Positions 1-64,000 of a stretch of 64,000 bases of DNA are shown one piece after another. A model generated the notes under the pieces. That model had not been told where the DNA came from, did not search any database, and worked only from the letters and a program-made list of their open reading frames with translations. Position numbers and translations under genes: made by a program. This DNA comes from Pyropia yezoensis (Eukaryota; Rhodophyta; Bangiophyceae; Bangiales; Bangiaceae), in contig CM020619.1 in the NCBI GenBank assembly GCA_009829735.1, positions 9,290,375 through 9,354,374 of the forward strand. The letters run 5' to 3'. Within the stretch, counting starts at the first letter, position 1, and the number at the start of each line of letters is the position of its first letter.

Positions 1-1343
1 AAGCGCCCGCTCGGGGCTACCACCGCGAGGAACATCGCGGGCGCTGCAAGGGGCTCAGGCGGACCATCCACGAAAAGGATCACCGCGGTGGGGGCGGGTT
101 CTTCCGCGTCGCCACCTCGACACCCCGTTGCAAGCAAGACAATCGATAGCGCCGACAATACTTCACCCGTGTCCGTTGCAGACACCGCGCGGCGCGGTAC
201 AGTCGGAGCGGTGCTACCCGCGGAGACTCGAGGGAGTGCTGTCGCACCGTCGCGCCGGGTGGCTGCGATGTCGCCCCCTGGGTCGCAAGGCGAGGCCACA
301 CTTTTGGAGCCGGGGGCACACAGGCCGTCCCTGTGCCAGACGCCCCTGCAGACGCACCTGGAGGTCGTCGGGCCGCCCCGGGGTCTGTCTTTCCGGGTTC
401 CACAGGTGCCTGCTGGAGGCCCTGCTGGAGGCGACGCCGGTGGTTCTGCAGGGGGATCACTTACACCTGCGGCAGCCCCGTCCCCGCCCAAGGCACAGAA
501 GGCGATCCGGAAGCCGGCGAAGCCGCGCGGCAAGCGCATCTCCGAGAAGGCGGCAGCTGCGCTGCTGTCTGGTGGACGGGCTCAAGTGATCCAGGTCCCT
601 GACGGGCCGCCAACGGCAGAGTCCCGGAATGGTATGACACCGCTGGCTGCTCCACCTCCTGTGCACCTGGTCGGTGAGCCGCGAGCACCTCCGACCGTAA
701 CGGTGGATGCAATGACCAGGGTTTTTGCGGAGGGCTTGCGTCCGGTTTGTGTCCACTTGGCCGGGCTGCGCAAGAAGCTGGACGAGGTCCACACCTCCGT
801 CAACCGACTATCGACCAGCCTTCACACACAAGGTGTGGGGAACGAGCGCACCGCACAAGCCGTTGTGCAGCTGCAGGGCGCCGTCAAGGGCGTCTACGAT
901 GATGTGGTCGGCCGAGTCAAGAAGGAGCGTCTCGGTGCGCCAACCCTCCGTGGCAGCACTGCGATGCTTGACGACTGCGCGGCCCAACAGGAACTGGCCA
1001 GCATCAATGATCTGGAGCTGTCCAATGTGCGGGACGTCGCGAAGAAGGCAATGATCCAGGAGATGCTGGGGTCGACAGAGAGCTACCAGGCAATGCCCAA
1101 CCGGGCGCGCTCCCTCGAGATCCTGTACGATGCTTGCGAGAGCGTCCGAGGTGGTTCCCGGGATGACTCAGAGGCCTACCTAAGCAGCTTCCGAGTATTT
1201 TTTACGACGGCAGGAACCCCGACAGACAAGAGGATTCGCGTCAGCGAAGAGCTGTACCGCATTAGCAGCCACGTGACCGAGGCGCTGCAAAAGGTCGCCG
1301 TGCTGGCGTACTTCAAGGACTTGGGAGAGGACATCGACTCGAT
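1..1343 (+). CDS. Host ORF of unknown family, 5' part, interrupted by Gypsy copy A
   Basis: The frame is open from the left edge of the window to the retrotransposon insertion, so the true start may lie outside. The first in-window ATG is at 268. The N-terminal ~200 residues are Pro/Ala/Arg-rich and probably disordered. From about 700 onward the protein becomes helical, with a coiled-coil-like stretch (LRKKLDEVHTSVNRLSTSL) and a charged alpha-rich C-terminal half. I recognise no domain. The frame resumes directly after the element at 10726 when one copy of the TCGAT duplication is removed, so this is the upstream half of one longer gene of at least 700 codons. Architecture (disordered N-terminus, coiled coil, helical C-terminus) recalls the unknown gene at 29830-31790, but I see no clear sequence similarity. 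Cellular versus transposon-derived origin is undecided. Confidence 0.55.
1339..1343. repeat. Target-site duplication, left (TCGAT)
   Basis: TCGAT directly precedes the 5' LTR and is repeated exactly at 10721-10725 after the 3' LTR. Five base pairs is the usual duplication length for Ty3/Gypsy integrases. Confidence 0.93.
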
Positions 1344-1812
1344 TATGGCAGTATTGACCCCCAGGTAGGGGGGCAACACGTGCCATGCAAGGGGCGGCAG
1401 GCCACTAGCCTGATCCGTTCCTCCCCCTGCATTTGGGTCCATATTCCCTAAGTTTGGGATAGTTAGCTTAGTAGTAAATCCAACTTGGATTTGAGGGTTT
1501 TCTGCATTTATCGTCTTGAATTTTCGTGTGGCCCGGTGGGCAGGTGCTGGGGTGGGAGATTCTGAGTGGCGAGATTCTGAGGGGACCCTGTTGGGATAAG
1601 GGGAGGGACAGCGGGGCTTGGCCCTGCGTCCCCGTCCCGACCAAGAAACTGTTGGACCACACACCATCCTCTTGTTTGTCCGTGGGGGGTTTGCCCCACA
1701 ACAGGGACAGAGTGTGTGCGACTTGCACTTCTTCCGGTTCCCCCGACACGGGAGGCAGCCCTAGCACACCGCCCCAACTTGGGTGCCGTGTGTGCTAGTG
1801 GTTTTTGCCACA
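1344..1812 (+). repeat. 5' LTR of Gypsy copy A
   Basis: 469 bp, matched by 10252-10720 with about six substitutions (I count by eye). It ends in TGCCACA. It begins TATGGCA, where the other LTRs start TGTGGCA, so one terminal base has changed. It holds an internal imperfect direct repeat around GAGATTCTGAGTGG (about 1556-1585). The element promoter and polyadenylation signals should lie here but I cannot place them from sequence alone. Confidence 0.95.
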
Positions 1813-1814
1813 TT

Positions 1815-1830
1815 TGGTGGAGCAGCAGGG
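1815..1830 (+). promoter_or_regulatory. Primer binding site of Gypsy copy A
   Basis: TGGTGGAGCAGCAGGG begins two bases after the LTR end; TGG is the complement of the tRNA CCA tail, as required for minus-strand priming. The same sequence follows the LTR in copies B and C. I could not assign the primer tRNA by eye; the outer bases would match an acceptor arm ending GCUCCACCA. Confidence 0.7.
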
Positions 1831-1931
1831 GACAGAGGTAAACTTTACCTCCGGGTGCACCCGGGTGTAGGGGGCCCTCTGTCTCAGAGGAACGGTGGTC
1901 TTGGACCGTGTCATACGGATCGTCAGCCAAC

Positions 1932-3878
1932 ATGGCTAGTTCGGACCCCCCGTCGTCCGGGGAGTACACGGGTGACGCACGTACTTCAGTGCCTTTGAAT
2001 ACTGGTGAGACACAGGTGGGTTTACCTGGGGTCGCAGAGGGACTAGAGGTCCCTCAAGCCAGCAGGACTGGAAGTACGGGCGGGCAACAGGCCACCCCGA
2101 CTCAGTCGGGAGTTCACTCGGGTGACACTTCTGATGTGGGTGGGCCGAAGTCTGGCCACCGTGTGGTATACTCAACGGGAACGTCCCAAGGGGTGAGGAC
2201 TGTCCCCGCGGGTTCCACTCGGGTTGGAGCCAACTTTGGCTTGGAGTCGTCGCCAACTAGGCTTTCGGAGGACGGCGGACCTCCGTTGGTCGGCGATGGG
2301 CTCGCGCCCATGCCCCCGGTTGAGACCCCTGAGGAACGTGGTTACCCCTCAGGTGGACTCCCGGAAGCGGACCGAGACTTAACTGGGGTCGTCAATCCAC
2401 TCCTCGCGGAAACTGTCCGTCGGGAGGCGACCAATGTGTTGCGACAGACTTTGCCGGACCTGGTGGTCACGATGACGAGTACTATTCTGAATCAGATTGT
2501 GGCGAGTTTGCCAGATGGCCTTAATGTCCAAACCGGATTGGGGCTTTCGAGCCCGCAGGCGCAGGGGGAATCCCCCCTTACGCCTATCTCTGGTCGCCCC
2601 GAACTGGGGGCGACACCTGTGACTCCCAACGAGGGAGCCACACCATACTCGGTGGGGCGTACGCCCTTCACGGGGGAGTTCCCCCCGGAAACGCCGGCGG
2701 CTACACCAAGCGCGCCGCGCCGGACTACAGGCACTGAGAGTGAACTTACCCCAGTGCCACAGCGGCTGTTCCCTCAACGTGAGGTGCCGCCCAAGATCCA
2801 GGTAGCCAACCCGGTCTACCAGAGGATCTTTGACTGTGAGACCTACGCCCTCCACAACAAGTCGGTGGCGTATGGTCCTGACCAGGCCCGAGCCATGGGC
2901 CGTGCCAAGAAGAATGCACTTCATTCTTTTGGGCACAAAGCGGAGTGGGACGGAACTCCCCCCCTCCGTGTCTTTGAGTTCCTACGTCGTTTCACAAAAG
3001 CCTGTGACGACAATGCCATAAGTGAAGGCATGGCTTTTTACATGCTACAGGAGTCTACGAAGGGCGACCTACGGACAGAACTTATGTCCGTCATGCCCAG
3101 CTCCTCAAGTGGAGGCGCTGGGGAGGTGACGTCCTATTTGGAGCTCGTCAACTGGTTGTTGAGAGCCATGGTTGATGAGGCAGCGTTGGCTTCTCAAGTC
3201 GAGGAGTTTACGCAAGCCCATCAGGAAGAGGCGGAGGACGAGTTGTCCTTTGCGGAGCGAGTCCGTAAGCTCAACAATCTTTGTGGTTTTCTTCATCCAC
3301 AAGCTGTGGTGAAGAGTCGGTTTGTGGAGGGACTCCATTGGTCAGTCCGGATGGAGACCCGGGAGCATAACACTGCCCGGGCGACCCTGGCCGAGTTGGC
3401 CAGGTTCGCCTATCGCAGAGGCGAGGCCTACCGCAAGTTGCGGGAGGAACAACGCCAGGAGCGTCAGGCCGAGTTGGCCAAGGAACGGGAGGAGGCGCGC
3501 CAGGCCAGAGAGTTGAGAGAGGCACGCCGAATCCGCAAGGAGAGGGTGGTAGCTGCCGTGGGAACTTCCCAGGGTATCCCTTCGTCTTCCCCAGTTGGGA
3601 AGACCCCTCCCGGAACGGACCATCGGTGTTGGAACTGCAACTCCGATGGTCACTGGGCATATGATTGCCCCAAGTTGAGTAAACGCATCCAACAACTTGT
3701 TAGGAATGCGAGTAAAAAGTCGGCTACGAACGAAGTACGTTCACGCCGCGAGGGTGGGTCTCGACCGGTCGTTGCGGTCGCCACACCTTCGGCGGAGGAG
3801 GCGGACACGTCGTCCTCGGACTCGTCGTCTTCCTCCCCGCCCTCAGATTCGGACGCCAAGTCGGCGGGAAACGAATGA
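1932..3878 (+). CDS. gag: Gag polyprotein, Gypsy copy A
   Basis: 648 residues from the first ATG after the leader (an upstream GTG at 1908 is in frame, but ATG is preferred in a eukaryote). It forms the capsid/nucleocapsid of the retrotransposon particle. The N-terminal ~280 residues are Ser/Thr/Pro/Gly-rich. A helical capsid-like region follows (about 2810-3420), with motifs such as DGTPPLRVFEFLRRF and LSFAERVRKLNNL typical of retrotransposon gag. Then comes a long charged helix rich in Glu/Arg/Ala (about 3420-3550). A CCHC zinc knuckle, CWNCNSDGHWAYDC (C-X2-C-X4-H-X4-C), starts at 3627. The tail is a Ser/Asp-rich acidic stretch. The stop TGA overlaps the pol start as ATGA (3875-3878). Confidence 0.93.
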   Translation: MASSDPPSSGEYTGDARTSVPLNTGETQVGLPGVAEGLEVPQASRTGSTGGQQATPTQSGVHSGDTSDVGGPKSGHRVVYSTGTSQGVRTVPAGSTRVGANFGLESSPTRLSEDGGPPLVGDGLAPMPPVETPEERGYPSGGLPEADRDLTGVVNPLLAETVRREATNVLRQTLPDLVVTMTSTILNQIVASLPDGLNVQTGLGLSSPQAQGESPLTPISGRPELGATPVTPNEGATPYSVGRTPFTGEFPPETPAATPSAPRRTTGTESELTPVPQRLFPQREVPPKIQVANPVYQRIFDCETYALHNKSVAYGPDQARAMGRAKKNALHSFGHKAEWDGTPPLRVFEFLRRFTKACDDNAISEGMAFYMLQESTKGDLRTELMSVMPSSSSGGAGEVTSYLELVNWLLRAMVDEAALASQVEEFTQAHQEEAEDELSFAERVRKLNNLCGFLHPQAVVKSRFVEGLHWSVRMETREHNTARATLAELARFAYRRGEAYRKLREEQRQERQAELAKEREEARQARELREARRIRKERVVAAVGTSQGIPSSSPVGKTPPGTDHRCWNCNSDGHWAYDCPKLSKRIQQLVRNASKKSATNEVRSRREGGSRPVVAVATPSAEEADTSSSDSSSSSPPSDSDAKSAGNE

Positions 3879-6800
3879 CCGTTGGGGCTGGTCGTCCGAA
3901 GCTCACAACGGCAGCCTCGGCCAAGTGGGCCAGGAGGACGAACCAACCGTGCCGGATACTGCGGCGACCTGAGGGAGTCCGCCCACCTCGGGTAGGACTC
4001 CCCAAGAACGTAAACCCACGTCGGGTCATCGCGGTGCTGACGGGTGAGAACTTCCAGGCGGCTGGACGGGTGCAACTTGCCCCCGGCCGTGCATGCTGTA
4101 CCCGTATCGTACTTGATACCGGGTCAGGAGCCTCCTTGATACGCAAGTCGCTATTACCAAAGGAGGTGAAGCTCCAACGCTGGAGGTCCAAAGCTGACCA
4201 TATGATTGACATCAATGGTGGGGTACTTCCCATCGTTGGTGCCGTGACCCTACCAACTAGGTTGGGGACCCATGAGGTCGACGTGACCTATGGCGTAGTT
4301 GAGAATATATCGGTACCCCTGCTTCTGGGTACCCCTTATGTTGTTACACAAGTGCCTTTGATTTGTGGCCCTGAGTACTGGGTCAAGTTGATGAATGGGG
4401 AGACTATCCCCATCCTTGGTAAGGGAAAGTCTGTGGCTCCTGTGACAGTCTCACAGTCGAAGCCTGTTTGTTCGGTGAGGGAAGGGTTTACTGCTACCCT
4501 GCGTTTAGCCCGCAAAGTCACGTTGCCCCCCAACTCGGTGGCGCACGTTGATGTTGTAACTGATTTTACGGGGAACGGGTTGGTGCACCCTCACCCCCGT
4601 CTTGCTCGCAAGCACCAAGTGCATGTTGCCCTTGGCACGATGGACTCCAAAGCCGGAGTCCCGTGGAGGATCCAGGTGATGAACCTGAGCCCGACGCCCA
4701 AGTACTTCAAGTCGGGAGCCAAGTTCGGCTATATCGACCAACACGAGGGACCGGTAGTAGCGGTCACCCTCAACGCGGGCGCAAGTAGCGACCCGAAGTC
4801 CGGAAAGGAGAAGCATCAAGCCAAGTCGGCCGCCTCTCCTCGACCCCATGTGAACATGGAGGGTGTCCCCCCCAGGTTGAGGGTTCAAGTTGAACGCCTC
4901 TTGGACCAATATCACAAGTTCTGGGATGGTCAATTGGGACTCATGAGAGCCACCCAACACCGGATCGAGTTGAAGCCCGGTGCACCCCCTATACGCCAAC
5001 AACCGTATAGGGGAGGACCTCGTTCAAGGGCCCTCGTTAAGGAGCAAGTTGCTCGCATGGAGGCCCTCGATGTGATCGAGGCCAGCAACGCCGAGTGGGC
5101 GAGTCCGGTGGTTATCGTCCCCAAAGTTGATGGGACCCCCCGGTTTTGTATCGACTACCGTAAGCTCAACGAGAGCACGGTGAAGGACAGTTATCCCCTA
5201 CCTAGGATGGATGACTGTCTGGACTCTCTGGGGGAGGCAAACGTGTTCTCTACCCTGGACTGTAACGCGGGGTACTGGCAAATTCCCATTGCCCCGGAGG
5301 ACAGGCATAAAACTACCTTTACCTGTCACTGTGGTACCTACCAGTGCAAGCGTCTACCGTTTGGTCTGTGTAACGCGCCGGCAACTTTCCAGCGCGCTAT
5401 GGACATGATTCTGGCCGGAGTACGGTGGCAGATCTGTCTTGTGTACCTAGACGATATCATTGTGCTCTCCCGAAGTCCGGAGGAACACATTGGCCATCTT
5501 GGCCAGGTGTTCAAGCTACTTGCTGACGCCGGTGTGTCACTGAAGGCGAGTAAGTGCCACCTCTTTACTCAAGAGGTGGACTACTTGGGATATGTTGTCC
5601 ATCCGGGGCGTCTCAGTGTTAACGAGAAGAACTTGAGGGCCATTCGTAAGGCTCAGTATCACCGGACCCAGACCCAGATGAGGAGCTTCCTCGGGATGTG
5701 TAACGTGTACCGACGTTTCACCAAGGGCTTCGCCAAGGTGGCGAAGCCGTTGAATGAGCTAGTGAGCTCAACGCTACCGAAGAACCTGCCTCCCCGAAGT
5801 CGGGTGGAGCAGGAATCCTTTGAGACTCTTCGGGACCTTCTGCTGAAGCCCCCCATCTTGGCTTTTCCCAGGTTGGGAGGCCACTACATCCTGGATGTGG
5901 ACGCTAGCTACGACCAACTTGGTTGTGTGTTGCTTCAGCAGCAGCCGGACAAGGAGTACTTGCCGGTGGGATACTTTAGTAAGGGGCTGAACTCGGCCGA
6001 GAAGAACTACGGAGTCACCGAGTTGGAAGGACTCGCAGTGGTGTGGGCGGTGACGTCACTTCGTCACTACCTGGAGGGTGAGAAGATCCTCATCCGCTGT
6101 GACCACCGCGCGTTGCAGTTCATCTTTAAGACGGACTGTACGAACACTCGTCTCAACCGGTGGAGGGTGCGACTGGCACCCTTCAACTTTGACATTGAAT
6201 ACCGACCTGGCAGGCAACATGCCCTTGCCGACGGCCTCTCTCGGGTACCTACCGAGGGGCTGGACACTAACCCAGTCGATGAGGACATCCCCATCGTGGG
6301 GGTAGTCACGCGCTCGGGTCAGGCGTTGAACCCCGAGGCGGCAGGGAACAAGAAGTACTTGCCCCTGTCCCTGGACGAGGTGGTGAAGGCCCAGGCCGAG
6401 GATCCCTTCTGCAAGTTGCAGAGGGATATACTGGATACAGTGGTAGAGACGCGTTTCTTTCTGGGAGACGATGGCCTCCTCATGAGGAGGGGGGTATTCC
6501 AGGGGACCGAACAACTTGTCGTCCCCGCATCCCTCAAGGACAGTATCCTTGAGAGGGAGCACAACGCTCCCACGGGTGGACACCTGGGGTCTAGTAAACT
6601 GTACCAGACCCTGAGGACCAGGTACTACTGGCCGTCCATGGTGGTGGACATCTACAGTTGGGTGGCTGCCTGCACAAGTTGTGCACAGAATCGTCTGATG
6701 GAACGGCGGCCTACTACGGCTATGCTATTGTTCCCGGCCAAGGAGCCCTTCGCCGCGTTGGCGATGGACATCCTTGGGCCACTGCCCGTGACCGAGGAGG

Positions 6801-7858
6801 GCAACCAGTACCTCCTGGTCATCTGTGACCGCTTCACGAAACTTACGCGAGCGATCCCACTGGCAGAGATCACGGCCATGTCGGTCGTGTCAGCCTTCCT
6901 AGATCACTGGGTTGCCGCGTATGGAATCCCAGATAGTACACTATCGGACAATGGACCGCAATTTGCGTCTGTACTGTTTCAGGGAGTGCTGGATATGTTG
7001 GGGGTTAAGGCAAACTATGCCACCCCCTACCACCCACAAACTAATGGGCAGGTGGAGCGCTTCAACAAAACTATTGTTAGGCAGCTGCGCCACTATGTGA
7101 GTGAGCACGTGAAGACGTGGGACCAATACATTTCTATCCTTACTACTGCCTACAATTCGCAGGTTCACTCATCTACAGGGGAAGTACCCCTCGCTTTTGT
7201 GACCCCCCGTCGCGTGCGGTCTATTGCCGTGCGGCGGTCGCTCCCAACTAGGGAGGATGGTGGCAGTACGCCTACTCCTACTGAGAGTAAGGCGGAGTTC
7301 GCCGCTAGGCTTGAAAACCTCATCCCTAAAGTCAGGGCTAAGATGGACAAAGCACAAAAGCGCTACAAGCGTACCTTTGACAAAAAGGTGCGCAATGCTA
7401 AACATGTCCCCGAGCAGGGTGACTGCGTGCTGGTACACTCGCACACCCCAACTGGGGGTAAGCTGGTATTCCAGACGAAGGGACCGTACCAGGTCCTTCG
7501 TACTGATGGGCGGCGCTTCACCATCGAAAGTGACGATGGGGTCCGCACAGTGAACGGACAGGACGTGGTCAAAGTTGCACCACCGCCTGCAGGCGACCCA
7601 GCTTGGGCGCGTGCTTTGGAAGCGTGGCGCCTCCCCTCACTGCCTGCGGCCAAACAGGGCCCGCAGGAGTACGTGTTCGATAAGTTCATCGACCACGGAT
7701 GGGATGAAGACACTGACCGCCTCATGTTGAGGGTGCGTTGGTTTGGCTACAAAGCCAAGGATGATACGTGGGAGTATGTGGAGGACCTTCCCGCTGAGAA
7801 GGTCCGGGCGTACTGTGCCCGGAATGAGATAGACCCTAACAGCCCTCCCTCAACGTGA
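3875..7858 (+). CDS. pol: Pol polyprotein with C-terminal chromodomain, Gypsy copy A
   Basis: 1327 residues. Domains in order: aspartic protease with DTGSG at D81; reverse transcriptase with YLDD at 524-527; RNase H with DVDAS (D676) and the FSKGLN…ELEGLAVVWA region; integrase zinc module (H896, C933, C936); integrase core with D965, D1025 and E1061, a DD35E triad; and a chromodomain at about 1265-1310 (EYVFDKFIDH…RWFGYKAKDDTWE). It makes cDNA and inserts it; the chromodomain is known in chromoviruses to steer integration to marked chromatin. Pol begins with an ATG that overlaps the gag stop (ATGA), so expression by reinitiation or by -1 frameshifting is likely; which one I cannot tell. All catalytic residues are present. 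Confidence 0.96.
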   Translation: MTVGAGRPKLTTAASAKWARRTNQPCRILRRPEGVRPPRVGLPKNVNPRRVIAVLTGENFQAAGRVQLAPGRACCTRIVLDTGSGASLIRKSLLPKEVKLQRWRSKADHMIDINGGVLPIVGAVTLPTRLGTHEVDVTYGVVENISVPLLLGTPYVVTQVPLICGPEYWVKLMNGETIPILGKGKSVAPVTVSQSKPVCSVREGFTATLRLARKVTLPPNSVAHVDVVTDFTGNGLVHPHPRLARKHQVHVALGTMDSKAGVPWRIQVMNLSPTPKYFKSGAKFGYIDQHEGPVVAVTLNAGASSDPKSGKEKHQAKSAASPRPHVNMEGVPPRLRVQVERLLDQYHKFWDGQLGLMRATQHRIELKPGAPPIRQQPYRGGPRSRALVKEQVARMEALDVIEASNAEWASPVVIVPKVDGTPRFCIDYRKLNESTVKDSYPLPRMDDCLDSLGEANVFSTLDCNAGYWQIPIAPEDRHKTTFTCHCGTYQCKRLPFGLCNAPATFQRAMDMILAGVRWQICLVYLDDIIVLSRSPEEHIGHLGQVFKLLADAGVSLKASKCHLFTQEVDYLGYVVHPGRLSVNEKNLRAIRKAQYHRTQTQMRSFLGMCNVYRRFTKGFAKVAKPLNELVSSTLPKNLPPRSRVEQESFETLRDLLLKPPILAFPRLGGHYILDVDASYDQLGCVLLQQQPDKEYLPVGYFSKGLNSAEKNYGVTELEGLAVVWAVTSLRHYLEGEKILIRCDHRALQFIFKTDCTNTRLNRWRVRLAPFNFDIEYRPGRQHALADGLSRVPTEGLDTNPVDEDIPIVGVVTRSGQALNPEAAGNKKYLPLSLDEVVKAQAEDPFCKLQRDILDTVVETRFFLGDDGLLMRRGVFQGTEQLVVPASLKDSILEREHNAPTGGHLGSSKLYQTLRTRYYWPSMVVDIYSWVAACTSCAQNRLMERRPTTAMLLFPAKEPFAALAMDILGPLPVTEEGNQYLLVICDRFTKLTRAIPLAEITAMSVVSAFLDHWVAAYGIPDSTLSDNGPQFASVLFQGVLDMLGVKANYATPYHPQTNGQVERFNKTIVRQLRHYVSEHVKTWDQYISILTTAYNSQVHSSTGEVPLAFVTPRRVRSIAVRRSLPTREDGGSTPTPTESKAEFAARLENLIPKVRAKMDKAQKRYKRTFDKKVRNAKHVPEQGDCVLVHSHTPTGGKLVFQTKGPYQVLRTDGRRFTIESDDGVRTVNGQDVVKVAPPPAGDPAWARALEAWRLPSLPAAKQGPQEYVFDKFIDHGWDEDTDRLMLRVRWFGYKAKDDTWEYVEDLPAEKVRAYCARNEIDPNSPPST

Positions 7859-7969
7859 GGGAAGGCCGAACAACAGTGCCAAGAGAGTGCTTCAAGTCGA
7901 AGTGGTACGCAGAGTGGCTTTTAACTACAGCCCTAACCCTCACACTCTCACAACAAAGGCAGCTACCAA

Positions 7970-9913
7970 CTAGGCACGCATGCTAGACTCTCCCACTCCA
8001 CGGCCCTCGCCCTCACGTGGAGGCGAGCGGCGAGACCCACGCCGATAACGGTCTCCACTTGTTGGAGGGGGCGGCGGCTCCAAGTCGGAACCGTCGCGCC
8101 CCTCACGGTCGCGCAAGTGGCGCCGACCGTGGCCACTCTTCTGCCTGGTCTTGCGCGCAAGTTTGCGACGCAGACGCTGGACAGACTCCGTCTCCGACGG
8201 GGTAGAGGACTCCGAAACGGAGTAAGACAACTCGTCTTCCGATACGGAAGGAGAGCGCCGCGAGTGTCGGCGACGACGGCGAGGAGGCGAGTATGCCCGG
8301 CTCGCGCGACGCTTGCCACGCCCAAGTGGGGCTGGCTGGGGCATAATAGCCCCAATGCGAGCCAACTCGGCTGTCATAAACTCCGCCACCGACTCGCAAC
8401 TCGCGGTCGCCACTGCAGTACGAACGCGCTCCTCAAGTTGAGGAGTCTCGGAACTCTGTAGGGTTGCGGTCGACGCGGCCAACCAGGAAATGGTGCGCAC
8501 CAACGTGGTGATCATCATCTCTGAGGTTAGAGGCGTGGGCGGTAACACCAACTTGGGGTATACCGTCAGGAGGGTGGCCCCCAAGTTGGGGGACACCGGG
8601 GTGGAAGACTCCACGGCCACGCTGATCGGGATGTTCCCGTGAGGTTGGAAAGGAACAGGAGGAAGCGGAGGGGCCCGCCGAGGTGGCGGTACCCGGGTGT
8701 AACTGCGACCCCGACTTGGGGCCCCCGCAGTGGGTTGAGTCATATGGTCATCATAGGACGGCACGGCCATAACTATGGGCTTGTCCGGGGGTGGCGCAGT
8801 GTGGCGATCCACCGCCGGGGCATACGGGTAGTCCCCGATGCCCAACCCCTCTCGTAAGACCACAAGGCCGTCGTGAAGTTCACGAGCGACCCACACGAAC
8901 TGGCGAAGTGCGCCATCGTCCTTGGGCCCACGAGTGGGGCGGCGCAACTTGTGCCCAATGCTCTCCCACTCGATAAACTTATGGAGCCGGAGCATCTCCT
9001 CAAGTAGAGTGAGTTGTCCTGATGAGCACCCCTCAGCAACTAGCTGAGGGGTGAGCTGTTCCAAACCTTGGAGGAGCCGGAGGGGGAGATGCCAGAGCAT
9101 CCCCCGCCGCTGAACACAGGACACCCAGGTCGACATGACCTCGAGGAGCCACTGGGTGGCCAACATGGCCCACACCAGGTGATCAGGGCCAACCGTCAAC
9201 ATGACGGAGCCGAAGTGGTCAAGCAACCGTGGCAACAACGCCGGGAACCCGTAGGGGACCTCAACTTGAGGCCACCACTCGGGCTTCTTCGGATAGTACT
9301 GCTCCTTACTGGCAGCAGACTGTTGAGGAAACTCAAGTTGAGCCGAGGTCACCAAGTAGGGACCTCGCCGGAAGTCTTTCTCCATCCGCACATCAAAGTA
9401 ATGAGTGTGCGGATCGGCCTCGTGGAGGTACGGTGGGCGAGTTGCCACAGCGTCCCACGTGAAGGTCGGCAAGTCGCCGGGACCCGGGATAGTTCCCCCG
9501 CGGTCCACCATGGCCTTGGCACGCTGAACGTCCTCAACCTCCTCATCGTCCAGGAAGGCAAACTGGTCCGTCCTGAAACCGGCAGGGAACCCGACCCTAC
9601 GGGGATACTTCTCCCGTAGGCGGTCCCATACCCGGCCCATCGCTGCGCCAAGTCGGCCACAGCGAAGAACAGTCAGCCCCTCCTCATAGAGAGGCCAAGC
9701 GGGGTAAAACCACCGCCCCAAGGCCTCACGCGGGACAGCTTGTCCCGCCTCCGGGGGAGACCCCGCCGTCAACCCAAAGCCGGGTGACGCGGGAGTCCCG
9801 TCCCCCGGAGCGATCGCGGAGCCCCCGCCGGAAGTCCCGGCGGGTGCTGCCCCGTAGGAGGTGTCCTCCATGCGCTCGTCAAGAGAGTCCGTCTCCACTC
9901 CCGGAGTCGCCAT
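7970..9913 (-). CDS. Long antisense ORF inside Gypsy copy A, unknown function
   Basis: A 647-codon frame on the strand opposite to gag-pol, between pol and the 3' LTR. The ATG at 9913 has a good context (GCCATGG); the frame stays open further upstream to about 10084. The centre (residues ~90-400) looks folded, with Trp/Tyr/Leu-rich segments (PAWPLYEEGLTVLRCGRLG; HLVWAMLATQWLLEVM). The C-terminal ~150 residues are Arg/Ser-rich (RAYSPPRRRRRHSRRSPSVS), like an RS domain or basic nuclear tail. I recognise no family and no envelope-like signal peptide. The homologous region is present in copy B (56488-57124) before the N gap. Antisense ORFs at this position are known in some plant Gypsy lineages; equivalence is inference. 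It may be expressed from a promoter in the 3' LTR region. Confidence 0.7.
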   Translation of the reverse strand: MATPGVETDSLDERMEDTSYGAAPAGTSGGGSAIAPGDGTPASPGFGLTAGSPPEAGQAVPREALGRWFYPAWPLYEEGLTVLRCGRLGAAMGRVWDRLREKYPRRVGFPAGFRTDQFAFLDDEEVEDVQRAKAMVDRGGTIPGPGDLPTFTWDAVATRPPYLHEADPHTHYFDVRMEKDFRRGPYLVTSAQLEFPQQSAASKEQYYPKKPEWWPQVEVPYGFPALLPRLLDHFGSVMLTVGPDHLVWAMLATQWLLEVMSTWVSCVQRRGMLWHLPLRLLQGLEQLTPQLVAEGCSSGQLTLLEEMLRLHKFIEWESIGHKLRRPTRGPKDDGALRQFVWVARELHDGLVVLREGLGIGDYPYAPAVDRHTAPPPDKPIVMAVPSYDDHMTQPTAGAPSRGRSYTRVPPPRRAPPLPPVPFQPHGNIPISVAVESSTPVSPNLGATLLTVYPKLVLPPTPLTSEMMITTLVRTISWLAASTATLQSSETPQLEERVRTAVATASCESVAEFMTAELARIGAIMPQPAPLGRGKRRASRAYSPPRRRRRHSRRSPSVSEDELSYSVSESSTPSETESVQRLRRKLARKTRQKSGHGRRHLRDREGRDGSDLEPPPPPTSGDRYRRGSRRSPPREGEGRGVGESSMRA

Positions 9914-10238
9914 GGCTCTCCACAAGTTGGGGAGAGACGCTCTGGCTATCGCAGCACGAGACCCGCCTCGAGTTGAGGGGGACTCGGATCGTGGGTATGC
10001 GGGTGGCCTCCCCAGCGCGGGGCGGCCCAGTGGAAGGTGAAGGGGAGGTGGTGGTGATGGTGAAGTGTGAACTGAGGAGAGCAAGCTGCCGAGTGGGCAA
10101 GCTTGAGGAGAGGGGCGGTCAACGTGACCGCCTCCACATCCGTGTTACGTACTCGATGGGGGACAGCAAGTCGCGCCCCCAACGCCGAGACGTGCGTTTA
10201 CGCACCCCCTCACAGGGCCGACCGGGTCGGTCGGAACT

Positions 10239-10251
10239 GAGGAGAGGGGAG
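10239..10251 (+). promoter_or_regulatory. Polypurine tract of Gypsy copy A
   Basis: GAGGAGAGGGGAG, 13 purines abutting the first base of the 3' LTR, the position expected for the plus-strand primer. Confidence 0.75.
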
Positions 10252-10720
10252 TGTGGCAGTATTGACCCCCAGGTAGGGGGCCAACACGTGCCATGCAAGG
10301 GGCGGCAGGCCACTAGCCTGATCCGTTCCTCCCCCTGCATTTGGGTCCATATTCCCTAAGTTTGGGATAGTTAGCTTAGTAGTAAATCCAACTTGGATTT
10401 GAGGGTTTTCTGCATTTATTGTCTTGAATTTTCGTGTGGCCCGGTGGGCAGGTGCTGGGGTGGGAGATTCTGAGTGGCGAGATTCTGAGTGGACCCTGGG
10501 GGGATAAGGGGAGGGACAGCGGGGCTTGGCCCTGCGTCCCCGTCCCGACCAAGAAACTGTTGGACCACACACCATCCTCTTGTTTGTCCGTGGGGGGTTT
10601 GCCCCACAACAGGGACAGAGTGTGTGCGACTTGCACTTCTTCCGGTTCCCCCGACACGGGAGGCAGCCCTAGCACACCGCCCCAACTTGGGTGCCGTGTG
10701 TGCTAGTGGTTTTTGCCACA
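10252..10720 (+). repeat. 3' LTR of Gypsy copy A
   Basis: 469 bp, TGTGGCA…TGCCACA, immediately after a polypurine tract and followed by the TCGAT duplication. Same length as the 5' LTR. Confidence 0.95.
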
Positions 10721-10725
10721 TCGAT
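10721..10725. repeat. Target-site duplication, right (TCGAT)
   Basis: Exact copy of the pentamer at 1339-1343. Removing the element with one pentamer restores an open frame through the host gene. Confidence 0.93.
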
Positions 10726-11647
10726 GACGCCGGCGGTCGCGGCGGGGTGGCTGAAAGATGGCAAGTACGCACGCTCCGACAAGGCCGACCCAGCCATCAA
10801 CGCCGCCCTGCAGGCGATCTTCATGCGCAATGGCCATGCGGCGCGTGTGGTGAGCCCCAAGGATGTGGGGGACGATGTCTACGTGGATGCGAGCACAGGT
10901 CACGTTGGGCTTATCACGTACTGGGCGAAAGGGGTGTTTGAAAAGATCGCTGGGATCCGCAAGTCGCGCCGCACAGGCAACGATGATGGTGCCTACGACG
11001 GGTGGCGCGCGGAGGTGCGGCACGTCAGCACGTTTCTGCGCAGGCACACCAAGGTCAAGGACGGCCTGCGCCTCTGCGACGGGAACGAGAAACGTCGAGC
11101 CATGCTACTTGCCGACGACGGGACGTTTGTGGTCGATGAGTCGGGCGATGAGCAGCCCGAGGGCTCAAATGGCTCTGCCGGGAGGGCTGGTTCTGTAGAG
11201 CAGGAAGGTGACCGCAGTACGGAGCTCGTCCCTGGGCCAGGCGGTGCCAACGGTGGGGAGAGTGATGTCGATGGGGAGGGTCTTGAAGGGGACGCGGTCG
11301 ATGAATGGGAGAGCGCTGACGGCTGGGAGGACGATGCGGGTGAGGCAGACGTCGCCTTCGCGGATGGTGTTGACGGCGCGGGGGACATCGACTCTGCGGA
11401 TTGGGTCGGCCGTCGGGCAGGCCTCGGCACCGCCGTGGATGTCGGCGCCGCAGTTGGGGTTGGCGATGGGGGGTTGTTGAAACTCCGGGGAGCGTTGCGC
11501 CTGCGGAGGGCGCTGACGGTGGCGAGCCGGGTGACGCTGCACCTGGACTGCTTCGTGACGCTGCACCTGGACTGCTTCCTGAGAGTGCGGCGTATCCCGG
11601 CGGTTTTTCTGAGTACCTGGAGGAGGTACCACTTTGACGGGCTTTGA
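10721..11647 (+). CDS. Host ORF of unknown family, 3' part, downstream of Gypsy copy A
   Basis: This continues the reading frame of 1-1343: joining at the shared TCGAT gives an uninterrupted frame through the junction (…DIDS then MTPAVAAGWLKDGKYA). The segment has a compact, probably folded part (to about 11140, ending near LLADDGTFVVDE) and then an acidic Asp/Glu/Gly-rich tail. Near the end, two perfect 24-bp tandem copies at 11531-11554 and 11555-11578 encode VTLHLDCF twice in this frame. Another frame over the same DNA reads DAAPGLLRDAAPGLLPES and ends at 11637, so the true C-terminus is uncertain and a small frameshift or intron near 11400-11500 is possible. No known domain recognised. 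Confidence 0.5.
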   Translation, partial: SMTPAVAAGWLKDGKYARSDKADPAINAALQAIFMRNGHAARVVSPKDVGDDVYVDASTGHVGLITYWAKGVFEKIAGIRKSRRTGNDDGAYDGWRAEVRHVSTFLRRHTKVKDGLRLCDGNEKRRAMLLADDGTFVVDESGDEQPEGSNGSAGRAGSVEQEGDRSTELVPGPGGANGGESDVDGEGLEGDAVDEWESADGWEDDAGEADVAFADGVDGAGDIDSADWVGRRAGLGTAVDVGAAVGVGDGGLLKLRGALRLRRALTVASRVTLHLDCFVTLHLDCFLRVRRIPAVFLSTWRRYHFDGL

Positions 11648-12344
11648 CGGAGCCGAGAGCGGGTGACGGACCGCAGCTGTGTGAGCGTTAACGGCGTGCG
11701 TTGCTTGCGCGGGGGCGTGGGCGTGGTGGGCCATGGCCCCTTGCGGTACTGCTGGGGCGTGGCCCCTGGCGGTACTGTTGGCGAGCCAGTTGCTGTCTCC
11801 AGTGGTGCTCTTGGATTCTCAGGAGGAGGAGTGGGCGCGGCGGGACGCCACCGCCCCGGCGGTGTTTGCCGGCCAGACCGAGCCGCTGGTCGAGAGCTTG
11901 CGGGAAGGGAGGTGGGGCGGTGGAGGGTGCAACATGTAGAGGGGGTGATGCTATAGGGACTTAGTCCGTGCCTTTAGCTTGCTTGTGCGTTTGGTAGTGG
12001 CAGATAGCCAAAGGCCCGCCCGGCCAGAGCTGTCTTTTTGGGTGTCGCTGGTCCTGGGGTACGTAGCGCCTAGTGCTTGGGAGCGTGCCGTACGGGTCGC
12101 GGCGCTGCGCCAGCAGTGAGCGCATGCTCATGTCAACCAGAGACCCACCGGCAGCACCAGTAGCAGTAGCGGCCACGGCGAGCGGATGAAACAGGGTGGG
12201 GTGGGGACAAAAACGGTGTCACCAAAGCGGGAATGATGGTACAGGCTGTTGCGTCACTCGCAAATCTCGTGTGAGCTGAGAATTATCGTGTGACCATCAC
12301 TGTACATGCGAGACTGTAAGGGTCCTGGGTCCGATGGGAAGCCC

Positions 12345-12455
12345 CATCGATGCCCCTCGAACAAGTCCCCATCGAGTTCCCCTCGAAGGCCCACCGAAAG
12401 GCGCCTTCGATGGGCCCCTTGAGGCCCGTCGAGTTCCGTCGAGTTGCCATCGAAA
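12345..12455. repeat. Cluster of TCGA-centred short motifs
   Basis: Eight TCGA tetramers in about 110 bp, mostly inside CCATCGA, CCCTCGA or CGTCGAG, in both orientations and with irregular spacing. It is not a clean tandem repeat. It could be a degenerate satellite or a cluster of binding sites; nothing in the sequence decides. Confidence 0.45.
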
Positions 12456-12781
12456 GTGCGGTCTCGGTGGGCTTTGAGCAGGAACTGACGATCGCAGCGC
12501 CCCGCTTTGCGCCGCCCAGTCCGGGCCACAGCCTCGTGTGGGGAGGATCCAATGGGGGGGGGGGGGGGGGGCCGACCACGCGGCGGCGCGCACCGGCACG
12601 CGCCACCGCCCCCCCCCCTCTTCCCTTCCAAACACTGCTGTGGGGGGCCCCAGGTTTCAAAGGCTCCGCCCCCTCTTTCAAATCGCGCGCTCGCGCGCCG
12701 GCGCGCCGACCACGTGGTGACAGCGCGCGTCGCGTATGTGTATGTACGCGCCCCTCTCGTCTCCGCCTCACGCACTCCTGT

Positions 12782-12782
<1 letters not shown>

Positions 12783-12831
<49 letters not shown>
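12783..12831 (+). repeat. C49 homopolymer
   Basis: Forty-nine consecutive C residues. A shorter run of 26 C lies at 13240-13265 and one of 28 C at 15117-15144. Such runs can form G-quadruplex/i-motif structures, and their assembled length is unreliable. Confidence 0.9.
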
Positions 12832-12832
<1 letters not shown>

Positions 12833-15005
12833 CGCGATCCTTACTCTTTTCACAGTGGGAAGGGGGCGGGGGCGGGGGCGGGGGGGGGAGGAGGGAGGGG
12901 GGGGAGGTGGGGATGGCGGAGGGCCGGCCCCCTTGCCCCGCACAGGCGCAGCCCGACAGACGGTTGCCGCCATTGCCAAACGCCGTACGCTACACCGTCG
13001 CGCCGGGCGGTTGCACGGCCAATCCCCTCCCTTTCCCCATCGCCGTCTGGGTTTCCTGGGCGGTTCCACCAGGGGCGCCCACCGCCACCATGGGCGCAGT
13101 GGCGTCGGGGGCCCCCCCAAAAAAGTGGCAAACGCGAAAGGCGGGCGGTCGGACGCGGGGGGGAAGGGGGGGTGGGGGGGGGGTGGGGGGGGATCGGAGG
13201 GGATGGGGGGGGAAGGGCGGCTCGCGCTCGGCGCAACCGCCCCCCCCCCCCCCCCCCCCCCCCCCGCCGACGCGGCGCTGACCAGGGGCTGCTATGCCAT
13301 GGATGGTCGGGCCCGTGAAACAAGGCGTCGCAAAGGGGCGCCGCCAGAGGAGGCAGGGGGCGGGAAGACCGGGAGGAGAGGGACGACGCCAGCTGCTTTG
13401 CAGAGGCGCGGTCAGGTGGTGGTGCCCTGCACAGCCATCCAGCAGGGCCTGGCGCCCCCCCCCCTGCCCTCTGCCCGTCCGTCGGGAGTGTCGCCCTTGG
13501 CTGCCCCTCACTCGCGCCGTCCACCGCCAGTTGCCGCGGTCCTCCCCCTTCTTCCCAGCACCATGGCAGCAGGGGGGGGCGCGGAGACAGGCCACCGCCG
13601 TCGCCGCCGTCACCACCGCCGCCCCCATCACCACCGCCATGCGCCCCGCCCGCCTGTCGCCATTGCCTACCCAGCTGGGCGGGCGGGGCGGCCCCAGCAG
13701 CGTACGCAGGGCCTGGTTGTCCTCGACAAGGCAAACGACGACCAAAGCCGATGGTGTGGCGTGCGCTGTAGCGCCGCCCTTGACTAGGGACCACATCGAT
13801 CGTCTTGCTTTCCTCTTGAGGCAATCGAATGAGCGATCCGCAAGCGAAGTGACGCGACGTGTCGCTGGGTACGAGCACGACGTGCAAACCCTGCTCAAAA
13901 CATTTTCATAATTCTGATGACACGTGCTTTGAAAGAAAGTCAAAGTATGGACTTGCGATTATGGATGGCACCAAAAAAGCGATGCATTAAATTAATACAA
14001 TTAACCATAGTTTAAGATAGATTAATCAGTTGGCGCTTGCGCCGTTTCCCGTTTTTTATATATGTTTTTTTACTAAATGCTGGGTGAGCCCCCCCCCCCC
14101 ACCCCCCATTTCTCCCCACTGCCCCTTGTCCTGTTCGTTAACTCACTATTTGCCCCCGCTACGCCACGGAGCAGCCATAGCAGGACTGGCGCTGCGCGAC
14201 GGTCAGTCGCTCACGCGGACACTGTTTTTTGTGCCACCACTGCTGTCGCTGACTTCGCAGACTTCCTCGCCGCCGACCTGGCCGCCGACCCTCCCAATCA
14301 GATGGTTGCACGCGCCAAGTACAGTGGGGGGTCGGTGCGACGCTGAATAACACTAGTACCGAGACTGCTACGGCCACTGGTTCTGTCGGCTTAGCTGCCA
14401 CGTTGAAGGTCGCAGCCGACCGCCGCCTTCAGCACCGTCCTGAGCGGCAAGAAGGTCAGCAGCGAGAGTGTGAGGAGCGAGAAGGCTTGAAGTGCAATTC
14501 CTGGTAGACGAAGTGAGGGTCGCGCCCCACGGCGTCGCGGCAGTGAGGGTCAGGCCAAGTCCAGCCAAAAACAATAGATTAACTGAAAAATCGAGATTTA
14601 ATCGATTAATCTATATTTTATCTATCTGGGATGTAAAAAATTCCTCTTTTTCCATCCATGCTTGCGATGCGCTCTCATCGTGGGGCACAAAAGTGGCCTC
14701 CCAAAAAAGTTCTGACGAAATGGCTCCGCGTGGGCCTTTCAGAGCAGTGTCATTGTTGATCCGCTGCGCCATCACGACTTGATCTCCGCGGCGGGCCGTC
14801 GCAAAGCACGGAGCCGCTATCGCTTCCTCGTCGCCGTCCGCTTCCATCCCCCCTGTGCCAACGTCCCCCCCTACCTGGTCGGCCTTCCCCCTGGCCGCTC
14901 CTTCCTCTCTTCTCTCGCCCAGCCTCCCCCTCTGTCTCTAGACAGGGCGGCGGCAATGCCCTCCCCCGAGGCTCCCCACGCCGCCGCCTTTGCCGTGCCG
15001 CCGGC

Positions 15006-16461
15006 GTGGCCGGCGCGGCGGCGCGGCATCGCCGCGTGTGGCCGGCGGCGCCCCCCCCGCCCCCCCCCCCTTCCCTCCCTCCAGTGTGGGCCCTCACGGG
15101 TGCCACCAGCGCACCTCCCCCCCCCCCCCCCCCCCCCCCCCCCCGCGCGGTTGCGGTGCCCCCCCCGCACTCGGCCGCGGCGGCGCGGTCCGCGACGACG
15201 GCGCGGCTGCGCGCGGCCGGTGTGGTTGCGGTGCTGCGCTTCCGCTGCGGCGCCACCGCCGTGGCCGCCGCCAAGGCGGTGATTGCCGGCGGCGTGCGGG
15301 CGGTGGAGGTGACGCTGACCACCCCCGGTGCGGCAGAGGTGATTGCCACGCTCACCGCCGCCTACCCGGGGGTGGCCGTGGGGGCGGGCACCGTCCTCGG
15401 ACCACGGGGGGCGGCGGCGGCTGCTGCGGCGGGCGCCACGTTTTTTATGAGCCCCGTTGGGGTATTGGGGGGGGGGGGGGGGGAATTGGGGGGTGGGCCG
15501 ACGCCGTTGAGGCGCAAGGGGGGGTGGTCATTGGGGGGGGGGGGACCCCAACAGAGGTGTGGAATGCCTGGGGGGGGGGGAGGATGGGTGCCCAGACTGG
15601 GACGGGGAGGAATGGGCAGAGGGGGGGGGTTGGGCCGAGGGGCGACGGGGAAGGGCCGGGAGGGGGCGAATTGTCAAGGTGTTTCCCCTGTCCGCTTTCG
15701 GTATGTTTCGGGGGAGGGGACGGTGGGGAGGGAGCCCGCCTCGGCGGCGGAGGTGGGTTGGACAGTGACTCGGGAGGTGGTGACCTGAGCGAGGGGAGGA
15801 GCGGGGAGGGGGTAGCGGCAGGCAGCGGCTGAGTGGAACTACCGGCAGGGGGGGGGGGTGCTTACCAGTCGCGGTCGGCGAGAGGGGAAGGCGAGGATGC
15901 CCCGTGGCGTGCGCCACCCCTGCCGCCCCGCGCGCCGCCGCCGTCGACGCCTGTGGTGGTCTCGACGCTGACCGGCCGGGCTCAGACAATGCGGTGGTGC
16001 TGAGTGTGTCCCCCCTCCCTCCCCCCCCCCGCCCCCCCCCCGCCTTTTTTGTTTTATCTTCCCCCCTTTTTCTGTTCGCTGCCCATCCCCTCGTGTATCC
16101 TCCCCCTGTTTCGGCGGCAGGTGGCGTCGACTACATCCGCGCGCTCGCCGGCCCCTTCCCCCACATCCCGCTGCTGCCCACGTCGGGGGTGACACTCGAC
16201 GAGCTCCCCACCCTCCTCTCCATCCCCTCGGTCGTGGCGGTGGGCGTCAGCCGGCAGCTGTGGGGTGACGTCGGGCGGCAGCGGGGGGGGGGCGGCGGCG
16301 GGGGGGACGACTCCGACGATCTCCGTGCGCCCGTCGGCACCGACGAGCCCGACGGCGGGTGGGCGGTCGTGACGGAGCGCGCGCGCGAGTGGGTGGCGGT
16401 GGTGTCAGCGGTGCGGGGAGGAGGAGGGGGGGGGGGGAGCGGGGGCGCGAAGGGGGCGTGA
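15006..16461 (+). CDS. KDPG/KHG aldolase (2-dehydro-3-deoxy-phosphogluconate aldolase), two or more exons
   Basis: Class I aldolase that cleaves 2-keto-3-deoxy-6-phosphogluconate to pyruvate and glyceraldehyde-3-phosphate in the Entner-Doudoroff route. Family blocks appear in order: GVVAVLR, then VEVTLTTPGA (catalytic Glu region), VGAGTVL, ATFFMSP (15439-15456), ADAVEA (15497-15514), TPTEVWNAW (about 15546), IVKVFPLSAF with the Schiff-base Lys at 15676, and, after an intron, GGVDYIRALAGPFP, LLPTSGV and VVAVGVS. The C-terminus ends near 16461 after a Gly-rich insertion. The intron 15701-16120 restores FGGVDY across the junction. Between the blocks at 15456, 15497 and 15670 the frame changes twice, each time across a long G run. 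The start codon is not settled because a C28 run (15117-15144) also lies upstream; an ATG at 14956 with a transit-peptide-like stretch is one candidate. Confidence 0.8.
15701..16120 (+). other. Intron of the KDPG aldolase gene
   Basis: Donor GTATGT at 15701 and acceptor GGCAG ending at 16120. Removing these 420 bases joins TTC-G to GT-GGC in frame and gives the family sequence FGGVDYIRAL. The interior is rich in G and then C/T, with a pyrimidine-rich stretch before the acceptor. Confidence 0.85.
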
Positions 16462-16827
16462 CCGCCACCACCACGGCGCCGCGCGGGCGGGCGGGCGGGC
16501 CGCGGCGTAGGGGCGAGAACACAGCTCAGACACTAAAAAACAAAGTAAGGGGGCGGTCGGCGGGACGCGGGGCACGCGTACCGAAGCGCACGTACTGACA
16601 CGGCCGCGCAGTGGTGCGGCCACCCCCCACACCCGGATGGCCCCGCTAAAGAGAAGGGGGGGGGAGGGGTAGCAGAAGGAACGAGGACGAGACGAAGCAG
16701 AAAACGAAAAGAGAAGAGAAGGGGAAGGGTGGTACAGTACAGGGCGAGAGGGGGCGCGGGTGCACCCGCACAACCGCCACCACGCGGGGTCGCGGGACGC
16801 GCCGCCCGGCGGATGCGACGCGGGCTC

Positions 16828-16871
16828 TCAACACCTGGCGTGGCCCGCAGAGTCGGCCGCCCTCCCCGCCC

Positions 16872-16919
<48 letters not shown>

Positions 16920-17511
16920 CGGCCGCCCCAGCGGCGGCTGACGCTTTGGCCGCCGCCGCCGCCGCCGCAGCGGCGGCCGCCATCCCCGCGGCGACCCCCC
17001 CCGGCTCGACCGCCGCGGCCGACCCATTGGGCACCCCCTCCCCCGCCGCCGCTGCCCCCGCCGCCGCCGCCGCCGCCCCCCCCACGACCTCTGCCCCACA
17101 GCGGCACGCGCAGGCGCACCCCCCCCCCGCCCCCCCTCCCCGACGGGGTGGCCGGTACACGGCCATGGCGGTGGCCGTCTCCCGCAAACGCACCTCTGCA
17201 AGCCCCGGTATGGTCCCCACCAGCCGCCCATACACCCAACCCGCAATGTACTCGGCGGTGGGCGAGTCGGTGCCGAGCGAGTCGTTGAGGTGCCGATGGT
17301 CGAGGTCCGCCGCGACGAGCGCCCGGGCGGCGGCCGACAGAGTGCCAAAGTCCGTGACCATGTTGACCGTCGGCCCAGATGAGGCCAGACGTGGCGACTC
17401 GACGACCAGCGTCAGCATGTACGAGTGGCCGTGCAGGCGCGAGCACTTGCCGTCGTGGTGGGTGAGCGTGTGGGACGCTTCAAAAGTGACCGACTTTTCC
17501 AACGCGTACAT
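16828..17511 (-). CDS. 6-pyruvoyl-tetrahydropterin synthase / QueD family enzyme with Ala/Gly-rich tail
   Basis: T-fold pterin enzyme acting on 7,8-dihydroneopterin triphosphate. It yields either 6-pyruvoyl-tetrahydropterin or, as QueD, carboxy-tetrahydropterin for the deazaguanine (queuosine) route. Starting at the ATG at 17511, the first ~122 residues are a full-length domain. It carries FEASHTL (zinc His), CSRLHGHSY (the C-X3-H-G-H motif with catalytic Cys and two zinc His), MVTDFGTL, DLDHRHLND, SPTAEYIAGW and a final RLRETATAMAVY (conserved Glu). The Cys before HGH argues against the PTPS-III folate type, which has Glu there. After VYRPP the frame continues for ~105 residues of Gly, Ala and Cys encoded by CCG/GCC repeats, to a stop at 16828. 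The tail may be real or a failure to terminate. The aldolase gene ends 367 bp away on the opposite strand. Confidence 0.88.
16874..16918. repeat. (CCG)15 trinucleotide repeat
   Basis: Forty-five bases of pure CCG. On the minus strand it lies in the tail of the pterin synthase frame and encodes a Gly run; nearby GCC-rich blocks encode Ala runs. Confidence 0.9.
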
Positions 17512-19455
17512 GGTTGGGAGGAGCAGGGCGGGGGGGAGGGAAGGCGCAAGCAGGCAGGGGAAGAGGTTGGGGAAGGGGTAGGCAGGCAGGGGCAGAGGGG
17601 GGGGATGCCAGCGTGGGGAGAGGGCGGGGGAGGAGGCAGCCCCAGCACGTGGTAGCCTGAGTAACCGCACCCACGACCAGGCACGGCTGAACGCGGGTGA
17701 GCGGGCAGGCGGGCGGCAGCGGGGGCGCGGCAGGTTCAGCAGAGAGGCGCCAGTGGGTAGACGTCAGCGGCAACGACCACGGCAACGGCAGAAGCAGCGG
17801 CAACGGCAGGGGCAGCCGCAGCGGGCGGGCAGGGCGGCAGCAACGCGTCGGCGGGCGGGAGGGCGGGAGGGCGAGGGGGCGATGCGGCGGGTGGGAGAGC
17901 CGTGGCAGAGGAGATCCGGCCCACTAACGGCGGGAGGGGGAGGCGGGGCGCAGGGGCCGGGCCGCCAGTCCCGCTCTCGGTGCCTCTCCCACTGGCTCAG
18001 TCGCTGCGGCTGCGGCTGCGGCCACCGCTGCAGGCACGGTTTCCACTGCTTCTGCTGCCGCTGCTTCCAACTCCACCGCAGGCGCTATACAGCAACAGAA
18101 GTGCCCCGTCCGAGGGGCATCAAGCTGCCCTTGCTGGCGGCGTGGGAGTGGAAGGAGGAATGGGGGGGAAGGAGGAGTAGGCGGGGGGGAGGGGGGGAGG
18201 GAGGGCTTGGGGAGGGCCGTGACGGCACCGGCGGCGCGGCGGCGCGCCGCCAGAGGATGGGGGAAGGGGGTTTGGTGGGGGAGGAGGGGGTATGATGGAG
18301 GGTGAGGAGGACGCAGGGTGGCGAAGGGGCAACAAAACGACGGTCTCGGGGCAACGACGCCCACGCAGCCGAGATGCGACGGCGGGCAAGAGCGGGAAGG
18401 ACGAGCACAATTGCATCGAGTTGGAAATATGAACCTGGTGGTGAGAGCTGCTTTTCGACCCAATTGTGCTGCCATTTCAATTTCTCATACCTAAGCGCGG
18501 CACCGCGAGGAAATACTGTGCCGACAAGAAGAGGGATGGCGGAGATGACCCCCGGTCTAAGACATGCCACAACCGCGTGACGCTGGGAGTGTGGCGCCGC
18601 GGTACCTTTGCCACATCCGAAAAAGCTGTCTAAGACATGTGGCGAAGTGGCACTGGACTTCATGACAATTTCATATTTGACAGACTGAGATTCTGTTGAA
18701 AGCAGAACGCACAGAGAGCTACGCACGCGGAAGAGAAGCGAATGAGGGTTGACGCCACAGAGAGCGGCTTATGTATCCAGATGGAACAACTTGCGGCACC
18801 TGGCGGCGCCCGCCGCCGCGCGCTCACGACCCGGGCCGAGTCAACCCTGGCCTCTCCCCAACACGCCCAGCCCCGCCCCTCGCCCTCGCCCTACCCCACG
18901 CCCGTTCGCCCCACTGATACCTCAACAAACCATCAGGCGTGAGCTCCCGCTCTCCCTCGAACGGACCCCCCGCCAGTAGGCCCCACCCCCGCACAATTCA
19001 CCTCCCCACGCCTGGCTTGTCGTCGCGTTCCTGATGGCAGAGATAAACAAACACAGACGCAGAGCAGGGAAAAAGAGAAAAGCGCAACCCATCCGGTGGG
19101 GTGTCAGACAGCGATCACACCCCTCCTCCCTCCCACCAGTCGCCCCCACCACTCCCCCCCCACACTCAACGCCGCCCAGCTCCACCCTCTCGCGCCCCCT
19201 TCCCCTGTAGGTTGGCGGGAACACGTGCTGCAACACGTACAAATCTGCGCGTCGGAGGTGGCGGGAGCGATCGGCAGGCAGCACGCCGAAGCTGCCCGAG
19301 CGAGGGGTGAGAAGCGGCCGCAGACCGAAGCGTCGATGTGCGACGCAGCAGCGCGCGCGCGCTCGCGGTCGGCGGTCGGACGAGAAGGTTCAAACCAAGG
19401 CAGTCCCGGAGGCCAACGCAACTCCCATACAAAGTCAAGAGTCTGATATCCATAA
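17512..19455. other. Spacer without a recognisable gene
   Basis: GC-rich DNA with purine-rich microsatellite-like stretches (17690-17880, 18150-18300). Frames here encode only compositionally biased sequence. Two copies of GTCTAAGACATG (18555-18566 and 18628-18639) flank short runs of GCCACA/TGTGGC, resembling the hairpin family described at 19456 and 24916. Confidence 0.5.
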
Positions 19456-19530
19456 GTGATGTGGCGCTGTGTGCGAGGTGGAACGCCACATGGCTTTGGC
19501 TCGAGCCATGTGGCGGTACAGTCTTTCTCC
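19456..19530 (+). mobile_element. Short hairpin element (MITE-like), copy 1
   Basis: A perfect 12-bp stem, CGCCACATGGCT at 19484-19495 and AGCCATGTGGCG at 19504-19515, with an 8-base loop. It is bounded by GATGTGGCGC on one side and CGGTACAGTCTTTCTCC (19514-19530) on the other. Reverse-complemented boundary sequences recur at 24916-25022, which shows a dispersed family. Confidence 0.55.
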
Positions 19531-19708
19531 ACTCCTGTGACATCCTTTCTTGGGCACGGTGTCTAGTAACCAATGTAGGTCGACCGCGGATGATCGCACT
19601 CTTGCACCGATCGTTCCGAGGTCGATCGGAATGCAGAATTAAAAATAAATTGAACTCCACAAGTTCTTCATTTCGCCATATTTAAGATCATTTGAGGAGG
19701 CACCCACC

Positions 19709-19820
19709 GTGGTCGCACCCACCGTCGTCGCACCCACCGTCGTCGCACCCATCGTCGTCGCACCCACCGTCGTCGCACCCATCCTCATCGCACCCATCCT
19801 CGTCGCACCCACGCACCACG
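19709..19820 (+). repeat. 15-bp minisatellite (CACCCACCGTCGTCG)n
   Basis: About seven imperfect copies of a 15-mer. The frame that leads into the transposase reads VAPTV repeatedly. The first ATG of that frame lies just after it (19841), so the repeat may be untranslated leader. Confidence 0.8.
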
Positions 19821-19840
19821 ATCGCACGCACCAACCGCCG

Positions 19841-22112
19841 ATGCAGCCAACGTCGGCACCGCCCGACCGTGTACCCCCCGCCTCTCACAACCTGTCCGAT
19901 GCTACTCGTTCACGCTACCCTCCGACTGATACCCCTCGAATCCCCATCACCCCTCCACTATCCACGTCTGGTACCGCGGTTGCTGCTACTGTTGAGGCTG
20001 CGATTGAGAGGGCTGTACCTGATTTGATGCATGAGTGGCCCCATGCTGTCCGGGACGCTGCTAGGGCGGCGGCGGCAACGTGCGAGGGCCTGCTGGCAAC
20101 ATCGGAGGGCCAATTAAGGCGAAACTACGACGCAGAGCAGTGCAGCGGGCCGCAACCTGCGCTCGTAGCTGCCGGTCGACGGCGCGGCCAGGCCCGGCAG
20201 GACATTTCGATCCGCGTAAAAAAGCAGATTCTCCGCCTACGCGACGCCAACGTTTCGTGGCCTGTGGTTCTCCGCCAGCTGCCCATCCCCGTGTCGAGGC
20301 GGAACGCCCAGAAGATCATGGCGGATGCAGCCATCTACAGGGGAATGCCTGATGATGCCAGGACACTGGGGCGCAGCAACCGTCGGATGGGCAAGTGGCC
20401 GGAGCTGGACGCCCTTGTTTATGAGTGGTACTTGGCTATATATGCCCTGGGTCACAGGATAATTCCCATCACCACGGCCTTGCTGCAGGAAGGCGCCACC
20501 ATGATCGCAGCTCGGCAGGGCATCGCCGGGTTTTCGGCCAGCCATGGCTGGGTGCGGGGCTTTTTGAAGAGGTTTGACATATGTAACGTCGCCATGCACG
20601 GGCAGGCCGGCGAGGTCAACTTGGCGCTGGCTGCATCGGCGATGCAGGACATCCGCCGCGCCCTCGAAGCGTACCCCCCGGAACGCATCTACAACATGGA
20701 TGAGACAGGGCTCCTTTACAGATGCTTACCCTCTCGCTCATACGTGCCGCGGCGTGACCGGCGCCACGCGCGCGGCACCAAGGCCATGCGGCACATGGAC
20801 CGCGTCACCTTGGTGCTTTGCACCAACGCTACGGGCACGCACAAGCTTCCTGTCTCCATGATTGGTGAGGCGGAGCGGCCCATGTGCTTTCGCGGGGTGG
20901 GCAACGAATGCCCCCTTCCCTACTTCAATCAAATAAAGGCTTGGATGGATCGACACGTGTACGCGCGATGGTGGAATACGGTCTTCCTCCGGGCGGTTCG
21001 GGAGCGCCATCGCGGCGCCAAATGTGCGCTGATTATGGATCTCCTCCCACGATGTGTCGCTACGAGCGGACGACGTGGAAATTCTATTTCTTCCTCCAAA
21101 CGTTACGGCCATTTATCAGCCGATGGACGCTGGGGTCATCGCGGCTCTCAAGCGGCGCTACAAGCGGCGGCTATTGGGTGTGCTGGTGACCTGGTTCCCA
21201 CTGCCCTCGCGGCGTCAGCCCCCCCCGACCCCCCCTGACCCATCGGCGAGTCCCGCCGCTGCCCCTCCCCCGCCCCCGCCAACTGCGCCGCGAGCTTTCT
21301 CCCCCGCCTCCGCCAACCCGCCACCTGGGACTCTACCCCCCGCCTCCGCCACCACACGGCCCGGTTTCCCCGCCCCCTTACCGGCCGCTACTACGTCTGC
21401 CGCGTCGGGCACCCCCCCGCGCACACCCCCAACCCCAGCCTCCGCTGCTGCGCCGCCGGCTGCTCCACCAGCGCCCTCCGGCTTTCGACCAGAGAGCGAG
21501 GCCCTTTGGGTGACCCCAACCACGGACGTGCTGATGGAGTATGGCCCCGCACGGCTTCCAGGCCTCGAGGCCCTCGACCATGAGGCCGACGTCGCTGCTG
21601 CGGGACCGCTGCTGGCCGCCCTGCTGCCCGCGCCGGAGGACGTGCCGCGCCCGCGACGGAACTGTGGCCTCGCGGGGCGTGGCCACGCCCACCTCAAGAA
21701 CGCCTCCACCATGATTTTTGAGGAGTGGGAGAAGATGACAAGGGAGGCCATTGTGCATTGCTGGGTGAAGTCCACTGTTTTACCTGTCTCAATGACGGCC
21801 TCTCTGGTGTCTAAGCACGCGGAGTACCGGCAGGGGTTCGCTAGCGTGGCGGAGGATGTTGAGGAGGTGCTCACACTCTTGCGAGGGACGTCTCTTGGAC
21901 GGGAGGTGGTGGGGGGGGAGAGCGAGCACGATGCTCGAGAGGGTGTGCGACTTTGGCTGGGGGCAGAGGATGAGGAGGATGCGATCGTGGACACGGCTGA
22001 CTTGATGATTTTTCCAACCAGTGACGCCTCAGGGGACGATGAGGAGGCGCCTCTGGAGGAAGATCAAATCACGTGGTGTGCATTAGTGAGCGCGAGCTAT
22101 GCTTCCTTTTGA
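19841..22112 (+). pseudogene. pogo/Tigger-type DDE transposase with CENP-B-like HTH domains, frameshifted
   Basis: Cut-and-paste transposase of the Tc1/mariner superfamily. From the ATG at 19841: a Pro/Ser-rich N-terminus; a psq/CENP-B-type HTH (DISIRVKKQILRLRDANVSW); a second Tc5-type HTH (GIAGFSASHGWVRGFLKRFD); then the DDE_1 core. The core has NMDETGL (Asp at 20699), CALIMD (Asp at 21038) and, in a different frame, YQPMDAGVIAALKRRYKRRLL (Asp at 21126), spaced about 30 residues. The frame breaks just after the second Asp, near 21041, so a few bases around the conserved N-x-x-SHD block are missing. The second frame then runs to 22112 through a Pro/Ala-rich linker and an acidic C-terminus (FEEWEKMTREAIVHCWVKS). 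The C-terminal part resembles the copy at 48426-49407. I could not find convincing terminal inverted repeats. Confidence 0.85.
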
Positions 22113-22639
22113 CTAGTTGGCAACGCCAGCGGCCAGTGTCGGCGCTCAAGCTTGTACGGTAGCGGCGCGTGCGGAGCACGGAGGGGTGCCAGTACAGCCA
22201 GGCTGCATAACAGGGAGCGCACATGCTTGTGGGAGGAACGCGCATGGGGGATGCGTGTGCGCACCCCCCGCACAACACGACTCCTTTCTATCACCCTTGC
22301 ATCCACCGCGGTTATCGTCCCTCCGCCGCCGCTCTTGTTGCTGCCATGTAGCGCCAGGCGCCAGGGCGACAGCAATTGGACACTGGGGGCGGAAGGTCGG
22401 CAGCGTCTGGGAGAACGGGACCATTAACAGAGGAAGCGGCAGATAGAGGGGCAGGAGGGGCCGCGCTGCACGCGCCTGAATCATATCATGTCCATAGAGG
22501 CTGTCCTCCCAGCACCTGCTCACCCGCGGGGACGCCCCTGGCCTTGCTGCATGCCGCCGGGGTGGTGGCGGCGTCATCGTTGGGGGGGGGGGCCATTCGC
22601 TCCAGCCCGCATCGTGCGTCCATGATGGGCGTCAAGGAT

Positions 22640-23760
22640 GCTGTGGCTTCAAAGTGATTGAAAAGAGTGGGAATGGGGCAATGTCCTGCATGCCACCCCC
22701 GCACGCACGGGACCGCAGCAGACAGCCACGCGGCGACCCCCACCTGAGTCAGCATAACGCAAAGGCAGAGGAGCCGAAAAACCAGCGGATAAAAAAAAAA
22801 ACAGAGAGGAGGGGGGGGGGGTCCGCTCTCGACTCATTCCCTCGCAAGGGGGCCGCGGGAGCCCGCATCGGCTCTGCGACCAAGCTCCTCCCCGTCTCAA
22901 AAATGCAGTATCAAAACGCATCGGGTGGTGGGGACCAGGAAAGGGGACGCGGCGAGCCTCCCGCGCATCACTCCGCCCGACGGCTATGGAAGCCCGTATC
23001 GCCACCGCCGCCGGGGCCGGCGCCATCTCAAAGTCGCACTTTGGGAGCGCGTTGAGAAACATAGGGGGGGGTGACGGGGTGGCGTGCGCCCCGCCCATCA
23101 CTGCACACAAGGTCCGCCGACGTCCGTGCCGGCACTGCCATCATGTTCGCCACCTCTCAAAATAGTAGTACGAAATTGCATTAGGTGGTTGGGACCGGGG
23201 GGGGATGATGGGACGGGAGGAGGGATGGGAAGGGAGGAGGGGGCCTGGGAAGGGAAGAGGGATGGGAAAGGAGGGGAAAGGGGGGCAAGCTTGCGGGGGA
23301 CAATCAATCACTCCCGCCGCCGACGTCCCCTCCTGCATGGCCACGGGTGCTGGCGGCGTATGAAAACCATATTAAAACTGGGGGCGGTTGGTGCGGGGGG
23401 GGGGGTGGAGCGGCACATCACGGGAACGGCACCGCATACAAACGGCATCACCACGCTGGCCGCCACTGCCACTAGCTTTAGTCAGAAGCGCCCTGAAAAA
23501 GCAGTTTGATACGGGCATGTAGGTGGTGAGGCGTGGTGAAAAGGCGGCGCGCCCCCCGCACACAGTCGCACATCCCCACACATCCACCGCCGACGACCCG
23601 CCAGCCACCACCACCAGCGTCCTCAGCGTACCAAAGTTGTATTATAAAATCGCAGGGTTGACGGGGAAGAAGGGGAGGGGGGGGCGTGCCCACGTCCGTC
23701 GCCGACGCCCCTGCATTGAGGTCGGAAAGTTGTAGTTATCTGTGGCGGCGGCGCAGCCGC
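22640..23760 (+). repeat. Array of diverged repeat units (unclassified satellite-like)
   Basis: Units pair a CCGCCGACG(T/A)CC…TGCC module with an AT-richer module like CTCAAAATAGTATTAAAA-TGCA, followed by a G-rich GGTGGTGGGGA stretch. AT-rich modules occur near 22648, 22898, 23030, 23156, 23360, 23490, 23633 and 23722. CCGCCGACG modules occur near 23114, 23316, 23588 and 23698. Spacing is irregular (about 90-270 bp) because the G-rich part varies. No coding frame fits. Confidence 0.55.
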
Positions 23761-24915
23761 CACAGGCGGTGGCGAGCGGTACGAGGGGGTGGTGCGTCGG
23801 GGAGGGGGGGGGCGCGGGAGGAGGAGAGAGTAAGGGCGAGGGGGGCGTCTCCTGGGGGGAGCCGGGCGGGGGGGGCGGGGACGGCCGGCGAGGGGGCAGC
23901 CCGCTGCCTCCCCGCCCCCCCCCCGGGGCCGCCGCCGCCGCCGCCGCCGCCGCCCTGCCGCGCCCCCTGCCGCGCCGCCGCCCCCCCCGGCCGCCGCGCT
24001 CCCCCCCGCGGCCGGCCGCAGCGCCCCCCCCCGCGGCCAGCCGCCGCCCTCCCCCCCCGTGGGGGGGAAGATTGTGAGGGGAGGCGGGGGCCGGCGCGCA
24101 CCTCGTTGATGGGCCCCGACAAGGACCGCCGCCGCCCCCGCCATCACGGTCGTAATCGCCGCCGCCGATGGTGCGTCCAGGCGGCAGGTCCGGGGAGAGA
24201 TGCGCGACGAGGGGGGGGAAGACCGACGGGGGGTGACCTTGGAGGTTGAATGGCAGGGGGGGGGGTGGGAGAGGATGGGTGCGCGGCGTGCCCATCGCGC
24301 ACAGGCCAGCACGACCACAGCCGTGGTCCCCGCTGCGGCTGCGGTCCCTGCCAATGTCTTCTCTCATAGAAAGGGCCACGGAGCGCCGCGGGTACCTGTA
24401 TGAGGGGGAGAGGGGGAGGCAGACTGTGCAACACGCAGACGGATAAATGTTGGGAGGCGAAGGGGAGGAGGTGCGGGGCGGGGGGGGGGGGGGGGGGGCG
24501 GCGGAGTACGGGAGGGAGGGGGGGGGAGGGGCGGAGGACACCGCGGCAAGCGTGGTACGGCACGCGGGCGCGCAGACCGAGGCGAGTTGGACCACACGCG
24601 CTCCCTCCCGCTCGTGCCCGTGCGCCCGTCACTGGGTTGCGCGGCGCTCACTCGCCGAGTGCTGGCCCAGGTCAGGGGTGCAGTAAATGTAACAATGATT
24701 CCCCCCTGTCGACCCGAAAGTCCGTTTTCTTGTGGATTTAAACCCTGGATGGCTCGCTCTTGGGGACTAGATCGTGGCCAGCTGTCGGTCAGCCGACCCA
24801 ACGATTGTCTCCAAGCGCTCGTCTTCCCTCAACAGCTCCGCTCTCTGCCGGCAATCTGGCGGCGATCTTGGCCACCGCACACAGGGAACGATCGCCAAAA
24901 AGGGTGTCTAGGAAT
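23761..24915. other. GC-skewed spacer without a recognisable gene
   Basis: Alternating poly-G, poly-C and GCC/GGC blocks. Long frames on both strands encode only Pro, Gly, Arg and Ala runs. No domain seen. Confidence 0.5.
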
Positions 24916-25022
24916 GGAGAAAGACTGTACCGTCCGAGTTTGTGGCACTGCAAGCACAAACACGTGGCCTATGCAGCCAATGAGGGCATGCCACGGCGTG
25001 CCACAAACTCGGCGCCACATCG
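24916..25022 (-). mobile_element. Short hairpin element (MITE-like), copy 2
   Basis: Starts with GGAGAAAGACTGTACCG (24916-24932), the exact reverse complement of 19514-19530. It has a 14-bp perfect inverted repeat, CCGAGTTTGTGGCA at 24934-24947 and TGCCACAAACTCGG at 24999-25012, and ends in GGCGCCACATC. A CATGTCTTAGAC lies just outside (25028-25039), the reverse complement of the motif seen twice near 18560-18640. Confidence 0.55.
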
Positions 25023-25307
25023 TGTACCATGTCTTAGACCGCCCGTGATGTACCAGAGGCTCGGGTGCCAAGCACTCACCTGCGTTCGGCTTGATTTCAG
25101 ATCTTTTTTGAAACTTGATTGCACGGAGGACCAGCTACTGTATCAAGTTTTTACAAATAATTCAAGACAAACTAAGTACCCACCCAATTTACGAGTAGAA
25201 TCTGCCATTCGAGCTCGATTCCAACGTCCGTGCTGGACGGCGGTCCTCGACCCACCGGAAGACCAGCGGCCCATGTGCTATAGTGCGTCCCGTAAAAAGT
25301 GGACAGG

Positions 25308-27972
25308 AGGTGCAGCAGTGCTGGCCGCCATGGCTGGTGTCGGTGGCCGCACCAACCGGGCCTCCTCCCAGCTGTCTACCGACGGCGTGGCGGTGACGTT
25401 TTTTCTGTCTCGACCCGGCACGGCCGCAGAGGCCGAGGCGCGGGCGGTGGCCTGGGCAAAGAAGCTGGACGGCGGTGGACTTGCACGGGACCGCAGCGGC
25501 AAAGGCTTTGCGTCCCGGGTGGGGGTATTGACGCAGCTCGAGCGGGCTGGCCTGCCATTGGCGCGCGTCCGGTGGCTCCAGATGGTCGGCGGAGACCCGG
25601 GACGGTCTGCCGTACTGTCGGCAGCACCGGGTGAGCGCGTGGCGACGGCAGACCCCCCGCCCGCCCCGTTGTAGACGCGATGCGTGCCGCGTGGTCCCGC
25701 CACGTGGGCTTGGACGCGCTCAACCTGGCGGCCGTGGCGCTCCTGCGAAGGGCGGGCGTCCAAGACGGGGTGGCGGCAGCCGCAACCATGCCCAAGGGCC
25801 ACCCACCCAGGGGGTCTAGGAAGCGGGCGGCGGCGGGCGCCCCGGCTGCAGGGGCGGGGAGAGGGGGGGGCCGCTCCAAGCGACAAGCGCGGCGGTCGTC
25901 ACCCGAGGGGAGCGATGATGATGCGGCGGCGGTGGCCCCGGCGGCGGCGGGTGCGACGACGCCCCCCGAGGCAAAGACCCACCAGACGGCGAGCCCCGGC
26001 GGTGGCCACGGACGTGTGCGGCGTGGGCCGCAGGCGTCCATCCGAGGGGCCCGCCGCACCCAGCTCGCCACTTCGGTGCGGCGTGTGCTGCGTCGCACAC
26101 GCCTGTCCCGGTGGACTGTGCCCCGTCACGAGGCGGAAAAGGTGGCACGGTGGCTGGTGTATCCCACTGCCGCGGCGGGCAACAGCAGCAGCAGCACCAC
26201 CCCAGACGCGCCGCTGCAGGACCGGGTGGACGCGCTGCCCCGGCGCAAGGGGTGTCGTCGACTGGCACCCGTCACCGGCCTTCGCTACGGCCTGAGTGCC
26301 GCCCACTTTCGCGAGGCCAGCGGCGGAAACTTTTTAGCCCGTGCGTGGCAGCAGTGGCGGGCACGCAGCGGTACTGAGGCGTGACCGGTGGCGGCGGCGG
26401 TGGCGGGACCGGTGGTGGCGGCGGGTGACGTAGGCAGCGTCGCTTGACACCTACCACCCGTCGACTTGGCAGAAGCACACGGCACGATGCGTACCGGCGA
26501 CGACGGCAAGCACCTACAGGCAACGCTCGAGTGGGCCGCCCGTCGCGACACGGCCGCGCACGGCCAGCGATTTGGCGCCAAAGCCACGCGACACCTGCGG
26601 GCGGCGCGTGTGCGCAAGGCCATCCAACGCGGCCGCTTTGCTGCCTCGGTGGCGCGGGACCTGACCGGCGGCCTCTTTCGCCAGGTCCGTGGCGGCGGCG
26701 CTGTAGCGTTATGACCACCGCGTGCCCACAGGGAACCCAATCCACCCCAGAGGGACAACGGGTCACCACTAGAAGGAACGGGCCAGGGAACCCCACGCGC
26801 GCTTGCCCACCTCAAGGTCCGAGGTAAAGGTAAAAGGCTTTTGCCCAAGGGGAAGGAGAAACCCAAAGCAACGTTGTTTTACAAGAGGGACCTCGTCGGG
26901 ACCCCGGGCCAAGCCCCTAAGAACCCTCCAAAGAGCTCCCCAGGTGACCTCCCAGGCGCCCTCCCCAGCGGGCCAAGTGCCAGCATGCACCCGGCCTACA
27001 CCGGAGCGCACCGGGGCACCCGCGCCAACAATAATCCCTCGAAAGAAAAGCAAGTGAAAAACCCCCCGCACACAGATGCAATCCGCCCGAAAAACCCAAT
27101 GGGAGAAAAAGGGCTAAAAGCACGAAAATACGCAAGGAAAATCGAGAAGAGACAAATGCATAGAAAACAATCAAATCCAAGGGCACCAAGTCCAGGGGGG
27201 TACAACCGCCTCCCTCGGTCGGTCCACAACCAACGGCCAGCAACGCCCGCCATCCCGTGACGGCCGGCCAACGATCCGCTGACGCCCCAACGTAGGCCAG
27301 CACTCCGCTGTCTCCGGAGGAGGAACGAGGGCCACAAACGCCACAGACGCGGTCGTCGTGGCCATGGGCACCGAGCGCGTGCGCGGGGGGGACGCCTGGC
27401 TCCGCCGCCACCTCCGACGGCTGTGCTGGTTTGTCGACCAGGACGAGTTCAACACGAGCCAGGCGTGCTCCGAGTGTCACGACAAGGTGGTGCTCATCTA
27501 CTCGACGGGCAACTCCCCCCCCAAGATTCCAGGAGAGCTGTATGGGCCGCCGGCCGGCCCTCCGCCGTCGATACGGCGTGTGCGGATGGCGGCCGGTTCG
27601 CGTCGGGGGCGGCCAAAGCGGGCCCTCCCCTCTGCTGCCCACGTCATGCGCCGAGGGCCGGACCCCGACGCCTACCGGGCGGCCGTCCGAGCCACTGCCC
27701 GTGCTGCTGCTGTGGCGCGGCGCGCGGCCGCACTGGCCGCCTGTGCCGTCGAGGGCCGCGCCGTCTTTGCCGACCCGAGGCGGCTGAGCGAGTGGGCGGC
27801 CAATGGTTGCTACACGTGCTCTCTCGCGGCCCCATAAGGCCCCGGTCACCCAGCGCCACACCCACCCGTGATTCGCAATCGGGACGACGTCGCGGCCCGC
27901 AACATGGCGTGGGTGGCCGCTCGTCGTCTAACGGGTACCGACGTGTGGCCTTTCAAGCGCCCGACTGGTATG
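25308..27972 (+). CDS. Fanzor-like (eukaryotic TnpB homologue) RuvC nuclease gene, multi-exon and possibly decayed
   Basis: Signature blocks of the Fanzor/TnpB family appear in order on one strand. LSTDGVAVTFFL holds the family TDG block (Asp at 25381). MVGGDPGRSAVL is RuvC-I (Asp at 25594). A helical part follows (YGLSAAHFREASGG; KHLQATLEWAARRD). Then VVVAMG stands in the RuvC-II position without the usual Glu, and VDQDEFNTSQACSECH carries a Glu at 27445 and the first zinc-ribbon CxxC (27466, 27475). A second CxxC is CYTC (27808, 27817), and RNRDDVAARNMAWVA is RuvC-III (Asp at 27883). Loss of the canonical RuvC-II Glu with an alternative downstream Glu is a published hallmark of Fanzors. Two GT-AG introns (25631-25674; 26371-26472) keep the frame. 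A ~630-bp AC-rich stretch separates the helical part from RuvC-II, and an in-frame TAA (27835) lies between CYTC and RuvC-III. The N-terminus is not identified. Fanzors are RNA-guided DNA nucleases carried by transposons. Confidence 0.68.
25631..25674 (+). other. Predicted 44-nt intron 1 of the Fanzor-like gene
   Basis: GTGAGC donor after CACCGG and TTGTAG acceptor. Removal joins CCG-G to AC-GCG, moving smoothly from the RuvC-I frame into the frame of the next coding segment. The interior is C-rich. Confidence 0.6.
26371..26472 (+). other. Predicted 102-nt intron 2 of the Fanzor-like gene
   Basis: GTACTG donor after CGCAGCG and CTTGGCAG acceptor. It removes the in-frame TGA at 26382 and keeps the frame into EAHGTMRTGDDGKHLQ. 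Confidence 0.5.
26715..27346 (+). other. AC-rich interruption of the Fanzor-like gene
   Basis: About 630 bp with A and C in clear excess on + (for example around 27040-27190), unlike the G/C-rich coding DNA on both sides. All frames meet stops. It could be a long intron (a CACAG acceptor ends at 27346, just before the VVVAMG block) or a small insertion. A similar AC-rich stretch interrupts the Plavaka-like gene at about 36960-37620. Confidence 0.5.
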
Positions 27973-28569
27973 AGGTGGGCCTGGACGACCAAGTGTCCTC
28001 CAAGTGGTGTTCCCGTCCCGCCTGTACGCCGCTCCCGCGCGTCTACGCGGGTCGATGTATGGCCCGTACTGGCTGCAGTGGACACTGTCGGCGACGGTGG
28101 TGGTGTTCGTGGTGGTGGTGGTGGCGGCGGTGGCGGCGGTGGTGGTGGCGGTGGCGGTAGGGGGGTTGTCGACGGCGACGCGCCGGCAGCGTCCTGTACG
28201 ACGCGACGCGGTGCTCCTGGTGGGGAACGGGTGGCGGCGGCCGGCAGTTCCATGGACGGGGTACGTCGGGCGGAGACGGGGGCGACAGACGCGCCCCGTG
28301 GTCTGGTGGACACTGCAAGACGCTAAGACAGCGCACATCTTGCCCGTGACCCTCACCTACCACGGGGTGCGTCAGCCGCCCCATTTTTTTCGCCGACGAG
28401 CCAATCATTGGTAATTGTCGGCCGATCACTAGCAGATTAGACGCCGGCTTTATCCGGGGACCTTTCCCAGGATGAGTCCGATGTTTCCCGGAGGGGTTTA
28501 ACCGGTTGTTCTTCAAAAGCATAGCTTCGAGGGTGAAATGTTTTAAGCACGAGCATAGGGTTGAGCAAT

Positions 28570-28893
28570 ACGCCTGGGGCGTGTACTCGAACACGCCCCA
28601 GGCGTGTTTAAGTCGTGTTTTAGGCGTGTCACGAAGACACGCCCGCCAATAGGAAGGGCGTGTTCGGGGCGTGTTCGGGATGATAGGCGCCAGACTTGGC
28701 GAGAGCTGTCACTCTGGGTCGCCTGAGGCTCTCTCTAATTCGCCGAACCAGCAAAAGTGACATTAAATGGTGGTAGTTTGGCTAAAGAGGGGGGTCACTT
28801 TGGGCGTGTTGGGCGTGGTCGGTGCGAAAAGGCGTGTTGTACCGCGTTGTAGCGTGTCACGCCGACACGCCTGGCAAAAAGGGGCGTGTTGCA
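28570..28893. repeat. Cluster of GCGTGT/ACACGC hairpins
   Basis: I count nine GCGTGT and three ACACGC hexamers in about 325 bp. Three are exact hairpins. One has a 15-bp stem 28570-28584/28591-28605 (core GCCTGGGGCGTGT, 6-base loop). The second is GGCGTGTC-acgaa-GACACGCC at 28623-28643. The third is GCGTGTC-acgcc-GACACGC at 28852-28870. No coding frame. It begins about 600 bp after the RuvC-III block of the Fanzor-like gene. It could be a transposon end or subterminal repeat region, or a structured RNA source; neither is shown. Confidence 0.7.
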
Positions 28894-29829
28894 CAACCCT
28901 ACTCGAGCGTCAGCTTTCGAACACTTTCAAAGTCTTCTAAACTGCCCGACCCTCCCGACCTAGCTCTGGCATTCTGTTAGCTCAGCCCTGAAGGGCAATG
29001 CCACGAGAGCCGCAAACTACATAGCTATCCATGGCTCAGGATCGAACACGTAATACCGTTCATATTGCCAGGCTAGGTCGAGGTCACAGCCCATTGGCTC
29101 GCTGATTTCAGAGCCAGGTGAGTGCATGGGACCCGGGCGGCACCAACACGAACCAAGGCCACTGCGGATGCAAACACGAAGTTGGCAGAGATATTTAATA
29201 CGTACAAGAAAGGGAGGGTGTGACAGGGGGATTCCGGCAACCGATACTGTACCCACGCTACGCCTGCACCTGAGGTGTCATCACAGGAAATGCCTAGCCG
29301 AACTTCGCAATGCGTCGGCCTCGGGAAGGCATGGGCACGAAATACAAGGGCCATATGACTAGCGAGTATTCGTCGCGGTTGAGTACACTGTCGCGAGGGC
29401 AGGCTCGTGATTCGACAGCAGACCAGCCAAGGAAACCGCGTAAGACTACGGAGCCTTCGCTGCGCACGAGATCATGACCCGGATATTACGCCCGCACGTG
29501 GGCGCTTAATGGGATTATTAGTACTGCGCATATTAAGCCCTATCGGGGACGTGGGGCAGGTGCGATGCCAGCGGCACGGCGGCTGGCACATGCCTGCTAG
29601 GATGCTGAAAGCTTATGCATGGGCTGGGGACTACAGGACCAGCGCTCCTCACGGAGCGTGAGTACTACCAGTAACTTGTTGTGCAGGGTGCCTCCACCAT
29701 CCCTGCCACAACCCTCGCGGCATTGCTACAAGCGGCTGCAGCTCGCTGCCCACCCTCGCCCACCCGACCCCGCACACAATTTGCCACAGACTACACTACA
29801 CCCTCCACGTCTCCCTCGAGTCCCTGCTA
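28894..29829. other. Spacer without a recognisable gene
   Basis: Less GC-biased than most of the window. Short frames only; no motif, tRNA cloverleaf or repeat that I could support. Confidence 0.5.
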
Positions 29830-31790
29830 TCAGTCCACCAGCTCGAGCGTCCCCCCGCCCTGCACCACCATCGCAGCGTAGCCATCGCCGTCCCCGTCAG
29901 GCAAGTCCGATGCGGCAGCACCTCCATTGTCATGAACAGTAGCCGCCTCGACAGGAGCGGGTGGGGCCGGACGCGCCGGCGACGCACGCGTGGAAGACGT
30001 CGCGTCAACAAGACGCAGCCGGTTGCGGGCGGCAGCCAGGCGCCAGTACACGCCGTCGAGCCGCACCAACTCCCGGATCCAGGGCTCCCGGTGGCCCTCA
30101 TTGATACCGGCCTGGGAGTTGCCCTGGATGGTCGCTCCCGCGCCCTCGCCTCCGCGGAGCTTGAGGTGTTCACGCACCTTCGTAACCACAAAGGCCATGT
30201 GGGCCAACAGGCACACCATCGTCGGCTCCTCGCTGCCCGGCGTAGGCTCCTCAAAAAGGTCGCTAGCGCCAATGGTCGCTACCATGTTCGCCAGTGCCTT
30301 GAGCAGCGCCTCGTGACAATATGCCTCTGTAATGCAGCGGTCCCCCTCCGCCAAATGGCGAGCTTCCGACGGGGACAGAGTCAGCACTGTGCGCGTATTG
30401 CTCTCCTTAAAAGGCACCTGCTTGCCCATGCCCGTGCTGTCGTTGATTGACGAGATGAACGCCTTCACCGCGGCCTTCCCCGAATTCTCGTAGAAATGCG
30501 AGACCGCGCGTTTGATGTAGCGGTACACGACCACTGTCGAGGGCGCCTTGCTCCCCCGCCGCTTGCGCGCCGGCATGTGCATCAGCAGCTTCTCGTCAGC
30601 CTCTTCCGAGGACACGACCTGGGCCTCCATCACGAGCAAGACGAGCGCGGCGTAGTGCGCCTCCATGGGTTTGTAAACGTCCCAGGCCGACTTGGCGTGA
30701 TTGAAGTCATCCTTGAGCATGGCGAGGAGCTCTGTCTGCAGAATGCGTGCGGCCGCTCAAAATAGAGCCCCAGGAGCATGTACAGCAGCCAGAACTAGAT
30801 GCGTAGGCACGAGCGCGTCGGTCAGAAAGTTGAGCAGGACAACCCGTGTGGCACACGCACAGGCACACAGCGCGCCCCAGACTACCACCTCTGCCGTCCG
30901 CATAATGTGTCTCGAAGCCCCTCGGCAAAAGCAGCTCCCACTTGCCTCGCAACTAAGATAGCCTCACGTTGCCCTCATGCCACAGGCCAACTTACCCGCA
31001 AGTCATCCACCCACGCAAACGAGTCCTCCTCCTCCTCCTCCTGCGGCTGGACAGCTGGTGCTTGAGAGGGGTCGGCGGCGCTCAGACGCTCCATGATCTC
31101 GTCCCCACGCTTGCGCAGGCTCTCCAGCGTCGCCCGGTCAGCGACGTGCGCCGTCAAGCTCTGCTCCAACAGCACCGCCAGACGGTCCACCTTGGACATG
31201 CCGGCAGCAATCTGGCGGGCCATGTCGTCAACCTTCCCGCGCTGCTCCGTCAGCGCGGCTCGAACCGTCGCAAAGCTGCGCTTTACCATGCCCAACACGT
31301 CGCCCACTCCGAGCTCCCCGTCCTCCCCGTCCGTCCCAGGCGCTGAAGCAGCGTTGGCGGGTCCCGCAGGTCCAGACGGAGCAGGAGAGCACGAGCGCGG
31401 GACTGCGGTCGACACGCGAGTCGCCCGACGAGCATTGCGTGGCCGGCGAGCAGACGGAGCCGAGGGCCCGGGGGGGGGCGTGGGAGCACGTCCGGTGGGA
31501 GTATCAGCAGGCCGAGCAGGAACCACAACGGGCACAGGGGATGTGGGCAGCACAGGGCCGTGCGGCCCGTGCCCTGGAGCAACAGGTAGAGCACCTAAGG
31601 GCTGCGCGGACCACGGCTGCGCAGCGTAGGTTCCCTGCGATGTTGGAGCCCACGAGCCGCCGCTGGCGATGGCGGCGCTGCCGCCCGAGAAGAAGGCGGT
31701 CGCCGTCGCCGCCCCGTTCGAGTTAGACGTGAGCAGCGTGCGTCGTGTGTCATCCTGCGAGAACTGGAAGCCCGAGCCCGACGCCGCCAT
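29830..31790 (-). CDS. Two-exon gene of unknown family, coiled-coil protein
   Basis: Exon 1 is 31790-30996 (ATG at 31790) and exon 2 is 30735-29830. Splicing at GTAAGT/CTGCAG joins …AWVDDLR to TELLAMLKDDFNH in phase 0, giving about 566 residues. Residues 1-160 are Pro/Ala/Ser/Arg-rich and probably disordered. Residues ~163-237 form a predicted coiled coil (KRSFATVRAALTEQRGKVDDM, then MSKVDRLAVLLEQSL). A five-Glu run with DSFAW ends exon 1. Exon 2 encodes a compact alpha-helical region (residues ~266-480, for example EARHLAEGDRCITEAYCHEAL) and a Pro/Ala/Gly-rich tail. I recognise no domain. Its layout recalls the host ORF at 1-11647, which may mean a shared lineage-specific family; I do not see alignable identity. 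Confidence 0.72.
30736..30995 (-). other. Intron of the unknown coiled-coil gene
   Basis: 260 bp, donor GTAAGT (complement of ACTTAC at 30990-30995) and acceptor ATTCTGCAG. Phase 0. Both splice sites are close to the general eukaryotic consensus. Confidence 0.8.
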
Positions 31791-34029
31791 GATGTTGTAG
31801 TGTGCAGGAAAAGAGGAAGTGTTGAAGCGTATCGGGTGAAGCGGGGCAAGGTAGAGTAGAACGCGGTGTGGAAAATGGACTCAGTCAAGAAAGGATGGAT
31901 GCGGAGGACGACGGGCGAGTAGCGACGCGTCTGATCAGTCAGTGCTACTCCTTAAGAGCCAATCCATCACCGACAAGCTCGCCGGCCATTGGAAAGAAGC
32001 AGGGGAGCCCAGGCGCCCACCACTAACCCCAGGCCCTACAGGAAGGGCTTTCCAGACAGTCAGACGCACCTGTGTGATCAGTCACAGGCCGAGCACTCTC
32101 CCTGCGAGCCCTGGGTGCAAACAATACCGTGCGTCGATGGCGCCCATGGGCAACCTCGTGGACTGCGTGCCACCACGCGGTGGCATTTCGTGGAGCGCAG
32201 AGTGACGGGCGTGACAGCCCGAAGCGCTCCGCTGCTGGCAGTGTCCGCGAGGAGGGGCCGCGAAGCAGGGTCGCACGCCGGAAGGCGAGGCGGCATGCAC
32301 GTCACAAGCGAGATTGCAAAAACAGCGGCCGGTGCAAGCGAGCTTCAGAAAATATCCAATTGCACTACATCCAGCACCCGCTGGCCAATGGTGTGCCGTG
32401 CCTTCTGAAAATGTTGAACGCCACACAGGCCTCTCCGATTGGGTGGCCCGTGATGGGTGTCGGACTTGTTGCGCTATCCACCACGCTGGAATCCTCCCTT
32501 CGTGATACGAGTGCTCGCTGCGTTGGAATTAGCCAGCAGGTGCTTTCACGTCGCTCACCTGCAGGTGGGTCTCTCGCCGCCTCGGGAGACTGTGGCCTGC
32601 AGCGCTTGCATTTGCGCCGTGCGCCCGGATGTTGTCTGGTGGATGCGCGCCTGCCGGCGTACGGATGTTGGCGCCACATGGGCTCCCCTGCCGTCGATGA
32701 CCTGTGCCCCAAGGTGCGACGCTCGTGGTGCTCCTAGCGTAGCGGAGTCGGCAGGTTGGGCGCCTGCGCGCCTGCGCGCCTGCGCGCTTATGGACTCGGC
32801 ATCGGACGTGGGTGCACTCAAACCCCACGTCAGGTCGTCGATGACGGGGCTTCATCGTACGCCTTGCACTGTAGGGGGTGGGAGATGACACCACCTTTCT
32901 TCTGGCGCCGCTGCGGCGCCGTTGGCCACATTTATGCAGGCCCCGGCTGCGACAGTGGACCTTGCCTCGCGGATGCCACTGTACGCGGCGGTTGAAGCCG
33001 CGCCCGCCGGGAGGTGGACCTGTGGTTATGTCAGGCGGCGGCAGGCAGGTGTGACACTCGGTGTTGTGATAGGGATAGACGCCTGTTGTATGTGAGGCTT
33101 TGCACCTGCCGCTGGGTGTCGTCCGTCGTGGCACTCTGGCATCAGCGAATGGCTCTCAGCTGGGGGGGTGGCGGCAGTGGAGCGCGCCAGAGGCCCAACA
33201 AGAGTGGACGGTGTAGCTGACTGTGGAGCTCGCCGCTATCTTGTCGAGCGCCAGCGGTGGTTCCGACTGCTACACCGCCGCTTGCGCGACTGGCCCCAGG
33301 TGGATGCAGGGTTTTTCATATTCCTGGAGGTGGGTGCCACGGCGTCGTGCCTGGCGCCGACGCGGCGCTGTGTGGCCCATGGGCGTGGACAGGCCGTCAC
33401 CTTGGGGTGGTGGGGGGGTGATACAGGGTATGTCTGACCTCTGTGGTTCCACGCAGGCGCCTGTGGGTGTTGCCCGAGCTGGCGTCTCCTGGGTGTGTCG
33501 GATCGCCGGGCGGGCAAAGTCGATTTCCTGGATGTGGGGGGGGCACGAACTAGAGCGTGTGTTTGGGGTCTTCCGGCTGTGTTACGCTCCAGTCGAGCAG
33601 TGTGCGCTGCGCCAGCTCTAAGCGCAAATGTGCAGCGGTACCCATGGCAACAGGCGGAGGGCATCCCAGGCGGTGGCTGGTCCGCGCTGTCTTGCTGCGG
33701 ATGTGATGGTGGCGCGCCTGGCGCCGCTGCAGCAAGGTGGGTCACATGGACGGTCACAACTCCATGACCAACCTGGAAGTTGCGGCCTGGTGCGTGCTGT
33801 GGGCGCAGATTGCCGCCGCATCCTCGTGCCGTGTGACCACCCAGCTAGCGTCTGGCCGCGAGACTAAGCGCGTCCTCGTCGGGGCTCTGTTGGCAGCCGA
33901 TGTCTTCCGGCGCCCGCTGCTGGCTGGGGCGTGCTACAAAACGTCGAGCGCTTGCGCAACTCTGTGGACAGACGGCTGAAGCGTACCCCCCACTTGAGAG
34001 CTCGTGTCCTGACTCTCTGACACACTCCA
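31791..34029. other. Spacer without a confident gene, upstream of the Plavaka-like ORF
   Basis: Short frames on + include a Cys-rich piece near 32520-32720 (VACSACICAVRPDVVWW) that might be a decayed N-terminal zinc module of the downstream transposon, but the frame is broken several times and I do not call it. There is a small tandem repeat, GCGCCTGC, at about 32763-32790. Confidence 0.4.
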
Positions 34030-36237
34030 ATGGCTCCCTCACCGCCCTGTTCTCCCCCCTCTTGGCTTGGCATTGCCAAGACTGCGCACAAGCGCCTGTA
34101 TTGTCCGCGTGGGTCTACATCTACCCTTTCGCGGCAACGTCACATGATGGCGATACACGCCGGCAACAACCCCTTGCTGGCTCCTTTGACGGGGTCTGAG
34201 GCGCTGCCTTCTCCGGGTGCAGCCTCCTGTGCGCCGGCCGCCTCGGCCGTGGCGGCCATGGCCGATGGAGCGGACGGCCTGGTCGCCATTTCCGCGGATT
34301 TGGAGCAAGCTCCTGCCTGCGCTGGCGGGGAAGGAGCATCTGGCGGATCCGCGGCAGAGGCGCCAGTGCCAGCTACCGCCGCTTGCTTGGCGATGGCAGC
34401 CAGTGCTGGGACTGGACTTGCCGTCACCGCTGCGGCGGCCGCTTTCGTCAATGAGTCTGCGGAGCAGGTTGTCACTCATCGACACAACGACGGTGTGGCG
34501 CGAGGTACTCTTGCGGGGCCTCGCCCGCTGGCGGGTGCAGTTCGGCACGTCTTTGCCACCAGTGTGGCCGCGCGTATCCGCGGCTACTATGACGCCTTGC
34601 CTGAGGCGTCTCGATCGACTCCTGCAGTATCTCCGCTGTGTGCTCTAGGCTCTTCCAGGTTCCGTGGACCAGTGATGAGGGCTGTCCTGAAGTTTGCGAT
34701 GGGGGCGGGCGGGTGCGGCCTGTCGCGGTACGACCAGATGGCGTTTGCGGCTTTGCTTCACACGGTAGAAGAGGGCGCCCAGGGCGCAAACGGTGCCGAC
34801 TTCACGGAGGAGTTTAGCACAGCGTCTTCATTTGTGACGGGACTGCGTGCCGAGCAGAACCGAGTCGTCGCAACTCTCAAGTGGATGAAGGTTCCTATTG
34901 AGGTGGGCGGCAGCACGTACATGTTTTACTACCGTGACCTGCTGGACGCAGGTGTGACAGCGCTCAGATCGGCAACCACATTGGACCTGGATGGAGGCGT
35001 GCTGCCGCCCGCGGAAGACGGGTCTCGCCGGCGCTCGTCGACGCTGGACGCCGACATGTTTCTCGCAGAGGTGAGGGCCGTGGTTCGACTGCATGGACAG
35101 CGCACGCGCCCCCTCTTTGTCTCCCTTCACGCGGATGCAGCTGTGTTGTCGTGGAGCGGCGCAGCGTACGTGTACCCGCTGCGTGCGTACTTCCCGAGCG
35201 TGCGCGATGAGAGTGGCCGCTGGGTGACGATCGGTCACATCCCACATATTGAGAAGGCGGTATCGAAGACGGACAAGGCGAGGCTGGCCGTAAGCGACAG
35301 TCGAAACGACCTGTTGCAGCGCTGTCTCGCTGTTGTTTTGCGCCGCTTTGCAAGGGCTAGTGAGACCGGCTACCCTGTCGACATCCCGGGCATGGGCACG
35401 GTCCTCCTTGTCGCGCGGGTCGGTGGCATCGTCGTCGATTATCTGGAGGAGCGCTCTCTCTTTGCCCTGATGGGCTCCGGAAGCAGCATGATCTGTAGCC
35501 AGTGTCGTGTGCGGAATGCTGTCTGCTGTACACCTGATGCGCCGGACGCCGACCCGCGTAACGTGGTCGAGACGCTGGAGGCCCAGATTTCTGCTGCGGA
35601 GCGGCGAGTGGTAGATCCACGAGTCTCTCTTCGCCGTCCGCTGGCTAAGGCACACAGCGCGCTGGCGTTTGTCCCTGTACTGGGCGCCATGCACGGCCTT
35701 TCCACGGGGAACATGAACTACTTTAGCGTGATGTACGTGTGGAAGATTGGCGTGCTGCGGACGATCGCCCAGCGCATCCCTGGATTTCTGAGAGCCGTGT
35801 GTACAGTGGAAGAGGGTGCTGCTTTGGGTCCCGTGGAGCGGACGCTGACTGTGCTCAACCTTCGAGCCTATGAGCTGGGGCGCCGTTGCCGCGCGAAGCC
35901 TGCGGCGCCTGGGTGTTTCGTACCCTCAAAGGAGAAGCAGTCGACGATGACAAGGCGGAGTTGGCGCCACTTCTCAGTTTTCCGGCCGCACATTGTCGCG
36001 GCTTTGATCGGCCCTGCGGACCCTGTGCGGCTCGAAGGGGGTCCCCCTACGGAGGCGACCGACCATGGTGCGGAGGGGACCATGGACGACGGAGACGATG
36101 GCGTGGGGCCGGACATCGTCGACGAGGACGCCCACCAGCCTGTCCCGTCCGGCGTCAACACGGGCATCGGCACGGCCTACCATGCTGTTTATGCCAACAT
36201 GCCGGTGAAGGACGCTGTGCAAGACATGTTTTGTTGA
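34030..36237 (+). CDS. Plavaka-like (CACTA superfamily) transposase, N-terminal and central part
   Basis: 735 codons from the ATG at 34030 to a TGA at 36235. The N-terminal ~190 residues are Ala-rich. The rest follows the order of conserved blocks of Plavaka transposases of the CACTA/EnSpm group. First comes an entry block ending MFYYRDLLDAGVTALRSA. Next is LFVSLHADAAVLSWSG, with an Asp where the first catalytic Asp lies, followed by YPLRAYFPSV and WVTIGHIPHI. Then comes ARVGGIVVDYLEERSLFALM, matching the family D-x-x-E block, followed by a CSQC motif. MHGLSTGNMNYFSVMYVWKIGVLR follows. The assignment rests on remembered block order, not on a search. The same frame continues beyond the stop (36238-36950) with the expected C-terminal E-x2-H block. 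Confidence 0.6.
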   Translation: MAPSPPCSPPSWLGIAKTAHKRLYCPRGSTSTLSRQRHMMAIHAGNNPLLAPLTGSEALPSPGAASCAPAASAVAAMADGADGLVAISADLEQAPACAGGEGASGGSAAEAPVPATAACLAMAASAGTGLAVTAAAAAFVNESAEQVVTHRHNDGVARGTLAGPRPLAGAVRHVFATSVAARIRGYYDALPEASRSTPAVSPLCALGSSRFRGPVMRAVLKFAMGAGGCGLSRYDQMAFAALLHTVEEGAQGANGADFTEEFSTASSFVTGLRAEQNRVVATLKWMKVPIEVGGSTYMFYYRDLLDAGVTALRSATTLDLDGGVLPPAEDGSRRRSSTLDADMFLAEVRAVVRLHGQRTRPLFVSLHADAAVLSWSGAAYVYPLRAYFPSVRDESGRWVTIGHIPHIEKAVSKTDKARLAVSDSRNDLLQRCLAVVLRRFARASETGYPVDIPGMGTVLLVARVGGIVVDYLEERSLFALMGSGSSMICSQCRVRNAVCCTPDAPDADPRNVVETLEAQISAAERRVVDPRVSLRRPLAKAHSALAFVPVLGAMHGLSTGNMNYFSVMYVWKIGVLRTIAQRIPGFLRAVCTVEEGAALGPVERTLTVLNLRAYELGRRCRAKPAAPGCFVPSKEKQSTMTRRSWRHFSVFRPHIVAALIGPADPVRLEGGPPTEATDHGAEGTMDDGDDGVGPDIVDEDAHQPVPSGVNTGIGTAYHAVYANMPVKDAVQDMFC

Positions 36238-36957
36238 GTGGCAAAGCTCGGGGGCATGTTTTGTGGCGACAACGTGGCGGACACAGTCCACACGTCCGGC
36301 ACGCAGGTGACGGCCATGGTAGAAGCTGCCCACGATGTCGGCCGCCGCGCCCAGGTGCTCCTGGGCCCAGTGCACACGATTAAGCTCCATCGTATCATGA
36401 GGCACCTGCGCTCCGAGCTGGAGGGTCGCGGCAACCTATGGGAGGGCGACACAAGCGCAAATGAGTCCCTGCACAAGGTTTGTAAGAAGATGTACCTGAG
36501 GTCGAACAAGCGCGGCCCGACATCGGCACTGCAGATGATGCGGGGGGAGCAGGCACAAACGGAGATCCTCCGCTGTCTCCCTGTCGACGAGAGCGACGAT
36601 GAAGAAGGGACGGACGATGAGGAGCGCGTGGGGGAGCGCGACGCGGTGCTGCTTGCTCACGTGGACGACGTGCTTGCTGTCCCGCCTTCGGTGCTGACTA
36701 TGAGCACTCGTGGTGTTCGTATGGCTGTTGGGGACCTGAGCGCACTTCCTGGTCTTCACGATCTCCCGCAACTTCTTGAGATGGACGTTGCTGAGTGCGC
36801 TGCTGTGGCAAAGACGCTCAAGTTTTACGGCAGGTTTGAGTGGGGCGCGGATACGCGCTTGCAGTACTTGCGCGCGACCCCGTCTTTTAACGGGAAACCA
36901 TGGTACGACTACGTGCGCTACCATGGTTGTAGTGGTTTTACGTACCTTAGGCGCGTA
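36238..36957 (+). pseudogene. Plavaka-like transposase, C-terminal part after an in-frame TGA
   Basis: Same frame as 34030-36237, separated only by TGA. It holds LHRIMRHLRSELEGRG and ANESLHKVCKKMYLRSNKRG, which match the family H-x3-H and E-x2-H…K-x-x-Y-x-x-x-NK block with the third catalytic acid. An acidic linker follows, then FNGKPWYDYVRYHG, where similarity stops at about 36930. The stop lies inside a 30-base unit flanked by the direct repeat CATGTTTTGT (36225-36234 and 36255-36264). An AC-rich stretch then interrupts the gene until about 37690. Confidence 0.55.
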
Positions 36958-37634
36958 GCACCCAGAACACACAGAGAAACAACCCACCAAGAACGCGGGG
37001 AGACAGGAGAGATACCGAACCGCCGACCGCCTGGCTGGTTCACGCGGGGATCCGCGACCAGGACGACAGTGTTCAAGCACACGCAAGTCTGTTTTTTTCG
37101 AAGGGGGAAGCAACGCGCACCCCCACGCACACTCTTACCCTCTCTCACCCGCACCCAGCGACCCTCCACACCGGGCCACGTGCGGGCCAATCAAAACCCT
37201 CCAACATGTCTGGAGGGCCCCCTCCCCCACGGATCATCCCTGCCAGCGGGGCAGGAATCTCCAAGATACGGGGAAGAGGAGCCCCGCCGGACATCAGTGC
37301 CAACACTCAAGATCTCCCCAATCTCACAATCACGCAAAATACACAATCAAAATCCAAACCCCAAGTGCATCCCATCCCGGAATATTGACCAATGGCCAAT
37401 TCCGGTCAGGGGAAATTCCCATACACTGGAAATCCCAACATGGGCTCCAGAACCAATGGCGACCCGGTCCCATCTCCATAGGAGGGGACCAATCGGAAGC
37501 CAGTAAAATCCCAAGGGGCCAAATCGGCCCCGTCCTCCTCACTAGGAAGGTGGGCACAGGGGTGCGACGCGATCTCTTCGAGGTCCCCCCACGTGGAGGG
37601 CCCATAGGGTCCCTACAATGGTGACGACGGGGAG
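36958..37634 (+). other. AC-rich interruption of the Plavaka-like gene
   Basis: About 680 bp rich in A and C (for example CCAATCAAAACCC, AATCCAAACCCCAAG), with stops in all frames in its second half. Flanking sequence on both sides is G/C-rich and coding-like. It is either a long intron or an insertion; I find no clear terminal repeats or target duplication. Confidence 0.45.
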
Positions 37635-38006
37635 GTGCGGTGGGGAGAGGCCCGCTTGGTGCATCGCCGTGTGGGGCCTTCTCGCCGTGGCTGCTGCGTC
37701 GTCGTGCGGCGCATGCGTGTTGCAGCGCCAGACCCGGGACGCGTCTTGACCGCCCATGGGTGCCAGCGCTTGGCATGGCACTTTGAGACCTCCGACGCAA
37801 TCTGGCCAGCCATTGAGGTGGTGGACATTGGGCGACTACGGCGCCTCGAGAACATCGTGCCTGACTGGCGTGACCTCGTTGACAGGCACGGGCTGGATGT
37901 CATGCCGTCCAAGAAGCAGATATCAGCTGCCGAGTACCATCAAGAGCGCTTCTTTGTTAACGTATTTTATCCGTGGACGTCAAGGCCTGCGGTCGGTGAT
38001 CTCTGA
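37635..38006 (+). pseudogene. Plavaka-like transposase, terminal fragment
   Basis: A frame holding LTAHGCQRLAWHFETSDAIWPAI followed by VVDIGRLRRLENIVPDW and FFVNVFYPW. This looks like the usual C-terminal end of the family (a hydrophobic VVDI…IVPD…F-x-N-x-F pattern). It lies in a different frame from the upstream parts, after the AC-rich interruption. Confidence 0.4.
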
Positions 38007-40987
38007 CGCTGTTGGTAGTGCGGGGAGAGGGACCACCCTCAGTGGGGCCTGCCGCGGTGCTTCTCGGTGGATTATCTATCTTGTGTAGTTTCGAAGGGAT
38101 GAGGATGGCACGACAGCTTTTGAATGGTCACCCTTGCGCGGAGGCCAATGTCATTTTCAAGCACAAAGCAGGTTCCCTGCCTGGTACACGCCGCCGCGTT
38201 TCCACACGACGGATGGCCGCGGCCCTCTCTCAGCACTTTCCAAGGATCTCAGCCCCTCCCACTCAGTAGCGTACTCGCTCGCAGCGCCCCGCGCCCAAAG
38301 CATTCCCTGCAACGAAGAGACAAGCCGGCCGCGCCCCGCGCCGACGTCGACAACGCTCCCGCTGCCCACACAGGTATCAGCTCCCGTATCCCAGACCTTA
38401 GACGCCGCCTCTGTCGCTGTGTTTGATGTGGCAGCTATGCAAGCACCTGCATCTGCTGGCATAGCTGTACAGCCCATGTAGATCGGCTTTCGCCGTACAC
38501 CCAGCTGGCCATGCGACCGCAGACTTATGGTCAGAAGCCCCTGTCCTGGCGCACGATCCGCTCTCGCGCAGGGTACGCCTCGTAGCCCCCAACGCGCGTC
38601 ACAAACCCTCCTCATCTCCATGATAGGAAGCGGAGACGAGATGCCCAGCCCCGAGGGCGTTCAGGCACCTGTGGGAAGAGCATGGCGCACGACATTGGAC
38701 AGGCGTCCTCACCGGCTCTGCCACCGCCACCAAAGAGCGCCCCCACAGTGCCGCCAACTACACCGCCATCCTCCTCAACGCCCATGTACAGCTTCCCCCC
38801 TCGCCGACGCACCGAGCTGGTGAGCGCGGAACGCCGGCAAGGCAGCCAGCCGGCGCGCCCACTACCACCGCCGGTAACAATTCCGCCACACCTGGGGGGG
38901 CGGCGGCCGTGGTGGGCAACGACCGCTGCCGCCACCGACCACCGCCCTGCAGGCAGTCGCCTGCGGAGGTCGACGTGTACAGGCGAGCCCCGGTCACCGC
39001 CCCTTCCGCTACCGCGAACGCCGCCAACCCCGCCGGCCGAAGACGTCGGCGGCACCCCGCGCACCGTAGGGCGGACAGGTGTGCGCCGACGAGGGGCCCC
39101 CACGGCAGCGACTGCTCCGGCGGCGACACCGCTGCTGGAACCGCAGCACCCAGAAGGTGCTGGTTGGGTGTGGTAGCCAAAGACGTCGGCGGCGCCCCGC
39201 GCACATTAGGGCGGACAGGTGTCCGCCGACGAGGGGCCCTCACAGCAGCGACTCCCCCGGCGGCGACACAGCTGCTGGAGCCGCAGCACAGAAGGTGTTG
39301 TTGGGTTGGTGGACGACGAGCCGCTCGGGCGATTATCTGGTTAATAGCCCCCCTTTGTCCTAATATTCTTAAGAGAGGGTCGCTTAAGCAACTGCTGCGA
39401 GCGTGTCGAGCGCTCATTGGTCGTAGGCGGCAGAGGTCTGCAGAAGATACACAAGAGACACGCATGACATGAGAGAATGCGAGCGCCTCGCCGAAACTTT
39501 GACGCGCGAAGACCTCGAGAGCTGGCCAAAATGACAGACCTTTGATTTGGGCAGTCCCGGCTTCAGACCGGTGCACCATGCCTGGCCAACCACATGCTAG
39601 TTTATGCGATTTCACCAGTGCAGCCATGTCCAGGGATTAGTGCCAATGTCATTTCCTGTGACGGTGGGAGTGCGGTCGGCCACGCGATGTTGGGAGCGTC
39701 TGCACGCTATTTACTTTGTATTGTTCCGTGTTAGCCGCTCCCTTTGCTTGCCATTCTCGGAAGCGCTGCGCTTGCACGAGCTCAGCCCCCGCGGGCGGAC
39801 CAGGAAGAAGAATGAAAAGATGCAACACACGTGCCCGCGTGCGAAGGCGGGGGCCACAAGCCGTTGACGACCAGATGCCCCCCTCCTCGAGGACTCACGG
39901 GGAGCCGGCATGATGACGACGAGCCGACCGTTGGCCACGCTGCTGGCCACTCCGTCGCCTGCTGCCAGCCTCACGCGACGCGCAGTGGCCATCCCATCGT
40001 GGCCGGCGGCGCGGCGGCCAATATCCCAACAGGCGTCGTTGCCATGAATCTGGGGGGCAGTGGTCCTATGTGGGGGCCCCCCGACGCTGCCGGCGGTGGC
40101 GCCACCGTGCCATGGCAGTGGCGACGGTGACTATCTACGGCGGCGGCCGGTCGTGGCGGCAGCGGTCACTTCCATCCCCCCACCCACCGCCCTCCTCGCC
40201 CCTCCTTCGCCGCGTGGTACGGAAGTGCCTTCCGGCTGTGGGGGGGGGGCTGAGGGGTGGTACGGACCCAAGTCACGGACGAGGCGGCGCGTGGTGGCCG
40301 CTGGCGCCGCATGTCTAGCCGCGCGAGTGGCCCACATCCGGCGGCGCAACCGTGGCGAGGAAGGAAAAGAAGGAAGAAAACGGGTCACCGTCACCAAGCG
40401 CCTACAGAGGCACCACACCACGCAGGAGGAAACAACAAAAAAAACGGAAGAAAAGAACGGCACACGGAGGAAAAAAAAACCACGTCACCACCACACCACA
40501 CAAAAGAACAATGGATAGGGACCAGAGAGTGGGGTCGGCCGCGCACCTCCACAGCCGGCCGCCTCCTCCCTGCCCGTGCCTCTTCCAACATGGTCTCGCG
40601 GCCGCTGCACCCAGCCACCGCTGCCAAAACCCGAACCGCCCGCTCCCCCGCTCTCGACCTCGCCCCGAACCCCCGGGACCCGCAGCGCGAGTACCCGCGG
40701 TGGGGTCGGCGCGCCACCTCAAGTCGCCATGCGTCCCATCCCCACCCCACCAAAACCCAAAACCTCCCCGCCTCACCGGCCACATAGCCGCGCTCCCCTC
40801 AACTGCTCTTCCCCACAGCCCCAAAACAACACACGTTTCCCACAATGTGCGGGTCTGACTGGCAGCCACCAGGATGGCAACACAGCACCAGTCCTACCCA
40901 CCATCCCCCCCCTACCCATCCCCCCCCTACCCATCCCCCCCCGCTCCTCCGGCGCGCCGCGGCCCCCAGGCCGCGGCACGCTTCACT
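38007..40987. other. Spacer without a recognisable gene
   Basis: It contains the 140-bp tandem duplication at 39041-39316 and an A/C-rich stretch (40330-40520) just beyond the 3' end of the MYB gene. At about 40900-40946, C-rich units of the form CCCATCCCCCCCCTA repeat three times. No frame shows a domain. Confidence 0.5.
39041..39316 (+). repeat. Tandem duplication of a ~140-bp unit
   Basis: Two diverged copies starting AGACGTCGGCGGC at 39041 and 39181. A frame through both gives DVGG(T/A)PRT(V/L)GRTGVRRRGA in each copy. Confidence 0.8.
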
Positions 40988-43450
40988 CTACCCCAGCGCC
41001 GCGGCGAGCATGCCGAACGGCGCGTCCCCTTCGCCGGCCCCCTCGGCAAAGCAAGATGCCACAAAGCGTGCGCCGTCACCGCCCCTCCCCCCATCCGCCT
41101 CTTCCTCAACGCCCACACAGCCGCCCATGTCCTCCATGGCCAGGTCGCCAACGGCTGAGAGCATTTCCAGCTCCGACGCCACGTCGGGCGGGCGCACGAC
41201 GGACCCCGCCGCGGCCGCGGCAGTCGCCTCTGGGGGCGCCAGCGGCCGTCCACCCAAAAGGGACTGCTGCAGCTGAAGGGCGGCGCCAAACGCCTCACAC
41301 TCGGCCTGCGTGGAGCCTCCATCGACAGCGGCGTCCAAGTCGAGGGTGTCAAGAAAGTCGAGATAGGGGTCGACCAGCGCCGTGGGGGGAGCGTCCATCA
41401 AATCCGCGCAGTCAGTGACGCACAAGACAGGAGATGCATGGGCGGCTGGCGACGGGTCCGCATCGCCTCCCATGGTCGCCCCCGCCCCAGCGCCCGACGT
41501 CGATCTGGGACTCCCGGCGGTGGCGGCCACAGCGGCGGCACGCATGCCCGGTCCGAGGCCGACGAGGTCCATCGGGTCTGCGCAGCCCCCTCCCCGTCCT
41601 CGGTAAGGCGACAGCCCATCGTCAGCGATGCGCGGGTAGCGCAGCTGGGTAGGCGTTGGCGGCGTCGCGGGGCTACCTGGCACAACGCGGCTGGGCATGC
41701 CCCACACATCTTCGAGCGACGCGGCCTCGTCCGCGTGGAATCCCCCCGCCTCTGCGAGTAGCCGGCTGGCTGCGGCAGCAGCGGTGGCACTGGCGGCCGA
41801 CCCTGGCGGCAAAGACGAGCGGGTGATCGCCAATGACAGCGACGGCGGCGCAGTGGCGGTGGCAAGACCACCCCGCGACGCCAACCGCCCACCGCTGCCA
41901 ACGTTGGGAGATGGCACGCCAAGCCGAGGGGAAGCCAAGTCCGACGCAAGCGACATGAGGTCATCGAGACAGCTACTGGTCGAGCTGGGGCCACTGCCTC
42001 CGCCGCTGCCGCCAGCGCCAGCGCCAACACTGCTGAAGCCACGCCCACGGCCGCTGCTGCCGCTTCCGCGTCCACCGACATTGCCAATATCCCCCCCACC
42101 GCCACCTTCAGCGCGTTGCTTGGCCAGCCGCGCCAGCCGCATCAGGTACTTTTGAAGGTGTGTCCGCACCTGCTTGGCAGTCCGCGTCCGCACCACCCCA
42201 CTAACAGCCACGTAGTTCTTCTCCCCGTGCAACCGGATGCCTTCAAGGAAGCGCGCGTGTTCGTCCTCACCCCAGTAGCGCGTCTGGCCGGGCTTGACAG
42301 GCTCGCGCCGCGAGCGCCCCCCGCCGCTGCCAGTACCACTGCCACTGCCGCTGCCGCTGCCGCTACCGCTGCCACCGCTGCCGCCGCCGCCACCAGCAGC
42401 CCCCTGCGGAGACGAGTTCCGCTTGCGACTGCTGAGATTGACGGTGCCAAGAGGGGCGCCAACGCCAACCAATCCCGCCGACGAAGAGGATGATCCTCCC
42501 TTCTTGCGAACCACTTTGCGCGGCTGCAGCAGCGGACTGCTCTTGGCCGGCGGAGAACGCGCCGCGGCGTCGGCCCCCGCCGCAGACCTCGCAGGCGGAG
42601 GCGACAGCGGGGAGGGGGCGGGGCTCGCGCGGCCCCCGCTCCTGGAGCCCCCCGAGAGGGCAGCTGAGGACGCTGCCGCTGATGCCGTGACCGCTGAGCA
42701 CGCTGCCGCGGCCACCGAGGCAACAGTGCCCGCCGCGTCCATCGCAAAGTGATGACCACCCCGCCGGCCTCCAGCAGCCGTCGACACGGTCCCCGACGAC
42801 GATGCGCCCGCAGACGTCGAAGCCCCGCGACGACTGGCAGCCGACATCAGGGCCGCCGCCGACGGAGAGAGCGGACGTGACATGCCCGACATGGGCGACG
42901 ATGCCCCCGCCGCCGCCGCAGGGGCCGGCGCTGCCACAGAGGCGGCAGACGGCGAGCACCCAGGCACGCAGTCACCGCCGCCGGCGAGCCGTTCTTGCTT
43001 GACCAACACCGTCGGCGACGGCACTGGCAGAGCCCCACGGGACATCTTGGTGGGCCGGCCGGCCGACGCGGCCGGCAACCGCGCGGGCGACCGGACGGGG
43101 CTGGAAACTTGATAGTCCGCGGCTACCGTGGATGACCGCCCCGCTCCGCCGCCGCCGGCCACAGCGACTGTCGCCGCCGGCGCCGCTGCCGCGTCAGCGT
43201 CCACTCCCTCGCCTCTGCTGACGAGCGTCGCAGTCGCCCCGCGCATCTCGCGAAGCACCGCCTGGTACTGCCGGAGCTGTTCTTGAAGGCCCTCGATCCG
43301 TGCGCTGTTGCGCGCCACCACCGCGTCCAGGCAGACACCGCCAGCCGCTGGGGGGGGAGGGGGGGAGGAAGGTGGGGGAGGAGGGGGGGGTGGGGCGGGG
43401 GGGGGTGCGGGCGCGGATGCTGCCGCCGCGGCCGCCACGGGGCCCGCCAT
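40988..43450 (-). CDS. MYB-related (SHAQKYF-type, single-repeat) transcription factor
   Basis: 820 residues from the ATG at 43450 (the frame stays open upstream to 43495 without an ATG). The single MYB repeat at about residues 383-450 reads TRYWGEDEHARFLEGIRLHG, then a GEKNY block, and ends VRTRTAKQVRTHLQKYLMRL. That ending is the SHAQKYF-class recognition helix with THLQKYL in place of SHAQKYF. The W-x-x-x-E-H-x-x-F pattern matches plant and algal one-repeat MYBs that bind DNA as nuclear regulators. The remainder is long low-complexity Ala/Ser/Gly/Pro sequence with a leucine-rich stretch near the N-terminus (ARIEGLQEQLRQYQAVLREM) that could be a short coiled coil. The C-terminus is acidic (YLDFLDTLDLDAA), as in activation domains. 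No intron is needed. The target genes cannot be inferred. Confidence 0.88.
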   Translation of the reverse strand: MAGPVAAAAAASAPAPPPAPPPPPPPPSSPPPPPAAGGVCLDAVVARNSARIEGLQEQLRQYQAVLREMRGATATLVSRGEGVDADAAAAPAATVAVAGGGGAGRSSTVAADYQVSSPVRSPARLPAASAGRPTKMSRGALPVPSPTVLVKQERLAGGGDCVPGCSPSAASVAAPAPAAAAGASSPMSGMSRPLSPSAAALMSAASRRGASTSAGASSSGTVSTAAGGRRGGHHFAMDAAGTVASVAAAACSAVTASAAASSAALSGGSRSGGRASPAPSPLSPPPARSAAGADAAARSPPAKSSPLLQPRKVVRKKGGSSSSSAGLVGVGAPLGTVNLSSRKRNSSPQGAAGGGGGSGGSGSGSGSGSGSGTGSGGGRSRREPVKPGQTRYWGEDEHARFLEGIRLHGEKNYVAVSGVVRTRTAKQVRTHLQKYLMRLARLAKQRAEGGGGGDIGNVGGRGSGSSGRGRGFSSVGAGAGGSGGGSGPSSTSSCLDDLMSLASDLASPRLGVPSPNVGSGGRLASRGGLATATAPPSLSLAITRSSLPPGSAASATAAAAASRLLAEAGGFHADEAASLEDVWGMPSRVVPGSPATPPTPTQLRYPRIADDGLSPYRGRGGGCADPMDLVGLGPGMRAAAVAATAGSPRSTSGAGAGATMGGDADPSPAAHASPVLCVTDCADLMDAPPTALVDPYLDFLDTLDLDAAVDGGSTQAECEAFGAALQLQQSLLGGRPLAPPEATAAAAAGSVVRPPDVASELEMLSAVGDLAMEDMGGCVGVEEEADGGRGGDGARFVASCFAEGAGEGDAPFGMLAAALG

Positions 43451-46400
43451 CGTGGCCAACGTCCCGCGTCCGTCAGGGTAGAGGGAGGGCGACAAACCGA
43501 AGGCCGCCGGGGTGTCAGCGCATAGATCGGCAACCGAGCGGCTGGGGAAGCCGGCAAGGTGAAGGGGCGGGGGGGATGGGGGCTGGAAGCACGACAGATG
43601 TCGTGCGGGCTCAAAAAGGCGATGCGCGCCGCTGGGGCGGCGGCGTCGACGGCGAGCCCCCTTCCTTCGAAGCCAGCCAAAAAATCAAATGGACAGCCGA
43701 CGGCGCTGCGTTTGGTTCGGGCTGGCGCTGCTCAGCAAGACAGGGCCAGGCGGCGTCGCTCGTGCAGGTGGTGATGAACGCCGGGACGGCGTCGACGTGG
43801 GCGGGGGGGGTCGGGACGGAGGACGGGCGGCGGTGGCGAAGTGCCCGGGTCTGCCGTGCACACGGCCGCGTCGTGGCGGGGTCCGACGTCCTCGGGGGGC
43901 AACAGACGACGCGACAAGAGTGGTAGTAGCACCGTCCCCTCCCCCCAGCCACCGTACCAGCCCCTACTCAGCCCGAGGAACAAGTATATCCGGTGGCCGT
44001 ATCCCTCCGCTGCCCCCCCCCCCCCCCTCCCGCCAGAGAGGTTCTACGGGCGTCTCCTCTCGCTCGTGCCCAACGCGAAAACGACGGGGGGCCCTCCCTA
44101 CCCACGACCCCGCGGGCACGCCGTGTCGCACACGCCGCCGGCAAGGACGTCGGCGCACACCCCCGACGGCGCCCCACGGCTACCGACGCGAGCCCCCCCC
44201 CCCAGCTGCCGAAGCCGCCAAGCCACGAGGCCGCGCGCCGCACAGACGGTCGTGGGACGTCGACGTCCACCCTCCCCCCCCCGCACCCGCCCACCCGCCC
44301 GGCCACTCGGCCGCCGTCCCTCCCTCCCACCTCCCACCTCCACCCCCCCACCCTCCTGTGGACGGTGTCTGCGGCGGGAAAGACGGGCGCGGCCCCAATC
44401 GCCGCCGCCGCCGGCCGCCGTCCCGCACCAGCCAGCGTCGGCGGGGCCCGCACGGGGCTGGTGTTTGGCGGTACAGCGGGGTGGCCTGCCCCCCCCCCCC
44501 CCCCTGACCCCTCTCTGACAAGTCGAGACCGCCGAGGTGAGCGCTGGCGTCCCGGGGGGGGGGGGGGGGCTCGCACCGCGGCGGGGGTCCACCGCAGCGG
44601 GCGTGCGCACGCGCCGCGAATATCTCAACGATGGCCGAGGTGGTGGCGTGGTGGGCCCCCCCGCCGCGACCCCCCCTCCGCCTTCACTGGTGCTGCTGCC
44701 CACCTAGCCGGCGGTCGCGGGCCCCCACCCCACCACCCCCCTCCCGACCCCTCTGCCCACCCTCTCTCCCCCTCTCCCCCACAGCTCGCCTGCTCGCGTC
44801 AGGCCGTGCGCCCCGCCCCGACCGGGTGAACGGGCACGCCGCGAGGGGAGAGGGGGGGGGAAGGCGGGCGGGGAGGTGGTCTGTGTCAAGCCCGCGAGGC
44901 GGGCGCGGGGGGGGTAAAGAGTGCGCCCCGGGAGGGCAAAAAGGGGGGTGAGATGGGGGGGGAGGGGACGGGCAGGGAGGCAGGGTGGGGGGGCAAGGGG
45001 GGAAGATGGTGGGGGGGGGCTGAGGGCGGGAAGGCGCCACCAGCGCCACCGACCACGGCAGACCTTCAGCGAGGGTATCTGCGCAGCAGAACGGCTTTCA
45101 ACCTCGTGGCGGCGAGGGCGAGCCGTGTGTGCCTGAACGCCGTGGCTGGCAGCCTTCCCCCATCTGAGCGCGCGTGCGCCCCGCCGTTGCGCCCCCCCAC
45201 CCGTCGTGGCTGGACCATTCGGGGCCCCGCCGGGCGTCTCTCCCCCCCACACGCGGCCGTTTGTGGGCATCCAGCCACCTCGGGAAAAGGCCGGTGGCGG
45301 GCGTTGAGCTCGTTGAGCCGGCCCTCGGGCCGGGGGCGTGGTCCCACCCCCGCCGCGTTGCGGCGGGGTCTCGCGCGGCGATACGCCTGGCGGGCCATTG
45401 GCCAGCTCAGCGGGGGGGGCAGCCCAATCTCGGGAGCCGAGCACTCCGCACGCCGCGCCGAGACGGTCACCCACTCCGACGCTCTGTGCAGAGGGCAGCA
45501 GACCGTGGGGAGTTGGCGCTGCTGCCGAGTGAAAGTGTGCGCCGCTGCTGATTGCCCCCCCTTGTTCGCGTCCGGGAGAGGGGGCTGAGGCAAGCCTCCT
45601 CAGCGGGTGCAAATAGATGGGCGGAGTGGGGATGACGGAGCTCAAGCCCTGGGCACTGTCCCGGGAGATACAGTCTTGAAGCCCTTTCCACGCGGGTGGG
45701 GGGGCGGGAAAAGGGGACACACAAAGCGCCTGCCAGAGGGCCCGGCCGCCACTTGAAACCAGGAATGAGACCGAGAGCGCCAGCTTCAGACGCGGCGGGT
45801 CCAAACACAGAGTGCCCTGTCTCGGTCCACACTGCGGCGTCGGCAAAGAAACCGCTTTTGCGTGAGGTCACGACTCCCACCACCAGGGCCGCGACCGTCA
45901 AGGTGACGACGGGCATTGGCGCAGAAGGGGAGGGCGGGGGGGTGAGTGACGAACCACGGCGCGCCACTGTGGCTGATGATTGGTCGCGGTGCGGGCCCGG
46001 GGCACCGCGGCGAAAGGCGGCTGCGCCAGGCCGCGGCTCGTCGTGGCCCCCCTTCAGTGGCTCCGTCACATGCCCGGGTGGCAGCCAGCAGGTCTTCTGA
46101 CAGGTGATCCGCCTGATCGCCGCCAGATGGGCCTCTTGCAGACCAAGGCCCAAGGAGGGGGGGGCGGCGGCGTCGCCGGTGACCCTCCCGCCTACTTTGG
46201 GGCCGTGATCACCGCTCCGAAGCCCTAGCCAGCCGGCCCCGAAAACGACGGTCATCGATGGCGTGGGCGTGTTGGGTGCTGGGTGGGAGGCTTGCTCCGT
46301 GCCTGTCCACTTCCGCGCGGGGACCCAGCGGGTCCGCCCCCTCGTGGCGCTGACGCGCTGTTCAATCCCCCCACCGTTCACGAGTGCGAGTCAAGACGCG

Positions 46401-46682
46401 CTGGCGGCAGAGCCCCCCCCCCCCCCGGCGTGGACGCCGACTTGGGAATTGCTCTCGGACCACTTACTGGCTCCTTCCAGCGGTTTTGAGGGCAGCGTCC
46501 GTAGGGGCGGGTCTGTTTGGGTTCGGCTGCGGCCTGGGAGGCGCATAAAGGCGGCGGTTGGGGCGGACTCACTAGTCAGACTCACCCAATGACAAGCCAC
46601 GGAGTCAAAAGGGCCCGTAATCCTCGCGAGGTCGCAATGGCGCCCGGGAAGCTTTACATGAACTTGTTCAGCTAGGGTAAAT
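43451..46682. other. Spacer upstream of the MYB gene without a confident gene
   Basis: It should contain the MYB promoter on its left side, but I see no clear element. C/G runs recur (44010, 44490, 44555, 46420). On -, a 304-codon frame (45467-46381) contains MPVVTLTVAALVVGVV, which resembles a membrane helix, but the rest is compositionally biased and I do not call it a gene. Confidence 0.4.
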
Positions 46683-47135
46683 ATTGCAGTTCCCCGAAAT
46701 TTGTCTCATGGAGACAAGAGCAACAGCGAGGCAACGAGGCCATGAGCCAACCGCGTGCTGGGAGCCCGCAGCGGACCAAAAGTATGCTGTGGGGCTTTCC
46801 TTCTGATTGAGCGATGATTGGCTGCAGTCGCGTCGGATCTGGTACAGAACGCTGGTTGGTCAGACAGCTGTTGTCTTCTCTCAGGATCTCGGCGGATTTC
46901 CCTCTATCTCGGCCCGATCCACTCCAGAACACTGGGAGAGGTCGCCGCTGGTTCAAGCGATGCCTGGTCCCTCTTTGATGTCGGCAGAAGTCTCGAGAAA
47001 GTCTCAGATCGCACTGTTTCTACACTAACGCGGAGCACTCATTGGCCAGTGGTGCGCCATCTGAGGCATGCCATTGGCCCGTTGTGGGCCTGTTGTTGCT
47101 CTTGTCGCATGAGACAAAATTCGGGGTACTGCAAT
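46683..47135. mobile_element. MITE with ~70-bp terminal inverted repeats
   Basis: The left end begins ATTGCAGTTCCCCGAAATTT and continues through GTCTCATGGAGACAAGAGCAACAG. The right end is its diverged reverse complement (TGTTGCTCTTGTCGCATGAG, then ACAAAATTCGGGGTACTGCAAT). Total length is about 453 bp, non-coding and less GC-rich than the surroundings. The target duplication is unclear (AAT or TA are possible). The parent transposon is not identifiable here. Confidence 0.7.
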
Positions 47136-47506
47136 GTCTGTACATATACGTACATTCATTTTCATGGCAGCACAGGCGCCTAAAGTTGACAGGACTGTGA
47201 GCAGTTGCCTTCAATATCTGCAGAGTACTTCGTCGTTCGCAGCGATCCTGGTAGACTATGTACTTCTGGCCTAGAGTAGACGAACAACGCCAATATATTC
47301 AATAAGAGAATCTTATATAATGAGATAAGTTTTATTACGCTATGACTGACAAGTCTTCCAGTACAGTCTGTATCGGATATTGTCTGACCTGATATTGCCA
47401 CGTCCGTGACAATTCCCGGTCCCAATCGATCGCACAGATAAAGAAAGTTGACGACAATTGAGAGACTCGATCGGCCTGTTGACAGTCCTACCTACTGTAC
47501 CCCCTG

Positions 47507-49407
47507 ATGAACCGAGCGCTGCTTTTCTTGGCCCCGTCGTCACCCGCCCGTCGGCGCCGTCCCTCGTCGCCAGCTGATGACGCCGCCTACTTCTTTCCAC
47601 CAGGCTCCATTCCTCTGAACCTCTTCTGCACCCTCAAAATGTACGTCAACGACGCGCCTGTGCACCCGTCCAACCCCCTCACACTTCCTCGATCCAATGA
47701 ACCCGCGGGAGCCACCCCTGCTCGTGGCCGCGAGGGTCCTGCCTCGTTGGCCTCGCCGTTGGACACCGCAGCGTCTGCGGCAGAAGCGGCCTTCTCCCTC
47801 GAGGCCCCTGGCGACGCATATTCCAACCCCGACGCTGTGCGGCGCGCTGCGGAGGCGGCTGCCGTCGCTCTGGACGTTGTGCGCGGTGGTGCAGCCGAGC
47901 GCTCTCTGTCCGCAGGCGGAACCCTTGCGCGTCGGCGGCAATCAAGACCAGATTGACCGGCTCTGTGGCCCCGTGCGGCCCGCCGGGCGCTCTCTCTTGG
48001 TGCACGGCTCGACATCATCAAAGCCCGCGAGCGGAGGGTGTCCTTCCAAAACATCAAGCGCACCATTGCCCCGTCGGCCTCAGTCGACAACCTCCGCAAG
48101 GTATGGGAGCGGCGCGCACACTACCGGTCGTTGGCGGTGGCTGGCACGCAGTTCTCCCGAGCAAACGGGAGATGCTCCAATTTAGGGTTTATTGACAAGC
48201 GCCTGTACGACTGATTCCTCCTCCTCTCAAGGCGCGGGCGTAAGCGTATTCCCTTCACCATCTCCCTCCTGCAAGAGATGGCCAGGAAGCTGGCTGAGGA
48301 GCTTGGAGTGAAATCTTTTGTGCGTCACGGAGCTGGGTGCAACGGTGGACGCAGCGGCATAATTTAGCAAGCGTGGTGCTCTATGGGGCGGGCGGGTCGA
48401 TCGACTTGGCGAAGCGGCAGCGCGGATGACAGAAATTCGGGTGCTATTTCAAGACTGTGACCCTGAGAACATCTTCAACAAGGACGGGACGGGGCTGTTC
48501 TACCGCTGCCTACCGAACCGGTCGTTTGTGCCTGTGGAGCTGCGTCGGGCGGCGAGGGGCACGAAAGCGATGACGGCAAGAGAGCGGGTCACGCTAGTCC
48601 TTGCTTGCAACGCCACGGGGTCCCGTAAAGTACCAGTAGCTGTGATTGGCAATTCCGTTCTCCCTTTGTGCTTCAGACCGCCTGGGTGTGCTTCACCACT
48701 GTCGTACTTCAGTCAAAGAAACAGTTGGATGGATGGCGTCGTGTTCAAGAAATGGGTGTACGAGGTATTTTTGCCCTTCGTCCGGTGGCACACGACTGAC
48801 AAGGCGGCCCTTGTGGTCGATAACCTCGCGTCCCACGACGACATCAGTGACGAGCCGCTGCTCCTCGTCGCCCTCCCTCCCAACACGACTTCTGTCTTTC
48901 AAACGTCTGACGCAAGCGCCATCGCGGCTCTGAAGCTGCGCTACAAGCGCCGCCTCCTGTGCGGGCTCGTGGATCACCTCGATGCAGCGACGGCGGCTGA
49001 CGGAGTGACGCGGACAACTGCTACGTCAGCAAACTCTGGACGAGCTTCTTTGCTGGATGTGACTCACATCATCCATGACGAGTGGGAAGAAACCACGCCC
49101 GAATCCTTGGCGCGTTGCTGGGTAAAGGCCCGGTGCCAACCGACACCTACGCAGGACGTCGCTCGCTGCACGCCACGCCGAATACCATTGTGCGGACACT
49201 GCACCGGTGATCCACGCCGTGGAGGAGTTCACACAGGTGCTGCAACGGTCAACCCTGACCGACGGCCTCTTCCCTGGGACACAACCAGCGGACGTATCGT
49301 CTGGGGTGTCATCTTGGCTGGCGGCTGAGGAGAGTGCGGGAATTTTGGAGGACACGATCGAGAAGCTGCTGTATGGGCGGGAATCGGAAGAAGAGAGGGA
49401 GGGGTAG
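47507..49407 (+). pseudogene. pogo/Tigger-type transposase, second and decayed copy
   Basis: Homologous in layout to 19841-22112. An N-terminal Ala/Ser-rich frame (47507-47956) is followed in another frame by an HTH-like block (IIKARERRVSFQNIKRTIA) up to a stop at 48211. Further pieces (LLQEMARKLAEELGVKSF) lead to the DDE core at 48426-49328. The core has NKDGTGLFYRC (Asp at 48483, the following Glu replaced by Gly), ALVVDNLASHDD (Asp at 48819) and FQTSDASAIAALKLRYKRRLL (Asp at 48909). Twenty-nine residues separate the last two Asp. The C-terminal HDEWEETTPESLARCWVKA matches copy 1, and a frameshift near 49200 moves the end to 49407. The AT-rich DNA at 47140-47500 may be its left flank or end. 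Confidence 0.82.
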
Positions 49408-49873
49408 CGAGAGTGGTTTGAGTCCGGACGGATTTCACGCACAAACGGGAAATACGATGACGTTACTGGCGAAAGTCCGGAGATATGCACCCGTAGACAC
49501 GCAACGGAAGATCATCCAGACGCAGCAATCATATCCTCCACTCATCCAACCACACCACTCAGACTACCAATCGTATGCAAGAAACACCCTCCACACAGCC
49601 GCGGGGGGGGGAGGGGGGCGGTCACGTTGGGGCCGGTGGAGACGCGGAAGGGGGGGGGCAGGGGGGAGGGGGGAAGCCGCCGGTGAAGAGGGGGGGAGAA
49701 GGCCCCGGCCGTTCCGGCCGAAACCAGGTGCGGCAGTGGCGGCCACAACGCTGACGGAGTTACGAAAGGGGGCGTCCGTGAGCGGGGGACGGGGGATTTG
49801 GCCACGACGCGACCGGCGGGCACGCGGCAGGGAGAGGCAGGGAGGAGGTGGGGGGGGGCGTCAGTGCCGAGGG
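49408..49873. other. Spacer between pogo remnant and Gypsy copy B
   Basis: Short G-rich runs and no coding signal. The five bases before the LTR are GAGGG; their partner after the far LTR is not visible because of the N gap. Confidence 0.5.
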
Positions 49874-50341
49874 TGTGGCAGTATTGACCCCCAGGTAGGG
49901 GGCAACACGTGCCATGCAAGGGGCGGCAGGCCACTAGCCTGATCCGTTCCTCCCCCTGCATTTGGGTCCATATTCCCTAAGTTCGGGATAGTTAGCTTAG
50001 TAGTAAATCCAACTTGGATTTGAGGGTTTTCTGCATTTATCGTCTTGAATTTTCGTGTGGCCCGGTGGGCAGGTGCTGGGGTGGGAGATTCTGAGTGGCG
50101 AGATTCTGAGTGGACCCTGGGGGGATAAGGGGAGGGACAGCGGGGCTTGGCCCTGCGTCCCCGTCCCGACCAAGAAACTGTTGGACCACACACCATCTTC
50201 TTGTTTGTCCGTGGGGGGATTGCCCCACAACAGGGATAGAGTGTGTGCGACTTGCACTTCTTCCGGTTCCCCCGACACGGGAGGCAGCCCTCGCACACCG
50301 CCCCAACTTGGGTACTGTGTGTGCGAGTGGTTTTTGCCACA
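49874..50341 (+). repeat. 5' LTR of Gypsy copy B
   Basis: 468 bp, TGTGGCA…TGCCACA, closely similar to the LTRs of copy A, followed by the same primer binding site. Confidence 0.93.
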
Positions 50342-50460
50342 TTTGGTGGAGCAGCAGGGGACAGAGGTAAACTTTACCTCCGGGTGCACCCGGGTGTAGG
50401 GGGCCCTCTGTCTCAGAGGAACGGTGGACTTGGACCGTGTCATACGGATCGTTAGCCAAC

Positions 50461-52407
50461 ATGGCTAGCTCGGACCCCCCGTCGTCCGGGGAGTACACGG
50501 GTGACGCACGTACTTCAGTGCCTTTGAATACTGGTGAGACACAGGTGGGTTTACCTGGGGTCGCAGAGGGACTAGAGGTCCCTCAAGCCAGCAGGACTGG
50601 AAGTGCGGGCGGGCAACAGGCCACCCCGACTCAGTCGGGAGTTCACTCGGGTGACACTTCTGACGTGGGTGGGCCGAAGTCTGGCCACCGCGTGGTATAC
50701 TCAACGGGAACGTCCCAAGGGGTGAGGACTGTCCCCGCGAGTTCCACTCGGGTTGGAGCCAACTTTGGCATGGAGCCATCGCCAACTAGGCTTTCGGAGG
50801 ACGGCGGACCTCCGTTGGTCGGCGATGGGCTCGCGCCCATGCCCCCGGTTGAGACCCCTGAGGAACGTGGTTACCCCTCAGGTGGACTCCCGGAGGCGGA
50901 CCGAGACTCAACTGGAGTCGTCAATCCACTCCTCGCGGAAACTGTCCGTCGGGAGGCGACCAATGTGTTGCGGCAGACTTTGCCGGACCTGGTGGTCACG
51001 ATGACGAATACTATTCTGAATCAGATTGTAGCGAGTTTGCCAGATGGCCTGAATGTCCAGACCGGATTGGGGCTTTCGAGCCCACAGGCGCAGGGGGAAT
51101 CCCTCCCCACGCCTATCTCGGGTCGCCCCGAACTGGGGGCGACACCTGTGACTCCCAACGAGGGAGCCACACCATACGCGGTGGGGCGTACGCCCTTCAC
51201 GGGGGAGTTCCCCTCGGAAACGCCGGCGGCTACACCAAGCTCGCCGTACCAGACTACAGGCACTGAGGGTGGACTTACCCCAGTGCCACAGCGGCTGTTC
51301 CCTCAACGTGAGGTGCCGCCCAAGATCCAGGTAGCCAACCCGGTCTACCAGAGGATCTTTGACTGTGAGACCTACGCCCTCCACAACAAGTCGGTGGCGT
51401 ATGGTCCTGACCAGGCCCGAGCTATGGGCCGTGCCAAGAAGAATGCACTTCATTCTTTTGGGCACAGAGCGGAGTGGGATGGAACTCCCCCCCTCCGTGT
51501 CTTTGAGTTCCTACGTCGTTTCACAAAAGCCTGTGACGACAATGCCATAAGTGAAGGCATGGCTTTTTACATGCTACAGGAGTTTACGAAGGGAGACCTG
51601 CGGACAGAACTTATGTCCGTCATGCCCAGCTCCTCAAGTGGAGGCGCTGGGGAGGTGACGTCCTATTTGGAGCTCGTCAACTGGTTGTTGAGGGCCATGG
51701 TTGATGAAGCGGCGTTGGCTTCTCAAGTCGAGGAGTTTACGCAAGCCCATCAGGAAGAGGCGGAGGACGAGTTGTCCTTTGCGGAGCGAGTCCGTAAGCT
51801 CAACAATCTTTGTGGGTTTCTTCATCCACAAGCTGTGGTGAAGAGTCGGTTTGTGGAAGGACTCCACTGGTCAGCCCGGATGGAGACCCGGGAGCATAAC
51901 ACTGCCCGGGCGACCCTGGCCGAGTTGGCTAGGTTCGCCTACCGCAGAGGCGAGGCCTACCGCAAGTTGCGGGAGGAACAACGCCAGGAGCGTCAGGCCG
52001 AGTTGGCCAAGGAACGGGAAGAGGCGCGCCAGGCCAGAGAGTTGCGAGAGGCACGCCGAATCCGCAAGGAGAGGGTGGTAGCTGCCGTGGGAACTTCCCA
52101 AGGTACCTCGTCGTCTTCCCCAGTTGGGAAGACCCCTCCGGGAACTGATCATCGGTGTTGGAACTGCAACTCCGATGGTCACTGGGCATATGATTGCCCC
52201 AAGTTGAGTAAACGCATCCAACAGCTTGTTAGGAATGCGAGTAAGAAGTCGGCTACGAACGAAGTGCGTTCACGCCGCGAGGGTGGGTCTCGACCAGTGG
52301 TGGCGGTCGCCACACCCTCGACGGAGGGGGCGGACACGTCGTCCTCGGACTCGTCGTCGTCCCCTTCGCCCTCAGATTCGGACGCCAAGTCGGCGGGAAA
52401 CGAATGA
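50461..52407 (+). CDS. gag: Gag polyprotein, Gypsy copy B
   Basis: 648 residues from the ATG, intact, with the same capsid-like region, CCHC zinc knuckle (CWNCNSDGHWAYDC) and acidic Ser/Asp tail as copy A. The TGA stop overlaps the pol ATG (ATGA at 52404-52407). It differs from copy C by very few substitutions; I noted Ala versus Val in the SARMETRE/SVRMETRE segment. Confidence 0.92.
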   Translation: MASSDPPSSGEYTGDARTSVPLNTGETQVGLPGVAEGLEVPQASRTGSAGGQQATPTQSGVHSGDTSDVGGPKSGHRVVYSTGTSQGVRTVPASSTRVGANFGMEPSPTRLSEDGGPPLVGDGLAPMPPVETPEERGYPSGGLPEADRDSTGVVNPLLAETVRREATNVLRQTLPDLVVTMTNTILNQIVASLPDGLNVQTGLGLSSPQAQGESLPTPISGRPELGATPVTPNEGATPYAVGRTPFTGEFPSETPAATPSSPYQTTGTEGGLTPVPQRLFPQREVPPKIQVANPVYQRIFDCETYALHNKSVAYGPDQARAMGRAKKNALHSFGHRAEWDGTPPLRVFEFLRRFTKACDDNAISEGMAFYMLQEFTKGDLRTELMSVMPSSSSGGAGEVTSYLELVNWLLRAMVDEAALASQVEEFTQAHQEEAEDELSFAERVRKLNNLCGFLHPQAVVKSRFVEGLHWSARMETREHNTARATLAELARFAYRRGEAYRKLREEQRQERQAELAKEREEARQARELREARRIRKERVVAAVGTSQGTSSSSPVGKTPPGTDHRCWNCNSDGHWAYDCPKLSKRIQQLVRNASKKSATNEVRSRREGGSRPVVAVATPSTEGADTSSSDSSSSPSPSDSDAKSAGNE

Positions 52408-55400
52408 CCGTTGGAGCTGGTCGTCCGAAGCTCACAACGGCAGCCTCGGCCAAGTGGGCCAAGAGGACGAACCAACCGTGTCGGATACTGCGGCGACCTA
52501 AGGGAGTCCGCCCACCTCGGGTGGGACTTCCCAAGAACGTAAACCCACGTCGGGTCATCGCGGTGCTGACGGGTGAGAACTTCCAGGTGGCTGGACGGGT
52601 GCAACTAGCCCCCGGCCGCGCCTGTTGTGTCCGTATCGTACTTGATACCGGGTCAGGAGCCTCCTTGATACGCAAGTCGCTATTACCAAAGGGGATGAGG
52701 CTCCAACGCTGGAAGTCTAAAGCTGACCATCTGATCGATATCAATGGTGGGGTACTTCCCATCGTTGGTGCCGTGACCCTACCAACTCGGTTGGGGACCC
52801 ATGAGGTCGACGTGACCTATGGTGTAGTTGAGAATATATCGGTACCCCTGCTTCTGGGTACCCCTTATGTCGTAACACAAGTGCCTTTGATTTGTGGCCC
52901 TGAGTACTGGGTCAAGTTGATGAATGGGGAGACTATCCCCATCCTTGGTAAGGGAAAGTCTGTGGCTCCTGTGACAGTTTCACAGTCGAAGCCTGTTTGT
53001 TCTGTGAGGGAAGGGTTTACTGCTACTCTGCGTTTAGCTCGTAAAGTCATGTTGCCCCCCAACTCGGTGGCGCACGTGGATGTTGTAACTGATTATGCGG
53101 GGAACGGGTTGGTGCACCCTAACCCCCGTCTTGCTCGCAAGCACCAAGTGCATGTTGCCCTTGGCACGATGGACTCCAAAGCCGGAGTCCCGTGGAGGAT
53201 CCAGGTGATGAACCTGAGCTCGTCGCCCAAGTTCTTCAAGTCGGGGGCCAAGTTCGGCTATATCGACCAACACGAGGGACCGGTAGTAGCGGTCACCCTC
53301 AGCGCGGGCGCAAGTAGCGACCCGAAGTCCGGAAAGGAGAAGCATCAAGCCAAGTCGGCCGCCTCTCCTCGGCCCCAGGTAAACATGGAGGGTGTTCCAC
53401 CCAGGTTGAGGGTTCAAGTTGAACGCCTCTTGGACCAATATCACAAGTTGTGGGATGGTCAATTGGGACTCATGAGAGCTACCCAACACCGGATCGAGTT
53501 GAAACCCGGTGCGCCCCCTATACGCCAACAACCGTATAGGGGGGGACCCCGTTCAAGGGCCCTCGTTAAGGAGCAAGTTGCTCGCATGGAGGCCCTCGAT
53601 GTGATCGAGGCCAGCAACGCCGAGTGGGCGAGTCCGGTGGTGATCGTCCCCAAAGTTGATGGGACCCCCCGGTTCTGTATCGACTACCGTAAGCTCAACG
53701 AGAGCACGGTGAAGGATAGTTATCCCTACCTCGGATGGATGACTGTCTGGACTCTCTGGGGGAGGCAAACGTGTTCTCTACCCTGGACTGTAACGCGGGG
53801 TACTGGCAAATTCCCATTGCCCCGGAGGACAGGCAAAAAACTACCTTTACCTGTCACTGTGGTACCTACCAGTGCAAGCGTCTACCGTTTGGCCTGTGTA
53901 ACGCGCCGGCAACTTTCCAGCGCGCTATGGACATGATTCTGGCCGGAGTACGGTGGCAGATCTGTCTCGTGTACCTAGACGATATCATTGTGTTCTCCCG
54001 AAGTCCGGAGGAACACATTGGCCATCTTGGCCAGGTGTTCAAGCTACTTGCTGACGCCGGAGTGTCACTGAAGGCGAGTAAGTGCCACCTCTTCACTCAA
54101 GAGGTGGAGTACTTGGGACATGTTGTCCGTCCGGGGCGTCTCAGTGTCAACGAGAAAAACTTGAGGGCCATCCGCAAGGCTCAGTACCCCCGGACCCAGA
54201 CCCAGATGAGGAGCTTCCTCGGGATGTGTAACGTGTACCGACGTTTCACTAAGGGCTTCGCCAAAGTGGCGAAGCCGTTGAATGAGTTAGTGAGCTCAAC
54301 GCTACCGAAGAACCTGCCTCCCCCAAGTCGGGTGGAGCAGGAATCCTTTGAGACTCTTCGGGACCTTCTGCTGAAGCCCCCTATCCTGGCTATTCCCAGG
54401 TTGGGAGGCCACTACATCCTGGATGTGGACGCTAGCTACGACCAACTTGGTTGTGTGTTGCTTCAGCAACAGCCGGACAAGGAGTACTTGCCGGTGGGTT
54501 ACTTCAGCAAGGGGCTAAACTCGGCCGAGAAGAACTACGGAGTCACCGAGTTGGAAGGACTCGCAGTGGTATGGGCGGTGACGTCACTTCGTCACTACCT
54601 AGAGGGTGAGAAGTTCCTCATCCGCTGTGACCACCGCGCGTTGCAGTTCATCTTCAAGACGGACTGTACGAACACTCGTCTCAACCGGTGGAGGGTGCGA
54701 CTTGCACCCTTCAACTTTGATATTGAGTACCGACCTGGCAGGCAACATGCCCTTGCCGACGGCCTCTCTCGGGTACCGACCGAGGGACTGGACACCACCC
54801 CAGTCGATGAGGACATCCCCATCGTGGGGGTAGTCACGCGCTCGGGTCAGGCGTTGAATCCCGAGGCGCCAGGGAACAAGAAGTACTTGCCCCTGTCCCT
54901 GGACGAAGTAGTGAAGGCCCAGGCCGAGGATCCCTTCTGCAAGTCGCAGAGGGATACCCTGGATACAGTGGCGGAGACGCGGTTCTTCCTGGGAGACGAT
55001 GGCCTCCTCATGAGGAGGGGGGTATTCCAGGGGACCGAACAACTTGTCGTCCCCGCATCCCTCAAGGACAGTATCCTGAGAGGGAGCATAACGCTCCCAC
55101 GGGTGGACACCTGGGGTCTAGTAAACTGTACCAGACCCTGAGGACCAGGTACTACTGGCCGTCCATGGTGGTGGACATCTACAGTTGGGTGGCTGCCTGC
55201 ACAAGTTGTGCACAGAACCGTCTGATGGAACGGCGGCCTACTACGGCTATGCTATTGTTCCCGGCCAAGGAGCCTTCGCCGCGTTGGCGATGGACATCCT
55301 TGGGCCACTGCCAGTGACCGAGGAGGGCAACCAGTACCTCCTGGTCATCTGTGACCGCTTCACGAAACTTACGCGAGCGATCCCACTGGCAGAGATCACG

Positions 55401-56376
55401 GCCATGTCGGTCGTGTCAGCCTTCCTAGATCACTGGGTTGCCGCGTATGGCATTCCGGATAGTACACTATCGGACAATGGACCGCAATTTGCGTCTGTAC
55501 TGTTTCAAGGAGTGCTGGATATGTTGGGGGTTAAGGCAAACTATGCCACCCCTACCACCCACAAACTAATGGGCAGGTGGAGCGCTTCAACAAAACTATT
55601 GTTAGGCAGCTGCGCCATTATGTGAGTGAGCACGTGAAGACGTGGGACCAATACATTTCTATTCTGACCACTGCCTACAATTCGCAGGTTCACTCATCTA
55701 CCGGGGAAGTACCCCTCGCTTTTGTGACCCCCCGTCGCGTGCGGTCTATTGCCGTGCGGCGGCCGCTCCCAACTAGGGAGGATGGTGCAGTACGCCCACT
55801 CCTACTGAGAGTAAGGCGGAGTTCGCTGCTAGGCTTGAAAACTCATCCCTAAAGTCAGGGCTGAGATGGACAAAGCACAAAGCGCTACAAGCGTACCTTT
55901 GACAAAAGGTGCGCAACGCCAAGCATGTCCCGAGCAGGGTGACTGGGTATTGGTCCACTCACACACCCCAACTGGGGGTAAGTTGGTGTTCCAGACGAAG
56001 GGGCCGTACCAGGTCCTTCGTACTGATGGCGGCGCTTCACCATCGAAAGTGACGATGGGGTCCGCACAGTGAACGGACAGGACGTGGTCAAAGTTGCACC
56101 ACCGCCTGCAGGCGACCCAGCTTGGGCGCGTGCCTTGAAAACGTGGCGCCTGCCCTCGCTGCCTGCAGCCAACAGGGCCCGCAGGAGTACGTGTTCGACA
56201 AGTTCATCGACCACGGCTGGGATGAGGATACTGACCGCCTCATGTTGAGGGTGCGTTGGTTTGGCTACAAAGCCAAGGACGATACGTGGGAGTATGTGGA
56301 AGACCTTCCTGCTGAGAAGGTCCGGGCGTACTGTGCCCGGAACGAGATAGACCCTAACAGCCCTCCCTCAACGTGA
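52404..56376 (+). pseudogene. pol: Pol polyprotein, Gypsy copy B, frame broken by single-base indels
   Basis: All domains of the copy A Pol are present in order: DTGSG protease, YLDD reverse transcriptase, RNase H, integrase and chromodomain. The frame shifts first at about 53725 (one C missing in a C run) and again repeatedly after 55070. Every lesion I compared with copy C is a single base lost, usually from a homopolymer. This pattern looks more like consensus errors next to a contig end than biological decay. No missense change in catalytic motifs was noticed. Confidence 0.88.
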
Positions 56377-56487
56377 GGGAAGGCCGAGCAACAGTGCCAA
56401 GAGAGTGCTTCAAGTCGAAGTGGTACGCAGAGTGGCTTTAAACTACAGCCCTAACCCTCACACTCTCACAACAAAGGCAGCTGCCAA

Positions 56488-57124
56488 CTAGGCACGCATG
56501 CTAGACTCTCCCACCCCACGGCCCTCGCCCTCACGTGGAGGCGAGCGGCGAGACCCACGCCGATAACGGTCTCCCTCGTTGGAAGGGGCGGCGGCTCCAA
56601 GTCGGAACCGTCGCGCCCTCACGGTCGCGCAAGTGGCGCCGACCGTGGCTACTCTTCTGCCTGGTCTTGCGCGCAAGTTTGCGACGCAGACGCTGGACAG
56701 ACTCCGTCTCCGATGGGGTAGAGGACTCCGAGACGGAGTAAGACAACTCGTCTTCCGACACGGAGGGAGAGCGCCGCGAGTGACGGCGACGACGGCGAGG
56801 AGGCGAGTATGCCCGGCTCGCACGACGCTTGCACGCCCAGTGGGGATGGCTGGGGCATAATAGCCCAATGCGAGCCAACTCGGCCGTCATAAACTCCGCC
56901 ACCGACTCGCAACTCGCGGTCGCCACTGCAGTACGAACGCGCTCCTCAAGTTGAGGAGTCTCGGAACTTTGGAGGGTTGCGGTCGACGCGGCCAACCAGG
57001 AATGGTGCGCACAACGTGGTGATCATCATCTCTGAGGTTAGAGGCGTGGGGCGGTAACACCAACTTGGGGTATACCGTCAGGAGGGTGGCCCCCAAGTTG
57101 GGAGACACCGGTGTGGATGACTCC
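56488..57124 (-). pseudogene. Antisense ORF of Gypsy copy B, C-terminal fragment
   Basis: Homologue of the antisense frame in copy A (7970-9913). It contains the same SPPRRRRRHSRRSPSVSEDE region and stop position, with single-base indels, and runs into the N gap. Its presence in a second copy supports it as a regular part of the family. Confidence 0.7.
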
Positions 57125-57624
57125 NNNNNNNNNNNNNNNNNNNNNNNNNNNNNNNNNNNNNNNNNNNNNNNNNNNNNNNNNNNNNNNNNNNNNNNNNNNN
57201 NNNNNNNNNNNNNNNNNNNNNNNNNNNNNNNNNNNNNNNNNNNNNNNNNNNNNNNNNNNNNNNNNNNNNNNNNNNNNNNNNNNNNNNNNNNNNNNNNNNN
57301 NNNNNNNNNNNNNNNNNNNNNNNNNNNNNNNNNNNNNNNNNNNNNNNNNNNNNNNNNNNNNNNNNNNNNNNNNNNNNNNNNNNNNNNNNNNNNNNNNNNN
57401 NNNNNNNNNNNNNNNNNNNNNNNNNNNNNNNNNNNNNNNNNNNNNNNNNNNNNNNNNNNNNNNNNNNNNNNNNNNNNNNNNNNNNNNNNNNNNNNNNNNN
57501 NNNNNNNNNNNNNNNNNNNNNNNNNNNNNNNNNNNNNNNNNNNNNNNNNNNNNNNNNNNNNNNNNNNNNNNNNNNNNNNNNNNNNNNNNNNNNNNNNNNN
57601 NNNNNNNNNNNNNNNNNNNNNNNN
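57125..57624. other. Assembly gap (500 N)
   Basis: Exactly 500 N, a conventional placeholder length. Given the family structure, the true missing sequence would be at least about 1.6 kb of copy B plus LTR sequence, if B and C are separate elements. Confidence 1.
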
Positions 57625-57962
57625 GTAAATCCAACTTGGATTTGAGGGTTTTCTGCATTTATCGTCTTGAATTTTCGTGTGGCCCGGTGGGCAGGTGCTG
57701 GGTGGGAGATTCTGAGTGGCGAGATTCTGAGTGGACCCTGGGGGGATAAGGGGAGGGACAGCGGGCTTGGCCCTGCGTCCCCCGTCCCGACCAAGAAACT
57801 GTTGGACCACACACCCATCTTCTTGTTTGTCCGTGGGGGATTGCCCCACAACAGGGATAGAGTGTGTGCGACTTGCACTTCTTCCGGTTCCCCCCGACAC
57901 GGGAGGCAGCCTCGCACACCGCCCCAACTTGGGTACTGTGTGTGCGAGTGGTTTTTGCCACA
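57625..57962 (+). repeat. Partial LTR of Gypsy copy C
   Basis: The last ~338 bases of an LTR, ending TGCCACA, followed by TTTGGTGGAGCAGC (primer binding site). It has a few single-base indels relative to copy B (for example GCTGGGTGGG for GCTGGGGTGGG). Confidence 0.9.
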
Positions 57963-58079
57963 TTTGGTGGAGCAGCAGGGGACAGAGGTAACTTTACCTC
58001 CGGGTGCACCCGGGTGTAGGGGCCCTCTGTCTCAGAGGAACGGTGGACTTGGACCGTGTCATACGGATCGTTAGCCAAC

Positions 58080-60018
58080 ATGGCTAGCTCGGACCCCCGT
58101 CGTCCGGGGAGTACACGGGTGACGCACGTACTTCAGTGCCTTTGAATACTGGTGAGACACAGGTGGGTTTACCTGGGGTCGCAGAGGGACTAGAGGTCCC
58201 TCAAGCCAGCAGGACTGGAAGTGCGGGCGGGCAACAGGCCACCCCGACTCAGTCGGGAGTTCACTCGGTGACACTTCTGACGTGGGTGGGCCGAAGTCTG
58301 GCCACCGCGTGGTATACTCAACGGGAACGTCCCAAGGGGTGAGGACTGTCCCGCGAGTTCCACTCGGGTTGGAGCCAACTTTGGCATGGAGCCATCGCCA
58401 ACTAGGCTTTCGGAGGACGGCGGACCTCCGTTGGTCGGCGATGGGCTCGCGCCCATGCCCCCGGTTGAGACCCCTGAGGAACGTGGTTACCCCTCAGGTG
58501 GACTCCGGAGCGGACCGAGACTCAACTGGAGTCGTCAATCCACTCCTCGCGGAAACTGTCCGTCGGGAGGCGACCAATGTGTTGCGGCAGACTTTGCCGG
58601 ACCTGGTGGTCACGATGACGAATACTATTCTGAATCAGATTGTAGCGAGTTTGCCAGATGCCTGAATGTCCAGACCGGATGGGGGCTTTCGAGCCCACAG
58701 GCGCAGGGGGAATCCCTCCCCACGCCTATCTCGGGTCGCCCCGAACTGGGGGCGACACCTGTGACTCCCAACGAGGGAGCCACACCATACGCGGTGGGGC
58801 GTACGCCCTTCACGGGGGAGTTCCCCTCGGAAACGCCGGCGGCTACACCAAGCTCGCCGTACCAGACTACAGGCACTGAGGGTGGACTTACCCCAGTGCC
58901 ACAGCGGCTGTTCCCTCAACGTGAGGTGCCGCCCAAGATCCAGGTAGCCAACCCGGTCTACCAAGGATCTTTGACTGTGAGACCTACGCCCTCCACAACA
59001 AGTCGGTGGCGTATGGTCCTGACCAGGCCCGAGCCATGGGCCGTGCCAAGAAGAATGCACTTCATTCTTTTGGGCACAGAGCGGAGTGGGATGGAACTCC
59101 CCCCCTCCGTGTCTTTGAGTTCCTACGTCGTTTCACAAAAGCCTGTGACGACAATGCCATAAGTGAAGGCATGGCTTTTTACATGCTACAGGAGTTTACG
59201 AAGGGAGACCTGCGGACAGAACTTATGTCCGTCATGCCCAGCTCCTCAAGTGGAGGCGCTGGGGAGGTGACGTCCTATTTGGAGCTCGTCAACTGGTTGT
59301 TGAGGGCCATGGTTGATGAAGCGGCGTTGGCTTCTCAAGTCGAGGAGTTTACGCAAGCCCATCAGGAAGAGGCGGAGGACGAGTTGTCCTTTGCGGAGCG
59401 AGTCCGTAAGCTCAACAATCTTTGTGGGTTTCTTCATCCACAAGCTGTGGTGAAGAGTCGGTTTGTGGAAGGACTCCACTGGTCAGTCCGGATGGAGACC
59501 CGGGAGCATAACACTGCCCGGGCGACCCTGGCCGAGTTGGCTAGGTTCGCCTACCGCAGAGGCGAGGCCTACCGCAAGTTGCGGGAGGAACAACGCCAGG
59601 AGCGTCAGGCCGAGTTGGCCAAGGAACGGGAAGAGGCGCGCCAGGCCAGAGAGTTGCGAGAGGCACGCCGAATCCGCAAGGAGAGGGTGGTAGCTGCCGT
59701 GGGAACTTCCCAAGGTACCTCGTCGTCTTCCCCAGTTGGGAAGACCCCTCCGGGAACTGATCATCGGTGTTGGAACTGCAACTCCGATGGTCACTGGGCA
59801 TATGATTGCCCCAAGTTGAGTAAACGCATCCAACAGCTTGTTAGGAATGCGAGTAAGAAGTCGGCTACGAACGAAGTGCGTTCACGCCGCGAGGGTGGGT
59901 CTCGACCAGTGGTGGCGGTCGCCACACCCTCGACGGAGGGGGCGGACACGTCGTCCTCGGACTCGTCGTCGTCCCCTTCGCCCTCAGATTCGGACGCCAA
60001 GTCGGCGGGAACGAATGA
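58080..60018 (+). pseudogene. gag: Gag polyprotein, Gypsy copy C, frame broken by single-base indels
   Basis: The ATG at 58080 matches the gag start of copies A and B. Single-base losses at about 58097, 58267, 58352, 58507, 58660 and 58965 shift the frame. From 59006 to about 60010 the capsid, zinc-knuckle and acidic regions read cleanly. A missing A near 60011 removes the usual overlap geometry with pol. Confidence 0.88.
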
Positions 60019-63000
60019 CCGTTGGAGCTGGTCGTCCGAAGCTCACAACGGCAGCCTCGGCCAAGTGGGCCAAGAGGACGAACCAACCGTGTCGGATACT
60101 GCGGCGACCTAAGGGAGTCCGCCCACCTCGGGTGGGACTTCCCAAGAACGTAAACCCACGTCGGGTCATCGCGGTGCTGACGGGTGAGAACTTCCAGGTG
60201 GCTGGACGGGTGCAACTAGCCCCCGGCCGCGCCTGTTGTGTCCGTATCGTACTTGATACCGGGTCAGGAGCCTCCTTGATACGCAAGTCGCTATTACCAA
60301 AGGGGATGAGGCTCCAACGCTGGAAGTCTAAAGCTGACCATCTGATCGATATCAATGGTGGGGTACTTCCCATCGTTGGTGCCGTGACCCTACCAACTCG
60401 GTTGGGGACCCATGAGGTCGACGTGACCTATGGTGTAGTTGAGAATATATCGGTACCCCTGCTTCTGGGTACCCCTTATGTCGTAACACAAGTGCCTTTG
60501 ATTTGTGGCCCTGAGTACTGGGTCAAGTTGATGAATGGGGAGACTATCCCCATCCTTGGTAAGGGAAAGTCTGTGGCTCCTGTGACAGTTTCACAGTCGA
60601 AGCCTGTTTGTTCTGTGAGGGAAGGGTTTACTGCTACTCTGCGTTTAGCTCGTAAAGTCATGTTGCCCCCCAACTCGGTGGCGCACGTGGATGTTGTAAC
60701 TGATTATGCGGGGAACGGGTTGGTGCACCCTAACCCCCGTCTTGCTCGCAAGCACCAAGTGCATGTTGCCCTTGGCACGATGGACTCCAAAGCCGGAGTC
60801 CCGTGGAGGATCCAGGTGATGAACCTGAGCTCGTCGCCCAAGTTCTTCAAGTCGGGGGCCAAGTTCGGCTATATCGACCAACACGAGGGACCGGTAGTAG
60901 CGGTCACCCTCAGCGCGGGCGCAAGTAGCGACCCGAAGTCCGGAAAGGAGAAGCATCAAGCCAAGTCGGCCGCCTCTCCTCGGCCCCAGGTAAACATGGA
61001 GGGTGTTCCACCCAGGTTGAGGGTTCAAGTTGAACGCCTCTTGGACCAATATCACAAGTTGTGGGATGGTCAATTGGGACTCATGAGAGCTACCCAACAC
61101 CGGATCGAGTTGAAACCCGGTGCGCCCCCTATACGCCAACAACCGTATAGGGGGGGACCCCGTTCAAGGGCCCTCGTTAAGGAGCAAGTTGCTCGCATGG
61201 AGGCCCTCGATGTGATCGAGGCCAGCAACGCCGAGTGGGCGAGTCCGGTGGTGATCGTCCCCAAAGTTGATGGGACCCCCCGGTTCTGTATCGACTACCG
61301 TAAGCTCAACGAGAGCACGGTGAAGGATAGTTATCCCCTACCTCGGATGGATGACTGTCTGGACTCTCTGGGGGAGGCAAACGTGTTCTCTACCCTGGAC
61401 TGTAACGCGGGGTACTGGCAAATTCCCATTGCCCCGGAGGACAGGCAAAAAACTACCTTTACCTGTCACTGTGGTACCTACCAGTGCAAGCGTCTACCGT
61501 TTGGCCTGTGTAACGCGCCGGCAACTTTCCAGCGCGCTATGGACATGATTCTGGCCGGAGTACGGTGGCAGATCTGTCTCGTGTACCTAGACGATATCAT
61601 TGTGTTCTCCCGAAGTCCGGAGGAACACATTGGCCATCTTGGCCAGGTGTTCAAGCTACTTGCTGACGCCGGAGTGTCACTGAAGGCGAGTAAGTGCCAC
61701 CTCTTCACTCAAGAGGTGGAGTACTTGGGACATGTTGTCCGTCCGGGGCGTCTCAGTGTCAACGAGAAAAACTTGAGGGCCATCCGCAAGGCTCAGTACC
61801 CCCGGACCCAGACCCAGATGAGGAGCTTCCTCGGGATGTGTAACGTGTACCGACGTTTCACTAAGGGCTTCGCCAAAGTGGCGAAGCCGTTGAATGAGTT
61901 AGTGAGCTCAACGCTACCGAAGAACCTGCCTCCCCCAAGTCGGGTGGAGCAGGAATCCTTTGAGACTCTTCGGGACCTTCTGCTGAAGCCCCCTATCCTG
62001 GCTATTCCCAGGTTGGGAGGCCACTACATCCTGGATGTGGACGCTAGCTACGACCAACTTGGTTGTGTGTTGCTTCAGCAACAGCCGGACAAGGAGTACT
62101 TGCCGGTGGGTTACTTCAGCAAGGGGCTAAACTCGGCCGAGAAGAACTACGGAGTCACCGAGTTGGAAGGACTCGCAGTGGTATGGGCGGTGACGTCACT
62201 TCGTCACTACCTAGAGGGTGAGAAGTTCCTCATCCGCTGTGACCACCGCGCGTTGCAGTTCATCTTCAAGACGGACTGTACGAACACTCGTCTCAACCGG
62301 TGGAGGGTGCGACTTGCACCCTTCAACTTTGATATTGAGTACCGACCTGGCAGGCAACATGCCCTTGCCGACGGCCTCTCTCGGGTACCGACCGAGGGAC
62401 TGGACACCACCCCAGTCGATGAGGACATCCCCATCGTGGGGGTAGTCACGCGCTCGGGTCAGGCGTTGAATCCCGAGGCGCCAGGGAACAAGAAGTACTT
62501 GCCCCTGTCCCTGGACGAAGTAGTGAAGGCCCAGGCCGAGGATCCCTTCTGCAAGTCGCAGAGGGATACCCTGGATACAGTGGCGGAGACGCGGTTCTTC
62601 CTGGGAGACGATGGCCTCCTCATGAGGAGGGGGGTATTCCAGGGGACCGAACAACTTGTCGTCCCCGCATCCCTCAAGGACAGTATCCTTGAGAGGGAGC
62701 ATAACGCTCCCACGGGTGGACACCTGGGGTCTAGTAAACTGTACCAGACCCTGAGGACCAGGTACTACTGGCCGTCCATGGTGGTGGACATCTACAGTTG
62801 GGTGGCTGCCTGCACAAGTTGTGCACAGAACCGTCTGATGGAACGGCGGCCTACTACGGCTATGCTATTGTTCCCGGCCAAGGAGCCCTTCGCCGCGTTG
62901 GCGATGGACATCCTTGGGCCACTGCCAGTGACCGAGGAGGGCAACCAGTACCTCCTGGTCATCTGTGACCGCTTCACGAAACTTACGCGAGCGATCCCAC

Positions 63001-63998
63001 TGGCAGAGATCACGGCCATGTCGGTCGTGTCAGCCTTCCTAGATCACTGGGTTGCCGCGTATGGCATTCCGGATAGTACACTATCGGACAATGGACCGCA
63101 ATTTGCGTCTGTACTGTTTCAAGGAGTGCTGGATATGTTGGGGGTTAAGGCAAACTATGCCACCCCCTACCACCCACAAACTAATGGGCAGGTGGAGCGC
63201 TTCAACAAAACTATTGTTAGGCAGCTGCGCCATTATGTGAGTGAGCACGTGAAGACGTGGGACCAATACATTTCTATTCTGACCACTGCCTACAATTCGC
63301 AGGTTCACTCATCTACCGGGGAAGTACCCCTCGCTTTTGTGACCCCCCGTCGCGTGCGGTCTATTGCCGTGCGGCGGCCGCTCCCAACTAGGGAGGATGG
63401 TGGCAGTACGCCCACTCCTACTGAGAGTAAGGCGGAGTTCGCTGCTAGGCTTGAAAACCTCATCCCTAAAGTCAGGGCTGAGATGGACAAAGCACAAAAG
63501 CGCTACAAGCGTACCTTTGACAAAAAGGTGCGCAACGCCAAGCATGTCCCCGAGCAGGGTGACTGGGTATTGGTCCACTCACACACCCCAACTGGGGGTA
63601 AGTTGGTGTTCCAGACGAAGGGGCCGTACCAGGTCCTTCGTACTGATGGGCGGCGCTTCACCATCGAAAGTGACGATGGGGTCCGCACAGTGAACGGACA
63701 GGACGTGGTCAAAGTTGCACCACCGCCTGCAGGCGACCCAGCTTGGGCGCGTGCCTTGAAAACGTGGCGCCTGCCCTCGCTGCCTGCAGCCAAACAGGGC
63801 CCGCAGGAGTACGTGTTCGACAAGTTCATCGACCACGGCTGGGATGAGGATACTGACCGCCTCATGTTGAGGGTGCGTTGGTTTGGCTACAAAGCCAAGG
63901 ACGATACGTGGGAGTATGTGGAAGACCTTCCTGCTGAGAAGGTCCGGGCGTACTGTGCCCGGAACGAGATAGACCCTAACAGCCCTCCCTCAACGTGA
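60015..63998 (+). CDS. pol: Pol polyprotein with chromodomain, Gypsy copy C
   Basis: 1327 residues from the ATG at 60015, the same length and domain order as copy A. It has DTGSG protease, YLDD reverse transcriptase (LVYLDDIIVFS), RNase H (LDVDASYDQLG), the integrase His/Cys zinc module, the DD35E core (LAMDILGP; LSDNGPQF; NGQVERFNK) and a C-terminal chromodomain (RWFGYKAKDDTWEYVEDLP). The frame stays open upstream of 60015 only because of the gag frameshift. All catalytic residues are intact. The stop TGA ends at 63998. Confidence 0.95.
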   Translation: MTVGAGRPKLTTAASAKWAKRTNQPCRILRRPKGVRPPRVGLPKNVNPRRVIAVLTGENFQVAGRVQLAPGRACCVRIVLDTGSGASLIRKSLLPKGMRLQRWKSKADHLIDINGGVLPIVGAVTLPTRLGTHEVDVTYGVVENISVPLLLGTPYVVTQVPLICGPEYWVKLMNGETIPILGKGKSVAPVTVSQSKPVCSVREGFTATLRLARKVMLPPNSVAHVDVVTDYAGNGLVHPNPRLARKHQVHVALGTMDSKAGVPWRIQVMNLSSSPKFFKSGAKFGYIDQHEGPVVAVTLSAGASSDPKSGKEKHQAKSAASPRPQVNMEGVPPRLRVQVERLLDQYHKLWDGQLGLMRATQHRIELKPGAPPIRQQPYRGGPRSRALVKEQVARMEALDVIEASNAEWASPVVIVPKVDGTPRFCIDYRKLNESTVKDSYPLPRMDDCLDSLGEANVFSTLDCNAGYWQIPIAPEDRQKTTFTCHCGTYQCKRLPFGLCNAPATFQRAMDMILAGVRWQICLVYLDDIIVFSRSPEEHIGHLGQVFKLLADAGVSLKASKCHLFTQEVEYLGHVVRPGRLSVNEKNLRAIRKAQYPRTQTQMRSFLGMCNVYRRFTKGFAKVAKPLNELVSSTLPKNLPPPSRVEQESFETLRDLLLKPPILAIPRLGGHYILDVDASYDQLGCVLLQQQPDKEYLPVGYFSKGLNSAEKNYGVTELEGLAVVWAVTSLRHYLEGEKFLIRCDHRALQFIFKTDCTNTRLNRWRVRLAPFNFDIEYRPGRQHALADGLSRVPTEGLDTTPVDEDIPIVGVVTRSGQALNPEAPGNKKYLPLSLDEVVKAQAEDPFCKSQRDTLDTVAETRFFLGDDGLLMRRGVFQGTEQLVVPASLKDSILEREHNAPTGGHLGSSKLYQTLRTRYYWPSMVVDIYSWVAACTSCAQNRLMERRPTTAMLLFPAKEPFAALAMDILGPLPVTEEGNQYLLVICDRFTKLTRAIPLAEITAMSVVSAFLDHWVAAYGIPDSTLSDNGPQFASVLFQGVLDMLGVKANYATPYHPQTNGQVERFNKTIVRQLRHYVSEHVKTWDQYISILTTAYNSQVHSSTGEVPLAFVTPRRVRSIAVRRPLPTREDGGSTPTPTESKAEFAARLENLIPKVRAEMDKAQKRYKRTFDKKVRNAKHVPEQGDWVLVHSHTPTGGKLVFQTKGPYQVLRTDGRRFTIESDDGVRTVNGQDVVKVAPPPAGDPAWARALKTWRLPSLPAAKQGPQEYVFDKFIDHGWDEDTDRLMLRVRWFGYKAKDDTWEYVEDLPAEKVRAYCARNEIDPNSPPST

Positions 63999-64000
63999 GG

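Follow-up and report, generated by a model that had tools for sequence, protein, structure and literature searches.

A decayed element copy in the red alga Pyropia yezoensis marks a repeat family with a probable divergent Fanzor1-type protein and a UPF1-like helicase

Introduction

The stretch of DNA that we analysed, hereafter the window, comprises 64,000 nucleotides of Pyropia yezoensis (nori; assembly GCA_009829735.1, contig CM020619.1, positions 9,290,375 to 9,354,374 of the forward strand). A gene for a Fanzor-like RNA-guided nuclease, in which two small GT-AG introns rejoin the frames, had been predicted from its letters alone at positions 25308 to 27972, and had been judged to be either intron-bearing and active or recently decayed. 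The question raised by this locus is therefore whether it is a gene at all, and, if not, of what it is the remnant. Fanzors are defined, in the portion of PMC10711439 that deals with the definition, by a DPG motif at RuvC-I together with a glutamate located six residues before a zinc finger.

Results

Damage in the window copy

The locus in the window holds no intron-bearing gene but a copy of a large mobile element that is dead and has lost its 5' part. The motifs of the original prediction, namely the TDG block, the DPG of RuvC-I, the displaced glutamate, the two CxxC pairs and the RuvC-III aspartate, were all located in order on the plus strand (Table 1). Homology to the other copies starts at 25303, and the 3' end of the element lies at 28510, past the predicted range. 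All of the 29 other copies fetched extend further upstream than 25303, and the window copy is without the first ~611 codons, or 43%, of the ORF. The remainder of the frame is damaged by three stops and one frameshift, and a solo LTR interrupts it; protein cannot be produced by this copy itself.

Comparison with the open copies, in one of which a single frame of 1407 codons is read through, showed that there are no introns. Their appearance in the window is due to frame damage, that is, to the 1-nt deletion and the first two stops of Table 1. GT-AG pairs that rejoin the frames, as noted in the original prediction, would suit an active, intron-bearing Fanzor gene in the window. Introns are superfluous in the open copies, however, and given the three stops, the single frameshift, the inserted LTR and the lost start of the ORF such a gene is scarcely credible. 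Of the two states that had been proposed, decay thus holds for the window copy. The in-frame TAA at 27835, which had been singled out as needing an explanation, is a nonsense codon private to the window copy among 30 loci (the window and 29 others).

An AC-rich stretch of 630 bp had likewise been left to be explained, and it is the solo LTR of an LTR retrotransposon, with a length of 644 bp. This LTR occurs at a minimum of 40 places in the assembly, the window included, three of them partial (best 40 of 231 candidates scored), and several of these places are, among the matches listed, same-strand pairs 7-9 kb apart. Perfect 5-bp duplications were present at two of the three other LTR copies checked. 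Among the element copies listed, the insert was seen in the window copy only, and none of the 39 others match across ~26705-27347. An intron or a rearrangement was ruled out as the nature of this many-copy stretch, and a 6-bp duplication considered around the insert was replaced by the 5-bp flanks of the LTR.

Table 1. Positions in the window of the remnants, motifs, lesions and ends of the element copy
Feature	Position	Strand	Remark
Fanzor ORF remnant, piece 1	25303..26701	+	~codons 612-1080 of the 1407-codon ORF in open copies
TDG block (STDGVAV)	25375..25395	+	
RuvC-I DPG	25594..25602	+	Asp codon 25594-25596
1-nt deletion	near 25655	+	frameshift relative to open copies
Premature stop	26382..26384	+	
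Premature stop	26445..26447	+	
Solo LTR of LTR retrotransposon	26702..27345	.	644 bp, TGT...ACA; flanks GGCGC / GACGC
Fanzor ORF remnant, piece 2	27348..28326	+	ORF ends normally at 28324-28326
Displaced RuvC-II Glu (in VDQDEFNTS) and first CxxC	27445..27477	+	Glu codon 27445-27447
First CxxC	27466-27477	+	Cys codons 27466-27468, 27475-27477
Second CxxC (CYTC)	27808..27819	+	possible second half of zinc ribbon
Premature stop TAA	27835..27837	+	nonsense codon
RuvC-III Asp of NRDDVAARN	27883..27885	+	
Terminal 264-nt segment, common to other units	28247..28510	+	start set by the segment length in L006
Fixed right end of the element	28510..28511	+	flank from 28511 would be the guide

A repeat family with open copies

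A search for further copies, which had been suggested with the original prediction, was made in the assembly that contains the window (107.5 Mb, with contigs of 43.59, 34.33 and 29.39 Mb) and revealed a repeat family. The 5' part of the segment is found at at least 40 places including the window (best 40 of 629 first-look candidates scored), and the other 39 listed copies have 92-96% identity to the window copy in this part, so that the family is young. A pattern for the right end, with up to three mismatches, gave 76 matches in the genome, against none for the reversed control pattern.

One of the long copies, read in L063 (C2:27925974-27930197), keeps the 1407-codon single-exon ORF open throughout. 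With L006 as reference, the covered frame was without a stop or frameshift in 15 of the 30 loci (the window and 29 others), the covered part starting mostly at ~codon 110, at codon 443 in L003, and being without the 3' end in L011. A database protein that is 97% identical (P0001) bears only the name 'hypothetical protein I4F81_002529 [Pyropia yezoensis]' because the family is far from known profiles. For the 91 pairs formed by 14 open copies, pN/pS was 0.38 at codons 120-440 and 0.56 at codons 443-1320; it was 0.42 around TDG-RuvC-I and 0.36 at codons 1140-1300. The values around RuvC-II (0.92) and in the linker (0.75), from the same pairs, are counted against our preferred explanation.

Conserved residues, relatives and profile searches

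The landmarks of the open protein are D710-P711-G712, E1113-x6-C1120xxC1123 and N1257-R1258-D1259. The glutamate stands exactly six residues before the CxxC, in agreement with the definition given in PMC10711439, so that the rearranged RuvC-II glutamate was rightly taken as a Fanzor hallmark. D710 is kept in 29/29 nori loci, and E1113 and D1259 in 28/29 each (30 aligned rows, one being a second copy of L006, with L017 left out). Homologue searches, in which the 8000 (7998) candidates with the largest number of shared words were scored, yielded three relatives with identities of 62% (P0002), 36-37% (P0003) and 35% (P0004). D710, E1113, C1120 and C1123 are invariant in the four-protein alignment of L063 with these relatives, as is D1259 in L063, P0002 and P0003, P0004 diverging before this position. 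The T, the G and the last V of the TDG block are invariant in all four proteins, the D being replaced by N in P0003 and P0004. Two zinc-ribbon CxxC pairs had been predicted; the first is conserved, but the second, which is CYTC in the aligned nori loci and lies ~110 residues further on, is not conserved beyond nori (CVSAA in P0002 and CVEPTC in P0003).

When the first 1320 residues of the protein of an open copy were shuffled 20,000 times, under spacing limits chosen after the protein had been seen, DPG...ExxxxxxCxxC arose 20 times, and the same pattern followed by RD..A..N arose 0 times. Close to its N-terminal end the protein has a CCHC knuckle-like motif, which P0002 shares and P0003 lacks; Pfam zf-CCHC_6 gave a match with an E-value of 0.91 only, on a stretch other than this motif.

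From its motifs and relatives the protein is most likely a divergent Fanzor1, and the expectation of a Fanzor-type protein in a GC-rich alga was supported, as the DPG and the displaced glutamate are kept in the relatives and the host is an alga. Its assignment to Fanzor1 over Fanzor2 is suggested by size and long insertions and not by a tree. We take these two features to be marks of Fanzor1 as opposed to Fanzor2.

The search with Fanzor/TnpB profiles that had been proposed as a check gave a match at the expected place, though always below the cut-off, so that the lack of a significant profile hit, which had been named as grounds for rejecting the prediction, applies in part. PF07282, the zinc domain of TnpB/Cas12f, was the sole Pfam family matched by the C-terminal pieces of three of the four members, at the same profile positions, with E-values of 0.002 (L063), 0.041 (P0002) and 0.042 (P0003); the C-terminal piece of P0004 was not matched by it. 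The scores were 14.5-18.7 bits versus a cut-off of 26.3 and were thus sub-threshold in all matching pieces, and for the window ORF PF07282 was the better of two Pfam families, again below the cut-off. With whole proteins the E-value for PF07282 was 0.38 for L063, P0002 and P0003 were not matched, and whole P0002 matched HTH_23 weakly (E 0.023). There were 0 matches in a six-frame scan of the genome with PF07282, and none of the NCBIfam families matched. The whole protein found only glycine-run matches in the PDB, with no Fanzor or TnpB chain, and the C-terminal piece and the family profile found no match there. AlphaFold2 with 4 sequences returned a low-confidence model (pLDDT 39, pTM 0.32).

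The upstream helicase ORF

The element is longer than 13 kb, and in long copies the Fanzor ORF is preceded, on its own strand, by a second ORF. This second ORF is open for ~1690-1750 codons in L097 and broken in L098. It matched AAA_11 (1e-22, 81.6 bits) and AAA_12 (1.7e-34, 119.5 bits), each against a cut-off of 27 bits, and its best PDB match was UPF1 (4.4e-21); by these matches the upstream gene is a predicted UPF1-like SF1 helicase. No Pfam family matched the first ~1100 aa of the >1680-aa ORF.

When the 10 kb that precede L033 were used as a query, 18 of the best 20 of 289 candidates matched the helicase side and the other 2 matched the far-left 3 kb only. The sequence adjoining the Fanzor gene on its 5' side is of two alternative kinds, and both are preceded by helicase sequence. 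Farther to the left are GC-rich tandem units, with a spacing of roughly 330-350 bp by coordinates, and an opposite-strand ORF. Runs of N are located within L032, L034 and L097.

The shared right end and the junctions

The 3' end of the element is sharp, reading ...GGGGTTTAACCGATAGTT and then passing into differing flanks, with GATAGTT as its last letters; only two of 75 right flanks are alike. Comparison of 75 right ends over 290 nt showed that 54 match over 273-290 nt, that nine match over 255-264 nt and then pass into another body, and that nine keep 33-149 nt only. The second body contains an opposite-strand reverse-transcriptase (RT) ORF in the two loci read further (RVT_1 1.5e-7), and two of the short stubs, L082 and L073, seem to be derived from this RT-bearing unit. 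L050 and L058, which also belong to the short stubs, have some 30 bp more in common with each other. For the remaining three ends (L008, L049 and L059) the aligned length is 88-213 nt. Two of them, L008 and L059, are copies of the Fanzor unit whose alignment is interrupted, whereas L049 has a third kind of upstream sequence, common to L057.

The last 264 nt fold with a z-score of -6.0, and none of 200 shuffles was as stable. The z-score was -2.9 for the last 84 nt of L006, -0.65 for those of the window copy and -1.4 for 88 nt of L062, the short tail fold being weak in two of the three tails tested. Nucleotide diversity at 26 loci was 0.029 in coding DNA, 0.041 at third positions, 0.026 in the last 85 nt and 0.018 in the part of the 3' UTR that precedes these. 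Variation in the final 85 nt is thus close to that of coding DNA, which leaves no strong extra constraint on them. The tail varies little and offered few double changes for covariation, and Rfam at gathering thresholds gave 0 matches in the window. In the intact copies the terminal segment is a candidate for an omega-RNA-like sequence.

The left ends vary: that of the window copy is at 25303, that of L031 lies ~510 bp further, and that of L098 is near the start of the helicase ORF. The stub at L055 has a 14-bp duplication overlapping both junctions, and the other 15 of the 16 inspected junction pairs, several of whose left junctions are not true insertion points, showed no duplication. The base at the first flank position is an adenine in 40/74 cases (p 6e-9 against a background of 0.23), and that at the second is a thymine in 31/74 (p 6e-4), a bias that could be the target preference of some transposase or RT. 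No terminal inverted repeats paired among the few C1 right ends checked by eye. Neither the helicase ORF nor the Fanzor ORF showed a recognised RT, and no mobilising enzyme was found in the sequence examined; in a scan with RVT_1 (best 150 of 3927 candidates) the nearest same-strand match was C2:27265398, ~10 kb upstream of a right end, by eye.

Discussion

We consider it probable, at roughly 0.7, that the nori element, besides its helicase gene, has an intronless gene for a divergent Fanzor1-type protein of 1407 aa and terminates in an omega-RNA-like end. The copy family, the open ORF, the conserved residues, the neighbouring helicase, the fixed end, the RNA fold and the gene-less ends together lead us to this reading. 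The sub-threshold profile scores, the low-confidence fold, the second CxxC that is unconserved beyond nori, the variability of the last 85 nt and the weak short fold in two of three tails speak against it. In the transcript of open copies an omega-RNA-like scaffold would be formed by the last ~180-264 nt, and where the RNA continues beyond the fixed right end, flanking host DNA would supply its guide. The Fanzor ribonucleoprotein would then cut the matching element-free allele, and repair of the cut allele would copy the element back. That the nuclease is guided by RNA, that it cleaves and supports homing, and that the helicase has any part in this, is what we infer.

The same protein could instead be an unrelated zinc-binding, gag-like element protein in which the motifs occur by chance. 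Such a protein might be expected to score below every profile cut-off, to lack a relevant match in the PDB, to give a low-confidence fold and to have a CCHC knuckle-like motif at its N terminus, as was found here and, for the motif, in P0002 although not in P0003. Chance is a poor explanation, however, of a three-part motif pattern that never arose in the shuffled proteins, of D710 and E1113 being invariant down to 35-37% identity, and of the TnpB/Cas12f zinc domain being the only Pfam family found at that place in three of four members, and we regard the gag-like reading as improbable. A more serious competitor concerns the end and not the protein. The shared end may be the recognition end for a copying machinery (reverse transcriptase or transposase) and not a guide-RNA scaffold, the process being target-primed reverse transcription or another one-ended process and the Fanzor-like gene a cargo or helper. 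A fixed right end with differing left ends and stubs of 33-149 nt resembles the fixed 3' end with variable 5' truncation of LINE-type retroelements, and the target duplication at L055, the adenine after the end in 40/74 flanks and the RT ORF in the second unit that has 255-264 nt of the end point the same way. On the other side, L055 is alone in its duplication among the 16 junction pairs inspected, the helicase and Fanzor ORFs are without a recognised RT, the RT ORF of the second unit and the shared end are on opposite strands, and a shared right end is equally predicted by an omega-RNA. We therefore hold a copying-machinery end to be possible but on the unlikely side, and keep the omega-RNA-like end as the preferred reading.

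A broader and more tentative proposal is that the giant unit combines an RNA-guided nuclease with a UPF1-like helicase and that its 264-nt RNA end is used in trans by the RT-bearing unit and by the gene-less stubs. If this were true, one Fanzor could maintain a number of distinct mobile elements within the genome of a red alga. The nori family bears on what Fanzors do for their own elements, as it offers many open copies, a single fixed end next to varied flanks, gene-less copies of that end and, in the long copies, a helicase partner, all in a cultivated alga. Unremarkable on its own, the window copy points to what is probably a divergent Fanzor family that has a helicase partner and gene-less end copies, and no paper on a Fanzor with Pyropia or Porphyra was found in the literature searched.

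As far as the relevant sections of PMC3627910 (Bao and Jurka 2013), PMC10432273 (Saito et al. 2023) and PMC10711439 describe them, Fanzor1 proteins share with the nori protein the DPG of RuvC-I, the glutamate six residues before the CxxC and the RuvC-III aspartate, as well as their location in multi-copy mobile elements and the existence of right-end copies without the gene. Unlike the Fanzor1 proteins described there, that of nori has 1407 aa in one exon, a CCHC-like N-terminal motif, 403 residues from the RuvC-I aspartate to the RuvC-II glutamate, and a distant second CxxC that is unconserved in relatives; its profile scores are below the cut-off. The nori helicase has the AAA_11 and AAA_12 domains of the UPF1 / SETX-type SF1 helicases, but differs from UPF1 and SETX in being a >1680-aa element ORF with ~1100 aa at its start that match no Pfam family.

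According to the part of PMC10432273 concerned with them, Fanzor ghost loci have a body of ~550 nt, inverted repeats and a 75-nt right end resembling Fanzor loci. The gene-less end copies of nori resemble these loci, which is suggestive and not proof; the inverted repeats may be a difference, none such having been found among the few nori right ends checked by eye. In the same part of that source, no transposase was found within Spu-1 elements, and help in trans through ghost loci was proposed.

The red alga Cyanidioschyzon merolae has, in the entry for CMe-1A in PMC3627910, a Fanzor1 element of unknown class with about 150 copies, which, like that of nori, has one end in common with another element and, as in the nori ends checked, no inverted repeats; CMe-1A is about 3 kb long, however, and its shared end is the 5' 635 bp, whereas that of nori is the 3' end. 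The nearest published precedent appears, from the account in PMC3627910, to be the Fanzor1 element MCi-2 of Mucor. The duplications of MCi-2 are 11-12 bp long, compared with the one of 14 bp in nori, and MCi-2A has part of a Crypton transposase, whereas nori has a UPF1-like helicase and no transposase found. As in nori, that account reports no terminal inverted repeat recognised in MCi-2, and in both elements a constant, Fanzor-bearing 3' region is joined to alternative 5' regions.

Associated repeats and flanking sequences

The long terminal repeat (LTR) that splits the Fanzor ORF remnant of the window copy belongs to a dispersed family, and some of its copies, among the matches listed, are paired on the same strand with 7-9 kb between them, which suggests that full-length LTR elements are present elsewhere in the genome. 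The reverse-transcriptase ORF of the second unit (L099 and L100) lies on the opposite strand. Judged by coordinates, with two of the three right ends extrapolated, copies of the body of this unit are found about 2-2.5 kb from the right end of a Fanzor copy at C1:38.09 Mb, C2:16.00 Mb and C1:7.90 Mb (C1 to C3 are the three large contigs of the assembly).

Coordinates of the repeats, units and ORFs described
Feature	Position	Remarks
Solo LTR of a retrotransposon family	window 26702-27345	at least 40 genomic places including the window, among the matches listed
Second unit, reverse-transcriptase-bearing (L099)	C3:2890500-2896500	264-nt end as in the Fanzor element
Second unit, reverse-transcriptase-bearing (L100)	C3:17951000-17956400	264-nt end as in the Fanzor element
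Short palindromic ggcgtgt/acacgcc repeats, clustered	window 28590-28880	just past the right end of the element
ORF, 296 aa	window 29830-30720	minus strand, neighbour of the next
ORF, 271 aa	window 30975-31790	minus strand

A Pfam search of the two minus-strand ORFs with E values up to 1 gave no match. At loci L111-L116, a divergent ORF, coiled-coil-like by eye, is located left of the tandem repeats, and its C-terminus reads ...GPEPGRR in all three loci translated (L111, L113 and L115).

The first 30 flanking bases at the right ends of loci L075 and L089 are identical, though their chromosomes differ, which means either that the segment has been duplicated or that a repeat was the site of insertion. 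Locus L034 (C2:27912801-27922800) contains a nearly identical (reported as 100%) inverted copy of the 6.45 kb at C2:27703860-27710309, 0.2 Mb away, the product of a recent duplication or of an assembly effect.
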